Positions 1 through 64,000 of a stretch of DNA of 64,000 nt are shown one piece after another (the stretch's first letter is position 1; every line of letters begins with the position of its first letter). The stretch lies in the NCBI RefSeq assembly GCF_041765605.1, contig NZ_CP168900.1, forward strand, positions 1,814,001 through 1,878,000, in the 5' to 3' direction. A model generated the notes under the pieces. It saw only the letters and a list, made by a program, of their open reading frames with translations, had not been told where the DNA came from and did no database searches. Made by a program: the position numbers and the translations under genes. Source of the DNA: Listeria monocytogenes (GTDB lineage Bacteria > Bacillota > Bacilli > Lactobacillales > Listeriaceae).

Positions 1-1656
1 AATATTACCTTCATCACCAAGTAACGTCATCGCAGAAGTCACCGTTTCTTCGCGAATCCCATCAATCGGAGGATTGGTTACTTGCGCAAAAAGTTGTTTA
101 AAGTAATTAAATAACACTTGTGGTCGTTGGCTTAAAACAGCAAGTGGCGCGTCATAACCCATTGCGCCCATTGGATCTTTTTTCTCTGTTACCATCGGAA
201 TCAAAATTTTATTTAATTCGTCTTGTGTGTAACCAAATGCTCGTTGTTTTTTAAAACGTTCTGATTTATCCATTGCTTCATAATGTAAATCGGCTGCTGC
301 TAAATCGGCAATTTCTGTCATTTCCGCTTCCAACCATGCACGGTACGGTTTTTCCGTTGTTAGTTCTTCTTTTAATTCAGCATCCGTCACAATTCGTCCT
401 TCTTCTAAATCAATTAACAACATCGTTCCCGCGCCAACCGTTTCTTTGCGAATAATTTCACTCGGATCCACTGGCACAACGCCCGTTTCCGAAGAATAAA
501 TAATCGTATGGTCTTTCGTTTCATAATAACGCGCCGGACGTAAGCCATTTCTATCCAAAATCGTCCCAATAACTCGACCATTCGTAAAAGAAATGGATGT
601 CGGCCCATCCCACGGCTCCATTAACGTACTATGATATTCGTAAAAAGCACGTTTCGGATCCGTCATATGTGGATTTTTGTCCCATGGTTCCGGAATAAGC
701 ATCATTGCCGCATGAGGTAACGAACGGCCTGCTTGCACTAAAAATTCTAAGGCATTATCCAAAGTGGCTGAATCACTACCACTTTCGTCAATAATTGGCA
801 GCAATTTGGCTAAATCTTCTCCAAGTAAATCAGATTCTGCTCTTTTTTCCCGAGCTTTCATCCAGTTGACATTACCACGTTGCGTATTAATTTCACCGTT
901 ATGAATTAAATATCGATAAGGATGCGCCCGCTCCCAACTAGGAAAAGTATTCGTCGAAAAACGAGAATGCACTAGCGCAAAAGCCGATACATACGCTGGA
1001 TCTGCTAAATCTAAATAGTATTGATTAATTTGTTCTGGCAGCAACATTCCTTTAAAAATAACTGTTCTTGTGGATAAACTTGGAACGTAGAAAGTCTCTG
1101 TAATTTGCTTAGAAGTCGCAGCAAACTTTTCGATTTGCTTTCTAATTAAATAAAGTGCTCGTTCAAATCCAGCTTCATCTAACTTGGCATTTTTTTGAAT
1201 GAATAGTTGATAAATCGCTGGTTCTGTTTTTCTTGCACCGGCACCTACCTTTGTCACATCAGTTGGTAATTTGCGCCAACCAAGGAACATTTGGCCTTCA
1301 CTCGCAATCAGTTTTTCTGTTTCGTCCATTAAACATTCACGTTCTGTTTTATTTTGAGGGAAATTAAACATCCCAACAGCATAATGATATTTTTCAGGTA
1401 AATTAATACCTAGTTTGCTACATTCGCGTCGGAAGAAAGAGTCTGAAATCTCAAGTAAAATACCAGCGCCATCGCCCGTATCCCCACCAACTTCTCCACC
1501 GCGGTGCTTTAATTGACAAAGCATATGAATGCCTTGTTCGACAATTTTATGAGAAGAAATCTTTTTAATATTTGCTACGAAGCCAATTCCACAAGCATCG
1601 TGCTCATTTTCTGGATTGTATAGGCCGTGTTTTTTTGGTAAATTAGTTTGTTTCAT
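1..1656 (-). CDS. gltB: Glutamate synthase (NADPH) large subunit, N-terminal part (truncated by window edge)
   Basis: The reading frame opens at ATG 1656 behind GAGGAGG and stays open to base 1, giving the first 552 codons of a protein that is normally about 1500 residues. A 21-residue propeptide is followed by Cys22 in the context DACGIGF, the N-terminal nucleophile of class-II glutamine amidotransferases. This domain releases ammonia from glutamine; it is channelled to the FMN/iron-sulfur part, which makes glutamate from 2-oxoglutarate. The gene is divergent from gltC, as in Bacillus subtilis (where it is called gltA), so activation by GltC is expected. The C-terminal FMN and GXGXG domains lie outside the window. 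Confidence 0.95.
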   Translation of the reverse strand, partial: MKQTNLPKKHGLYNPENEHDACGIGFVANIKKISSHKIVEQGIHMLCQLKHRGGEVGGDTGDGAGILLEISDSFFRRECSKLGINLPEKYHYAVGMFNFPQNKTERECLMDETEKLIASEGQMFLGWRKLPTDVTKVGAGARKTEPAIYQLFIQKNAKLDEAGFERALYLIRKQIEKFAATSKQITETFYVPSLSTRTVIFKGMLLPEQINQYYLDLADPAYVSAFALVHSRFSTNTFPSWERAHPYRYLIHNGEINTQRGNVNWMKAREKRAESDLLGEDLAKLLPIIDESGSDSATLDNALEFLVQAGRSLPHAAMMLIPEPWDKNPHMTDPKRAFYEYHSTLMEPWDGPTSISFTNGRVIGTILDRNGLRPARYYETKDHTIIYSSETGVVPVDPSEIIRKETVGAGTMLLIDLEEGRIVTDAELKEELTTEKPYRAWLEAEMTEIADLAAADLHYEAMDKSERFKKQRAFGYTQDELNKILIPMVTEKKDPMGAMGYDAPLAVLSQRPQVLFNYFKQLFAQVTNPPIDGIREETVTSAMTLLGDEGNI

Positions 1657-1767
1657 CCTAGTTCCTCCTCTTCAAAAACCGAATCCTTCTAAGTCTTTCT
1701 GGTAATTATTTAAATTAACTGATAATTAACCAGCGATTCAGCTTACCTTACATTTCTTGTAGTATCT

Positions 1768-1796
1768 ATTTTATTCCTTTTCATTTATCGAAACAA
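1768..1796 (-). promoter_or_regulatory. Putative gltB promoter
   Basis: On the minus strand TTGTTT (1796-1791) and TAAAAT (1773-1768) are separated by 17 bp, about 110 bp ahead of the gltB start. The weak -35 fits a promoter that needs an activator. Confidence 0.5.
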
Positions 1797-1818
1797 TATA
1801 TATAATAGAATAAAACAA

Positions 1819-1831
1819 TCTCATTTCGAGA
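1819..1831. promoter_or_regulatory. Candidate GltC operator (dyad TCTC-N5-GAGA)
   Basis: TCTCATTTCGAGA is a perfect dyad lying just after a TATAAT (1801-1806) that probably serves gltC. Seen from the proposed gltB promoter it is centred near -64, the position where B. subtilis GltC Box I and most LysR recognition sites lie. The identification is inference from position and symmetry. Confidence 0.5.
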
Positions 1832-1848
1832 ACAATCGGAGGTAAGAA

Positions 1849-2736
1849 ATGGAACTGCGACAATTAAAGTATTTTATGGAAGTAGCCCGCGTCGAGCATA
1901 TGACCAAAGCTAGTGAGAATTTACACGTAGCCCAATCTGCCGTTAGTAGACAGATAACGAAACTCGAAGAAGAACTCGGCGTGCATTTATTTGACCGTGT
2001 TGGAAGAAATATGCAACTCACCAGCGTCGGTCAAGATTTCTTAAAACAAGCAGCAATCGCCTTAAACGAGCTACAAAAAGCCGAAGCACTCGTGACCGAA
2101 TATACCGATCCCGCAAAAGGAACTGTTCGCGTCGGCTTGCCAAACTCCCTGTCTACCAAGGTGTTGCCATCCGTTATTTCGACCTTTCGGGAAAAATATC
2201 CGCAAATTACCTACCAGTTTATGGAAGGCACCAATGAAGAACTTACCGAGATGCTCTTAAGCGGCGTCCTTGATATGACTTTTTTATCACCCGTCCCAGA
2301 ATCTAGCGAACAAATTGAAGCCATTCGTTTTTTTGATGAAAAATTGAAGCTAATTGTCCCTAAAACCCATCCACTTGCTGAAAATTTCACCGTTTCACTA
2401 AAAGAGCTCGCTTCCGAAAAATTCGTCCTTTATCCAGAAGACTTTGATTTATATAAAATCGTAACAAAAGCTGCCAATAAAAAAGGATTCGAGCCACAAA
2501 TAGCATTTCAAAGTAGAGATTTTTATACGATTCAAGGACTTGTCGGAGCAGGTCTTGGTATTAGCATTTTGCCCGAAATGATTTTAGATGGAGCGATTTT
2601 TAAGGAAACGAAAAGTATCGCTTTGCGTGATAAAGAATTGCGGCGTTCGGTCGGAATTATTACGACAAAAAAACGGAACCTATCCCCTTCCGAGAATTTG
2701 TTCCGTTCGTTTATTATTTCGTTCTTTTCGAATTAA
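1849..2736 (+). CDS. gltC: LysR-family transcriptional regulator, GltC-like
   Basis: 295 residues, the usual LysR length. It opens with MELRQLKYFMEVARVEHMT, the winged helix-turn-helix region, with recognition-helix sequence AQSAVSRQITKLEEELG around residues 28-44; the rest is the two-lobed effector-binding domain. The GGAGG at 1838-1842 fixes the start. Divergent position next to gltB and close similarity to the family prototype support a role as activator of glutamate synthase and repressor of its own gene. The stop overlaps the stop of the convergent acetyltransferase by 3 bp, leaving no room for a terminator between them. Confidence 0.9.
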   Translation: MELRQLKYFMEVARVEHMTKASENLHVAQSAVSRQITKLEEELGVHLFDRVGRNMQLTSVGQDFLKQAAIALNELQKAEALVTEYTDPAKGTVRVGLPNSLSTKVLPSVISTFREKYPQITYQFMEGTNEELTEMLLSGVLDMTFLSPVPESSEQIEAIRFFDEKLKLIVPKTHPLAENFTVSLKELASEKFVLYPEDFDLYKIVTKAANKKGFEPQIAFQSRDFYTIQGLVGAGLGISILPEMILDGAIFKETKSIALRDKELRRSVGIITTKKRNLSPSENLFRSFIISFFSN

Positions 2737-3251
2737 TTATTTTCAGAAAATGCTGCTGGATAATGGATAGTTCCAGCTAAGTTTTCTAAACTACCATCAT
2801 ATAATTCTAATAGCATAAAGTATTCAGCAGGCACATCAAATGGCGCAGGAATAGCAAACTGCTCAGAAGGAATAAAGCCAAATCGCGGATAATAATCAGC
2901 ATGTCCAAGCACAGCAATGGCCGGATATGCTTTTTCGCGTGATAAACGGATTCCTTCTTCCATTAACCTCGAGCCAACTCGCGTCCCTTGATACGCAGGT
3001 AAAACAGCAAGCGGCGCAAGTGCTAAAATAAATCTGCTTCGTCCGGCTGCTTCAAGCGAAATCTCACTAAACATAATGTACCCAACAATAAGCCCATCTT
3101 CCGCTTCCGCTACAAGGGATAAAGCCGGTTGATAATAATCAGATCTCCGAATACTTTCAATTAAGTCTGCTTCTACAGTACCTTTAAAAGCTTCCTCATT
3201 CACACGACGAATGGCCTCGTAATCTTGTGGTTGTTCTTTCCGAATAATCAT
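2733..3251 (-). CDS. GNAT-family N-acetyltransferase
   Basis: 172 residues with a GNAT fold: N-terminal MIIRKEQPQDYEAIRRVN, a central strand LALAPLAVLPAYQGTRVGSR that carries the acetyl-CoA pyrophosphate-binding loop (Q/R-x-x-G-x-G/A type) and the AVLGHADYYPRFGF segment typical of the YhbS-like subgroup. The substrate cannot be read from sequence. It starts 2 bp after the stop of the glycerol-dehydrogenase-like gene, so the two probably share a transcript. Confidence 0.85.
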   Translation of the reverse strand: MIIRKEQPQDYEAIRRVNEEAFKGTVEADLIESIRRSDYYQPALSLVAEAEDGLIVGYIMFSEISLEAAGRSRFILALAPLAVLPAYQGTRVGSRLMEEGIRLSREKAYPAIAVLGHADYYPRFGFIPSEQFAIPAPFDVPAEYFMLLELYDGSLENLAGTIHYPAAFSENN

Positions 3252-3253
3252 TT

Positions 3254-4360
3254 TTACTTAGTCACTCGTTTCATTGCCATACTATCTTCTAACTGTTTCA
3301 TCGCATTTAATACCACATCAGCTGTCATTTCACCGGGCATCATATGGATTGTTTCATGTGGCTCCGTTGCACGTTTAGATACGGCCACAAGCGTTTCTTC
3401 TGCAAGTGTCGCAAGTCCCATATCATATAAACTCATCGGAAGACCAAGCTCAGAATAAAATGGCAACAAACGCTCGATTTCATCCCATCTATTTTCTATT
3501 ACTAATTGAACTAAAATACCATAAGCTACCTTATTACCATGCAATAAGTGATGTGTTTCTGGAACCATCGTTAGCGCGTCATGAATCGAATGCGCTCCTG
3601 CACAACGTCCATAATCATCGCCAAAACCACCGACCATTCCACCAACTAAAATATTCGTCTCGATAATTTTAACAAACGCTTCATTCAATACTTGTTTGTC
3701 CATGGCAGCAAGTGCTTCTTCACTATATTGCAACAAGTTATCACGACACATTTTGGCAGCAAAATGCGCGATTTCAATTTCGACTGATTTAGTTGGTAAG
3801 GAATTAATAATCACGTCTGCTTCGTACCATTTGGCTAGCGTATCGCCAATTCCAGCAACTAGTAACTCTTTCGGTGAGTCTAAAATCATTTCCGGATCAA
3901 TTAATAACAGCGCATTACTACTCGCAAACACATCGTAACGAATCATAGCGCCCTCTTCGTCGTACATCACACTAAGTGGCGTATAAGCGGCACAAGTTGA
4001 TGCAAGTGTCGGTAAGATAATGACTGGTAAACGTAGAACTGCTGCTGCCGCTTTACATACGTCAGCTATTTTTCCGCCACCTACTGCGATAATCGCATCC
4101 ATCTTATTTGTTTCCATGATTGCCACCAGACGATCGCGCTCCTCGTAGGTAGAACCACCATTATATACTTCAAAAGTAGATGTAACAGTTGATAAAACAG
4201 GGAATTTCTTTTTAGCGACTTCCCAAGAAGCATTTCCACGAACTACTAATACATTTTTCAAACCGCGGCGTTCTAGGTGAGTAGGTAATGTATCCCACGC
4301 GCCTACTTGGCATAAATATTCTTGTGGAGCTCCGCGAACAATCAATTCTTTATTCAACAA
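3254..4360 (-). CDS. Glycerol dehydrogenase-like, iron/zinc-dependent alcohol dehydrogenase family
   Basis: 368 residues, the usual length for GldA-like enzymes. An N-terminal Rossmann half holds the NAD-binding GGGKIADVCKAAA segment near residues 97-109. The C-terminal metal-binding half has Asp in GIGDTLAKWYEAD and His in CAGAHSIHDALT and HHLLHGNKVAYG, the three metal ligands of the family. It would oxidise glycerol or a related polyol to a keto-alcohol. It has its own strong promoter (4418-4446), and the GNAT gene follows directly. Substrate could differ (for example glycerol-1-phosphate dehydrogenase-like), so no gene symbol is given. Confidence 0.85.
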   Translation of the reverse strand: MLNKELIVRGAPQEYLCQVGAWDTLPTHLERRGLKNVLVVRGNASWEVAKKKFPVLSTVTSTFEVYNGGSTYEERDRLVAIMETNKMDAIIAVGGGKIADVCKAAAAVLRLPVIILPTLASTCAAYTPLSVMYDEEGAMIRYDVFASSNALLLIDPEMILDSPKELLVAGIGDTLAKWYEADVIINSLPTKSVEIEIAHFAAKMCRDNLLQYSEEALAAMDKQVLNEAFVKIIETNILVGGMVGGFGDDYGRCAGAHSIHDALTMVPETHHLLHGNKVAYGILVQLVIENRWDEIERLLPFYSELGLPMSLYDMGLATLAEETLVAVSKRATEPHETIHMMPGEMTADVVLNAMKQLEDSMAMKRVTK

Positions 4361-4417
4361 AAATCATCCCTTCTGTCTGGCACGGTCGGATATTCGGCTG
4401 CGACATTTATAATTCAA

Positions 4418-4446
4418 ATTGTATAGGAACTTAAACCTACTGTCAA
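4418..4446 (-). promoter_or_regulatory. Sigma-A-type promoter of the glycerol dehydrogenase-like gene
   Basis: TTGACA (4446-4441) and TACAAT (4423-4418) on the minus strand with 17 bp spacing, about 60 bp ahead of the coding start and just after the end of the importer operon. Confidence 0.7.
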
Positions 4447-4451
4447 TCGCG

Positions 4452-5267
4452 CTATTGCTTAGCGATTTCGTCATCACCAAACCATTTTTTACTAATTTCT
4501 TGCATTTTTCCTTCTTTGTATAATTTTTCAAAAGCTTCATTGATTTTTGTTTGCAGTTCTTTATCACTTTTGCGCATTCCTACAGCAAAATCTGTGGCAT
4601 CAAAACCGCCTGTTATAATGTTGTAATCGTCTTTATTTTTTTGTTTATCAATGTAATAACGCGCGTAAACCTCATCGATGATTAAACCATCGATTCGTTT
4701 GTTATTCAAATCAATGAAAGCTGTATCAAATGTATCGTATAATTCTGGTTCGTTATTATTTATAATGTCTGTTAGCACTTCTGGTTTTTTCGCCATATCA
4801 TCGATGGAGCTTGCCCCATTTTGTGCACCGAGCGTTTTATTCTTCATATCGCTAAATTGATTAATATTGCTTGATTTTAAAGTGACTAATACTTGTTCAT
4901 TTTTCATGTAAGGTTGACTAAAAGCGACCTGTTTTTTCCTCGCATCCGTCACTGTGTAGCCATTCCAAATTAAATCAATCGAGCCGTTTTTTAGTTCAGA
5001 TTCTTTCATCGTCCAATCAATCGGGGTGAATTTTGCTTTAATGCCATATTCTGCAAATACAGCTTTCGCCAAATCAATATCAAAGCCAACTAAGTTATCA
5101 TCTTTATCTCGAAATCCCATCGGCACAAAACTATCGTCTAAACCAATCACCACTTCTTTATCTTTTTTAATTCTACTCCACTGGTCCTCTTTAGATTCAC
5201 CGCTGGAACAAGCTCCCAGCGCTAACATTACCATTAACATTACAGTTATTAATAATCCTTTTTTCAT
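4452..5267 (-). CDS. Amino-acid ABC transporter, substrate-binding lipoprotein
   Basis: 271 residues. A lipoprotein signal peptide ends in LALGAC with Cys20 as the lipidated residue. The mature part is a family-3 periplasmic binding-protein fold (RIKKDKEVVIGLDDSFVPMG, VGFDIDLAKAVFAEYG, SIDLIWNGYTVTDARKK). Such proteins bind polar amino acids outside the membrane and deliver them to the permease. It is the last gene of the operon permease-ATPase-binding protein, with only 1 bp between it and the ATPase gene. The T-box upstream suggests histidine as a possible ligand. Confidence 0.9.
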   Translation of the reverse strand: MKKGLLITVMLMVMLALGACSSGESKEDQWSRIKKDKEVVIGLDDSFVPMGFRDKDDNLVGFDIDLAKAVFAEYGIKAKFTPIDWTMKESELKNGSIDLIWNGYTVTDARKKQVAFSQPYMKNEQVLVTLKSSNINQFSDMKNKTLGAQNGASSIDDMAKKPEVLTDIINNNEPELYDTFDTAFIDLNNKRIDGLIIDEVYARYYIDKQKNKDDYNIITGGFDATDFAVGMRKSDKELQTKINEAFEKLYKEGKMQEISKKWFGDDEIAKQ

Positions 5268-5268
5268 G

Positions 5269-5925
5269 TTAGATTGCCTCCTTTTTTAGTGGTTCGACTT
5301 CCATCATTTGATCCGCAACTTTTTCGGCAAAAGTGTGATCATGTGTAACGATAATTTGCGTAATACCAACCTTTTTCAAACTTAAAATTAATACTGCAAC
5401 ATGATCGCGCAAGTCAGGATCTAAAGCGGATGTCGGTTCATCAAATAGCAGCACTTTGGGATTCATCGCAAGTGCTCTGGCAATCGCGACCCGTTGTTTT
5501 TGTCCGCCGGATAATTGGTACGGCATACTATTTGCTTTATCGGCTAAATCAAGTAAGCCAAGTAATCGTTCTGCTTCTTTAACGGCATCTGCTTTCTTTG
5601 TTTTCCGAGCAAGCGTCGGTGCTAAAATCAAGTTATCTAAAACACTTAAATGCGGAAATAAGTGGAATTCTTGGAAAACAACACCAATCGTATTTTCCAC
5701 ATCTTTTCTCGACATTGGGTCAATTTTTTCACCATCAATGAAGATTTCACCAGCATCCATTTTTTCTAGTCCGCTAATACAACGAAGTAAAGTTGTTTTC
5801 CCGCCACCAGATGGACCAACAATGGAAAGTATCTCGCCATCTTGAAGCGTAATGTTCACATTATCTAAAATTGTTTTTTGATCAAATTTTTTCGATAGGT
5901 TTTTAATTTCCAACATTTTTTTCAC
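5269..5925 (-). CDS. Amino-acid ABC transporter, ATP-binding protein
   Basis: 218 residues, slightly short for this family (about 240). Walker A GPSGGGKTT near residues 38-46, Q-loop VFQEFHLF, signature LSGGQKQR near 136-143, Walker B VLLFDEPTSALD, and the H-loop VTHDHTFA. It drives import by the adjacent permease and binding protein; the stop codon of the permease lies 1 bp upstream of its start, so translation is probably coupled. Confidence 0.93.
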   Translation of the reverse strand: MKKMLEIKNLSKKFDQKTILDNVNITLQDGEILSIVGPSGGGKTTLLRCISGLEKMDAGEIFIDGEKIDPMSRKDVENTIGVVFQEFHLFPHLSVLDNLILAPTLARKTKKADAVKEAERLLGLLDLADKANSMPYQLSGGQKQRVAIARALAMNPKVLLFDEPTSALDPDLRDHVAVLILSLKKVGITQIIVTHDHTFAEKVADQMMEVEPLKKEAI

Positions 5926-5926
5926 C

Positions 5927-6568
5927 TCATTTATAATAACTAAAACGTTTTTCGAGTTGTTTAAATAATACGGTTAGGATAGCAGTTAATGCTAAGTAAA
6001 TTGCTGCAACTAATACAAGTGGAATCAGTGTAACATCTCTACTCATAGCAATTTTTCCGGCTCTTAGTAAATCACCAATTCCAAGGATGTAAACTAGAGA
6101 TGAGTCTTTTACTAAGTTAATGACTTCATTCCCAATTGCTGGTAAGACACGTTTGACAACTTGTGGTAAGACGATTTTTCGAAGTGTCTGTCCGTAAGTT
6201 AGGCCTAAAACCTTAGCACTTTCATATTGTCCATTTTCGATGGAAAGAAAACCACCGCGGAAAATCTCTGCAAAATATGCTGCATAATTTAAAATAAAGG
6301 CAATAAACACGGCATCCATTCGGTCAAAAACAACCCCGATAATCGGTAACCCATAATAAATAAAAATTAATTGTAAAAGTAAAGGCGTGCCTCGCATAAT
6401 CCAAATATAAATATTTAAAATGAATTTAAGGGGGGCTATTTTGCTAATATTTCCAACTGCCACAACCGCTCCTAATGGTATCGAACAAACTAATGTAACA
6501 ACAAAAACGAGTAATGTTGTTTTCGCCCCGTCAAGTAAAGCTGGTAAAATCTCCATGATATAATCCAT
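5927..6568 (-). CDS. Amino-acid ABC transporter, permease
   Basis: I chose ATG 6568, which follows AAAGGAGCG; a further in-frame ATG at 6592 lies in the T-box terminator run and has no ribosome site. This gives 213 residues with about five membrane segments, and the EAA-type loop ESAKVLGLTYGQTLRKIVLPQ that docks the ATPase (HisM/GlnP family). First gene of the importer operon, directly downstream of a T-box leader, so its expression should rise when the cognate tRNA is uncharged. Confidence 0.92.
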   Translation of the reverse strand: MDYIMEILPALLDGAKTTLLVFVVTLVCSIPLGAVVAVGNISKIAPLKFILNIYIWIMRGTPLLLQLIFIYYGLPIIGVVFDRMDAVFIAFILNYAAYFAEIFRGGFLSIENGQYESAKVLGLTYGQTLRKIVLPQVVKRVLPAIGNEVINLVKDSSLVYILGIGDLLRAGKIAMSRDVTLIPLVLVAAIYLALTAILTVLFKQLEKRFSYYK

Positions 6569-6876
6569 TATTCTTCGCTCCTTTTTTAACATAAAAAAAA
6601 TCTCGTCGCACTTGGCACTAATTGGCCAAGAGGACGAGAATAATATTCACGTGGTTCCACCTCAATTTACTGATACTTCGCAGTACCAGACTCTGTTAGT
6701 TCGAGACTAACAAGCTATAACGGGCTTAACCCGAGTTCACCTACCCACTTATGCTTCAGCAAACCAACTCCGAGATGTGTTCGATCACGTTATCTTTATC
6801 CTTTCGCACCAACCAAGGACTCTCTTCAAAAGAATCACGTTCTACTTGTTCTCTTCTACGCTTTCACTTCTTCTTG
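6569..6876 (-). promoter_or_regulatory. T-box riboswitch leader of the amino-acid ABC importer
   Basis: Read on the minus strand, the roughly 300-base leader has a Stem I with GGTTGGTGCGA (distal-loop type), a specifier region GAACACATCTCGGAG, the T-box core GGTGGAACCAC (6661-6651) and a terminator hairpin with CTCGTC/GACGAG and CTTGGC/GCCAAG arms plus eight T (6639-6593). The specifier codon reads best as CAC (His) at 6779-6777. The tRNA-end-pairing bulge is TGGA. Uncharged tRNA would stabilise the antiterminator and allow transcription of the importer. Confidence 0.9.
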
Positions 6877-6881
6877 CTAAT

Positions 6882-6910
6882 ACTCTACCACGATAAAGCG
6901 GTAGAGTCAA
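6882..6910 (-). promoter_or_regulatory. Promoter of the T-box leader
   Basis: TTGACT (6910-6905) and TAGAGT (6887-6882) on the minus strand, 17 bp apart, placing the transcript start near 6876 at the beginning of the leader. Confidence 0.7.
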
Positions 6911-6929
6911 CCGTTTTAATTAAACAAAA

Positions 6930-6963
6930 AAATGGCGTACGAAATTAAATTATTCGCACACCA
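6930..6963 (-). terminator. Terminator after virS
   Basis: On the minus strand an 11-bp stem with G-U pairs (TGGTGTGCGAA / TTCGTACGCCA) followed by seven T, right after the virS stop. Confidence 0.75.
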
Positions 6964-6970
6964 CTCTCTA

Positions 6971-8011
6971 TTAATCTTTGGCAATCAGTAAATAGTCATC
7001 TTTCTGTTCAAAATAGAGCTTTACTTCTGTACCTACACCACGCTCAGATTGAATACAAATTTCATGTCCTAATTTTTTTGCCATTTGTTTGGCTAAATAC
7101 AACCCCATGCCCGTTGCTTTTTTCTCTTGCCTACCAATATTACCTGTGAATCCTTGCTCGAAGACACGCGGTAAATCTTCTTCGTTAATCCCGCGACCGT
7201 TGTCTTTCATATGCAGTACTTTCTTCCCGGACGATTCTGTGTCACACCAAATTTTGACTTCGCCGCCGCTTTCAGTGTACTTGAGTGAATTAGACAAAAT
7301 TTGATCCAAAATAAAACCAAGCCACTTGCTATCTGTACGCACATCTATATCGACATTTTGTAAATCCAACTTCATTTTCTTCCCTATGAAAAGTTTAGAA
7401 TGACGTTTGACTGATTCGCGCACTACTACTCCAAGATTTTGCTCTTGAATAAAATAGTCTTTTGAAAATGTGTCTAGTCGCGAAAAATAAAGTGCCTGCA
7501 TGACTAATTTATCAATCGTTGTTAATTCTTCATCGATTTGTTTAAAAATCGTTTCAGTATCATTTAAATCCGGATTATTAATTAACATTTTACTTGCAAC
7601 AACTGGAGTTTTCACTTCATGTACCCAATATAAAATAAAATCATGATACTCTTGTTGTTTATCTTGCAACTTACTAATCGTTCGTAATTCTTCCTTATGT
7701 TTTTTTACCATTAATTGATTGAAAAATGCCTGTTCGCGAGTACGCGGTTTCGGTAGTAATTCAATGATATTTTCTTCAATCTCCCCGCTAACCAAATCTT
7801 TCATTTCGCGCCAATAACTATATTTAAAGAAATAACCCAGCACGAGATAAGCAAGTAAGAAAACTAAAACAAAGACATATAAATAAATGAAATTCCCAAT
7901 CGTTAATTTACTGTTCGGATCAATGGAAATTAATACACCTACAAAAAACATAATGCTACAAAAAAACAATAAGAAAAATCGCTTATCTTTTATATAGCTC
8001 CACCAATTCAT
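6971..8011 (-). CDS. virS: Sensor histidine kinase VirS (BceS-like, intramembrane-sensing)
   Basis: 346 residues. Two membrane segments (about 11-31 and 41-63) with almost no extracytoplasmic loop, then a HisKA region with the phospho-accepting His131 in WVHEVKTPV. The HATPase domain has an N box around LDQILSNSLKY, the G1 box DNGRGI and the G2 motif GMGLYLAK. Kinases of this type sense peptide antibiotics through a partner ABC transporter, here most likely VirAB. It is separated from its regulator virR by three genes and lies last in the cluster. Named by recognition of the Listeria VirR/VirS arrangement. Confidence 0.9.
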   Translation of the reverse strand: MNWWSYIKDKRFFLLFFCSIMFFVGVLISIDPNSKLTIGNFIYLYVFVLVFLLAYLVLGYFFKYSYWREMKDLVSGEIEENIIELLPKPRTREQAFFNQLMVKKHKEELRTISKLQDKQQEYHDFILYWVHEVKTPVVASKMLINNPDLNDTETIFKQIDEELTTIDKLVMQALYFSRLDTFSKDYFIQEQNLGVVVRESVKRHSKLFIGKKMKLDLQNVDIDVRTDSKWLGFILDQILSNSLKYTESGGEVKIWCDTESSGKKVLHMKDNGRGINEEDLPRVFEQGFTGNIGRQEKKATGMGLYLAKQMAKKLGHEICIQSERGVGTEVKLYFEQKDDYLLIAKD

Positions 8012-8032
8012 ATCGTACCTCCTCGCTACTAA

Positions 8033-9775
8033 TTAGTATACTTCATTTGGAATAATTTGAAACGTAGCAAAATCAAACAAGCCTTGATCGGTTAATTTTA
8101 ATTCTGGAATAACTGGTAAAGTTAAGAATGACAATGTTAAAAATGGATCGAAACCTTTAGCGGTACTAATTTGATTATACGCACTTAACAGTCCAGCTAA
8201 ATCTACTTCCACTTCCTCATAGGATTTATCACTAAGCAAACCGGCAATTGGAAGCGCTAAGTCATGAAGCACTTGACCAGTTCCATCTACTACAGCAATA
8301 CCGCCCCCTGTTTTGGTGATGTGATCAATAGCCGCTTTCATTGCTTCATCACTTACGCCAACAGCCACAATATTATGGGAATCGTGAGCAACTGTTGTTG
8401 CAATAGCGCCTTCTGTTAGCCCGAATCCTTTTACGATACCAACGCCAACACAACCAGTATTATGATGCCGCTCTACAACAGCCATTTTGAGTAAATCATC
8501 TGCCACGGTGGGGATAAACTTGCCATCTTGAATAGTGACTTGCTCGATGCGTTTTTCTGTAAATAAACTATTTGGTTGCATCCCGATTACAAAACACGTT
8601 TCTTTGGCTAAAGGTAATGCTAAATCTTGTAAACAAACATGATGATTAATCGGCGGAGACACAAATGGCACTGCCGCTTGTTGTTTAAAAGTGGCTTCAT
8701 TACGTACACCATTTTCAACCACCACTTCTCCGTTTTTCAAAACTTTACTAATTTCTACACTCTCTAAGTCCGTTAGAAAGACGATATCCGCTTGGTATCC
8801 GGCAGCGACTGCACCGAGGTACGGTAAATTATGACAATTAGCCGCGTTAATAGTAGCCATTTGGATAGCGGTAATTGGATCAATCCCATGTTGGATAGCA
8901 AGTTTGATGTTATAGTTTATCGAACCTTCTGTAATTAAATCATTAATAAGTTTATCATCTGTACAAAAGCAAAAGCGATGGCTATTCTTTTCAGAAACAG
9001 CTGGAATCGTTTGAAGCAAATCACGACCCAATGTTCCCTCCCGCAGCATAACAAACATTCCTGCACGTAAACGGTCTGTCGCTTCTTTAACGGTTGTACT
9101 TTCATGATCCGTCCGAATACCCACAGCTAAATAATTATTCAAATCAGCGCTTGTTAGACCGGCTCCATGCCCATCAATTCGTCCGCCTTCTTTTTTAGCA
9201 TCGATAATTTTCGTGAGAATATCCGAACTACCTTTTGCTACAGAGGGAAAATCCATTACTTCTGCAAGACCAATTACTTTTTCATGTTTATAAAGTGGAT
9301 GAAGCTTCTCCGCATGTAGTGTTTCGCCGTTATGTTCTCCTTCTGTTGCAGGAACAGAGGAAGGAAGCATGACAAACATGTCTAAAGGAACTCCCTTTGC
9401 ATTTTCCAACATGAATTCAATCCCTTTTTCCCCAGCAACATTGGCGATTTCGTGCGGGTCAGTTATAATGGTTGTAACGCCGTTGGGTAGTAAAACACGG
9501 GCAAACTCAGCTGGTGTCACCATCGCACTTTCCACGTGAACATGGGCATCAATAAAACCAGGAGCGATAAAGGCCCCCGCCGCATCTATTATCTTTTCTG
9601 CATCCGGAAAATTACCGATACCAGCGATATAACCGTTTTTGATAGCAATATCGCCGTCCATGATTTCTCCTGAAAATACATTTATTATTCGACCATTTTT
9701 AATCACTAAATCTGCTTTTGCACGGCCATCACTTACCGCGATACGTTCTTGCAGTTGTTTTAAATTCTCCACCAA
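8033..9775 (-). CDS. adeC: Adenine deaminase
   Basis: 580 residues. Amidohydrolase fold with metal-binding DAHVHVESAM near residues 75-84, TDPHEIANVAG, GHGAGLTSADLNNY and the aspartate in FCTDDK; the C-terminal domain (LSFLTLPVIPELKLTDQG) is characteristic of AdeC. The enzyme converts adenine to hypoxanthine and ammonia for purine salvage. The start is TTG 9775 or GTG 9772, both behind GGAGG. It lies between virR and virS, 21 bp ahead of virS, so it is likely co-transcribed with the two-component genes. Confidence 0.93.
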   Translation of the reverse strand: MVENLKQLQERIAVSDGRAKADLVIKNGRIINVFSGEIMDGDIAIKNGYIAGIGNFPDAEKIIDAAGAFIAPGFIDAHVHVESAMVTPAEFARVLLPNGVTTIITDPHEIANVAGEKGIEFMLENAKGVPLDMFVMLPSSVPATEGEHNGETLHAEKLHPLYKHEKVIGLAEVMDFPSVAKGSSDILTKIIDAKKEGGRIDGHGAGLTSADLNNYLAVGIRTDHESTTVKEATDRLRAGMFVMLREGTLGRDLLQTIPAVSEKNSHRFCFCTDDKLINDLITEGSINYNIKLAIQHGIDPITAIQMATINAANCHNLPYLGAVAAGYQADIVFLTDLESVEISKVLKNGEVVVENGVRNEATFKQQAAVPFVSPPINHHVCLQDLALPLAKETCFVIGMQPNSLFTEKRIEQVTIQDGKFIPTVADDLLKMAVVERHHNTGCVGVGIVKGFGLTEGAIATTVAHDSHNIVAVGVSDEAMKAAIDHITKTGGGIAVVDGTGQVLHDLALPIAGLLSDKSYEEVEVDLAGLLSAYNQISTAKGFDPFLTLSFLTLPVIPELKLTDQGLFDFATFQIIPNEVY

Positions 9776-9791
9776 ATTTCGCCTCCGTCAA

Positions 9792-10250
9792 TTAAGCTTC
9801 AAAGAAACCTTCATCAAGCAAATAACCTTCTGCACTTTCAAGCGTTGGAAAAACAGCTTCTAAGTTCTCCCCTGTATAAATGACCCACATTTTGTTTTCA
9901 TACACGAGTGAAAGTTTCTCACCGCTATTGTCTTGATAAATTTTAGTTAGTCCGTCTTTATAGCCATCCTCGTCACTATCCATGAATTCTTTTGCTTCTA
10001 AAAGTAATACACGGATTTCATTTTCAGAGTAATCTTTTACATTCACATAACCTTGCTTATCTAACGGTTCTACTTCTAAAAAAGGTGCATAGACAAAAGC
10101 ATTGCCATTGGGATGAAGATGTTTAACGATAATCTTCTTATCTCTTTTACTGGCTGGATAGTGTACGTTTATGCGCCCCATAGAAATTTCATGTAGTTCA
10201 AAACCATCGATTGATTCTATTAATGCCTTTTTTTCTTCAAAGTTTAACAT
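9792..10250 (-). CDS. Conserved hypothetical protein in the vir cluster
   Basis: I chose ATG 10250 (MLNFEEKKALIE); a longer frame to 10313 would overlap the preceding epimerase gene. 152 residues, soluble, acidic, no signal peptide or membrane segment, no motif I recognise. The sequence alternates charged and hydrophobic residues as in a small alpha/beta protein. It sits between the epimerase gene and adeC, with 16 bp to adeC, and is probably part of the same operon. Function unknown. Confidence 0.75.
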   Translation of the reverse strand: MLNFEEKKALIESIDGFELHEISMGRINVHYPASKRDKKIIVKHLHPNGNAFVYAPFLEVEPLDKQGYVNVKDYSENEIRVLLLEAKEFMDSDEDGYKDGLTKIYQDNSGEKLSLVYENKMWVIYTGENLEAVFPTLESAEGYLLDEGFFEA

Positions 10251-10270
10251 CGTGTCATTTTTCCCCCAAA

Positions 10271-11146
10271 TTAATTTTCTTTTAAAATATCTGTCACTAA
10301 AGCTGGTAACCATTCTTTTAACTCTTTAAAAACAAAGCCCGCTTCTGTCGCTTTCGTATTATCTAAATAATAGGTTTTTTCAATCCCAAACGGGGAATCA
10401 TCAGCGTCATCTGTCACTTCCTCAACAAGTGCTAGCTCTCCTGTTTTTGCTTCCAACATTTTGATGAAACCATTCAGCGCATAGGTGCCATTAGAAGCAG
10501 CGTTTATTGGCCCAGTCACATCAGATTCTACACCAACCCACGCTAAAAATTGCGCCGCTTCATCCGAAGTAATAAAGCCAATCTCTGCTTGCCCATTACT
10601 AATCCCAATTTCTTGATGATTTTTTATATGCTCGATATGAAAATGAAGCCGTTTGGTGTAATCGTCCAGCCCAAGAACTATTGGAAAACGAACAGCTACA
10701 ACCGGAAAAGAAGCTTTTTGGAAAAACACTGCTTCTGCAAGTCGCTTCCCTTCACCGTAATCAAAATCTTCTTTATCACCAATAACGATTTCATAATGTT
10801 CCGGATTAAAATCATCTTCCACTAGAGCCCGTCCTTTTTGACTATAAACAGAAAGCGAGGAAGTATATATGTATCGTTTTACTTTGCCTTTAAATGCATC
10901 CACGGCATAAAGCGCTTCTTTTGGCGAGAAACAAATATTATCGTAAATAACGTCCCATTCTTCTTTTGCTAATTGGAATAAAGCATCTCGTGATTCGCGA
11001 TTTAACACTACTCGTTTAACAGCATCACCAAAATGATCTTCTGTTTTACCTCTTGTGCCGATCGTGACATCGTGTCCTTCTGAAATAAGTCTTTCCACTA
11101 ATTTCTTTCCAAAAAAACGTGTACCACCGAATACTAAAATCTTCAC
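10271..11146 (-). CDS. NAD(P)-dependent epimerase/dehydratase family protein
   Basis: GTG 11146 is preferred because AGGAGG lies 7 bases ahead of it; the frame continues upstream into the virR terminator, which cannot be coding. The resulting 291 residues begin with the Rossmann strand ILVFGGTRFFGKKLVERL, followed by a Ser-Ser (YIYTSSLSVYS) and a YGEGK catalytic Tyr-x-x-x-Lys. This is an extended short-chain dehydrogenase; many relatives act on nucleotide sugars, but the substrate cannot be told. It is the first gene after virR, from which it is separated by a hairpin terminator, so part of its transcription is read-through or from its own promoter. Confidence 0.82.
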   Translation of the reverse strand: MKILVFGGTRFFGKKLVERLISEGHDVTIGTRGKTEDHFGDAVKRVVLNRESRDALFQLAKEEWDVIYDNICFSPKEALYAVDAFKGKVKRYIYTSSLSVYSQKGRALVEDDFNPEHYEIVIGDKEDFDYGEGKRLAEAVFFQKASFPVVAVRFPIVLGLDDYTKRLHFHIEHIKNHQEIGISNGQAEIGFITSDEAAQFLAWVGVESDVTGPINAASNGTYALNGFIKMLEAKTGELALVEEVTDDADDSPFGIEKTYYLDNTKATEAGFVFKELKEWLPALVTDILKEN

Positions 11147-11169
11147 CTTGACTCCTCCTTCATTTACGA

Positions 11170-11213
11170 AAAACAGGAAGTTCGCGTTTTTTGGCGCTAT
11201 CTTCCTGTTTTTT
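11170..11213 (-). terminator. Terminator after virR
   Basis: CAGGAAG/CTTCCTG arms enclosing about 27 bases and followed by a T run on the minus strand; the arms are flanked by A and T runs on both sides. The long loop makes it a modest terminator. Confidence 0.55.
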
Positions 11214-11214
11214 C

Positions 11215-11892
11215 TCATTCAATCATATATCCTTGGCCTTTTTTCGTTTTGATAAATTCGTCTAAACCAATTTCTGCTAGTTTTTTACGAATTCGTACAA
11301 CGTTAACCGTCAGCGTGTTATCATCCACAAAACTTTCATCTTCCCAAAGTGCACGCATAATTTCATCACGGCTTACAATGCTACCTTTTTGTTTCATTAA
11401 TTCATATAAGATCAAAAATTCATTTTTTGTTAGCTCAATTTTATCTTCTAAATGCGTAAGTGTATTCGTGTCGATGTGAAGGAAGACATTGTTATGTTCC
11501 ATTACGTTCGCTTCTTCTAAATCAGCATAAGAATAGGTTCTTCTTAAAAGGGCATTAATTCTCGCCATTAAGACATCTAAATCAACCGGTTTTTCTATAT
11601 AATAATCTGCACCCATATTCATCCCCATAATTTGATCCATACGTGAATTACGCGATGATAAAAAGATAATTGGTACATTCGAGACTTCGCGAATTTGATT
11701 ACACCAATAAAAACCATCAAAGAAAGGAAGATTGACATCTAAAATAACTAATTGAGGTTCGAAAGCTAAAAACTCTTGTAAAATATTATTAAAATCCTCT
11801 ACTACCCCAATTTCAAATCCCCATTTACTTAAATGTTTTCGGATTGTATCACGAATTACTTCATCATCTTCTACGATATATACCTTTACCAT
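11215..11892 (-). CDS. virR: Response regulator VirR (OmpR/PhoB family)
   Basis: ATG 11892 follows GAGGAGGT; the 18 extra codons upstream have no ribosome site. 225 residues. Receiver domain with the acidic pair in VEDDE, phospho-acceptor Asp52 in VILDVNLPFFDG, and the Lys of IEKPVD near 102. The C-terminal winged helix ends in NVVRIRKKLAEIGLDEFIKTKKGQGYMIE. In L. monocytogenes VirR activates dltABCD, mprF, anrAB and related envelope genes and is required for virulence; that is known of the family member, not shown here. It follows virB after about 40 bp. Confidence 0.93.
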   Translation of the reverse strand: MVKVYIVEDDEVIRDTIRKHLSKWGFEIGVVEDFNNILQEFLAFEPQLVILDVNLPFFDGFYWCNQIREVSNVPIIFLSSRNSRMDQIMGMNMGADYYIEKPVDLDVLMARINALLRRTYSYADLEEANVMEHNNVFLHIDTNTLTHLEDKIELTKNEFLILYELMKQKGSIVSRDEIMRALWEDESFVDDNTLTVNVVRIRKKLAEIGLDEFIKTKKGQGYMIE

Positions 11893-11953
11893 TTCTAGTA
11901 CCTCCTCGGCAGAACTCTCTTCCCATTTTAGCTGAATTAACCGCAAAAGCCAA

Positions 11954-13933
11954 TTACTTTTTATCGGCCATCACAATTTTGATGAAAGAATTAATACATA
12001 AAAAGTAATACGCGGCGTAACATATAATATAAATACCTGTACCAATTAAAACTGGATATTTTATATTATCCATTAAATTAATAGAAATACCCCATAATGC
12101 AGCCATTGAATGGGCAATTCCGAAAAATAACGGAATAACAAAAATTGGCCAGACTTGCTTAGAAATAATCTTTCGTACTTCTTTTTCAGTAACACCTAAT
12201 TTAAATAAAATATCAAACTTCGCTTTTTCTGAAACCGCATCGGTGACTAATTTAAAGTAAATAATACTTCCCGTCGCTAAAAAGAATACGACCCCAATAA
12301 AAATACCAATAAATAATAAGGAACCTACTAATGTAGAAATCAAATGGTAATTTGTATAATACGAAGAAACATTATCTGAAAATAGTGAAGGCGAACCGTC
12401 CACGATTGTTTGTACTTTTTTATCCAGGCTTTCGCTATGGTTTGGATTGGTAATATCAAACATCGTAACAGATTCCGGTTGGAAAAGTCTTTCTAAATCA
12501 TCATAATATTCATCTGATACAACAAGTGTTTCATAAGAAATCCCTGTGTTGAAAATCGAATTTTCGCGGAAATCTACTACTTTCATTGGTGGCATATTCT
12601 TCGCAGCAGCTTTATTGGATTGAACGACCATTTTACGCGTTAGCCATTTCTCTTGAATTTCAGGTCTTGCATAATAGGTGCTTTTCCCAAGCAGTATCGC
12701 ATCACCATAAGCGATTTTTTTAGGTGGAACAAAATCACTTTGTTGCCTTTCACCAATGCGATTAAATTCTGACTCCGATACAACCGTGTGAATCATTGTA
12801 TCCATCCGCATTTTATATTTAGGAATATCTTTATATTCCACTTCTGCACTAACCATCTCGGCTTGCATCAAACTTTTCAATTTATGGTCTGGATCATTAT
12901 GAATCGTTTGGATAATTTCTTCTTCATTTGTAGCTGTGATATTGAGGACTTGATAGCTGGACGGATTTTCCGCAGAAATATCATCAATCGTGCGCACATA
13001 AAAGCTACTCATAGAGCCAATAATTGTTAGTGTAGTCGCACTAAGGACAGCAATCATCGCAATTGTCCCAGCATTTTTCTTCAATCTAAAACGAAGCGAT
13101 GTAATTCCAAGCATATTGGTTCCATTATAGAAGAAATGCTTATTATTATATAGCTTTCGGATTATATAAGGCGTCCCAAATCGAACCATCAACCACGTTC
13201 CTAAAACAACACTAAGAATGATGACTAAAACTAAATCAAAAAAATCATAGGCCAACCAAATGGGCGATTCTTCAATATTACTCGTTGCTAAAAAGTAACC
13301 AAAAATAATTAAAGCAAGGCCAATTAACATAAAAATGAATGAGCCTTTCGCCACTTTTTCCTCTTTTTCATCATTTTTAAATAGTTGGCTCAAATTATAA
13401 CGTAATACAATAAAAATCGCATAGACAGATGTGAACAGCATGATACAAAAAAAGACGAGCATTGTATCTATAATTGCTTTAAATGAAATAATAAATTCTG
13501 CATCGATGGAAAGTCCAACAATCCAAAATAAAACCATTGCAAACAATTTAGAAGAAAAGATTCCAATCAATACGCCAAAAATAGTCGCTAACATATACAG
13601 CATCGCGTTTTCAAAAAACAATACCAATACGACTTGTGATTTCCGCAAACCAAGCAAAGAATAAAGACCTATTTCTCGTTTTCGTCTTTTAAGAAAAAAG
13701 CTGTTGGAATAAAAGATAAAAAAGAAAATAAATAAAATCAACATAATACTGGCTGAAGAAAACATTGCTGGTCCAAATAGTTCCCAGCGTTTAAACACCG
13801 TCTCAATAAGCGGGTTATAAGATAGTGAAACAAATGTGAAAAACACTAATACACAAACAATCAATGAAACAAAATAAACAATATATTGATTAAAATTCTT
13901 TCGCATATTAGTCAGCGCCACTTTAAATAACAT
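11954..13933 (-). CDS. virB: ABC transporter permease VirB (BceB/FtsX type)
   Basis: ATG 13933 behind GGAGGT is chosen, overlapping the end of the ATPase gene by 11 bp. 659 residues with about ten membrane segments: one near 17-35, three between 50 and 165, more up to residue 310, a large outside domain of roughly 220 residues (about 320-545), then three at the C-terminus. This layout is typical of BceB-like permeases that detect bacitracin, nisin or cell-wall inhibitors and signal to the partner kinase. Context with virA, virR and virS supports the name; assignment of A and B letters follows the ATPase/permease convention. Confidence 0.88.
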   Translation of the reverse strand: MLFKVALTNMRKNFNQYIVYFVSLIVCVLVFFTFVSLSYNPLIETVFKRWELFGPAMFSSASIMLILFIFFFIFYSNSFFLKRRKREIGLYSLLGLRKSQVVLVLFFENAMLYMLATIFGVLIGIFSSKLFAMVLFWIVGLSIDAEFIISFKAIIDTMLVFFCIMLFTSVYAIFIVLRYNLSQLFKNDEKEEKVAKGSFIFMLIGLALIIFGYFLATSNIEESPIWLAYDFFDLVLVIILSVVLGTWLMVRFGTPYIIRKLYNNKHFFYNGTNMLGITSLRFRLKKNAGTIAMIAVLSATTLTIIGSMSSFYVRTIDDISAENPSSYQVLNITATNEEEIIQTIHNDPDHKLKSLMQAEMVSAEVEYKDIPKYKMRMDTMIHTVVSESEFNRIGERQQSDFVPPKKIAYGDAILLGKSTYYARPEIQEKWLTRKMVVQSNKAAAKNMPPMKVVDFRENSIFNTGISYETLVVSDEYYDDLERLFQPESVTMFDITNPNHSESLDKKVQTIVDGSPSLFSDNVSSYYTNYHLISTLVGSLLFIGIFIGVVFFLATGSIIYFKLVTDAVSEKAKFDILFKLGVTEKEVRKIISKQVWPIFVIPLFFGIAHSMAALWGISINLMDNIKYPVLIGTGIYIICYAAYYFLCINSFIKIVMADKK

Positions 13934-14690
13934 CGTTTTCGCCACCTCCAAGAAGCGCCAACACATCTAACACCTTTTGGAAAAATTGTTTTCTAGAACT
14001 TGTCCCTCGGTAGATTTCAGTGAAAATTTCGCCGTCTTTTATAAACATAATTCTTTCGCAGTAACTGGCAGCAAAGGCATCATGCGTCACCATCATAATA
14101 GTAGAATCACGCACATCTTTTGCTTGAGAGAGTCCTTCTAACAAATTGGTCGCTGCTTTGGAGTCAAGGGCACCAGTAGGTTCATCCGCAAAAATCAACG
14201 TTGGTTCGGTAATCATTGCACGACAAACCGCAGTCCGTTGCTTTTGCCCACCAGATATTTCTGTTGGATATTTGTTTCTAAGTTCAAAAATCCCGAACTG
14301 ACGAGCAATGATTTCAAACCGTTGATCAATTTCTGCTTGTTTAATATGTGCAAGCGCCAGTGGTAAAACAATATTATCTTTCACTGTCATCGTATCTAAC
14401 AGATTATAGTCTTGAAAAATAAAGCCAAGTTGGTCTCTTCTAAAAACAGCTAATTCTTTCCCGTTCATATTAGAAATCTGTTTCCCAGCAATTTCAATTT
14501 CTCCAGAAGTTGGTTTATCTATAGAAGATAACACATTTAATAAAGTAGACTTCCCCGCACCAGAAGGACCCATAATACCAACAAATGAGCCTTTTTGTAT
14601 TTCTAAACTAATACTTCCAAGCGCAGAAAATAAATTTCCTTTTGACCCGTATACTTTTCTAACTTTATGCGCCTTTAGCACTGTTTCCAT
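13923..14690 (-). CDS. virA: ABC transporter ATP-binding protein VirA (BceA type)
   Basis: 255 residues. Walker [10 protein letters not shown] near 40-48, Q-loop [10 protein letters not shown], signature ISGGQKQR near 144-151, Walker [13 protein letters not shown] and H-loop VTHDAFAA. Closest in layout to the MacB/LolD-like ATPases paired with BceB permeases. First gene of the virAB-virR run; it provides energy for the VirB permease and so for signalling to VirS. GGGAGG lies upstream of the ATG. Confidence 0.9.
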
Positions 14691-14769
14691 TGTATTCCTC
14701 CCGTTACGTTCATTCTTTGGCTATTTTACCTTAATTTCCACCAATATACTATGGGCTATAGTTGTATTT

Positions 14770-14818
14770 ATCAAAAAAAATCATCCCCCTATTAAAAAAC
14801 AGACAAATGATTTTTTTC
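14770..14818 (-). terminator. Weak terminator after the small membrane-protein gene
   Basis: AAATCAT/ATGATTT arms with a long loop followed by eight T on the minus strand, between the 14820 stop and virA. Confidence 0.45.
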
Positions 14819-14819
14819 G

Positions 14820-15329
14820 CTATTTCTTTTCTATAAAAATTTCTGTACCAATGGTTTCGTCATCTGTATAAGTCGACCGCATTGTCTGAATAAGTGTTTC
14901 GAGCTCTTCTAAACTAATAGAAACATCCGCGGCAATAATATCCCATGCTATCTCTTCTCGTCCATTTATTGATGTCATTATCTTTAATCTGCCTTGCGAA
15001 AAAAGCACCATAGCAGGTTTCTTTAGTTCTGTTGCTTTAATTTCATTCCACGACTTAAAGTCCCCACGATAAGCAACTCCACGTTCTGTTAATTCAACAG
15101 TTGGAGCAAGATTAATTAACCGAAACAATGGTCGTAACACACAAAGGCCGATAAACACGAGTAAAATCATTTCCTCTATACCATTTACACCTTTGATATG
15201 ACTAAAAACAACATAAAGTAATAACCCCACTGCCATCCAAAGTAAGCAACTAGAAAAAATCAAACGGCGGTTTACCCCAAATTCTATTTTCTCAGTTTTC
15301 TTTGTTTGTTCTAGCTCATTCTCTATCAT
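14820..15329 (-). CDS. Conserved membrane protein of unknown function
   Basis: 169 residues. Two membrane segments near 27-45 and 53-70, then a soluble tail that resembles a short bacterial PH-like barrel (VELTERGVAYRGDFKSWNEIKATEL, ...GRLKIMTSINGREEIAWDI). A ribosome site GGAGG precedes the ATG. It lies upstream of virA on the same strand but with a hairpin between, so it is likely a separate unit. Function unknown. Confidence 0.75.
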   Translation of the reverse strand: MIENELEQTKKTEKIEFGVNRRLIFSSCLLWMAVGLLLYVVFSHIKGVNGIEEMILLVFIGLCVLRPLFRLINLAPTVELTERGVAYRGDFKSWNEIKATELKKPAMVLFSQGRLKIMTSINGREEIAWDIIAADVSISLEELETLIQTMRSTYTDDETIGTEIFIEKK

Positions 15330-15441
15330 TTTTTTCCTCCAGTTTTACGACTCTCTTATTTCTATTGTACTAAAAATATACTACAATGGGAAGGAAGCAT
15401 TCATGCGGCTTTTTATTTTAAAGAAAACAGCCTACTTTCGG

Positions 15442-15469
15442 TTGACCTTTTTGGCATTTGTGATATAAT
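15442..15469 (+). promoter_or_regulatory. Promoter of the shikimate kinase gene
   Basis: TTGACC (15442-15447) and TATAAT (15464-15469) with 16 bp spacing, about 57 bp ahead of the proposed start. Confidence 0.7.
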
Positions 15470-15525
15470 TTCTTTAATGCTTTTAAGTAGTAAAATGTAA
15501 TAATCCAATAAAGGAGGAGAACATC

Positions 15526-16026
15526 ATCGATCAAGTTATCTTAATTGGCTTCATGGGAGCTGGAAAAACAACGGTTGGAAACATACTCGCAAACTTAGCT
15601 AACTTACCGTACATCGATATTGACGAAGTAATTACGAGCGAACAAGGAATGAGTGTATCGGACATTTTTGCGAAATATGGTGAAAAAGAATTCCGCCGTC
15701 TAGAACATGAAAAATTAAAAGAATTAGCTAATACCAAAGCCGTTATAGCAACAGGCGGTGGCATTGTTCTCAATCCTGAAAATAGAGAAGTATTAAAAAA
15801 TACATATCCGGTTATTTATTTAGAAACGGATCCAGAAGTATTTATGAATCGCTTAAAAGGCGACACCACACGTCCACTTGTACAACAAAAAACAGCCGAA
15901 GAAATTCGCGCCATTTTTGAACCTAGAATTGCTCATTATCAAGATTCCGCAGACTTTATCGTTAACACGGATAATCGCAACCAAGTAGAAGTTGCTAAAG
16001 CGATCTTAACGATGTTAGATAAGTAA
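15526..16026 (+). CDS. aroK: Shikimate kinase (start codon unusual)
   Basis: Phosphorylates shikimate in the chorismate pathway. P-loop GFMGAGKTT, shikimate-binding DIDEV and FRRLEHEKL, GGG of IATGGGIV, and the LID region RPLV. The first ATG (15553) lies inside the P-loop and would remove strand 1 and the first Gly, so it cannot be the true start. Upstream, in frame as far as a TAA at 15484, there is no ATG, GTG or TTG. The strong ribosome site AAGGAGG (15511-15517) points to ATC at 15526 (8 bases after GGAGG) or ATC at 15523. From 15526 the product is 166 residues, normal for the family. Confidence 0.88.
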   Translation: MDQVILIGFMGAGKTTVGNILANLANLPYIDIDEVITSEQGMSVSDIFAKYGEKEFRRLEHEKLKELANTKAVIATGGGIVLNPENREVLKNTYPVIYLETDPEVFMNRLKGDTTRPLVQQKTAEEIRAIFEPRIAHYQDSADFIVNTDNRNQVEVAKAILTMLDK

Positions 16027-16060
16027 AAAAACAGCGCTAAAAATTTAGCGCTGTTTTTTT
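16027..16060. terminator. Bidirectional terminator between aroK and the 16.1 kb gene
   Basis: Perfect stem CAGCGCTAAA/TTTAGCGCTG with A and T runs on both sides, between two convergent genes. Confidence 0.9.
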
Positions 16061-16613
16061 ATTCCGTACAATGTCTACACCACATATCCGGTAAGACGGA
16101 TGTATAGTCTTTTGTAAATGTTAATAAGTCATAAAACATACTGTCCGCATAACCAGCGTCAATATCTTCTATTTTGTTCAATTCTATTTCACGGTGAAGT
16201 GCTTCAAGCGCCGCATCACGAAGAGCTGGTAAAACATAACCTGTGATTTTAATTTGAGCTAAAGCAGCTGAAACAGTAATTCTATCGGACGTTCGAACAT
16301 CACTACCAAACTCCGCCAAAAGCTGTTGCAATCGCTCTACGCCATCGTCTTTTGCTGGGACATAATTTGCTTTTTTCACTGTTTCCATCATGTATTTTGG
16401 AAAAGCGGCTAAATTTAGTCCTTGGTCACTTTTGTCACTGAAGTATTCTTCTAAACGGCGAAGTACCTCAAGGCCATCTTCATATCCGAATGGGCCATAA
16501 CTATCCTGTTCATCCAAATAAAAACTCGCTTTAAAATGCTCTTTGAAATGTGGATGTGTTGTTGCGCTATCTAATGCGGCACCAGGCTGGTCGATATACA
16601 TACTAATTGCCAT
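16059..16613 (-). CDS. Conserved hypothetical cytoplasmic protein
   Basis: ATG 16613 is preferred because GGAGG lies 8 bases upstream; the longer ORF starts inside that ribosome site. 184 residues, acidic, mostly helical, no signal or membrane segment. It ends with a WCRHCTE tail holding a CxxC pair. I do not recognise the family. It stands alone, convergent with aroK. Confidence 0.7.
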   Translation of the reverse strand: MAISMYIDQPGAALDSATTHPHFKEHFKASFYLDEQDSYGPFGYEDGLEVLRRLEEYFSDKSDQGLNLAAFPKYMMETVKKANYVPAKDDGVERLQQLLAEFGSDVRTSDRITVSAALAQIKITGYVLPALRDAALEALHREIELNKIEDIDAGYADSMFYDLLTFTKDYTSVLPDMWCRHCTE

Positions 16614-16908
16614 TCTCATTTCCTCCATTCATGTGAAATCTCTTACATTCATCTTACCAAATTCTATTCCATTTTGAAAGAAGAAATAAATATGACAATT
16701 TACCAACAATTTTATAGTCTAATTTTAGTTATAATGTATATTAATTAACTTTCAAACTCGAAAACAGTTAATTAAACTACTACTTTTCTTGAAAAAGTTA
16801 ATTTTTTCTCCTTTGACCATTTTTTTATTTCGTGGTTAAATAAAAACTGGACTTGGTTATTGCTAATCTCGTCTGTTAATTTATTAGTTGACCACACACA
16901 CTCGAAAA
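16614..16908. other. AT-rich intergenic region with an inverted repeat and possible small-RNA promoter
   Basis: No gene is visible. On the minus strand TTCAAA-16 bp-TAAGAT may be the promoter of the 16.1 kb gene. On the plus strand a TATAAT (16730-16735) is followed at once by a perfect 10-bp inverted repeat, TTAATTAACT (16741-16750) and AGTTAATTAA (16766-16775). The bidirectional hairpin at 16909-16945 would end a plus-strand transcript of about 200 bases. Confidence 0.4.
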
Positions 16909-16945
16909 GCAAAAACCGCCATTTATCCCATTATGGCGGTTTTTG
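16909..16945. terminator. Bidirectional terminator after rlmCD
   Basis: AAAACCGCCAT/ATGGCGGTTTTT arms with a short loop; T runs on both strands. Confidence 0.88.
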
Positions 16946-16950
16946 TATAC

Positions 16951-18312
16951 TTAATTTAAATGTAGAACAGTCACAGCTTCTATATGTGTTGTCATTGGAA
17001 ACATATCTACAGGCTGAACTTTTTTCGCTACATAGCCGCCATCCGTTAAGATTTTCATATCACGGGCTAATGTCCCTGGATTACAAGAAACATACACTAC
17101 TTTCTTCGGTTTCATTGCTAAAATTGTTTCCAGTAATTTTTCATCGCAACCTTTTCGAGGCGGATCAACTACTAGGACGTCTGCTTCAATTCCAGCTTTG
17201 TACCACGCCGGAATGACCTCTTCGGCTTTACCTGTTTCAAAAGTTGTATTCGTTAATTCATTGAGCTCTGCATTGGCACGAGCATCTTGTATCGCTTGAT
17301 CGACAATTTCTACCCCATAGACATGCTTGGCTTTTTTTGCAAGACAAAGGGAAATAGAGCCAATACCGCAATAAGCATCAATTACTGTTTCTTCTCCAGT
17401 TAATTCAGCCGCATCGATGGCTTGTTGATACAAAACTTCTGTTTGAAGCGGATTTACTTGGTAAAAAGAACGCGCCGAAATCGCGAAACGAATGCCATGA
17501 ATCGTATCCTCAATGATATCTTTTCCCCAAAGTGTTTTCGTACGATCTCCAAAAATCACATTTGTTTTATGTGGATTAATATTTTGAACAATCGAGGTTA
17601 ATTCCAGTTGTTCGACCAAATCCTGCACAATTTCATTTTTAAAAGGCATACGTTCTTTTGTGGTTACAAGAACAAGCATTAACTGGCCCGTCGTATGCGC
17701 AAATCTTGTCATAATATGGCGGATATCGCCTTTTCCTGTTTTTTCATCATACGGTTCTGTTCCGTATTTAGCTAGGATTTCACGTGTTTTTTGAACAGCA
17801 AAATCACCTTGCTCATTATGAATTAAACAAGTGGACATGTCGATAATGGCATGGCTTCTTTTTTGGTAAAAACCTGCTGTTAACTTACCATTAACAAATC
17901 CTACTGGTACTTGTGATTTATTCCGGTAGCGCCAAGGATTTTCCATGCCTAGCGTTTCTGGAACATCTACATTAAGTTTCCCAATTCGCTTCATCGTTTC
18001 TTCCACTTGATTTCGTTTAAACGCAAGCTGACCATCGTAGCTTAAGTGTTGCAAGCTACAACCGCCACATTTGGAATAAACCGCACATGGAGGTTCTACG
18101 CGGTCTGCACTAACCGATTCAATAGTCTCCATCCGAGCAAAGCCGTAATTTTTATTGAGCTTTATTATTTTAGCTGTCACTTTTTCGCCAGGTAACGTAT
18201 TTGGAATGAAAAGTGGGTATCCGTCAATTTTGCCAACCCCACTGCCGTCATGCGTTAAATCTTCAATAGTAAGTTCAATGGATTGGTTCTTTTTTAAAAG
18301 GGATGCTTCCAA
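16951..18312 (-). CDS. rlmCD: 23S rRNA (uracil-C5)-methyltransferase, RlmCD/RumA-like
   Basis: 453 residues from a TTG start (18312). N-terminal TRAM domain (ELTIEDLTHDGSGVGKIDGY), then a cysteine cluster C76, C82, C85 (CAVYSKCGGC) typical of the iron-sulfur site of this family. The SAM-binding domain has DAYCGIGSISL; DPPRKGCDE and the catalytic cysteine in VSCNPGTLARD follow. It makes 5-methyluridine in 23S rRNA; in Firmicutes one enzyme often modifies two sites, hence RlmCD. Other members (TrmA-like) cannot be fully excluded. Confidence 0.88.
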   Translation of the reverse strand: MEASLLKKNQSIELTIEDLTHDGSGVGKIDGYPLFIPNTLPGEKVTAKIIKLNKNYGFARMETIESVSADRVEPPCAVYSKCGGCSLQHLSYDGQLAFKRNQVEETMKRIGKLNVDVPETLGMENPWRYRNKSQVPVGFVNGKLTAGFYQKRSHAIIDMSTCLIHNEQGDFAVQKTREILAKYGTEPYDEKTGKGDIRHIMTRFAHTTGQLMLVLVTTKERMPFKNEIVQDLVEQLELTSIVQNINPHKTNVIFGDRTKTLWGKDIIEDTIHGIRFAISARSFYQVNPLQTEVLYQQAIDAAELTGEETVIDAYCGIGSISLCLAKKAKHVYGVEIVDQAIQDARANAELNELTNTTFETGKAEEVIPAWYKAGIEADVLVVDPPRKGCDEKLLETILAMKPKKVVYVSCNPGTLARDMKILTDGGYVAKKVQPVDMFPMTTHIEAVTVLHLN

Positions 18313-18335
18313 AGTCCCTTGCCCCTCTCTTTGCT

Positions 18336-19091
18336 TTACTTAATAATGTATTCGATACCGATTGGTTCTTTAATTACCGCTTCTTCTTGCTCTTTAAAAA
18401 CAAGCATGGTATTTTTCTGTAACGTAAAATCATAAATAAATGTTTTTGGATAGATAGTGACATTTTTATTCGTAGTCAACGCTTTTGTGTTATCTGTAAT
18501 AGTCGTTTCTTCTGGAATCTGGCTATCAAAAATACCAGCTGCTACTTCTGCATCATCACTTGAATAACTTGTCTTTAGAGATACTTTGATATTATTGTTT
18601 GTTGTGTCTTCTATTGTTACAGGTGTTTTTTCTGTTTGTACAGAACGTTCACCACTTGTAATTTCATAGTTTGCGAATTTTTTCTGGATAGTTGTTGTTG
18701 GGTAACGATATTTTGTATTAGTAATATACTCAGAAACTTTCTTTGCTTCAATACGAAGTCGATATGCTTTGATACCTTTATAACGATTATCAGTAGAAGC
18801 TAACTCTTTTAAAATATCTTCGTTAGTTGTTTCTAAAATTAAATCCCCATTTGTTGCAATTGTTGTGTTTGTATTTGCTGCAGGGATAGATAAAATAATA
18901 TTATCTTGTATTGGAACTTGCATTTGATTGTTTATCCATACTTTATTACTTTCAATTAGCTCTGTTTTCGTTACTTTTGGAGCTTGCTCTTCTGCATCCA
19001 CTTGCCAAAAGAAAAAAACAGCCGCTGCGATAGCAATGATAAGAACGATTATTATCACTGTGAACTTTTTAAAAAGATGTCCACTTGTCAT
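18336..19091 (-). CDS. Membrane-anchored extracytoplasmic protein of unknown function
   Basis: 251 residues. A single N-terminal membrane anchor (FTVIIIVLIIAIAAAVFFFW, about 10-29) without a clear cleavage site or lipobox, then a Thr/Asn/Lys-rich outside domain rich in beta strands. ATG 19091 has GAGGTG upstream. It lies 23 bp ahead of rlmCD, on the same strand, so they may be co-transcribed. I recognise no domain. Confidence 0.75.
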   Translation of the reverse strand: MTSGHLFKKFTVIIIVLIIAIAAAVFFFWQVDAEEQAPKVTKTELIESNKVWINNQMQVPIQDNIILSIPAANTNTTIATNGDLILETTNEDILKELASTDNRYKGIKAYRLRIEAKKVSEYITNTKYRYPTTTIQKKFANYEITSGERSVQTEKTPVTIEDTTNNNIKVSLKTSYSSDDAEVAAGIFDSQIPEETTITDNTKALTTNKNVTIYPKTFIYDFTLQKNTMLVFKEQEEAVIKEPIGIEYIIK

Positions 19092-19208
19092 ATCGCATTC
19101 ACCTCATTTCTTGTCAGAATACCTATTATACTTGTTTTGCTCAAATAAGACAAATTTCTAACAATAATTACATCCTTTTTACTATGTTGCAATTAGGACG
19201 TTTAGGCT

Positions 19209-19238
19209 AAAGAAAAAAACTACCAAGCTGGGCAGTTT
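19209..19238 (-). terminator. Terminator after dgkB
   Basis: AAACTGCCCAG-type stem pairing with GGTAGTTT and followed by seven T on the minus strand, directly after the stop. Confidence 0.75.
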
Positions 19239-20171
19239 TTAGCTATTTTCTTTTATGAATAAATCAGTTGCAGGGATGTCATCCACACTTGCGAAAAATT
19301 CGATATGTTGTCTTAAATTGCGGAATTCCATTGGCGTTTCCCCACCAAGCTCCCCGTCAAGGTTAATTAACATCTTATCTTCTGAGTTAACAATCACTTT
19401 TTCGGATTTTACATAGATAACATTAGGTTCTTTAATATGATCTCCTCGAAGCGCCAGTGTGACTAAACGGATAAATTCGGCTAAATTTACTTTTTTCACG
19501 ATAATGAGTGAAAATTTACCATCGTCTAACTTGGCATCTGGGGCGATTTTTTCAAAGCCGCCGATGGAATTAGTTAATCCTAATAGGAAAAACATCACTT
19601 CCCCTTCAAATACGCCTTGATCATATTCTACTTTTACTTTAGTTGCTTTTAAGGATGGTAACATTTCGATACCTTTTAAATAATAAGCAAGTTGACCGAG
19701 CATTGTTTTTAGACGGCTGGGAACATCGTAAGTGAGTTCTGTTAAACGACCTCCGCCACCTATATTAATAAAATATGTTTCATTTGCTTTACCTATATCC
19801 ATTGCTACACTTTGACCAGCTGCTATAATCTTCGTTGCTTTAATCACGTCTCTAGGCACATGTAAGGCTCTTGCAAAATCATTGGTTGTCCCGGTTGGTA
19901 TAATCCCTACTTTGGGGCGATATTCTTTTTCGGCAATACCGTTAATAACTTCATTAATGGTTCCATCTCCGCCAGCTGCTACAACTAAATCGAATCGATC
20001 TCTTACAGCTTCTTCCGCAGCATGTTTGGCATCATCTGGTTCTGCAGTTGTTGCGTGCGCAGATGTTACATAGCCTGCTTGCTCTAATATCGAAAGGACA
20101 TCTGCAAGATTTTTCTTGATGATTTCTCTTCCAGATGTGGGATTATAAATAACTCGAGCGTGTTTTTGCAT
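19239..20171 (-). CDS. dgkB: Diacylglycerol kinase (soluble, DgkB type)
   Basis: ATG 20171 behind GGAGAGG; the longer GTG start overlaps the ribosome site. 310 residues. Lipid-kinase catalytic domain with YNPTSGRE near residues 9-16, the nucleotide loop AAGGDGTINEVINGI near 68-82 and TGTTNDFARAL. The enzyme returns diacylglycerol, released during lipoteichoic acid synthesis, to phosphatidic acid. It stands just downstream of gatB but after a terminator, and an extended -10 TGCTATAAT near 20244-20252 on the minus strand may be its own promoter. Confidence 0.9.
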   Translation of the reverse strand: MQKHARVIYNPTSGREIIKKNLADVLSILEQAGYVTSAHATTAEPDDAKHAAEEAVRDRFDLVVAAGGDGTINEVINGIAEKEYRPKVGIIPTGTTNDFARALHVPRDVIKATKIIAAGQSVAMDIGKANETYFINIGGGGRLTELTYDVPSRLKTMLGQLAYYLKGIEMLPSLKATKVKVEYDQGVFEGEVMFFLLGLTNSIGGFEKIAPDAKLDDGKFSLIIVKKVNLAEFIRLVTLALRGDHIKEPNVIYVKSEKVIVNSEDKMLINLDGELGGETPMEFRNLRQHIEFFASVDDIPATDLFIKENS

Positions 20172-20279
20172 TATGTTCGTCCTCTCCTTCACTCAAACAG
20201 CGTTGTTCAAAAGAAAAGCGCGTTTTGACACATGATAGTAATATTATAGCAAATTTAACTATAAATTCCTAATAAATAT

Positions 20280-20312
20280 AAAAGCAGCGAGGCAAAATAC
20301 CTCACTGCTACA
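20280..20312 (-). terminator. Terminator after gatB
   Basis: AGCAGTGAGG/CCTCGCTGCT stem (one G-T pair) followed by TTTTATATTT on the minus strand. Confidence 0.85.
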
Positions 20313-20316
20313 TTGT

Positions 20317-21747
20317 TTAACGTTTGTTCATTTCTTCTAGTAATAATTTATTAACCATTGGTGGGTTTGCTTGTCCTTTGGTTGCTTTCATTACTTGACC
20401 AACTAAGAATCCAACCGCACGATCCTTACCATTTTTGAAGTCGACAATGGATTGCTCATTGTTATCTAGAATTTCACTAATGATAGTGCGTAAAGCTCCT
20501 TCATCAGAAATTTGGACAAGTCCTTTGTCTTTTACTAATTGCTCTGCATCGCCACCATTTTGCGCTAATTCGCGGAAAACTTTTTTGGCAATTTTAGAGG
20601 AAATAGTACCGGCTTCGATTAATTTAATCATCCCAGCAAGGTTTTCGGGAGTTAGTCCTGTTTCATGAAGTTCTTTTTGTTCTGCGTTTAAGTAGGCAGA
20701 AACTTCGCCCATTAGCCAGTTTGAAGCTTGTTTTGCATCTGCTCCAGCTGCAAGCGTTGCTTCAAAAAAGTCAGACATTTCTTTTGTAAGCGTGAGAACC
20801 ATTGCATCATATGCTGGCAAACCAAGATCGTTAATGTAACGAATTTGGCGTTTGTCTGGAAGTTCAGGAATTTCTGCACGAATACGTTCTTTCCAAGCAT
20901 CATCAATAAATAAATCTACTAAATCTGGTTCTGGGAAATAACGATAATCGTCGGATCCTTCTTTAATTCGCATCAAAGAGGTTTTTCCTGTTGCTTCTTC
21001 AAAACGACGAGTTTCTTGTTCGATAATCCCGCCAGACTTAAGTACTTCAGCTTGGCGTTTTTCTTCATATTCGATACCTTTACGTACGTTGTTGAAAGAG
21101 TTTAGGTTTTTAAGTTCTGTTTTTACGCCAAATTCTTCTTGGCCGATTGGACGGATAGAGATATTGGCATCACAGCGCATCGAACCTTCTTCCATTTTCA
21201 CATCGGATACGCCAGTGTATTGAATGATAGATTTTAATTTTTCTAAGTACGCATATGCTTCTTCTGCAGAACGAATGTCTGGTTCTGAAACGATTTCGAT
21301 AAGTGGTGTTCCTTGACGGTTAATATCCACTAACGAATAACCATGAGAAGTATGGGTATTTTTCCCAGCATCTTCTTCTAAATGAAGACGAGTAATGCCG
21401 ATTTTTTTCTTTTTACCACCAACTTCGATTTCAATCCAGCCATGTTCGCCAATTGGTTTATCGAATTGGGAAATTTGGTATGCTTTGGGATTATCTGGGT
21501 AAAAATAGTTTTTGCGGTCGAATTTTGTATGTTCAGCAATCTCACAGTTAATTGCCATGGCTGCTTTCATACCAAATTCCACTGCACGTTTATTTAAAAC
21601 TGGTAAAACACCTGGCATTCCTAAGTCTACCACGGTTGTATTTGTATTTGGTTCTGCTCCAAAATGAGCTGGCGCAGAAGAAAATATTTTTGAATTGGTT
21701 TTTAACTCTACGTGAACCTCAAGTCCAATAACTGTTTCAAAATTCAT
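20317..21747 (-). CDS. gatB: Aspartyl/glutamyl-tRNA amidotransferase subunit B
   Basis: 476 residues, the usual length. Begins with the family hallmark [17 protein letters not shown]; the kinase-like domain contains the metal- and tRNA-binding segments ([22 protein letters not shown]). The C-terminal YqeY-like tail ends near [20 protein letters not shown]. It activates Glu on mischarged Glu-tRNA(Gln) (or Asp on Asp-tRNA(Asn)) for amidation by ammonia from GatA. Last gene of gatCAB, 11 bp after gatA. Confidence 0.97.
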
Positions 21748-21758
21748 TGCTACGCCTC

Positions 21759-23210
21759 CTATAAGTTTGGTTTTTCTTTATGGAATGTTGTTTCTTGTTC
21801 AAATGCGTGCGCTACTTTGTAAAGTAATGATTCTTCGAAGTAGTTACCGATAATTTGTAATCCTACCGGTAAGCCGTCTGAGAATCCACAAGGAACAGAA
21901 ATAGCTGGCACACCTGCTAAGTTAATCGGAACAGTTAAAATATCGTTGGAATACATTGTAATTGGATCGTTAATCATTCCGTCAATTTTAAATGCTGTTG
22001 TCGGGGAACTAGGTCCGATAATAACATCATAGTTTTCAAATACATTAACAAAGTCTTGCTTAATTAACGTACGCGCTTGTTGTGCTTTTTTGTAGTAAGC
22101 ATCGTAATAACCAGAACTTAACGCATATGTTCCAAGCATAATACGACGTTTTACTTCATCGCCAAAGCCTTCAGAACGAGTTTTTGTATAAAGTTCTTCT
22201 AAAGTAGTTGCGTTTGGAGAACGGTATCCGTAACGAACGCCGTCAAAACGAGATAGATTAGAAGAAGCTTCACTAGATGCTAAAATGTAATAACTTGCTA
22301 CACCGTATTCAGAATGAGGTAAAGAAACTTCATCCCAAGTCGCGCCAAGTTTTTCAAGTGTTTTAAGCGCATCTAATACTGCTTGTTTTACGCCAGGATC
22401 AACGCCTTCGCCAAGATATTCTTTTGGAACACCGATGCGTAAGCCTTTAATGTCTCCTGTTAAGCTATCTGAGAAGCGTTCAACTGGTTGGTTGATGGAA
22501 GTTGAATCATTTGCATCTAAACCAGAAATTGCTTCTAGTAAATAGGCATTATCTTCTACATTTTTAGTAATTGGACCGATTTGGTCTAAGGAAGACGCAA
22601 AGGCAATTAAACCAAAACGAGATACACGGCCATATGTAGGTTTCATTCCGACTACCCCACAAAAAGCTGCTGGTTGGCGAATCGAGCCGCCAGTGTCACT
22701 ACCAAGCGAGAATAAAACTTCGCCAGCTGCAACTGCAGATGCACTACCACCTGAAGAGCCACCAGGAACTCTTGATAAATCCCACGGGTTATGTGTTTTG
22801 TGGAAATACGATGTTTCTGTCGAAGATCCCATCGCAAATTCATCCATGTTTAATTTTCCGATATTAATTGTTTGCGCGTTTTTTAATTTAGACACAACAG
22901 TTGCATCGTAAATTGGATCGAAGTTTTCTAAAATTTTACTTGCTGCTGTTGTGCGCAAGCTTTTTGTAACAATATTATCTTTAATCCCGATTGGAAGACC
23001 TGCAAGCATATTGTTAGGATCAATACCAGCATCTCCAAGTTCTTCTGCGACACCAAATGCTGCTTCTTTATTTAAAGTAATAAAAGAACCAACTTTGTCC
23101 TCTACAGATTCAATTCGGTTGAAAGATTCTGATACTAAATCAAATGGTGAAATCTCTTTTTTTACTAATTTATCATGTAGTTCTTTTACTGAAAAATCAA
23201 ATAAACCCAA
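21759..23210 (-). CDS. gatA: Aspartyl/glutamyl-tRNA amidotransferase subunit A
   Basis: 483 residues from a TTG start behind AAGGAGGG. Amidase-signature enzyme: catalytic Lys in GIKDNI near residue 77 and the Ser-cisSer-Ser region in [18 protein letters not shown], then [16 protein letters not shown]. It releases ammonia from glutamine for the GatB reaction. Central gene of the gatCAB operon. Confidence 0.97.
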
Positions 23211-23233
23211 AATATTTTCCCTCCTTAGCCTAT

Positions 23234-23527
23234 TTATTGTTCCATAATTGTAGGTACTTTGAACATGCCGTCTTGCTCATCTGGTGCATTTTTTAGTACT
23301 TCTTTACGATCTAACCCTTTTGTTGCCACATCTTCACGTAATACATTGGATACGTCAATTGCATGGCTGGTAGGTTCTACGTTTGTAGTATCTAAAGTAT
23401 TTAATTGCTCTACTAGCTCAATAATTTTACCAAGCTGACCAGCAAAAGCAGTTGCTTCGGTTTCTGATACTTCTAGTTTGGCAAGGTTTGCTACTTTTTC
23501 TACAGTTTCTTTTGATATATTTGACAA
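23234..23527 (-). CDS. gatC: Aspartyl/glutamyl-tRNA amidotransferase subunit C
   Basis: 97 residues from TTG 23527 behind AAGGAGGATGG. Typical short helical belt protein ([27 protein letters not shown]) with C-terminal FKVPTIMEQ. It stabilises the GatA-GatB complex. First gene of gatCAB. About 120 bp upstream separate it from camS; a TATAAT there (minus strand, near 23615-23620) may be the promoter, though its -35 is poor. Confidence 0.95.
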
Positions 23528-23650
23528 AATGCCATCCTCCTTTTTAGTGTTACTTTCTATGCGGTAGTGCTTCCCGCCTATTAAAAATGGGAAGAACTGT
23601 CCTCTCCTGCATAATTATACAACAGGAAAGAACAATTCGCATTGTTTTTA

Positions 23651-26784
<3,134 letters not shown>

Positions 26785-26803
26785 TCACCTGCTTTTTCCA
26801 AAT

Positions 26804-28999
26804 TTATACTTTTTCAATTGGCGCAAATTCTGCGAGCAATCGTTTGACGCCAGTTGGGCTCGGGAATGCAATATCTAGTTCCATTCCGCTACCTTCCCCT
26901 TTGACACTGACGACTGTTCCTACGCCCCATTTTTTATGACTGGCTTTATCGCCGACTGTCCAACCAAGCGTTTCTGCTCCAGAGGATTTATACGCAGTAG
27001 TTGTTTTTTGTGGCATACGCGGTTTGGCATATGGTTTGTCTGCTTTTAATTTATTTTCATTACCTAACTCAAGTAAGTCTCGAGGGATTTCTCCAATAAA
27101 ACGAGATTCCTGATTAGATGACGGGCGACCATAAAGCATCCGCGAGTAAGCGCTCGTTAGGAAAAGTTCTTCTTCCGCTCGAGTAATACCAACGTAAGCA
27201 AGTCGGCGCTCTTCTTCCATTTCTTCTTCTTCATAAATGGCTCTAGAATGTGGGAAAATCCCTTCTTCCATTCCGACTAAAAAGACAACTGGGAATTCTA
27301 GCCCTTTGGCAGAGTGAAGTGTCATCAGTGTGACAGCCCCGTTTTGTTCTTCATTGTCTTCTTCTAACTTATCGACGTCAGCAACGAGTGCTAAATCAGT
27401 TAAAAAGGCAATTAACGTTTTATCGTCATTTTCCTTCTCAAAGTTTTGTGTTACAGATAAAAACTCGTCGATATTTTCTAAACGTGTTTGTGCTTCAATA
27501 GTTCGTTCATTTTTTAGCATTGCGCGGTAGCCTGTTTTTTCAAGGATTTCTTCTACGAGTTCGGTTACGGATAAGAAATCTTGCATTTGCGTGAAGCCGC
27601 GAATCAAATCATGAAACGCAACTAAGTCTTTGCTTATTTTAGGCGAAATTCCCGCTAGTTCGATGCGGTTAAGGACTTCAAACAAGCTCAAATCATACGT
27701 GGTCGCCACATTATTTAGTTTATCTAAAGTACCTGGTCCAACGCCGCGTTTTGGTACATTAATGATACGTGTCAAACTAATATCGTCTTCATTATTACTA
27801 ATCAGACGTAAATACGCCAAAATGTCTTTAATTTCTTTTCTGTCATAGAACTTCGTGCCGCCGACCATCGTGTACGCCATATTTGACTTCATGAAATATT
27901 CTTCCATTACACGGGACTGGGCATTGGTTCTATAAAGAATCGCAAAGTCAGAAAGTGGTCGATTCGAGTTATTTACTTCTTCTTGAATTTTCATAACTAC
28001 ATAGGCCGCTTCTTCTTTTTCCGTTAATGCTTTATGATAAAAAATCTTCTTCCCTTCTGCATTGCTAGTCCAAAGATTTTTCGGTTTACGATTACCATTA
28101 TTTTCGATAACACGGTTCGCCGCTTCTAAAATACGTTTTGTCGAACGGTAATTCTCTTCTAACAAAATGGTTTTCGCATTGGGGTAATCTTTTTCGAAGG
28201 ACATGATGTTACTAATGTCCGCCCCGCGCCAACCATAAATAGATTGATCCGAGTCACCTACGACGCATAAGTTTTTGAAACGAGAAGCAAGCTGTTTCAC
28301 GAGTAAATACTGCGCGTGGTTGGTATCTTGGTACTCATCCACGTGAATATACTGGAATTTACGCTGATAATATTCTAAAACATCGGGCACACGTTCAAAT
28401 AATTGAATGGTGACCATAATTAAATCATCAAAATCGAGTGCTTGATTTTTCTTAAGTTTCTTCTCGTATTTTTCGTAGACTTCGCCGACCATTTTGTCAT
28501 AGAAACCACTTGCTTCTTTAATATATTCGCTTGCTGTTATCAGTTCATTTTTGGCATTGCTAATAGAAGCCAAAATTCCCCGTGGCTCAAACTTCTTAGG
28601 GTCAACATTCTTTTCTTTCAAAATGCCTTTAATAACCGATAATTGGTCACTGCCATCCAAAATGGTAAAATTGCGTTCATAACCAATCCGGTCAATATCG
28701 CGACGTAAAATCCGTACGCACATGGAGTGGAAAGTGGAAATCCAAATAGATTCTGCTTCTCCGCCCATTAAATTGCCAATCCGCGACTTCATTTCGCGAG
28801 CCGCTTTGTTCGTGAATGTAATCGCTAAAATATTATAAGGATTTACGCCACGTTCTCTCACTAAATAAGCTATCCGATGGGTCAAAACTCTTGTTTTTCC
28901 ACTTCCGGCACCAGCCATAATTAATAAAGGTCCTTCTGTACTTTCTACTGCTCTTCGTTGTTCCGGATTCAATCCGTCCACTAATTCTTTTGCATTCAA
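26804..28999 (-). CDS. pcrA: ATP-dependent DNA helicase PcrA (UvrD family)
   Basis: TTG 28999 is preferred because AGGAG lies 7 bases ahead; ATG 29005 is only 1 base from it. 731 residues. UvrD/Rep motifs: Q motif [11 protein letters not shown], Walker A AGAGSGKT, motif Ia [10 protein letters not shown], motif [10 protein letters not shown], motif [17 protein letters not shown], motif [11 protein letters not shown], motif [18 protein letters not shown], motif [13 protein letters not shown] 3'-5' helicase for rolling-circle replication, repair and removal of RecA or stalled polymerase. The C-terminus has a Tudor-like RNAP-binding end ([19 protein letters not shown]). In the pcrB-pcrA-ligA-camS operon. 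Confidence 0.96.
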
Positions 29000-29063
29000 T
29001 TGCATTCTCCTATACACCACCATACAAACATTTGTTCTTATTTTATCATACTACACTTTATAA

Positions 29064-29741
29064 TCAAACCGTTTTCTTCCTAAAAATAGTTGCGGTTTCT
29101 AGTGCTTTTTCTAAATCTTCATAAATAATATTGCCAACAATAATCGTATCCGCATATTTTGCCATTTCAGCAGCTTGTTCTTTTGAACGTATTCCGCCCC
29201 CATACCAAAATTTTGTATTACTTAATGCGGCACCTGCTTTTCTTACAACCTCTGGATCTCCGTACATGCCGCTATATTCGACATAAAAAATGGGCAGATG
29301 AAATATATTCTCTGCTAACCGCGCATAGGCAACGATGTCTTCGTCCGTTAAATCGGTCTTCGCTTCTGTTAAATGAGCCACTTTTGCATCTTTATTTAAA
29401 ATAACGTAGCCTTCTGCTGTGACTCGTTTCCAAGGAATAAATGCTCCCATTTCTTTGATTAACTCCTGGTGTAAACCGTGTGTCCATTTACTATTTTCTG
29501 TATTCAACACTACTGGAATTAAAAAATGGTCCGCTTCAGGTAAAATCATGGACTCATTGCTTATTTCAAGGAAAATCGGCAAGTCCGTTTCACCTAATAA
29601 TTCGTAGAGCTTTTGGACTGCTTCGATTTGTACATTATCCGTCCCACCAATAATAAATCCATCGGTTCCAGAATGGACGAGCTTCGTTAGATCATTCATT
29701 GGTAAATTCTTTGCTGGGTCTAACTTGAATAAATGCTTCAT
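29064..29741 (-). CDS. pcrB: Heptaprenylglyceryl phosphate synthase (PcrB)
   Basis: ATG 29741 is used because GGAGGAGC precedes it; the longer TTG start begins at that site. 225 residues, TIM-barrel. Glycerol-1-phosphate-binding end FWYGGGIRSKEQA near 185-197 and VEYSGMYGDPE; the N-terminal KLDPAKNL is typical. It joins heptaprenyl diphosphate to glycerol-1-phosphate, an archaea-like ether lipid step in Firmicutes. First gene of the pcrB-pcrA-ligA-camS operon. Confidence 0.93.
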   Translation of the reverse strand: MKHLFKLDPAKNLPMNDLTKLVHSGTDGFIIGGTDNVQIEAVQKLYELLGETDLPIFLEISNESMILPEADHFLIPVVLNTENSKWTHGLHQELIKEMGAFIPWKRVTAEGYVILNKDAKVAHLTEAKTDLTDEDIVAYARLAENIFHLPIFYVEYSGMYGDPEVVRKAGAALSNTKFWYGGGIRSKEQAAEMAKYADTIIVGNIIYEDLEKALETATIFRKKTV

Positions 29742-29854
29742 TTGCTCCTCCAAGTCTCTATAATGGGATATCTTATTATAGCATTAGTTACATTTCATCG
29801 CACCCTTACGACCAAAAATTTTAACTTTTTTTAAGCTTTTTTTACCAGTTGCTG

Positions 29855-29883
29855 TTGGGATAGCTTTTATTTTATGGTATGAT
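29855..29883 (+). promoter_or_regulatory. Putative promoter of the Na+ symporter gene
   Basis: TTGGGA (29855-29860) and TATGAT (29878-29883), 17 bp apart, leaving a 5' leader of about 60 bases before the start at 29948. Confidence 0.55.
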
Positions 29884-29947
29884 GAGGAAAATTTGATTTT
29901 ATTAAGACTTCGGAGTATTTACATAGAAAAAAGGAAATGGGGATATT

Positions 29948-31303
29948 ATGCAAGAAAACAGAGAAGAATGGGGCTCAAAAGTCGGATTTATATTAGCATC
30001 CGCTGGGTCCGCAATAGGAATTGGTGCGATTTGGAAACTGCCTTATGTGGCTGCAACTGCAGGAGGTGGCGCATTTTTCTTATTGTTTTTAGTTTTAACT
30101 TTACTCGTTGTGATGCCACTTTTAATTGCAGAATTTGTGATTGGACGAGGTTCTGGCGGAGATGCCGTTCAAGCTTATAAAACACTCGCGCCCGGAACAA
30201 AGTGGAATTTGCTTGGAAAATTAGGCGTTGTAGGCGCAAGTATTTTATTTTCGTTTTATAGCGTAGTTGGTGGTTGGATTATCACTTACTTAATTAAAAC
30301 ACTTGCTGGCGGGATTGCTGGCGAAAATCAAGCAAGTCTGCTGCATGATTTCCAAGTGACGACAGCTAACCCGTGGATATCAGTTGGCGCAACGATTCTC
30401 TTTATTTTACTAAATGTCATTGTTATTAGCCGCGGAGTTGTTAGCGGGATTGAAAAAATGAGTAAGTTTATGATGCCAGCTCTATTTATTTTATTTATTG
30501 TTTTAATTATCAGGTCCTTAACACTACCTGGTGCGATGGAAGGTGTCGCATTTTTCTTACGCCCAGATTTTAGTCATTTTACTGCTCAAACGGTTCTTAT
30601 TACACTTGGTCAGGCCTTCTTTTCACTCAGTGTAGGGATTTCGGTAATGGTAACCTATAGTTCTTATTTAAATCGGTCGACTAGTTTACCGCAGTCTGCC
30701 ATTTCGGTTTCGCTTATGAATGTGTTTGTGTCGCTTCTTGCGGGATTGGCCATTTTCCCGGCAGCATTTTCGTTTAATATTACGCCAGATGCGGGACCTG
30801 GATTGTTATTCGTTATTTTACCTTCAATTTTTAATCAAATGCCCTTTGGGATGTTATTCTTTATTATTTTCTTGATTTTGTTCCTATTCGCCGCATTAAC
30901 CTCTAGTTTCTCGATGCTTGAAGCAACGGTTGCGCCACTGATGAATGCCGGCGTTAATCGTAAAAAAGCAAGTCTTTGGATGGGGCTCGTAATCGTTTTG
31001 ATGGCTATTCCAAGTGCGCTTAGTTTTGGCGTTTGGAGCGATGTTCAGATTTTTGGACTAAGTATTTTTGATGCTGCCGATTATCTTGTGTCGAATATTA
31101 TCTTGCCAGTTGGTGCTTTATTTATCGCGATTTTCGTTGGCTACCGATTACCTCGCGAATTACTTCTAAAAGAATTTACCACAAGCAGCCATTTTGGGAA
31201 AAAAGTGTTTATTCTTTGGCTCTTTCTTATTAAATATATTGCACCAATCGCGATTATTTTCGTCTTCCTCTCTGCAACTGGTTTAATCGATTTTCTGTTT
31301 TAA
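29948..31303 (+). CDS. Sodium-dependent transporter, neurotransmitter:sodium symporter family
   Basis: 451 residues with about eleven membrane segments (LeuT fold, MhsT-like). The first helix carries the Na+- and substrate-binding unwound region FILASAGSAIGIGAIWKLPY, the strongest hallmark of the family; TM6 region SLSVGISVMVTYSSYLNRS supplies the other half. It probably imports an amino acid (often tryptophan or hydrophobic ones) with sodium. It has the opposite orientation to its neighbours, with its own promoter and terminator. Confidence 0.92.
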   Translation: MQENREEWGSKVGFILASAGSAIGIGAIWKLPYVAATAGGGAFFLLFLVLTLLVVMPLLIAEFVIGRGSGGDAVQAYKTLAPGTKWNLLGKLGVVGASILFSFYSVVGGWIITYLIKTLAGGIAGENQASLLHDFQVTTANPWISVGATILFILLNVIVISRGVVSGIEKMSKFMMPALFILFIVLIIRSLTLPGAMEGVAFFLRPDFSHFTAQTVLITLGQAFFSLSVGISVMVTYSSYLNRSTSLPQSAISVSLMNVFVSLLAGLAIFPAAFSFNITPDAGPGLLFVILPSIFNQMPFGMLFFIIFLILFLFAALTSSFSMLEATVAPLMNAGVNRKKASLWMGLVIVLMAIPSALSFGVWSDVQIFGLSIFDAADYLVSNIILPVGALFIAIFVGYRLPRELLLKEFTTSSHFGKKVFILWLFLIKYIAPIAIIFVFLSATGLIDFLF

Positions 31304-31307
31304 CAAA

Positions 31308-31346
31308 AAAAAAGCAATCCGCTAAGTTTTTAGCGAGATTGCTTTT
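31308..31346. terminator. Bidirectional terminator after the symporter gene
   Basis: AAAGCAATC and GCTAA arms pairing with TTAGC and GATTGCTTT (bulged in the middle), A run upstream and TTTTC downstream, between two convergent genes. Confidence 0.85.
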
Positions 31347-31347
31347 C

Positions 31348-31605
31348 TTATATTGCCATGAGGACAATGCTTGTTACACAAATCAAGATTCCACTGAGGC
31401 CAATTGCCGTTCCAATGGCTCGTTTTTCTCTAACATTAGCAAGCGTCGTGAAAATAAAACAAATAATAAAGACCCAGTGCCACAGTAATGAAAAATCAAG
31501 CCCCGTGCCAGTGGCAATCATATTAATCACAAAATAAATAACTGCAAGCGCAAGAATAGAGATGATAACAATCTGATAGGTTTTACTATTAAACTTTTTC
31601 AACAT
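31348..31605 (-). CDS. Small membrane protein of unknown function
   Basis: 85 residues with three hydrophobic segments (about 10-29, 37-55, 63-84) linked by short polar loops, one of them TTLANVREKRAIG. No motif that I recognise. It lies 13 bp after the YerC-like gene on the same strand and is likely co-transcribed. Confidence 0.7.
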   Translation of the reverse strand: MLKKFNSKTYQIVIISILALAVIYFVINMIATGTGLDFSLLWHWVFIICFIFTTLANVREKRAIGTAIGLSGILICVTSIVLMAI

Positions 31606-31618
31606 AATCCCTACAATC

Positions 31619-31915
31619 TTATTCTGGCTTTGTCATTCTTGAAAATACAACATCATACATATCATTACCATAATGAAGTGAACGTTTTACACGTGAAATG
31701 GTTGCTGTACTTGCCCCAGTTTCAGATTCAATCACATTATATGTTTTTCCATCATGAAGCATTTTTGCTACTTGGAAACGTTGAGCCATGGACTGTATTT
31801 CATTCACTGTACAAACATCATCAAAAAAAGCATAACATTCTTCTAAATTCTCGAGCGTTAAAATCCCTTGGAAGAATTCATCCAATCCTTGTCCACGCAA
31901 CTTCTCTATTTGCAT
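31619..31915 (-). CDS. YerC/YecD family TrpR-like DNA-binding protein
   Basis: ATG 31915 follows GGAGGTAAAGAT, so the longer frame to 31954 is rejected. 98 residues. A TrpR-superfamily helix-turn-helix: AQRFQVAKMLHDGKTYNVI followed by recognition helix ETGASTATISRVKRSL. In B. subtilis yerC sits near the same pcrB-pcrA-ligA-gat region. The ligand and targets of the family are not established. Confidence 0.85.
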   Translation of the reverse strand: MQIEKLRGQGLDEFFQGILTLENLEECYAFFDDVCTVNEIQSMAQRFQVAKMLHDGKTYNVIESETGASTATISRVKRSLHYGNDMYDVVFSRMTKPE

Positions 31916-32007
31916 ATCTTTACCTCCAAATAATCTCATATATCCTACTTTCATATTTTAACGTACCAACGCGTAAAACACAAACGTTTCTCTTCACTAA
32001 ATGAACA

Positions 32008-32050
32008 AAAAAAGTACTATCTAGGAATTTATCCTTGAGATAGTACTTTT
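32008..32050 (-). terminator. Terminator of the pur operon
   Basis: AAAAGTACTATCT/AGATAGTACTTTT arms, about 16 bases of loop, then seven T on the minus strand, right after the purD stop. Confidence 0.88.
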
Positions 32051-32053
32051 AAA

Positions 32054-33316
32054 TTATTCTGCTTTTGTGCCAATATCAATTCGATAAAAGAAATTCGGAT
32101 TATCTAGTTTTTGCATTTCTGGATAAAGTAATGTGCGTGCATCAGTCATCGTTTCTGCTTCTTTTGCTAGTAGCAAGACGCGTCCACCATCAGAAATAAA
32201 ATCGCCATTTTCATCTTGTTTTGTACCTGCATGATAAATCGCTACACCTTCTGCAACATCATTTAGACCAGTTAATTTGTTTCCTTTTTCATAATGTTCT
32301 GGATAACCGGCGCTTGCTAGGACAACTCCTAGCGTAATCCCTGATTTTTTAAAGCGCACATCTGGTTTTTCGTTATGGAGTAAAGCGTCTATCAGTGCTG
32401 CAAAATCACTTTCTAAACGAGGCAAAACAACTTGTGTTTCCGGATCTCCAAAGCGTGCGTTAAACTCAATTACTTTTGGACCTTCTGCGGTTAAGATAAG
32501 CCCAGCATAGAGAATTCCGCGGAAATAACGACCTTCTTTTACCATTCCTTTTGCAGCTGGAAGAAGAATTTTTTCGACAGCTTCGTCTACTACCGTTTCA
32601 GAAATATGTGGTACCGGAGAATAAGCGCCCATTCCGCCAGTATTTGGTCCTTTATCGCCTTCATAAGCGCGTTTATGATCTTGCGCGATAGCCATTGGAT
32701 AAACTTCTTCCCCATTTACAAACGCCATCAATGAAAACTCTTCTCCCGCTAAAAAGTCCTCAATAACGACTTTGAGAGATGCGTCACCGAATTTTTCTTC
32801 TAGCATCATATCTTTTAACGCAAGAACTGCTTCTTCCATTTCTAACGCTACAGTGACTCCTTTTCCAGCAGCGAGCCCATCTGCTTTAATGACGATTGGC
32901 ACACCCCGCTCATCCAAGTATGCCTTCGCTTCCGCATAATCGGTGAAGGTTCTTGATGCTGCCGTTGGAATAGCATATTTCTCCATAAATTGTTTCGCAA
33001 AATCTTTGCTGCCTTCAATTAATGCTGCATTTGCTTTTGGACCGAATGCTTTAATTCCAGCTTCTTCGAGAGCATCGACAACTCCTTCTAAAAGAGGCAC
33101 TTCAGGCCCAACAATAACAAAAGCAATTTCTGCTTTTTTAGCAAAATCAATTAAACCAGCTTTATCCGTTTCAGAAATAGCTACGAGTTGGATGTTGTCT
33201 AAACGCATTCCGTCGTTTCCCGGAGCACAGTATACATTTTCGACATTGTTGGATTCTAATAATTTTTTACTAATAGCATGTTCTCTACCACCGCTACCAA
33301 CTACTAATAAGTTCAT
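32054..33316 (-). CDS. purD: Phosphoribosylamine-glycine ligase
   Basis: 420 residues. ATP-grasp enzyme beginning MNLLVVGSGGREHAIS; ATP-binding VIKADGLAAGKGVTVA near 143-158, GPNTGGMGAYSP, and metal-binding VIEFNARFGDPETQ near 284-297. It ligates glycine to phosphoribosylamine, step 2 of IMP synthesis. Last gene of the operon, about 25 bp after purH and followed by the operon terminator. Confidence 0.97.
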   Translation of the reverse strand: MNLLVVGSGGREHAISKKLLESNNVENVYCAPGNDGMRLDNIQLVAISETDKAGLIDFAKKAEIAFVIVGPEVPLLEGVVDALEEAGIKAFGPKANAALIEGSKDFAKQFMEKYAIPTAASRTFTDYAEAKAYLDERGVPIVIKADGLAAGKGVTVALEMEEAVLALKDMMLEEKFGDASLKVVIEDFLAGEEFSLMAFVNGEEVYPMAIAQDHKRAYEGDKGPNTGGMGAYSPVPHISETVVDEAVEKILLPAAKGMVKEGRYFRGILYAGLILTAEGPKVIEFNARFGDPETQVVLPRLESDFAALIDALLHNEKPDVRFKKSGITLGVVLASAGYPEHYEKGNKLTGLNDVAEGVAIYHAGTKQDENGDFISDGGRVLLLAKEAETMTDARTLLYPEMQKLDNPNFFYRIDIGTKAE

Positions 33317-33340
33317 TTATTTACACGTCCTTTTTGAGGA

Positions 33341-34870
33341 TTAATGTTTGAAGTGTCGTACATGAGTTAGAACCATGGAAATACCATATTTGTTTGCCAT
33401 CGCAATGGATTCCTTGTCTTTAATGGATCCACCAGGCTGAATAATCGCAGTGATTCCCGCTTTTGCCGCAGCTTCGACCGTATCATCCATTGGGAAAAAG
33501 GCATCTGAGGCAAGTACGGCTCCTTTTGCTTTCTCGCCAGCTTGCTCTAGTGCAATTAAAGCGGAACCGATTCGATTCATTTGTCCTGCACCAATTCCAA
33601 GTGTTTGTTTATCAGATCCTACTACTATCGCATTGGATTTTACATGTTTCACAATTTTCCACTGAGCAATTAAAGCTTTCATTTCCGCTTCTGTAGGTTG
33701 TTTTTCCGTTACTACTTCATAACTTGCTGTATCTTCTATAACAGAATCGCTCGCTTGAATAAGAAGTCCACCATTTACAGATGTTTTCTCGAAACCTTTT
33801 ACGGAACCGGCAAACGGAACAGTTAACAAGCGAATATTTTTCTTTTTCGTTAAAATGGCAAACGCTTCTTCAGAGAAACTTGGCGCAATAATAATTTCTA
33901 AGAAAATTTTGCTCATATGTTCGGCTGTTTTCGCATCCACTTCTTTATTTAAGGCAACAATTCCTCCAAAAATAGACGTTTCATCCGCTTCATAAGCTTT
34001 CAAATAAGCTTCTTCAATATTTTCTCCAACACCAACGCCGCATGGATTCATATGTTTTACTGCAACCGCGACTGGCTCTGTAAATTCACTTGCAATTTTA
34101 AGTGCTGCATCTGCATCGCGAATATTGTTGTAAGATAACTCTTTACCGTGCAACTGTTTCGCGGAACTAATTGAATTTTCTACCGTGCCAGGTTCTGTAT
34201 AAAAAGCGGCATCTTGGTGAGGATTTTCACCATAACGCAATACTTGTTTTCGATTGTAAGTTAATGTTACTTTTTCTGGGAAAGTTTCTCCAGTGATGTT
34301 CGTTAAGTATTCTGCAATTAAAGCATCATAGGCCGCTGTGTGCCGAAAAACTTTCGCAGCTAGACGTTGGCGCGTTTCAAAAGTAGTTGCACCGTGTTCT
34401 TCTAGTTCTGTAAGTACCGTATCGTAATCCACTGTATCAACTACAACAGTTACCGCTGCATAATTTTTCGCAGCTGAGCGTAACATCGAAGGTCCGCCAA
34501 TATCAATATTTTCAATCGCTTCTTCTAAAGTAACACCAGATTTTTGAATCGTTTCTTGGAACGGATATAAATTTACAACGACTAAATCAATTGGCTTGAT
34601 ATCGTGTGCCGCAATAGCTTCCATATGTTCAGCTGTATCGCGTCTTGCCAGTAACCCACCATGAATTGCTGGATGAAGTGTTTTCACGCGACCATCAAGC
34701 ATTTCTGGAAATTCAGTTACTTCTTCTATTCCTGTTACCGGTACGCCGGCTTGTTCAAATGCTGCTTTTGTTCCACCAGTCGAAATAATTTCTACTCCAA
34801 GTTCTACTAATTTTTCTGCAAATGGCACGATGCCGTTTTTATCTGACACACTAATAAGCGCTCTTTTCAT
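33341..34870 (-). CDS. purH: Bifunctional AICAR transformylase / IMP cyclohydrolase
   Basis: 509 residues. The N-terminal cyclohydrolase part starts [14 protein letters not shown] and holds [31 protein letters not shown]; the C-terminal transformylase part has the catalytic Lys-His in [12 protein letters not shown] near residues 264-275. The pair completes IMP from AICAR and 10-formyl-tetrahydrofolate. 5 bp after purN. Confidence 0.97.
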
Positions 34871-34875
34871 GATAA

Positions 34876-36503
<1,628 letters not shown>

Positions 36504-36506
36504 TCA

Positions 36507-37934
36507 TTATTTTTCTGCTTCTAAGCTCGCTAAATATTCCGCTTCATAATCATATAAAGGGGTTGGGTAATCGCCGTTGAAATAAGCCATACAAAGTCCC
36601 CCGTAAGGTTCATTCGGATAAGGTCTGCCAATGGAATCTACTAAACCTTCTTCACTCAAATACTCTAAAGAATCAGCCCCAATAATCCGACAAATTTCAT
36701 CAACAGAATAATTAGAAGCGATTAATTCATTTCGCGTTTGGATATCAATTCCATAAAAACAAGGATAAGCAAGTGGTGGAGAAGCGATTCTCACGTGAAC
36801 TTCCGCCGCTCCTGCTTCACGTAAAAGCTGGACAATGCGTTTACTTGTCGTCCCGCGAACAATCGAATCATCAATCATGACAACGCGTTTCCCTTCCACA
36901 ACCCCGCGCACGGCAGAAAGTTTCATTCTAACGCCTTGCTCCCTGAGTTCTTGTGATGGCTGGATAAAAGTTCTTGCCACATATCTATTTTTGATGAGAC
37001 CAAGTTCGTAAGGAAGACCAGCTTCCTCCGCATAACCAATCGCCGCAGAAATACTGGAATCTGGTACACCTGTAACTACATCTGCATCAATAAAAGCCTC
37101 TTTTGCTAACCTTTTCCCAGAACGTTTTCTTGCCGAGTGGACATTAATTCCAGCAATATTAGAGTCTGGTCGCGCAAAATAAATGTATTCCATACTGCAA
37201 ATCGAATGCGTCACATTTTCCGTGAATTTTTCAATTCGAAGCCCGTCATCATTAATAATAATTAGTTCGCCTGGCTCTACATCACGGACAAACTCAGCGC
37301 CAACCGTTTCAAAGGCACATGTTTCCGAAGCAACTACGTAAGAATCACCAATGCGACCTATCGAAAGCGGTCTAAAACCATTCGGGTCAAGCGCCGCATA
37401 CATCGTGTCTTCCGTCAGAAGCATGTACGCAAAGCCACCCTTAACCTTGTTCAAAGCCACTTTTAAATCTTCCACAAAATCACCTGTATGGCTACGTTTA
37501 ATTAAATGCGCTAACACTTCTGTATCCGAACTCGTTTGAAAAATAGCGCCTTCTTCTTCTAGTTCACGGCGTAAACTTTTCGCATTAACCAAATTCCCAT
37601 TATGCGCAAGTGCTAAAGAAGAACTATGAAAGTGAAATAAAAATGGTTGTACGTTCCCTAAGTTTTTTTGACCAGCTGTCGCGTATCGAACATGGCCAAT
37701 GGCTGCTTTACCTTTTAAATCGTCTAGTTCACCATGTTTAAATACGTCTGCTAAAAGGCCGAGATTTCGGTGACCTTTTAGTGTTTCACCGTCTGTCGAA
37801 ACAATTCCGGCACCTTCTTGACCGCGATGTTGTAAACTATGCAACCCATAATAGGTGATTTCCGCTGCATTAGGATGATCCCAAATACCAAAAATACCAC
37901 ATTCTTCGTTAAGTCCTTTTACTTCAGCAAGCAT
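36507..37934 (-). CDS. purF: Amidophosphoribosyltransferase
   Basis: ATG 37934 is chosen so that an 11-residue propeptide ([11 protein letters not shown]) precedes catalytic Cys12 in CGIFG, as in B. subtilis PurF. 475 residues. Class-II glutaminase domain, then a phosphoribosyltransferase domain with the PRPP motif [13 protein letters not shown]. Committed step of purine synthesis; feedback inhibited by nucleotides in the family. Cysteines further on (CRIIG, CMAYF) match the B. subtilis type iron-sulfur enzyme. The start overlaps purL by 16 bp. Confidence 0.97.
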
Positions 37935-40138
37935 GGAATAGCCCCTTCCCAAATGGATCGTAATTCCGTTGTTTTCGCTGTAACTTGGTCTTCCTTATGT
38001 TTCACACGAATCGTATCATCCTCGGTTACCACACCAAGGCGGTATACTTTTTCCAGTTCCATTAATTGCGCAAAAGCTGCTTCGTTTTCCGGTTTTACCG
38101 ATACTAAGAAACGTGATTGCGATTCACTGAATAGTTGATTCAACGCAAATGGTACTTCTACATCCGCACCAAGCCCTGCTTTAAAAGTCGCTTCCGCAAG
38201 GGCAACACCAAATCCGCCTTCTGCCAAATCGTGACTAGAAGCAACTAGACCTTCCTGAATCGCCGTTAGAAGTAATTGTTGGTATTTTTTCTCTGTCGCT
38301 AAATCTAATTCCGGCGCACGTCCGCTAATTTTCCCTTGTTGTAATTTCTGCAATTCCGAACCACTATATTCAGCTTTTGTTTCACCAATTAAGAAAATCA
38401 CATCGCCACTATTTTTAAAATCTTGTGTCGTAATATGTGCCAAATCTTCTACTAAACCAACCATTCCAATAACTGGCGTTGGATAAATTCCGGTACCATC
38501 TGTTTCATTATAAAGCGATACATTCCCTGAGATAACAGGCGTATCAAGTTCTAAACAAGCTGCACTAATACCGTCAGCCGCTTTTTCAATTTCCCAAAAA
38601 ATTTCTGGTTTTTCAGGATTACCAAAATTCAGTCCATCTGTAATCGCTAGTGGTTTCCCCCCAGAACAAACGATATTGCGCGCCGCTTCCGCAACCGCTA
38701 TCGCTCCGCCTACTTCTGGATCAAGATACAAATAGCGTGAGTTACAATCTGTCGTCATCGCAATTGCCTTCTCTGTTCCACGCACACGAACAATCGCCGC
38801 ATCTGAACCAGGTACAACAGCTGTATCCGTCCGAACTTGGTAATCATATTGCTCATAAATATGGCGCTTACTAGCAATCGTTGGCTGAGCAAGCAGTTCT
38901 TTCCAAACTCCCACCACGTCATCCATAGCTGGCACAAACGCTTTCTCTTCTTGGAATGCTTGATAACGAGCTGGTTCTTTTGAAGGCTTATGATAAACTG
39001 GCGCGTCTTCTGCAAGTGCATCAACAGGCACATTCGCAACTACTTCACCATGATGAATAATTTTGTACATTTTATCATCCGTTACTTGACCAATCACAAC
39101 AGCCTCTAAACCATAACGTTCAAATAACGCTTGGATTTCTTCCACATGCCCTTTTTTCACACATAGAAGCATCCGTTCTTGCGATTCAGAAAGCAACATT
39201 TCATATGGCGTCATATTTAGTTCACGTTGCGGCACATCATCCATAATTAATTCTAGCCCCGCGCCCGCTTTTGAGGCCATTTCAGAACTTGAACTAACGA
39301 GTCCAGCAGCTCCCATATCTTGAATTCCCACTAAAATATCCGAATGATCACGAATCACATCTAAACAAGCTTCAAGCAACAATTTCTCCATAAAAGGATC
39401 GCCCACTTGTACAGCAGAACGTTGTTGTTCGCCTTCTTCACTAAACTCTACAGAAGCAAAAGTGGCACCATGAATTCCGTCACGACCAGTTTTAGCACCA
39501 ACATACATCACCGGGTTGCCAATTCCTTTAGCTTGCCCTTTTTGAATGTCTTTCGCTTCAATTAAGCCTACACACATTGCATTAACTAATGGATTTTTCG
39601 TATAACAAGGATCAAATTGGATTTCGCCGCCAACCGTTGGAATCCCAATGGAGTTACCGTATCCTGCGATTCCCGCCACGACTTCACTAACTAAGTATTT
39701 CGCATGAGGTGTATCTAATTCGCCGAAGCGAAGCGAGTTAAGCATCGCAATCGGTCTAGCTCCCATCGAAAACACATCACGGATAATCCCACCGACCCCA
39801 GTTGCAGCACCTTGATACGGCTCCACGTAGGATGGATGATTATGACTCTCCACTTTAAAAGCAACACCTAGACCATCGCCAATATCAACAATCCCAGCAC
39901 CTTCACCCGGTCCTTGCAACACTTGTTTTCCTTCTGTAGGAAATTTCCGAAGTACTGGTTTAGAATTTTTATAGCTACAATGTTCGGACCACATAACGGA
40001 GAAAAGTCCAGTTTCTGTATAATTAGGCTCGCGTCCAAGAATCGAACAAACAAGCTCATATTCGCTATCAGTTAAGCCCATTTCTTGATAAATCTTTTGT
40101 TCTTTAATTTCTTTTGTCGTTGGCTCCATGTTAGGCAT
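37919..40138 (-). CDS. purL: Phosphoribosylformylglycinamidine synthase subunit PurL
   Basis: 739 residues, the small (Gram-positive) PurL that works with separate PurS and PurQ. Motifs include [20 protein letters not shown] near residues 47-66, the metal-binding [20 protein letters not shown] and VGGEIQFDP. It converts FGAR to FGAM using ammonia from PurQ. Overlaps purQ by 8 bp and purF by 16 bp. Confidence 0.97.
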
Positions 40139-40814
40139 TTACTTGTTCCTCCTTCCAAGCTTTTACAACGGACTCGAAAAGTCTTAAACCATCAGTACCG
40201 CCAATAATTTCTTCTACCGCGCGTTCTGGATGTGGCATCATTCCAAGCACATTACCGCGCTCATTTACGATACCCGCAATATCCGCACGACTACCATTCG
40301 GATTAACGCTATCATATGTAAAAACAATTTGGTTATTTTCTTTTAATTTTAAAAGTGTTTCGTCGTCACAGTAATAATTACCTTCTCCGTGAGCAACGGG
40401 AACTTGGATAATTTCGCCTTCTTCATAAAGCTCCGTAAACATCGTACTTGCATTTGCCACACGAAGCGGCACTGTTTTACAAATAAAATGCAAATTATTA
40501 TTTCTAATTAAAGCACCTGGCAGTAAACCAATTTCAGTTAAAATTTGGAATCCGTTACACACACCAAGCACTGGTTTTCCCATTTCAGCAAAGCGCAAAA
40601 CTTCTGGCATAATACTTGAAAATTTTGCAATCGCACCAGTTCGCAAGTAATCTCCGTAAGAAAATCCACCTGGAAGTAACACCGCGTCAAAGCCTGCAAG
40701 ACTTGTTTCCGCATGCCATACATATTCCGCCTCCTCGCCAATAGAATCGCGAATCGCATGTAGCATATCAAGATCACAATTAGAACCTGGGAACTGAATG
40801 ACAGCAAATTTCAT
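40131..40814 (-). CDS. purQ: Phosphoribosylformylglycinamidine synthase, glutaminase subunit PurQ
   Basis: 227 residues. Class-I glutamine amidotransferase: nucleophile elbow GVCNGFQIL near 84-92, and the catalytic His/Glu in [10 protein letters not shown] near 195-204. Opens [18 protein letters not shown]. Supplies ammonia to PurL. 3 bp after purS and 8 bp overlap with purL, consistent with equal production of the three subunits. Confidence 0.97.
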
Positions 40815-40817
40815 CGT

Positions 40818-41063
40818 TTACGCCTCCTCAATTTCATATCGGTAATCTTCCATCACCGGGTTAGTTAACAGTTTGTCGCACATTTCATTTAATACTTCAT
40901 GAATATCTCGATCTGATTTTGCAACTTTTAGTTCCATAAATTTACCAATACGAACATCTTCTACTTCCTCGTAACCCATGCTTTTCGCTGCATCTTTTAC
41001 TGCAACACCTTGTGGATCTAATACGCTTTTCTTTAAAGTGACATAAACTTTGACATTATACAT
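40818..41063 (-). CDS. purS: Phosphoribosylformylglycinamidine synthase subunit PurS
   Basis: 81 residues, the normal length: MYNVKVYVTLKKSVLDPQGVAV opening and VEDVRIGKFMELKV. It bridges PurL and PurQ in the FGAM synthase complex. Between purC (11 bp) and purQ (3 bp). Confidence 0.95.
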   Translation of the reverse strand: MYNVKVYVTLKKSVLDPQGVAVKDAAKSMGYEEVEDVRIGKFMELKVAKSDRDIHEVLNEMCDKLLTNPVMEDYRYEIEEA

Positions 41064-41074
41064 TTTGTGGCCTC

Positions 41075-41788
41075 CTAGTTTTGAACTTGCTTTAATCTAT
41101 TCAATACTTCTGTATACACATCTGTTAAATTGCCAATATTCCGACGAAACACATCCTTATCGAGCTTTTGATTTGTTTCCTTGTCCCAAAGTCTGCATGT
41201 ATCAGGCGAAATCTCATCTGCTAATAAAATATTTCCAGCCGCATCCCGACCAAATTCTAACTTAAAATCAATTAGCGTAATATTCATTTGAGTGAATAAT
41301 TCTTGTAGCACCTTATTAATCGAACGAGCAGCCTGGCGAATCTCGTCCATTTCATTCGTTGTCGCAATCTCTAAATAAAGCACATGATCATCATTAATAA
41401 ACGGGTCATCTAACGCATCCTCTTTAAAATAAAATTCCACTATCGCATTTGGAATTGGCTCGCCTTCTTCTTTCCCAAGCCGCTTCGCAAGACTCCCAGC
41501 CATCACATTACGAACAACTACTTCAAGCGGAATAATCGATACCTCTTTCACCAATTGTTCCGTTTCCGAAATCGCCCGGATAAAATGACTCTCTATTCCC
41601 GCTTCTGCTAAATGAGAAAAAATAAGCGATGTAATTTGGTTATTAAGCTCACCCTTCCCAGCAAAAGATTCCTTTCGTACCCCATTTAGCGCTGTCGCAT
41701 CGTCCTTATAGGCAACACGCAAGACACCTGCTTCTTCTGTTTTAAAAAGTCGTTTTGCCTTTCCTTCATAAACCAGTTCATTAGTCAC
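41075..41788 (-). CDS. purC: Phosphoribosylaminoimidazole-succinocarboxamide synthase
   Basis: 237 residues. SAICAR synthetase hallmarks: YEGKAKRLFKT at the N-terminus, VVVRNVMAGSLAKRLGKEEG near 89-102, LIDFKLEFGRD and LADEISPDTCRLWD. Joins aspartate to CAIR with ATP. First gene after the 80-bp purB-purC gap that contains a long hairpin. Confidence 0.97.
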   Translation of the reverse strand: MTNELVYEGKAKRLFKTEEAGVLRVAYKDDATALNGVRKESFAGKGELNNQITSLIFSHLAEAGIESHFIRAISETEQLVKEVSIIPLEVVVRNVMAGSLAKRLGKEEGEPIPNAIVEFYFKEDALDDPFINDDHVLYLEIATTNEMDEIRQAARSINKVLQELFTQMNITLIDFKLEFGRDAAGNILLADEISPDTCRLWDKETNQKLDKDVFRRNIGNLTDVYTEVLNRLKQVQN

Positions 41789-41814
41789 AATAATTTATCT
41801 CCTTATAAATTACT

Positions 41815-41849
41815 TAACCTCTTTGAAAAAATAAATATCAAAGAGGTTA
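41815..41849 (-). other. Intercistronic hairpin between purB and purC
   Basis: A perfect 12-bp stem, TAACCTCTTTGA (41815-41826) and TCAAAGAGGTTA (41838-41849), with an 11-base loop. On the minus strand it is not followed by a T run but by AGTAATTTATAAGGAG, so it is not a classic terminator. It may mark an RNA processing or stability site. Confidence 0.6.
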
Positions 41850-41868
41850 GGTTGTATTCTGCCCGTAA

Positions 41869-43161
41869 TTATAATCCTAAACGATCAAAAATTAAGTCGA
41901 CATTCTTCAGGTGATAGTTGTAATCAAAGCAATCTGCAATTTCTTCCGCAGATAGGTTTTCAGTAATGGTTGCATCTTGTTCTACTAATTCACGGAAAGG
42001 TACTTGTTTTTCCCAGGCTTCCATTGCTCTTGGTTGCACGACATCATACGCCGCCTCACGAGCTAAACCTTTATCAATAAGCGCAAGTAATACACGCTGT
42101 GAATAAATAAGTCCCAGTGTTCTATCCATATTGCGTTTCATATTTTCTGGGAACACCGTCAAGTTTTTCACGATATTTCCAAAACGATTCAAAATATAAT
42201 CAAGTAAAATAGTGGAATCTGGCAGAATAATTCGTTCCGCTGAGCTATGAGAAATATCACGTTCATGCCAAAGTGGCACATTTTCATAAGCAGTAACCAT
42301 ATGACCGCGAATAACGCGCGCTAACCCCGTTACATTTTCAGAACCAATTGGATTACGTTTATGCGGCATTGCAGAGGAACCTTTTTGCCCTTTTGCAAAG
42401 AATTCTTCTACTTCACGCACTTCACTTTTTTGCAGTGCACGTACTTCTACCGCAAATTTTTCTACAGAAGTTGCAATTAAAGCTAGCGTTGCCAAATATT
42501 CTGCATGGCGATCACGTTGCAACGTTTGTGTAGAAATCGGCGCAGGAGTTGTTCCTAATTTTTCACATACGTAAGCTTCCACAAAAGGATCAATATTCGC
42601 ATACGTACCAACCGCACCTGAAATTTTTCCAAATTCAACGCCGTCAGCAGCAAAGTTAAAACGTTCTAAATTACGTTTCATTTCCTCGTACCATAAAGCA
42701 AGTTTCAGACCAAAAGTAGTTGGCTCCGCATGAACACCATGTGTACGTCCCATTGTTACGGTATATTTATGTTCTTTTGCTTTTTCGCCAATAATCGCAA
42801 TGAAATTTTCCAAGTCTTTGCGCAAAATCTCATTCGCTTGTTTTAGCAGATAAGAATTCGCTGTATCCACTACGTCTGTTGAAGTTAAGCCATAATGAAC
42901 CCATTTACGTTCCGCACCAAGCGATTCCGAAACCGAACGTGTAAATGCTACTACATCATGTCTAGTTTCTAGTTCAATCTCATGAATACGATCCACATCA
43001 AACTTCGCATTAGCGCGAATCTTCGCAACGTCTTCTTTCGGAATGTCGCCAAGCTCTGCCCAAGCTTCACAAGCTAAAATCTCTACTTCCAACCAAGCTT
43101 GGTAACGGTTTTGTTCTGTCCAAATGTTGCCCATTTCTTTACGAGTATAACGTTCTAACAT
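41869..43161 (-). CDS. purB: Adenylosuccinate lyase
   Basis: 430 residues. Fumarase/aspartase superfamily: signature [12 protein letters not shown] near residues 261-272, catalytic His in [14 protein letters not shown] near 138-151, and [13 protein letters not shown]. Acts twice: cleaves SAICAR to AICAR and adenylosuccinate to AMP. Third gene of the operon. Confidence 0.97.
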
Positions 43162-43179
43162 CCTTTTAAATTCCTCCAG

Positions 43180-44304
43180 TTACTTCCAAATTTGCGTTTC
43201 TTCTAAATCTTGTAAAACCGCTTTTGGTTCATCAGTCAGCACAGTGATATGTCCCATTTTGCGATTAATTTTCGCTTCTTTTTTACCGTAATAATGTACA
43301 AACCAATGAGGATAATTCACCATTTGTTTATTCACATCATCAACATGTTGCCCTAAAATATTAATCATTAAAGCTGGTTTTAAGAGTTCTGGTTTCACGA
43401 GTGGCAATCCAACAATTGCTCGAATATGCTGTGTAAACTGCGAAATGGAACAAGCTTCAATCGTAAAATGCCCAGAGTTATGCGGTCTAGGAGCAAGTTC
43501 ATTTACATAAATCGCACCTGAACTAGTCACAAACATTTCTACTGCCAAAACACCACATAATTGAAGTACATCTGCTAACTTTCTGGCAATTTCTTCCGCT
43601 TCCTCATGCACGTCATCCGCCACATCTGCTGGAGCCGTAGTCGTATGCAAAATATTATTTACATGTACATTTTCTGCAACAGGGAACGTCTCTACTTGTC
43701 CATCTAAATTACGAGCAACAACGACAGAAATCTCTTTTTCAAATGGAATCCAAGCTTCTAGTACACAAGAGCCATATCGCAACAATCTCGCCGCTGTTTC
43801 AATGTCCCTCTCATCATGAAGAACCACTTGTCCTTTCCCGTCGTAACCACCTTGCGCTGTTTTTAAAACAGCAGGATATCCAATACTTTTAATTTCGCTT
43901 TCAATTTCATCTTGTTCAACAATAACTGCATATGGCGCAATATTAATATTAGCAGATTCCAAATAGGCTTTTTCCAAAATTCTATCCTGCGTAATCGAAA
44001 GCAATTCCGAACCTTGAGGAACTGATACTAAGTTCTGCGTCATTTTTAAAGCATCATAGTCGATATTTTCAAACTCATACGTAACTACATCTGCTTTTTC
44101 GGATAGTTCGCGTAACGCTACTTTATCGTCATAATCCGCAATAATTTGCTCATCGCTTACTTGAGCAGCTGGACATTCAGCAGTGGGATCAAGAACAATA
44201 ATCCGATACCCCATCGCTTTCGCTGCAAGAGCAAGCATTCGTCCAAGCTGTCCACCACCAATGATACCAATAGTACTATTTGTCAGTAAATATTTTTTAT
44301 CCAA
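43180..44304 (-). CDS. purK: N5-carboxyaminoimidazole ribonucleotide synthase
   Basis: ATP-grasp carboxylase. I chose TTG 44304 (374 residues), which overlaps purE by 8 bp; GTG 44313 is an alternative and neither has a good ribosome site, which suggests translational coupling to purE. Motifs: [18 protein letters not shown] at the N-terminus, [14 protein letters not shown] near 146-159, [13 protein letters not shown]. Makes N5-CAIR from AIR, bicarbonate and ATP for PurE. Confidence 0.95.
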
Positions 44305-44785
44305 GAGAATCACTACTTTCTAGAACTGTTTCTTCTAGTGTAGCACGTCTTTTTTCTAATCTGTTAGTAATTGCATCGTCTGTTATAGATAAAATTTGTG
44401 CAGCTAGAAGTCCAGCATTAACCGCGCCACTTTCGCCAATAGCTACTGTTGCTACGGGAACACCTCCAGGCATCTGTACAATAGAAAGTAACGAGTCCAT
44501 TCCATTCAATGCTTTTGATTTAATTGGCACACCAATAACTGGCAAAGTCGTCTTTGCTGCAACCATCCCCGGCAAATGCGCCGCACCACCAGCACCGGCA
44601 ATAATAATTTTCAAACCACGTTCCCGCGCTTGTTCTGCATATTGAAACATTAAATCTGGTGTACGATGAGCTGAAACCACTTTTTTCTCATATGCTATTT
44701 CTAATTCATCTAATACATCACATGCTTTTTTCATTGTATCCCAATCTGAGGTACTCCCCATAATGACACCAATTACAGCAGGCAT
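44297..44785 (-). CDS. purE: N5-carboxyaminoimidazole ribonucleotide mutase
   Basis: 162 residues. Class-I Pur[17 protein letters not shown] near the N-terminus, SAHRTPD near 39-45 and [14 protein letters not shown] near 68-81. Converts N5-CAIR to CAIR. First gene of the pur operon; AAGGAG precedes its ATG and a sigma-A promoter with PurR boxes lies 40-110 bp upstream. Confidence 0.97.
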
Positions 44786-44825
44786 TACGTGATCAACTCC
44801 TTAATAATCTCTTTTCAACTCCTTC

Positions 44826-44854
44826 ATTCTAACAATAGGCACGATAAATGTCAA
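44826..44854 (-). promoter_or_regulatory. Promoter of the pur operon
   Basis: Perfect TTGACA (44854-44849) and TAGAAT (44831-44826) on the minus strand with 17 bp spacing. The 5' leader would be only about 35 bases, too short for a guanine riboswitch. Confidence 0.85.
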
Positions 44855-44862
44855 CGAAAAAT

Positions 44863-44896
44863 CGAACATTTAATTGTTACATTTTATTAACGTTCG
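44863..44896. promoter_or_regulatory. PurR operator: two inverted PurBoxes
   Basis: CGAACATT (44863-44870) and AACGTTCG (44889-44896) are inverted and separated by 18 bp, just upstream of the -35. This matches the tandem inverted CGAA-containing PurBoxes bound by the PRPP-sensing PurR of Bacillus. The assignment follows known Bacillus PurR sites. Confidence 0.8.
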
Positions 44897-44956
44897 TGTT
44901 TAGAGCGTATTTGTTCTTTTCACTTGCATTATGTACCCATTTTCACTAAATAAATA

Positions 44957-44990
44957 AAAAAAGAAGCTACCATCATAGGTAAGCTTCTCT
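44957..44990 (-). terminator. Terminator after the UPF0316 gene
   Basis: GAAGCTTACCT/GGTAGCTTC stem followed by seven T on the minus strand, directly after the stop of the 45 kb gene. Confidence 0.8.
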
Positions 44991-45515
44991 TTATTTTCGA
45001 ACTTGTTTAACCCAAAATCCACCGTGAATTTGTTTTGGCTCAGAGGAAACAATAAATGCGCCACTATCAATTTCGATAATATGCTTATATAATTTCCGCT
45101 CATTCTTCCTCTGTGTCAAAATTTCAAGCATCATTCGTTCGCCATCACGTCCACTCGCAAGCCAACTAGTAACCCCATAACCTAAATCGCGAATTTGGTT
45201 TGGTAAGTCTAGATTATATTCTTTTGTAATAACATTCACTGTAATATACCCCAAAGCTATACGCTCTTCAATTTTCATACCAACGATAATTCCCACGCCA
45301 AACCCAATAGCATACGCTAAAACATTGGCAATATTATTTAAGTTATCCAAAACCAAACTAAGCGCAACCACATAAATAATCATTTCAAATACACTAGAAA
45401 GCGCAGCTAAATAACGATAACCCTTCATCGTCAAAAGTAACCTCACTGTATAAATCGTTACATATAAAATATTTACAACAAAAATAGTAGCTACTATAAA
45501 TATGCCATTATCCAC
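44991..45515 (-). CDS. UPF0316/DUF2179 family membrane protein
   Basis: 174 residues. Three N-terminal membrane segments (about 5-27, 36-56, 63-82), then a cytoplasmic DUF2179-like domain (ALGYITVNVITKEYNLDLPNQIRDLGYGVTSWLASGRDG). Such domains may bind a small ligand, but no function is established. It stands between the pur operon and the rRNA operon with its own promoter and terminator. Confidence 0.88.
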   Translation of the reverse strand: MDNGIFIVATIFVVNILYVTIYTVRLLLTMKGYRYLAALSSVFEMIIYVVALSLVLDNLNNIANVLAYAIGFGVGIIVGMKIEERIALGYITVNVITKEYNLDLPNQIRDLGYGVTSWLASGRDGERMMLEILTQRKNERKLYKHIIEIDSGAFIVSSEPKQIHGGFWVKQVRK

Positions 45516-45563
45516 TAAAATAACCCCTCCACCTAAAAACTACTTTCTACTGAGTCTTTTACT

Positions 45564-45592
45564 AATATAACATCCAATAAGATAGCTGACAA
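45564..45592 (-). promoter_or_regulatory. Promoter of the UPF0316 gene
   Basis: TTGTCA (45592-45587) and TATATT (45569-45564), 17 bp apart, on the minus strand, just downstream of the rRNA terminator. Confidence 0.65.
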
Positions 45593-45605
45593 AAGAAACA
45601 CTTCA

Positions 45606-45637
45606 ACAAAAAAAGTCCTAAATAATTAGGACTTTTT
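45606..45637 (-). terminator. Terminator of the rRNA operon
   Basis: AAAAAGTCCTAA/TTAGGACTTTTT stem with a T run on the minus strand, a few bases after the 5S rRNA. Confidence 0.92.
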
Positions 45638-45643
45638 CAAATT

Positions 45644-45759
45644 GCCCGGCAGTGACCTACTCTCGCAGGGGGAAGCCCCCAACTACCATTGGCGCAGAGA
45701 AGCTTAACTACCGTGTTCGGGATGGGAACGGGTGTGACCTTCTCGCCATAACTACCAGA
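45644..45759 (-). rRNA. rrf: 5S ribosomal RNA
   Basis: About 116 bases. The minus strand begins near TCTGGTAGTTATGGCGAGAAG and contains the conserved CCCGTTCCCATCCCGAACAC and GGTAGTTGGGGG segments; it ends with GCCGGGC pairing with the 5' end. Ends are accurate to a few bases. Confidence 0.95.
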
Positions 45760-45840
45760 CAATATTGAGTTGTTGAAAGATTGCTCTCTCAAAACTAGAG
45801 AAGAAAGTTTTCAGTTAGGTAACTTCGTTTCATTTTTTGG
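45760..45840 (-). other. 23S-5S spacer of the rRNA operon
   Basis: About 80 bases, no tRNA. It contains TTCTCTAGTTTTGAGAGAGCAA (minus strand), part of the processing stem near 5S. Confidence 0.8.
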
Positions 45841-50566
<4,726 letters not shown>

Positions 50567-50779
50567 ATAAATTGAATTTGAATACTTATTCAACACCGTG
50601 AATAAGATTCCTTGCGTCAAATTGACTTCGCTAGCAATTAAATTACTAGTTTGTTTTGTTGAAAACAGCTTTCTGTTTTCTGCCCTGCGATTACCAGTGA
50701 GACTTTACGTCTCATTGCTTTTCGTCTTCTTCTTTGTTCAGTTTTCAAAGGTCAGTTGCTTTGTTAACGCAACTTTTAA
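50567..50779 (-). promoter_or_regulatory. rRNA leader region with boxA-like antitermination element
   Basis: About 210 bases between promoter and 16S with no gene. It carries CTTTGAAAACTGAACAAAG (minus strand, near 50731-50750), like the motifs in the two internal spacers, and two small inverted repeats (TTTCTG/CAGAAA type near 50665-50680; GAGACG/CGTCTC near 50699-50713) that probably contribute to 16S processing. Confidence 0.6.
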
Positions 50780-50808
50780 ATCTTACCATAAAGTTGAAAT
50801 CACGTCAA
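50780..50808 (-). promoter_or_regulatory. rRNA promoter P2
   Basis: TTGACG (50808-50803) and TAAGAT (50785-50780) on the minus strand, 17 bp apart, nearest the 16S gene. Confidence 0.8.
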
Positions 50809-50862
50809 CAACTATTTTTAAAATGTTTTTGATGAATTAATTTGTATCAATTCAGCTTTATC

Positions 50863-50891
50863 ATTATATAACAGCTTTATATGAAATACAA
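50863..50891 (-). promoter_or_regulatory. rRNA promoter P1
   Basis: TTGTAT (50891-50886) and TATAAT (50868-50863), 17 bp apart, 83 bp upstream of P2. Tandem promoters are usual for rRNA operons of Firmicutes. Confidence 0.7.
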
Positions 50892-50901
50892 GCCTTTTGA
50901 G

Positions 50902-51507
50902 TTATATTTTTAATTCTTTCTCTAGTGCATGTATAAAATCCTGCATAATTTTTTGTTTTTCTACTGCAATTTCTTGGGCAGTCGTTGTTTTCAGCTGGTC
51001 TTGAATTAGTAATAATTTATCGTAAAAGTGTTGTAATGTGGTGTTTTCAGGGTGGTTTTGATTAGCTATTTCTCTATTGTGCGCTCCTCCATATGTAAAT
51101 GTTCTAGCTATACCGATTGCTCCAATTGCGTCTAAACGGTCTGCATCTTGGACTATTTTTTCTTCTATTGTGGAAGCGTGGATAGGATTTTTTCCATTTT
51201 TAAAAGAGACTGCTTGGATAATTCGGATGATTTTACTGATTACCTCTTTAGGTATTTCTTTTTCTCTCAGCCAAGTTGTGATTATTTCAGTTGCTTGTAG
51301 TGGATCTTCTGTTAGTTTGCTGTCATTATAGTCGTGGAACAATGCGGCTAATTCTATAGTGAATTTGTCTCCGCCTTCTACAGACTGGATTTGTTTGCTT
51401 AAATGCCAGACTCGTTTAATATGTTCCCAGTCGTGTCCAGTAGCTTCCTTTTCGAAATGAGATTGCATCCATTGTTGCGCGGCTATTATTATTTCTTCTT
51501 GTTTCAT
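50902..51507 (-). CDS. HD-domain phosphohydrolase
   Basis: 201 residues. Metal-binding residues of the HD superfamily: GHDWEHIKRVWHLS near residues 23-36 (first His), ALFHDYNDSK near 50-59 (the HD pair) and a later Asp in VQDADRLDAIGAIGIART near 119-136. Members hydrolyse nucleotides or phosphate esters; this subgroup (YedJ/YpgQ-like) includes nucleotide pyrophosphatases. The substrate cannot be told. The gene ends 10 bp before rRNA promoter P1 on the same strand. Confidence 0.87.
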   Translation of the reverse strand: MKQEEIIIAAQQWMQSHFEKEATGHDWEHIKRVWHLSKQIQSVEGGDKFTIELAALFHDYNDSKLTEDPLQATEIITTWLREKEIPKEVISKIIRIIQAVSFKNGKNPIHASTIEEKIVQDADRLDAIGAIGIARTFTYGGAHNREIANQNHPENTTLQHFYDKLLLIQDQLKTTTAQEIAVEKQKIMQDFIHALEKELKI

Positions 51508-51572
51508 TAGTATTTGCTCCTTTTTTAGATTATTTTCATGTACAATAGTAGAAAATGGAAATGAGGTATTCG

Positions 51573-52346
51573 ATGTTTGCTTTTGAAAATGTATATTTAA
51601 AGCGAGATAATAAAACGATTTTGTCGGATATTAATTGGGTGGTTAATGAAAAAGAAAATTGGGCGATCCTAGGGCTCAATGGTTCTGGAAAAACAACTTT
51701 ACTACAACTTTTAAATGGGTATCTTTGGCCTAGTAGTGGTCGACTTCAAGTGCTTGGGCATATTTTCGGTCAGACTTCTTTGCCGGAATTGCGTAAAGCG
51801 ATTGGTTGGGTTAGTAATGCGCTTGACCATCAGTTGAAAGACTATGAGTTAAGTGAGCAAATCGTTCTTAGTGGGAAGTTTGCAAGTATTGGTATTTATG
51901 CGAAAGTCACGGCAGATGAACTAGCTTTAGCGAAAAAATGGCTTATTGATTGTGGTGGCATATCGCTCATTGGGAAACCGTATAAAATTTTATCTCAAGG
52001 AGAGCGCCAGATTGTATTGATTGCACGTGCTTTAATGGCGAGTCCTAAGTTGCTTATTTTAGATGAGCCTTGTAATGGGCTTGATTTATTTGCAAAGGAG
52101 CGCTTATTAGAAAGAATTAAGAAGATTGCGGAACTGCCGGAATCTCCAACGATGCTTTTTGTTACTCACCATACGGAAGAGATTCTCCCCTGCTTCGATA
52201 ATATCATTTTACTTCGTGACGGGGAAATAACTCATCACGGAAAAACAGAAAATCTTTTGACAGAAGAAGTTCTTCAAGATTTTTATCAAAAGCCAGTAGA
52301 ATTAATTCGGATAAAAGACGGCTCCATTGCAGTCTATCCGAAGTAA
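51573..52346 (+). CDS. ABC transporter ATP-binding protein without adjacent permease
   Basis: ATG 51573 (MFAFENVYLKRDNK) follows GAGGTATT; the frame extends upstream without a ribosome site. 257 residues. Walker A GLNGSGKTT, signature LSQGERQ, Walker B LLILDEPCNGLD, H-loop VTHHTEEI. It resembles the YlmA/ModF-type single ATPases. No permease gene is near, so it may pair with a distant permease or act without one. The 120-residue gene follows after about 50 bp on the same strand. Confidence 0.85.
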   Translation: MFAFENVYLKRDNKTILSDINWVVNEKENWAILGLNGSGKTTLLQLLNGYLWPSSGRLQVLGHIFGQTSLPELRKAIGWVSNALDHQLKDYELSEQIVLSGKFASIGIYAKVTADELALAKKWLIDCGGISLIGKPYKILSQGERQIVLIARALMASPKLLILDEPCNGLDLFAKERLLERIKKIAELPESPTMLFVTHHTEEILPCFDNIILLRDGEITHHGKTENLLTEEVLQDFYQKPVELIRIKDGSIAVYPK

Positions 52347-52395
52347 ATGGTATAGTTAGAATACGAAAAATGCGTGTGTAGAGGGGCGAAATGTT

Positions 52396-52758
52396 TTGTA
52401 TGAAACGATGATTGCAAAAGCAGGTGTACGTGAGCTTCTCGGGATGGATACTAGTCTGATTTATGGTTCATTTGCTTATAAAATGGAAGGCGAATGGATG
52501 GATTTAACGGGGCTTTGGATTTCGAATGCAGATGCGCTGATTTTTTATTTAGAAAATGAAGATGTCTACTTACTGAAGAAATTTGCTTATGAAAGAATAG
52601 AAAAAGTAGAACAAAAAGTAAGTATCCTTTCCATGACGAAAAAATTGATTTTACATCTTAATAATAAAGAAAGCTATACATTACTTGTTGCAAACGGTGA
52701 AGCAAAGGTGTTTGCCGCTAGAGTAAATGAGCGTATAGAAAAAGTGAGCCTAGGATGA
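52396..52758 (+). CDS. Hypothetical protein, possible PH-like fold
   Basis: 120 residues from TTG 52396 behind GAGGGGC (no better start). Strand-rich pattern with a C-terminal helix: WMDLTGLWISNADALIFYLE, YERIEKVEQKVSI, KLILHLNNKESYTLLVANG. This alternation resembles bacterial PH/GRAM-like domains, but I cannot confirm it. Likely co-transcribed with the ATPase; ends at a bidirectional terminator. Confidence 0.65.
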   Translation: MYETMIAKAGVRELLGMDTSLIYGSFAYKMEGEWMDLTGLWISNADALIFYLENEDVYLLKKFAYERIEKVEQKVSILSMTKKLILHLNNKESYTLLVANGEAKVFAARVNERIEKVSLG

Positions 52759-52776
52759 ACTAGACTCACTTTTTTA
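52737..52776. terminator. Bidirectional terminator between the 52.4 kb gene and pepT
   Basis: AAAAAGTGAGCCTAG/CTAGACTCACTTTTTTA stem, A and T runs on both sides, at two convergent stops (it overlaps the end of the plus-strand gene). Confidence 0.85.
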
Positions 52777-54009
52777 TTATTCTTTTTCTTCAAATAAACG
52801 AGCCACTTCAATGATTACTTCTGTTGCTTTAACCATACTTTCTAATGCAACATATTCAAATTTACCGTGGAAGTTCTCTCCTCCACCAAAAATATTAGGT
52901 GTTGGTAGTCCTTTGTAGGAAAGTTGAGCGCCGTCTGTTCCGCCGCGAATTGGGCTGATTTTCGGTTCAATGTCTAGATTTCTCATCGCCGCGCTGACGA
53001 TATCCACAATTTCTTTTACTGGTTCGATTTTTTCGCGCATATTGTAATATTGATCGTTCAGTTTTAATTCTACCGATCCTTCGCCGTATTTTTCTTCTAA
53101 CTCTTTAGCGATACTAGCAATATGTGTTTTTCTTTCCACAAATTTCAAATGATCGAAATCACGGATAATATAGTAGGCTTTGGCTTGCTCTACATCACCG
53201 TTTAAGGAAATTAAATGATAAAATCCTTCGTAACCTTCTGTGTACTCTGGCGCTTCGTCTTTTGGAATACGTGCATTGAATTCCATTGCCATTTTGACAG
53301 CATTAACCATTTTGTTTTTTGCTGTACCTGGGTGAACACTATTACCATTAAAAGTGATTTTGGCACCTGCAGCGTTAAAACTTTCATATTCTAGTTCTCC
53401 AAGTGGCCCCCCGTCCATTGTATAAGCATATTTTGCGCCAAATGCTTCTACATCAAAACGTTCTGGTCCTCGGCCAATTTCTTCATCTGGTGTGAAAGCA
53501 ACACGAATTTTGCCGTGTTTGATTTCTGGGTGATTAATTAAATAGTTCATCGCTACCATAATTTCGGTGATACCTGCTTTATCATCTGCGCCAAGTAAAG
53601 TTGTTCCATCTGTTGTAATCAGTGTTTTCCCTTTATAATCAGCTAGTTCTGGAAATTGTTTTGGTGAAAGTACCACGTTTAAGTCTTTGTTTAGAACGAT
53701 ATCTTTACCATCATAATTTTCATGGACTTGTGGTTGGACGTTTTTGCCTGTTAAGTCCGTCGCTGTATCTAAATGAGCTAAAAATCCGATTACTGGAACT
53801 TCTTTCGTTGTATTAGAAGGAAGTGTTGCCATAACATAACCGAATTCATCAACAGTAACTTCTTGCATACCGATTTCTTTTAGTTCTGTAACGAGAATGT
53901 TTGCCAGTTCCATTTGACCTGGCGTCGTTGGGCAAACCGTACTTTCCTCATTCGATTGTGTATCTACTTTTACATATTTCGTAAATCGTTTTAATAGTTC
54001 TTCTTTCAT
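52777..54009 (-). CDS. pepT: Peptidase T (tripeptide aminopeptidase)
   Basis: ATG 54009 (MKEELLKRF) follows GGGAGTGATAGAA. 410 residues, the normal length. M20 metallopeptidase: first metal ligand in [11 protein letters not shown] near residues 73-83, [15 protein letters not shown] near 136-150, catalytic Glu pair in TPDEEIGRG near 171-179, and the last His in [12 protein letters not shown] dinuclear zinc enzyme that takes the N-terminal residue from tripeptides in the cytoplasm. Monocistronic by context. Confidence 0.95.
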
Positions 54010-54066
54010 TTCTATCACTCCCTTAGATTGATTCTTTTCCATTATAAACTTGATTTCCGAAAAATT

Positions 54067-54597
54067 CTATTCCAGACTGTCGAGTAGTGTTTGTAATTGG
54101 AGGGTTGTTCGCCAATTGCGCGTTGTTGTTATGGTCTTTTTATATTCGCCAAGGAAAACGGGTAATTTTAAGGTGTGGATTTGGTTGGAGAAAATGTGGA
54201 TATAAAGGACGCGGCCAATCGCGATTACTTCGGCTTGGTCGTTTTTTTGTCTCGCAATAGCTATATTTTCATTATAGAAAGCGGCCATCCAGCGTTCTTC
54301 CTCGCCAATTGTTTCTGGCGGAAATGGATTGTTTGCGATGATTTGGTTATAATTTTGTTCCGAAAATACGAATACATCAATATTTAAATCGAACGTTGCT
54401 TTCATTACCTCGGTTATTTTTGTCGCTACTTCTGGTTCCGTTTGTAACATGGAGCTTAGAACGAGGTTGCCGCTTTGGATATAAGTAATGACATTTTGGA
54501 AACCGACTTCTTGCAAAGCAGCTTGTAGATTTTTCATATTCACTTTATTCTTTCCAGCTACATTTACCGCTCTTAATAACACTACATAATTCCTCAT
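54067..54597 (-). CDS. DUF1697 family protein
   Basis: 176 residues. Begins with the family signature YVVLLRAVNVAGKNKVNMKNLQAALQEVGFQNVITYIQSGN (given in full only by position: residues 4-44). The ferredoxin-like alpha/beta domain has no known activity. It is divergent from exoA and separated from pepT by about 60 bp. Confidence 0.88.
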   Translation of the reverse strand: MRNYVVLLRAVNVAGKNKVNMKNLQAALQEVGFQNVITYIQSGNLVLSSMLQTEPEVATKITEVMKATFDLNIDVFVFSEQNYNQIIANNPFPPETIGEEERWMAAFYNENIAIARQKNDQAEVIAIGRVLYIHIFSNQIHTLKLPVFLGEYKKTITTTRNWRTTLQLQTLLDSLE

Positions 54598-54680
54598 CTA
54601 TTTTCCTCCCAATCGTTTAACTACATTATAGCATGTGACTTACGTTATAATAAGGCTATTAGCGATGGGAGGTTTTTTAG

Positions 54681-55436
54681 GTGAAATTAATTTCTTGGAA
54701 TGTAAACGGGCTTCGAGCAGCTGTAAAAAAAGGCTTTTTGGAATATTTTGAAGAAGTAGATGCGGATATTTTTTGTTTGCAGGAAACTAAATTACAAGAA
54801 GGACAAATTGAACTTGATTTGCCAGCGTACAAAGATTACTGGAACTACGCGGTGAAAAAAGGTTATTCGGGTACCGCAATATTTACTAAAGTAGAGCCAT
54901 TATCTGTTCAATATGGTTTAGGAGTGCCCGAGCATGATACGGAAGGCCGCGTCATCACGCTGGAATTTGAGGAATTCTTTATGGTGACGGTTTATACGCC
55001 GAATTCGCAAGCTGAATTAAAACGATTAGATTACCGGATGACGTTTGAGGATGCGATTTTGGAATATGTAAAAAACTTGGATAAAACGAAGCCGGTTGTG
55101 CTTTGTGGCGATTTGAATGTTGCGCATGAGGAAATTGATTTAAAAAACCCGAAGACAAATCGTAAAAATGCCGGCTTCTCAGATGAGGAACGCGCAAAAT
55201 TCTCTGCATTTTTAGACGCTGGATTTATTGATAGTTTCCGTTATTTTTATCCAGATTTGACCGATGCTTATTCTTGGTGGTCTTACCGAATGAACGCGCG
55301 TGCTAGGAATACTGGTTGGCGGATTGATTATTTTGTTGTATCGGAACGTTTGAAAGATAAGTTAGTGGATGCAAAAATTCATGCGGATGTGCTTGGTTCG
55401 GATCATTGTCCTGTCGAGCTAGAACTTAATTTATAA
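54681..55436 (+). CDS. exoA: Exodeoxyribonuclease III / AP endonuclease
   Basis: 251 residues from GTG 54681, 8 bases after GGGAGG. EEP-fold nuclease: [11 protein letters not shown] (Asn), metal-binding Glu in FCLQETKL near 30-37, [12 protein letters not shown] near 147-158 and the catalytic Asp-His in [11 protein letters not shown] at the C-terminus. Cuts abasic sites in base-excision repair. Convergent with the rplT operon. Confidence 0.95.
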
Positions 55437-55439
55437 CAT

Positions 55440-55473
55440 AAAAAAATCCTCACTCCAAAGAGTGAGGATTTTT
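55440..55473. terminator. Bidirectional terminator between exoA and rplT
   Basis: AAAAAATCCTCACTC/GAGTGAGGATTTTT stem with A and T runs on both strands. Confidence 0.92.
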
Positions 55474-55476
55474 GAA

Positions 55477-55836
55477 TTATTTAGCTAATGCTTTTTTTGC
55501 TGAATCAGCAAGTGTGTTAAATGATGCGATATCATTAACTGCTAAGTCTGCAAGCATTTTACGGTTAATATCAATACCAGCTAATTTTAAGCCGTGCATT
55601 AATTTGCTGTAAGAAAGATCTTGCATACGAGCTGCCGCATTGATACGTGCGATCCATAATCTACGGAAATCACGTTTCTTTTGACGACGATCTCTATAAG
55701 CATATTGGTAAGATTTCATTACCGCTTGGTTAGCTACTTTGAATAATAAATGTTTAGAGCCATAATACCCTTTGGCTAATTTAACTATCTTTTTACGACG
55801 TTTGCGTGTTACTGTTCCGCCTTTTACGCGTGGCAT
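55477..55836 (-). CDS. rplT: 50S ribosomal protein L20
   Basis: 119 residues, standard length: [24 protein letters not shown]-type opening (residues 1-24), [15 protein letters not shown]. Binds 23S rRNA early in assembly and, in Firmicutes, represses its own operon through the leader RNA upstream of infC. Third gene of the operon. Confidence 0.98.
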
Positions 55837-55875
55837 ATTGTCTACCTCCTAGAATTTACAAAAATGTTGTTTCTC

Positions 55876-56076
55876 TTATTTCATTTTAGCGACCATTTGA
55901 CGAATACGTTTGAAGTCGCCAGCTGATACCATTGCTGATTTACGCAATTTACGTTTTTGTTTTTGGGATTTGTTAGCGAACATATGGCTAGTGAAGCCGT
56001 GTCTGCGTTTTAATTTTCCAGATCCTGTTCTCTTGAAACGTTTAGCGGAACCGCGGTGGGTTTTCATTTTTGGCAT
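55876..56076 (-). CDS. rpmI: 50S ribosomal protein L35
   Basis: 66 residues, very basic: [20 protein letters not shown] opening, typical of L35. Between infC (21 bp) and rplT (39 bp). Confidence 0.98.
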
Positions 56077-56097
56077 GAATTTTTCCTCCTCAAAACT

Positions 56098-56613
56098 TTA
56101 CTTTTCATGAAGTGGTGCTAGGACTAAGAACATCGAACGTCCGTCCATTTTTGGTCTTTGCTCAATTGTACAAAGGTCTTCGCACGCTTTTGCAAAACGG
56201 TCAAGCACCTTCTGACCGATTTCTTTGTGTGTAATGGCACGACCTTTAAAACGGATAGAGCATTTTACTTTATCGCCTTTTTCAAGGAATTTACGTGCAT
56301 TACGTAGCTTCGTATCGAAGTCATGTTCGTCAATCGTTGGACTTAAACGAACTTCTTTCATCACGATGACTTTTTGGTTCTTACGGGCTTCTTTATCTTT
56401 CTTCTGTTGTTCAAAACGGAATTTACCGTAGTCCATGATACGAGCTACTGGCGGTTTCGCTGTTGGAGCAACAAGCACTAGATCAAGATTAGCCTTTTCA
56501 GCAATTTGAAGCGCATCGATTTTACTCTTCACGCCTAATTGTTCACCGTCTTGGTCGATCAATCTTACTTCACGTGCACGAATCCCATCGTTTACCAACA
56601 TGTCTTTGCTAAT
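56098..56613 (-). CDS. infC: Translation initiation factor IF-3
   Basis: The start is the rare ATT at 56613, giving [18 protein letters not shown] precedes it by 6-8 bases. The frame continues upstream to 56667 but this part lies before the ribosome site. 171 residues. N-terminal domain ([17 protein letters not shown]), lysine-rich linker, C-terminal domain ([36 protein letters not shown]). An AUU start is known to allow IF-3 to control its own translation. Confidence 0.97.
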
Positions 56614-56843
56614 GGTGAGCCACCTCCACTTAATTTTGTTACAACAAGATAGAAAATAGCTGTTCAAATCTGCGGCCTGCTAACTCGTTCGTTCAGAGGC
56701 CATAAAAAAACGGGCTGCTTTTCAGCAATCCCGCACATTCAAAATCGCGTAAGCTACGCGACGAAAGTTTGAATTTTTTGCCTGAAAACGTTCGTGTTAA
56801 CGAGGCGAGAAGCGGGTTGCTTCTTCTTTCTTGTTTAATAACC
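56614..56843 (-). promoter_or_regulatory. infC-rpmI-rplT leader (L20-type autoregulatory leader) with attenuator
   Basis: A 230-base leader with extensive pairing. The hairpin at 56703-56734 (CGGGATTGCTG/GCAGCCCG followed by seven T on the minus strand) is a premature terminator. Upstream parts include CGCGTAGCTTACGCG and the AACCCGCTTCTCGCC segment, which can pair with GCGGG of the terminator stem to form an alternative. This fits the Firmicute L20 leader, in which excess L20 favours termination. Named by position and structure. Confidence 0.8.
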
Positions 56844-56849
56844 TTACTT

Positions 56850-56878
56850 ACTATATCATATGGGGTTTTTAGTGTCAA
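56850..56878 (-). promoter_or_regulatory. Promoter of the infC operon
   Basis: TTGACA (56878-56873) and TATAGT (56855-56850) on the minus strand, 17 bp apart. Confidence 0.85.
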
Positions 56879-56922
56879 GGTGAATTAGTTATTTTTATTT
56901 CTTCCCATACTAGGATAGGTTA

Positions 56923-56951
56923 TTGACATAGATTTAAGATTATTATAGACT
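56923..56951 (+). promoter_or_regulatory. Putative promoter of the Ltp-repeat protein gene
   Basis: TTGACA (56923-56928) and TAGACT (56946-56951), 17 bp apart, on the plus strand. The leader to the start at 57135 would be about 175 bases and holds no clear structure. Confidence 0.5.
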
Positions 56952-57134
56952 TAATATGCAAACAAATATTTCTTACAATAATTCGCTATAACGCAACAAC
57001 TTCATTTTTTGAGGCTGTTTTTCTTTTGTCTTCTTTAAAATGAAACTTTAATTGTAAACCTTTTCAACTTTAATTATGTGTGGTATAAACGCATCAGCGA
57101 TTATATAGAAATAACCAAAAAGGGAGATAGAGAA

Positions 57135-57683
57135 ATGGAAAAAGGGAAACAAAAGAAACCACTTTATAAAAAATGGTGGTTCTGGTTAATCGTCGTAATC
57201 GCCGTGGGAGCAATTGGTTCCGCTTTAGGTGGTAACGATACTGCAGCAGATGATACGAAGAACACTGAAAAAGTGGAAACTAAAAAAGTAGACAAAGCTG
57301 ATGATGAGGCAAAGAAAAAAGAAGAGAAAGCTGCTGAAGAGAAAAAAGCAGAAGAAAAGAAAAAAGAAGAAAGCGTTCCATCTGAATATAAATCAGCTCT
57401 AAAAAAAGCGGAACAATATTCTTCTATGATGAAGATGTCGAAAGCTGGTATTTATGATCAATTAACATCCGAAGCTGGTGAAAAATTCTCCGCTGAAGCA
57501 GGAAAATATGCAATTGATAATTTAAAAGCAGATTATAATGCCAATGCCTTAGCAAAAGCAGAAGATTATCAAAAAACGATGGCAATGGCTCCAGAAGCTA
57601 TCCGTGATCAATTAACATCTTCTGCCGGTGAAAAATTCACTGCTGAAGAAGCAGATTATGCGATTCAAAACTTAAGTAAATAA
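57135..57683 (+). CDS. Membrane-anchored protein with two Ltp-type repeats
   Basis: ATG 57135 (MEKGKQKKPLYKK) follows AAGGGAGATAG; the longer ORF lacks a ribosome site. 182 residues. A basic N-terminus, one membrane segment about 15-32 without a lipobox, a Lys/Glu/Ala-rich stalk (about 40-80), then two ~50-residue repeats, each with D-Q-L-T-S-x-A-G-E-K-F-x-A-E. These match the host-cell-surface-exposed lipoprotein (Ltp) domain, known from phage TP-J34 superinfection exclusion and many Gram-positive surface proteins. Function here unknown. It lies alone on the plus strand in the infC-rplS interval. Confidence 0.82.
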   Translation: MEKGKQKKPLYKKWWFWLIVVIAVGAIGSALGGNDTAADDTKNTEKVETKKVDKADDEAKKKEEKAAEEKKAEEKKKEESVPSEYKSALKKAEQYSSMMKMSKAGIYDQLTSEAGEKFSAEAGKYAIDNLKADYNANALAKAEDYQKTMAMAPEAIRDQLTSSAGEKFTAEEADYAIQNLSK

Positions 57684-57699
57684 TCTCTTTTTGGGATTT

Positions 57700-57735
57700 A
57701 AAAAGCTATTCTCTATTTTAGAGCGTAGCTTTTTT
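57700..57735 (+). terminator. Terminator after the Ltp-repeat protein gene
   Basis: AAAAAGCTA/TAGCTTTTTT with inner CTCTA/TAGAG pairing and a T run on the plus strand. Confidence 0.8.
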
Positions 57736-57922
57736 ATTATTTCCTTATTTGTGATTTCAAAAGGACTCCCTTCCATGCGGGGAGCCGCGGAGTTGATTGA
57801 GAAAGCGTATGAGCTATATTTTTATAGCTGGCTTTTCATCTAAAAACCGTATATTCTTATATGTTTATCTACCTGGCTAATACAATCTAACATATTGAAA
57901 AGAATAATTTCAATCAGTCTTT
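57736..57922. other. Short intergenic stretch without a gene
   Basis: Between two convergent units. A GC-rich patch near 57770-57800 (CCATGCGGGGAGCCGCGG) contrasts with the AT-rich surroundings. No frame or clear hairpin is seen. Confidence 0.5.
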
Positions 57923-57958
57923 CAAAAAAGACCTCGACAATCACATCGAAGTCTTTTT
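57923..57958 (-). terminator. Terminator after the lipoprotein gene
   Basis: AAAAAGACTTCGA/TCGAGGTCTTTTTT stem (one G-T pair) followed by six T on the minus strand. Confidence 0.82.
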
Positions 57959-57969
57959 AATTATATACT

Positions 57970-58629
57970 CTAATTATATTCTTTCAAAACATCTTCATAA
58001 ACTTCCTGATAAATTTCTTCTATAACAACCGTTTCTTCTGTGGGGTCCCCGCCATCTAAAAATAATTCTTCTTTAGGTAGCTCTTCCACTGGAAACTTAC
58101 TTATAATTGCATTCGATAGTATGTAGTTATCGCCATCTGGATTTTTTTCTAAGAAAAGTGTATACGCTTCACCTTTTTCCATATTTTTATAACCATCAAT
58201 AGTTAAATCATATTCTTCCCCATCGACAGTAACGTTTTCTACGCTATATTCTAACACTTTAATGGTCATATTCTCTTTCAATTTCCCAGTTGTATCTTTT
58301 TCGATAGAGTTTATTTGGACATCACTCATTGTGTAAAAATCTGTTGGAAATACATTTTCTTTCGTTTCCTTTGTCACTGTTACTTTTTCAGATTTTTTGG
58401 TTGCTTTAATGATAATTGGGGCATCTTTTTCAAGAGCATTCACATCTTCAGCAAGTTCTAGGTATTTCCCGTGACTAGAAACAACGCCATTACGTGATTC
58501 TATTGTTTCTGATCCGCTTTGTGATGTTTGTTCTTCTACTGGCTTTTCTTTTACACTTTTGCTATTAGAACACGCCGTTAGTAAACTAAGGCTTACTAAA
58601 CATATAATCATTGTTATTTTTCTTTTCAT
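57970..58629 (-). CDS. Lipoprotein of unknown function, in operon with a metalloprotease
   Basis: ATG 58629 (MKRKITMIICL) follows GGAGGATTGTCG. 219 residues. Lipobox LLTAC with Cys20. After a low-complexity Ser/Glu/Gln linker (about 21-45), a beta-rich domain (GEEYDLTIDGYKNMEKGEAYTLFLEKNP pattern around residues 140-170, shown only in part) and an acidic tail ending in EEIYQEVYEDVLKEYN. The last part suggests an OB- or NEAT-like extracytoplasmic domain but I cannot name a family. It starts 15 bp after the metalloprotease gene, so both are probably one operon. Confidence 0.78.
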   Translation of the reverse strand: MKRKITMIICLVSLSLLTACSNSKSVKEKPVEEQTSQSGSETIESRNGVVSSHGKYLELAEDVNALEKDAPIIIKATKKSEKVTVTKETKENVFPTDFYTMSDVQINSIEKDTTGKLKENMTIKVLEYSVENVTVDGEEYDLTIDGYKNMEKGEAYTLFLEKNPDGDNYILSNAIISKFPVEELPKEELFLDGGDPTEETVVIEEIYQEVYEDVLKEYN

Positions 58630-58644
58630 CGACAATCCTCCTAT

Positions 58645-59178
58645 TTACTTGTATAAAGATTTAATACCATTAAAATCATCTGTTTGCGGTTTTGTTTTGT
58701 TTATAAAGCCTTTGTCTAGCATAATCGCATTTCTTGTTTTCACATGGCCTAAGCCGAAGCCATGACCAAACTCATGCGCAACGGTTTCTATTTTATGATT
58801 ATTTGAAAGTGAACGGAAACCTTTGTACAGTGTAATCTCATTTTTAGAAATTAATTTATTGGATGTGTTATACGTACTGTTACAAACCGCTAAAACACTT
58901 CCTTTATTCGTATTTGAACTACTTACCGTAAAGTTAGGCTTTACATCATTTCCTACGCTTACTGTATTTAAGTAAGGGGACGGATTCCATGATTTTGCAC
59001 CACTAATAATAATGTTTTTAAACCCTTTTGCTGAACCATTGATATAGATTTTAAAGTTTTTCGCGCTAGCTTTTGTCATCACGCGCCCCAGTTTCGTATA
59101 CGCATTTGCATTAGTTGGCGCTAGCAACGCAACCAATACAGTAAAAACAAGGAATACCGCTAAAGTTTTTTTTCTCAT
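58645..59178 (-). CDS. Small secreted matrixin-like metalloprotease (metzincin)
   Basis: 177 residues. Sec signal peptide with likely cleavage after ANA at residue 26. Zinc motif HEFGHGFGLGH: ligands His135, His139, His145 and catalytic Glu136; Met153 in AIMLDK is a fitting Met-turn. A catalytic domain of about 150 residues is smaller than most matrixins, and no propeptide or cysteine switch is visible (one Cys only, at 99). Found in the region 3' of rplS, first of two genes; AAGGAGATT precedes the ATG. Substrate unknown. Confidence 0.88.
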   Translation of the reverse strand: MRKKTLAVFLVFTVLVALLAPTNANAYTKLGRVMTKASAKNFKIYINGSAKGFKNIIISGAKSWNPSPYLNTVSVGNDVKPNFTVSSSNTNKGSVLAVCNSTYNTSNKLISKNEITLYKGFRSLSNNHKIETVAHEFGHGFGLGHVKTRNAIMLDKGFINKTKPQTDDFNGIKSLYK

Positions 59179-59651
59179 GTTGTAATCTCCTTTTTTTAAA
59201 AATTTCTTTCAAAAAAAGAATAACAAAAAAGTATGATGTATAACCAAAAATGTAATGAAATGTCCGATTCTTGTCGTGAACGATAAAAAATAGAGATTAT
59301 TTAGATTTAATTTTACATAATATGTGTAATATTGCGCTTTTCGTCACAAAAAAGAACCTGTTTTTGGTGACTATTCACGGTTTTATGCACCAATTTTTTT
59401 AGTGTCCACAAAAAGTACATATTCGTTCAGAATTTAAGTTGTTTTTCATGCTTAGTTTCTTTATTTGTTGAAATATTCATCATATTTCATAACAAACCAA
59501 ATGAATAAAAGGGCATAATTATTCATCAAACATTACAATTTTTGCTGTTATAGAAGGTGTTCGTGAAAAAGTGAGGGCTGACATTGAAAATTTTCGCCCC
59601 TTTTAACATTTCCGACAACTTCCACCAGCTCTATTCTAATCCCAAACAAAA
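59179..59651. other. AT-rich intergenic region upstream of the metalloprotease operon
   Basis: About 470 bp without a gene. It probably holds the metalloprotease promoter: minus strand TTACAT-16 bp-TACTTT near 59226-59253, weak. There is a 17-bp near-palindrome TTACATAATATGTGTAA (59313-59329), an imperfect hairpin GTCACAAAAAAG...TTGGTGAC near 59343-59371 and an imperfect dyad around AAATATTCATCATATTT (59471-59487). No PrfA box of the TTAACAnnTGTTAA type was seen. Confidence 0.4.
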
Positions 59652-59680
59652 CAAAAAACCCTTGATTTCTCAAGGGTTTC
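59652..59680 (-). terminator. Terminator after rplS
   Basis: AAACCCTTGA/TCAAGGGTTT stem followed by six T and G/T on the minus strand. Confidence 0.88.
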
Positions 59681-59693
59681 AGCCGTTAAATGA

Positions 59694-60038
59694 TTAACGA
59701 ATTTCTTTAATACGAGCCGCTTTACCACGTAGGTTACGTAGGTAGTAAAGTTTCGCACGACGTACTTTACCACGACGGATAACTTCTAATTTTGCGATAC
59801 GTGGAGTATGTACTGGGAAAGTACGTTCCACGCCAACACTGTTAGAAATTTTACGAACAGTGAAAGTTTCGCTGATTCCAGCTCCGCGACGTTTGATTAC
59901 AACGCCTTCGAATAATTGGATACGTTCGCGAGTACCTTCGACTACTTTCGCATGTACACGTACAGTATCACCCGGACGGAAATTTGGAACATCTGGGTTT
60001 AGTTGACTTTTTGTGATTTCATCAATCAGTTTGTTCAT
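59694..60038 (-). CDS. rplS: 50S ribosomal protein L19
   Basis: ATG 60038 ([13 protein letters not shown]) follows GGAAGGAGAG; upstream codons are leader. 114 residues, standard: [21 protein letters not shown] and [21 protein letters not shown]. Sits at the 30S-50S interface. The leader has a hairpin GACTGG/CCAGTC (60101-60117) that may be an L19-type leader element. Confidence 0.98.
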
Positions 60039-60100
60039 GTTTTTCTCTCCTTCCAACAAACATTCATTCATATTAATAATGAAGCGGAATATCGTTATCA

Positions 60101-60117
60101 GACTGGTCTCTCCAGTC
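60101..60117 (-). promoter_or_regulatory. Hairpin in the rplS 5' leader, possible L19 leader element
   Basis: Perfect 6-bp stem GACTGG/CCAGTC with a 5-base loop, 10-25 bases after the predicted transcript start. Ribosomal protein leaders of the L19 type have a short hairpin here, but the match is not specific. Confidence 0.35.
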
Positions 60118-60126
60118 ACCTTATTT

Positions 60127-60155
60127 AGGTTACCATAAACTAGTTTCGCTGTAAA
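60127..60155 (-). promoter_or_regulatory. Promoter of rplS
   Basis: TTTACA (60155-60150) and TAACCT (60132-60127) on the minus strand, 17 bp apart. Confidence 0.6.
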
Positions 60156-60188
60156 GTTTTTTTCTTACTTTTTCTTTTGATAAAAAGC

Positions 60189-60219
60189 TTGACCTTGGAG
60201 TATGGTTTAATGTTACCTT
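60189..60219 (+). promoter_or_regulatory. MerR-type promoter with 19-bp spacer
   Basis: TTGACC (60189-60194) and TACCTT (60214-60219) with a 19-bp spacer. The spacer begins TTGGAGTATGG, matching the left half of classic MerR operators (CCTTGGAGT). MerR activators bind such stretched spacers and twist the DNA to allow transcription. Confidence 0.7.
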
Positions 60220-60245
60220 TAGTATATCAAATGGAGGTGTCAGAG

Positions 60246-60680
60246 ATGGAACAATGGACAGTAAAAGAAATGGCTGCTTATGTGGGGATTTCAGCGGATA
60301 CATTACGTTATTATGAAAAAAACAAGATAATTGTACCTAATCGGTTGGAAAACGGGTATCGTGTGTATAACGCAGAACATCTATTAGAATTAAAATTTAT
60401 TTTGGTGATGAAATATGCCCGATTTTCTCTATCTGAAATAAAGCTGATGATGGAATGGTTGAGAAGTGAACCGTCTGTTGCTTGTAATACAGCGTCGAAG
60501 GAGTTACTTGCACTCAAAGCAGCGGAAATTAAACAGACCATTGCGCATTATACGAAAATCGCTGCTCTTTTAGAAGAATTGCCGCAAATTGACGAGGTCC
60601 AAGATTACAGCACTGTTCAAAAAGATGTTAACACTTTTGTGGAACATATTTTTACTGACATCAGAAAGGACGGATTCTAA
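60246..60680 (+). CDS. MerR-family transcriptional regulator
   Basis: ATG 60246 follows GGAGGTGTCAGAG. 144 residues. N-terminal winged helix TVKEMAAYVGISADTLRYYEKNKI typical of MerR, then a long dimerisation helix and a C-terminal part without the metal-binding cysteine set, so an organic or redox signal is more likely than a metal. It overlaps the reductase gene by 1 base (TAATG), and its promoter has the 19-bp spacer of the family, so it probably controls its own operon. Confidence 0.9.
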   Translation: MEQWTVKEMAAYVGISADTLRYYEKNKIIVPNRLENGYRVYNAEHLLELKFILVMKYARFSLSEIKLMMEWLRSEPSVACNTASKELLALKAAEIKQTIAHYTKIAALLEELPQIDEVQDYSTVQKDVNTFVEHIFTDIRKDGF

Positions 60681-61291
60681 TGGCTAAGGTTGTGGCGATT
60701 ATTGGTGATCCGCGGGAAAAAGGTACATCAAGAGATTTGTTTCAGAAGTATTTAGCTGTTTTTCAGGAACAACCAACAATCGAGGTGAAAATCTATGATA
60801 TTCGCGAAGTAGCTTTTGACCCTAATTTACCTGAAGGCTATCGTACGGAGCAAACCCCTGACATAATTGCGCTTAAAAATGATGTTCGTTCCGCTGATTT
60901 ACTTCTATTTTCTTATCCGGTTTGGTGGTTTAACGTTCCAGCTGTGTTAAAAGGTGTTATTGATCATTTGTTTTGGCGCGGAGAGAGTTATAGTTTTAGA
61001 GATAAAAAATATTTTCTTACAGGACCATGGCGAAAAAAACGGGCGCGGTTGATTTATACGATTGGTGGAATGGAAATACAACATCGACTTTTCGCCCGCC
61101 CTGCTCTTACTGCCTTGCGTTACCCATTATGGATGAGTGGCGTGTTTTCGGTGAAAGTGACTTCAATTGATCGACTGGATCTTTCTATCAGAAGGACTGA
61201 TGACTACTATGATAAAAAAGTTACACGTGCAGCAAAACGCGATATTCAATTCTTGCTAAAAAAGCAAATTAGAAAGAAGGTTTTTGCATGA
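60680..61291 (+). CDS. NAD(P)H-dependent flavin oxidoreductase (flavodoxin-2/NQO1-like)
   Basis: 203 residues. Flavodoxin fold: VVAIIGDPREKGTSRDLF at the N-terminus (FMN/FAD phosphate loop), LLLFSYPVWWFNVPAVLKG near residues 74-92 and DHLFWRGESYSF. Such enzymes reduce quinones or electrophiles by two electrons. Middle gene of a tight three-gene operon with a MerR regulator, suggesting a response to quinone-like or thiol-reactive compounds (inference). Overlaps the next gene by 4 bp (ATGA). Confidence 0.88.
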   Translation: MAKVVAIIGDPREKGTSRDLFQKYLAVFQEQPTIEVKIYDIREVAFDPNLPEGYRTEQTPDIIALKNDVRSADLLLFSYPVWWFNVPAVLKGVIDHLFWRGESYSFRDKKYFLTGPWRKKRARLIYTIGGMEIQHRLFARPALTALRYPLWMSGVFSVKVTSIDRLDLSIRRTDDYYDKKVTRAAKRDIQFLLKKQIRKKVFA

Positions 61292-62004
61292 AAATTACTG
61301 CCAAACATCAATATTGGCAAATTACAACATTGCCGTATCTTTTTCCAGTGAATTGTTACTTAATTTTAGAAAAAGACGGCTTAACATTGATTGATACTGG
61401 GATTTTAGCACATGCGAAAGGAATCATTTCACTTATCCATAAATTAAAATTACCGTTAAAACGGATTTTATTAACGCATGCACATGGTGACCATATTGGC
61501 GGTTTAGTCGCAGTCAAAGCAGCTTTTCCAGAAGCGCTTGTAATGATTGGAAGCAGAGAAAAATTGCTTGTAGAAACGAAAAAAATTTATGCTTTTGAAG
61601 CACAGAAGCCGTTAAAAGGTAGTTATTCAGATAAGCTTCCGGCGAAAGTTGATCAAGTATTAAAAGATGGCGATATGGTTGGTTCTTTGTTAATTATTGA
61701 TACTCCTGGACATACACCTGGTTCGATTTCGTTTTTCGATGAGCGTAATGGACATTTGTTTGTAGGAGATTTATTTCAAACTCGTGGTGGAGCAGCTATT
61801 TGCGGGGAGAAACGATGGTTGTTCCCTTTTCCAGCGATGGGTTCTTGGGATCTTTCAACAAGTATTGCATCGGCGGAAAAGTTACAGCTTCTCGATGTGA
61901 CGGAAATTGCTTGTGGGCATGGACCGGTGATGAATATGGCTGATTTCAATGTAACAAATGTGCTACAGCGCGCACGTAAACAAGTAGAAAATGAAAAAGA
62001 CTAG
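61288..62004 (+). CDS. Metallo-beta-lactamase-fold hydrolase
   Basis: 238 residues. Metal-binding HAHGDHIGG near residues 65-73, a further His in DTPGHTPGSISF near 149-160, Asp in FVGDLFQTRG and the last His in ACGHGPV. Family members hydrolyse thioesters (glyoxalase II), lactones or others; the substrate cannot be told. Last gene of the MerR operon. Confidence 0.88.
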   Translation: MKITAKHQYWQITTLPYLFPVNCYLILEKDGLTLIDTGILAHAKGIISLIHKLKLPLKRILLTHAHGDHIGGLVAVKAAFPEALVMIGSREKLLVETKKIYAFEAQKPLKGSYSDKLPAKVDQVLKDGDMVGSLLIIDTPGHTPGSISFFDERNGHLFVGDLFQTRGGAAICGEKRWLFPFPAMGSWDLSTSIASAEKLQLLDVTEIACGHGPVMNMADFNVTNVLQRARKQVENEKD

Positions 62005-62036
62005 AAAACCAATAACTGGCTTTCTAGTCTTTTTTT
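62000..62036. terminator. Terminator after the MerR operon
   Basis: ACTAGAAAACC/GGCTTTCTAGT-type stem followed by seven T on the plus strand, between convergent genes. Confidence 0.85.
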
Positions 62037-62424
62037 AGAATCTCGTAATTTTAATGTTGACGGCTGTTCCATATGCGAGTTGATAAACGAGGCCGTCGAC
62101 GAATTGCTCGGTGAACGAACAATGAATTAAGCCATTCCCGCCGGCATCTAAAGCTTTCTTTTGTAATTCCTGTAGTAAATTTTCAAAGCCTACTGTTTCT
62201 AAGTATGCTTCTGGATCGCTTTTGATTCTTGGACGAACGCTTTTGGCGAAAACAACGGTTAAGATGTCATGATTCACATTAATTGGTCCAGTGGAAACTT
62301 GTATGTCTTGCCATCTTTGCCCAATTCGCTTTTGGTCATTCTCTTCTTGTACATAGGCTTCTCGTTCTTTTTGACGCTCGGATTTTTTGGTTTCTTTTTC
62401 ATCAGGTGTTCCAAAAATTGCCAT
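62035..62424 (-). CDS. Hypothetical protein with a YbjQ-like C-terminal domain
   Basis: 129 residues. The first 35 are charged (EKETKKSERQKEREAYV). The rest ends in ALDAGGNGLIHCSFTEQFVDG...YGTAVNI, which resembles the last strand-helix-strand of UPF0145/YbjQ proteins; the similarity is remote. Role unknown. It lies 20 bp after trmD and probably belongs to its transcript. Confidence 0.65.
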   Translation of the reverse strand: MAIFGTPDEKETKKSERQKEREAYVQEENDQKRIGQRWQDIQVSTGPINVNHDILTVVFAKSVRPRIKSDPEAYLETVGFENLLQELQKKALDAGGNGLIHCSFTEQFVDGLVYQLAYGTAVNIKITRF

Positions 62425-62443
62425 TTAAAATCACGTCCTTTGA

Positions 62444-63181
62444 TTATTTACTGTCAGACCATTCTTTGAGCCAAGTTTTTTGCTTGTCTGTTAAGGGATA
62501 GTTTTTAAGTAAATCTGGGCGGCGTTCGTAGGTTCTTTTGAGCGATTCTTTGTCGCGCCATTCTTCTATCCATGCATGATTTCCGCTGAGTAAAATATCT
62601 GGCACTTTCATTCCTCTAAAATCGGCTGGTCGCGTGTAGTGTGGATGTTCAAGCAAACCGGTCGAGAAAGAATCTGTCACAGCGGAATCTTTATTACCAA
62701 GTACTCCCGGTAAAAGACGGATAACACTGTCCATTACAATCATTGCACCAATTTCGCCACCAGTTAAAATGTAATCTCCAATCGACACTTCATCCGTAAC
62801 AAGGTGTTCGCGAATTCGTTCGTCGTAACCTTCATAGTGACCGCAAATAAAAACAAGATGCTCTTCTTCGGCAAATTCTTCTGCCATTTTTTGGTCGAAG
62901 CGTTTGCCTGCCGGGTCCATTAAAATAACTCTTGGCTTTGTTTCTGGTTGTTTCTCTTTGACAGCTTGAACGGCATCAAATATCGGTTGCGCTTTGAGTA
63001 ACATACCTGCTCCGCCACCATAAGGGTAATCATCGACAATATGATGCTTTCCTTCTGCATATTCCCTGAAATCAGTCACTTCAACCGCGACACGCTCGTT
63101 TTCGATGGCTTTTTTTATAATGGAATTCCCGGTTACTCCCGAAAACATATCTGGGAAAATGGATAGAATGTCAATTTTCAT
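62444..63181 (-). CDS. trmD: tRNA (guanine37-N1)-methyltransferase
   Basis: 245 residues, the usual length. SPOUT-class enzyme: [21 protein letters not shown] opening in part, knot segments [12 protein letters not shown] near 111-122 and [12 protein letters not shown] near 129-140, and catalytic Asp in [16 protein letters not shown] near 156-171. Methylates G37 of tRNAs to prevent frameshifts. Overlaps the rimM stop by 1 base. Confidence 0.97.
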
Positions 63182-63699
63182 TAATCTAGCAGTCCTTCCA
63201 TGACTTCGATTGTAATTTTTTTGTCATTAATATTGATTTCTTTTACAACGTCGGCAATATAAGGAATTAGTTTTTCTTTTTTGTCGCTGCCTTTTACAAC
63301 CCATACATCATTGGCGCCTGGTGTTAGAATTTCTGTGATTTCGCCAAGCTCTTCGCCATCAGTCGTTACAACGGTACAACCGATGATTTCATGAAAATAA
63401 AATTCGTTCTCCTCTAAATCAGTTAGTTGCGCTTCTTTGATTTTAAGTACGCCTTCTTTCATACGTTCCACTTGATGAATTCCAGTGAATCCTTCAAACA
63501 TCAGCAAATCAAAGTTCTTATGTTTGCGGTGTGAACGAATAATTAGTTTTTCAGGCTTTTTGCTGTTTTTTTCAAATAAGTACACGGTATTCCCAACTTG
63601 GAACCGTTCTTCTGGAAAATCGGTCGTTGCGATAACACGAATTTCACCGATTAAGCCATGCGTATTAACAATTTTCCCTACATTATACATTTTCTCCAT
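63181..63699 (-). CDS. rimM: Ribosome maturation factor RimM
   Basis: 172 residues. N-terminal domain [18 protein letters not shown] and a C-terminal PRC barrel ([32 protein letters not shown]). Needed for 30S head assembly, together with S19. GAGGTG precedes the ATG. In the order ylqD-rimM-trmD, usual for Firmicutes. Confidence 0.96.
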
Positions 63700-63708
63700 A
63701 AGTCACCT

Positions 63709-64000
63709 CTAGCGTATTTCTACTATGATTCCATCTTTTACAACAATGGTTTTATCAAAAATGGATTTATCCCACTTGTCTCCTACTTGTACATCAATAA
63801 TCGTTTCCATTTCTCGTTCGCGAATTTCACTGCCAAGTTCGAGGACTTCTAATTGTTCCATTTGAAACTGAATAAGTTTTTTCTTTTCTCGGCGCAGGTC
63901 GAGTTCGTGGGTAAAGTAATCGGCCACTCGTTCTGGTTGAAATTTACTTTTTCGTTCCATTTTCTTTTGTTCAAAATGCAACTGGTCGCATTCTTGTTCG
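63709..64000 (-). CDS. ylqD: YlqD family protein, C-terminal part (truncated by window edge)
   Basis: The frame is open through the right edge; only the last 97 residues are visible. They contain EQECDQLHFEQKKMERKSKF, a helical coil, and the end LELGSEIREREMETIIDV, both hallmarks of YlqD. A TTG at 63981 lies inside the gene and is not the start. YlqD is a small protein of unknown function, always near rpsP, the KH-domain protein and rimM. Confidence 0.9.
   Translation of the reverse strand, partial: EQECDQLHFEQKKMERKSKFQPERVADYFTHELDLRREKKKLIQFQMEQLEVLELGSEIREREMETIIDVQVGDKWDKSIFDKTIVVKDGIIVEIR

Follow-up and report, generated by a model that had tools for sequence, protein, structure and literature searches.

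The window analysed here, a stretch of 64,000 nucleotides from a Listeria monocytogenes genome (G000), carries between infC and rplS an insert of ~2.75 kb (56,887-59,632) with three protein genes. The left flank is formed by infC (56098..56601, minus strand), which has been located in 25/25 Listeria genomes and whose DNA is 99.8% identical to that of L. monocytogenes NCTC7974 and FDAARGOS_57, and by the L20 leader of the infC operon on the same strand (RF00558, 56696..56834; Rfam gathering-score match, 69.2 bits). Conservation towards inlC-bearing L. monocytogenes stops at 56886..56887, the left edge of the variable insert, and in other species the break lies within ~45 bp of this position. 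The right edge has been placed at 59633..59647 by interval comparison and is followed by the terminator of rplS (59655..59680, minus strand) and by rplS itself (59694..60119, minus strand; 25/25 Listeria genomes), whose DNA is 99.7-100% identical to that of near relatives.

Open reading frames, Pfam matches and translations bear out the original prediction that three genes lie at this place. An Ltp-repeat membrane protein of the superinfection-exclusion type (182 aa; 57135..57683, plus strand) is followed by a hairpin terminator (57700..57734, plus strand, inverted repeat I10), and a second hairpin (57924..57958, minus strand) terminates a gene pair of the lmo1264-5 type, in which mtz, encoding a secreted metzincin protease (58645..59178, minus strand), precedes tim, encoding a TIMP-like lipoprotein (57970..58635, minus strand), by a spacing of 9 bp. 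Each unit has its own terminator, as proposed, but the units, which had been described as divergent, are in fact convergent. The claim that all three products are exported or membrane anchored also agrees with the predicted features, namely a transmembrane anchor in Ltp, a lipobox in Tim and a Sec signal in the metzincin. Between the two units, the 3' end of an HxlR-family regulator gene has been retained as a fossil (57783..57815, plus strand; 30/33 identical to the HxlR gene of genome G022). Upstream of mtz lies an agr-type promoter element (59227..59327, minus strand) with a 51-bp core at 59240-59290 that resembles the region upstream of agrB, together with an extended agr-type promoter module (59232..59568, minus strand), recognised by its similarity to the module of a second metzincin pair in G000 and by a partial similarity to phage A500.

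Neither an integrase or transposase ORF nor an att site or convincing flanking repeats have been found in the window insert, where only short imperfect repeats occur, and a mobile element (prophage, ICE or transposon) has therefore been rejected. The same applies to a PrfA box left over from inlC, since no box with <=3 mismatches is present in the insert, as compared to the one-mismatch box of inlC-bearing strains.

Properties of the Ltp protein and the mtz-tim pair

The best start of the Ltp gene is the ATG at 57135, which is preceded by a clear ribosome site. The protein contains two PF07553 repeats (Pfam, E 1.3e-42), matches the superinfection-exclusion family phrog_4980 (PHROG 4980) over its full length (8.8e-62) and resembles the Ltp structure PDB 4eqq (9.1e-24). 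With the exclusion proteins of the phage TP-J34 type it shares the C-terminal Ltp repeats and the exported architecture, and exclusion of phage DNA entry is its likely function. Unlike these proteins, it is encoded outside any prophage and has an N-terminal transmembrane stretch in place of a lipobox cysteine; it is membrane-anchored and not a lipoprotein. Among the 25 species genomes, Ltp is found at infC-rplS elsewhere only in G022 (95% protein identity), and a fossil remains at the site in G015 (score 41 vs a shuffle maximum of 23). A recent phage origin has been rejected, as the best full-length match in Listeria phages reaches 39% and synonymous divergence from G022 (dS 0.46) is about as large as in core genes; old residence of Ltp is more likely for the same reasons. 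The HxlR fossil (score 27 vs a maximum of 19 in 500 shuffles) corresponds to a gene that still stands at infC-rplS in other species. Since Ltp is present in G022 and the HxlR 3' end in G000, the G000 site probably once resembled that of G022, with Ltp, flavodoxin, HxlR and VanZ-like genes.

The mtz product carries the zinc motif HEFGHGFGLGH, the Met-turn AIMLD and a Sec signal without lipobox, and it matches Pfam Peptidase_M10 (E 1.8e-08). Residues H135, E136, H139, H145 and M153 (HExxHxxGxxH and Met-turn) are invariant in 20 sequences, and the structural model (pLDDT 87) has been found by Foldseek to resemble karilysin and MMPs (E ~1e-7). Tim shows 80-83% protein identity to the Tim encoded at the CI/Cro site of G018, G017, G012 and G005; its best Foldseek matches, obtained with a poor model (pLDDT 51), are agrin NtA, 'related to N-TIMP-1' (E 1.3e-3), and TIMPs. 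The metzincin and the lipoprotein are the published mtz-tim pair of L. monocytogenes (LMRG_00713-00714, lmo1264-5; PMC8235301), with the same two genes in the same order, the lipobox LTAC in the lipoprotein and a secreted protease that has the complete zinc motif and the Met-turn; the TIMP/NTR-like fold of Tim may be shared as well, to judge from the window model of pLDDT 51.

The published pair has been reported to be controlled by a CI/Cro-like switch, and Mtz to cleave Tim, whereby a TIMP-like fragment is freed that makes cells more sensitive to phage lysins, penicillin and mutanolysin (PMC8235301). By this mechanism, the window copy of Mtz would cleave membrane-anchored Tim and thereby release a fragment that sensitises to phage lysins and wall-acting agents. 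In contrast to the published chromosomal pair, the window pair is not found beside cI-cro but at infC-rplS behind an agr-type promoter, and it represents a diverged allele (~83% DNA identity), with only a fossil left at the CI/Cro site. The missing cI-cro neighbour is no bar to membership, because the published prophage copies lack the switch too. In these copies the promoter sequence is identical to the agrBDCA upstream region (PMC8235301), and an agr-type promoter directly upstream of mtz-tim is shared by the window pair, which differs from them in residing at a chromosomal hotspot without surrounding phage genes.

Related genes have been observed at other places. Two further pairs of a metzincin and an exported partner occur in G000 at C1:2418120-2419301 (L120:2621-3802) and C1:1721397-1722527 (L148:3398-4528); these metzincins (near 2.418 Mb and 1.722 Mb) are ~32% identical to mtz and have agr-type sequence upstream. 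tim can also occur without the protease, as in G013, G022 (L122) and G016 (L123), where no neighbouring mtz is present. In G013 (L124:4048-6012) genes for an exported protein and a VanZ-like protein likely form an operon with tim, but without mtz, at the head of which an agr-type element stands. A relative of the second, distant tim-like family lies at infC-rplS of G005, L. farberi (L037:957-1595), with no adjoining metzincin.

A genus-wide variable site

For a comparison across the genus, infC and rplS have been located in 25/25 genomes of Listeria species and the intervals between them compared. Both genes lie on one contig, within ~18 kb, in 23/25 genomes, and on different contigs in G008 and G023. 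The inserts of these 23 genomes measure between 69 bp and 17,999 bp, with a median of 1.9 kb, and at least eight unrelated insert types have been distinguished across species. Only spacer is found in L. cossartiae (G002), G004, G010, G011 and G021, inlC in G017, G018 and G019, and three internalins in G015. A VanZ-like gene stands alone in G003 and is accompanied by flavodoxin and HxlR genes in G012, L. marthii (G016) and G022; flavodoxin, HxlR, NmrA and MarR genes are present in L. farberi, NmrA and MarR in G024, and a broken exported gene in G013. Other intervals hold type I restriction-modification genes with a zeta-toxin fragment (G020), NeuB-type glycan genes (G009), hydantoinase genes (G006), WxL proteins with transketolase/PTS genes (G001 and G014, with an additional LXG protein in G001) or a mixed island (G007). 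The breaks fall at two nearly constant positions, one just past the promoter of the infC leader and the other at the terminator of rplS. The infC-rplS gap is thus a genus-wide insertion hotspot, which in G000 has no mobility genes of its own. Exchange of the inserts would probably proceed by homologous recombination via the highly conserved flanking operons.

The idea of a variable site has accordingly proven right, and in a stronger form than proposed, as the inserts vary across 23 genomes and the edges are nearly constant. Regarding the possibility that the three genes are ancestral content, no other species has been found to carry all three at infC-rplS. The site is, however, not undescribed as had been supposed. 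That lmo1264-5 takes the place of inlC in lineage III was reported in 2013 (PMC3556495), and Tn7104, a putative ICE with type I RM, was reported in 2021 between lmo1786 and lmo1787, beside inlC, which is the same chromosomal interval (PMC8386393); unlike this putative integrative conjugative element, the window insert has no integrase. Within L. monocytogenes, the states of the site include inlC and mtz-tim, as compared here, and Tn7104 (PMC8386393). The gene pair itself was studied experimentally in 2021 (PMC8235301).

The three genes had further been regarded as a possible defence or competition cassette, an island in which Ltp, Mtz and Tim would act together against phages or rivals. The similarity of Ltp to superinfection-exclusion proteins, the altered sensitivity to phage lysins caused by Mtz-Tim (PMC8235301) and the type I RM or LXG genes at the site in other species are consistent with such a role. 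However, the trio is seen together in no other of the 25 species, of the three genes G022 holds only Ltp at the site and G015 a fossil of Ltp, mtz-tim normally resides elsewhere, and the two units lie on opposite strands with separate terminators. In addition, published Mtz-Tim raises, rather than lowers, phage lysis, no PADLOC match has been obtained for Ltp, Mtz or Tim, and among the three proteins a sequence link to phage defence is seen for Ltp only. A joint function of the three genes is hence regarded as very improbable, and separate histories of Ltp and mtz-tim are favoured.

Origin of the mtz-tim copy

G000 has no inlC orthologue (best internalin match 41%). With two named L. monocytogenes strains, whose records are filed as plasmids in PLSDB, it shares 96.4% and 93.6% identity in the flanking DNA; in both records inlC indeed occupies the infC-rplS interval, as the original prediction states. 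The metzincin of NCTC7974 has been annotated at another place, next to tig and clpX. For lineage III, Kuenne 2013 (PMC3556495) describe that inlC is absent with lmo1264-5 in its place, which has been called a transposition of two lipoprotein genes. Because of this description, and with a flank identity of 93.6-96.4%, G000 is most likely a lineage III strain, represented in our analysis by this one genome, and the rearrangement is the same as the one described there, very likely in the same lineage.

According to the 2013 view, lmo1264-5 was cut from its old site ~600 kb away and moved into infC-rplS, displacing inlC. In relatives, mtz and tim are adjacent and lie beside two XRE regulators as well as the gene that precedes tig; the corresponding place in G000 is ~570 kb away from the infC-rplS insert. 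The pair is missing there and present in place of inlC, as expected for the transposition stated in PMC3556495. However, the CI/Cro switch of G000 at 1.299-1.300 Mb, with both XRE genes open, has retained a fossil of the pair, in which decayed start and end pieces remain: the mtz leader, a degraded signal-peptide region, the last ~44 bp of tim and the terminator (score 37 vs a shuffle maximum of 25). The fossil tim tail matches the G012 allele at 40/44 positions, and the window tim at only 18/20 before diverging. On the basis of these ~44 bp, the window copy appears to be a different allele from the old-site fossil. Furthermore, the upstream region of the window copy does not derive from the old site, and neither a transposase nor notable flanking repeats are present. 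Since a fossil of a different allele has been retained, simple relocation is unlikely. We instead favour that a different allele of mtz-tim would have been gained at infC-rplS, its source probably being an agr-promoted copy that was perhaps carried by a prophage, and that the original pair beside the CI/Cro switch would have decayed in place.

The window pair has ~83-84% DNA identity to the G018 pair, as compared to 88-90% for the genes neighbouring the old site (G000 vs G018). The dS values towards G018 are 1.29 for mtz and 0.68 for tim, with 0.47-0.76 for neighbouring genes, so that dS is clearly raised for mtz only. Because the dS of tim equals that of the neighbouring genes, a strong claim of horizontal transfer based on dS has been dropped; with this partial excess, the window mtz-tim may be fast-evolving or an old internal duplicate. 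In G019, the genome closest to G000 in its XRE145 and TPR genes (95.5-95.9% DNA; L065 vs L119), mtz-tim has been found to belong with that of L. cossartiae and L. marthii and to be 76-77% identical to G000, an allele replacement at the CI/Cro site too.

A closer mtz-tim has not been found in phage or plasmid records, and viral_contigs contains no mtz-encoding record. In the 'phages' collection, mtz occurs only in the records of Listeria phage LM 4-11-1 / 4-14-1 (OR84xxxx), whose content looks like L. monocytogenes chromosome, because sister records match the infC/rplS flanks; they have been rejected as evidence of a phage donor. The PLSDB records NZ_CP030101.1, NZ_LR134401.1 and NZ_LR134403.1, filed as plasmids, likewise look like L. 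monocytogenes chromosomal DNA by their content (infC, rplS, clpX, inlC).

The agr-type promoter and predicted AgrA control

Homology to the CI/Cro-site pair of G018 stops 14 bp upstream of the mtz ATG. The 51-bp core agrees at 48/51 positions (94%) with the upstream region of agrB in G000, where agrB, agrC and agrA are open. The module is 74% identical over ~337 bp to that of the second metzincin pair in G000 and 75% over ~290 bp to phage A500, between gp26 and gp27, shortly past the lysin gene. In G024, the upstream region of an agr-promoted mtz is 77.6% identical to that of the window over 170 bp, reaching to 2 bp short of the ATG. From the rule published for prophage copies and the match to the agr promoter, Agr control of the window mtz-tim has been predicted. 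The pair is thus probably uncoupled from CI/Cro and under quorum-type control, where the action of AgrA is predicted from sequence. It would respond to AgrA, the regulator of quorum sensing, rather than to the CI/Cro switch, which in G000 would be left without its target.

Element-like sequences have also been found on the same strand at the rplS-proximal end of the inserts of G007, G001, G022, G013 and G003 (E 1e-8 to 3.5e-4), with a weak match at the rplS end of G016, and they precede exported or membrane proteins. Accordingly, the agr-type element could be resident at the rplS end, with the cargo (mtz-tim, VanZ-like or other exported proteins) swapped behind a promoter that does not travel with it. 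The common strand and position in these genomes speak for this, as do the elements besides the query at E up to 1e-3, of which three have been found vs 0.22 expected (chance matches summed over all inserts), P about 0.0016, although this chance estimate was made post hoc, after looking. On the other hand, the hotspot elements are degenerate, and the window module is nearer to those of the other metzincin pairs (76%, ~310 bp) than to the hotspot elements (72.7%, 128 bp). A resident element is for these reasons unlikely to explain the window promoter. As a tentative and rather doubtful extension, the rplS end may be an agr-promoter slot, at which diverse exported proteins are exchanged behind a recurring agr-type promoter and the cargo is controlled by quorum sensing. 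If this were true, quorum sensing would control whichever surface cargo a Listeria lineage currently holds, and the G000 lineage would have quorum-controlled mtz-tim where others have PrfA-controlled inlC.

Our preferred reading, to which we assign a probability of about 0.68, is that of a hotspot insert with an older Ltp gene and an agr-promoted mtz-tim of a second allele, the original pair having decayed and control having passed to AgrA. It combines the observed anatomy, hotspot, fossil and promoter similarity with the published biochemistry of Mtz and Tim and with an inferred donor, exchange route and AgrA control. The core events have already been published, and we regard the locus as mostly a known system whose regulatory setting is new and whose site, a hotspot across the genus, is under-described. 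As far as the literature consulted shows, four details are new, namely the extent of the hotspot across the genus, the fossil, the different allele and the agr-type rewiring. In main-text passages of PMC3556495, no mention has been found of a fossil, a different allele or an agr-type promoter, nor of the Ltp gene or of variation across the genus. The classical inlC locus then appears as one state of a genus-wide exchange site, and a genome without inlC is more aptly seen as holding one of many alternative inserts than as having undergone a special loss event. For lineage III, the origin of mtz-tim would be corrected from a move to the gain of a second allele with its own promoter and the decay of the original. 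The predicted rewiring represents a testable change of control in a system that affects how sensitive cells are to phage lysis and wall-acting drugs.
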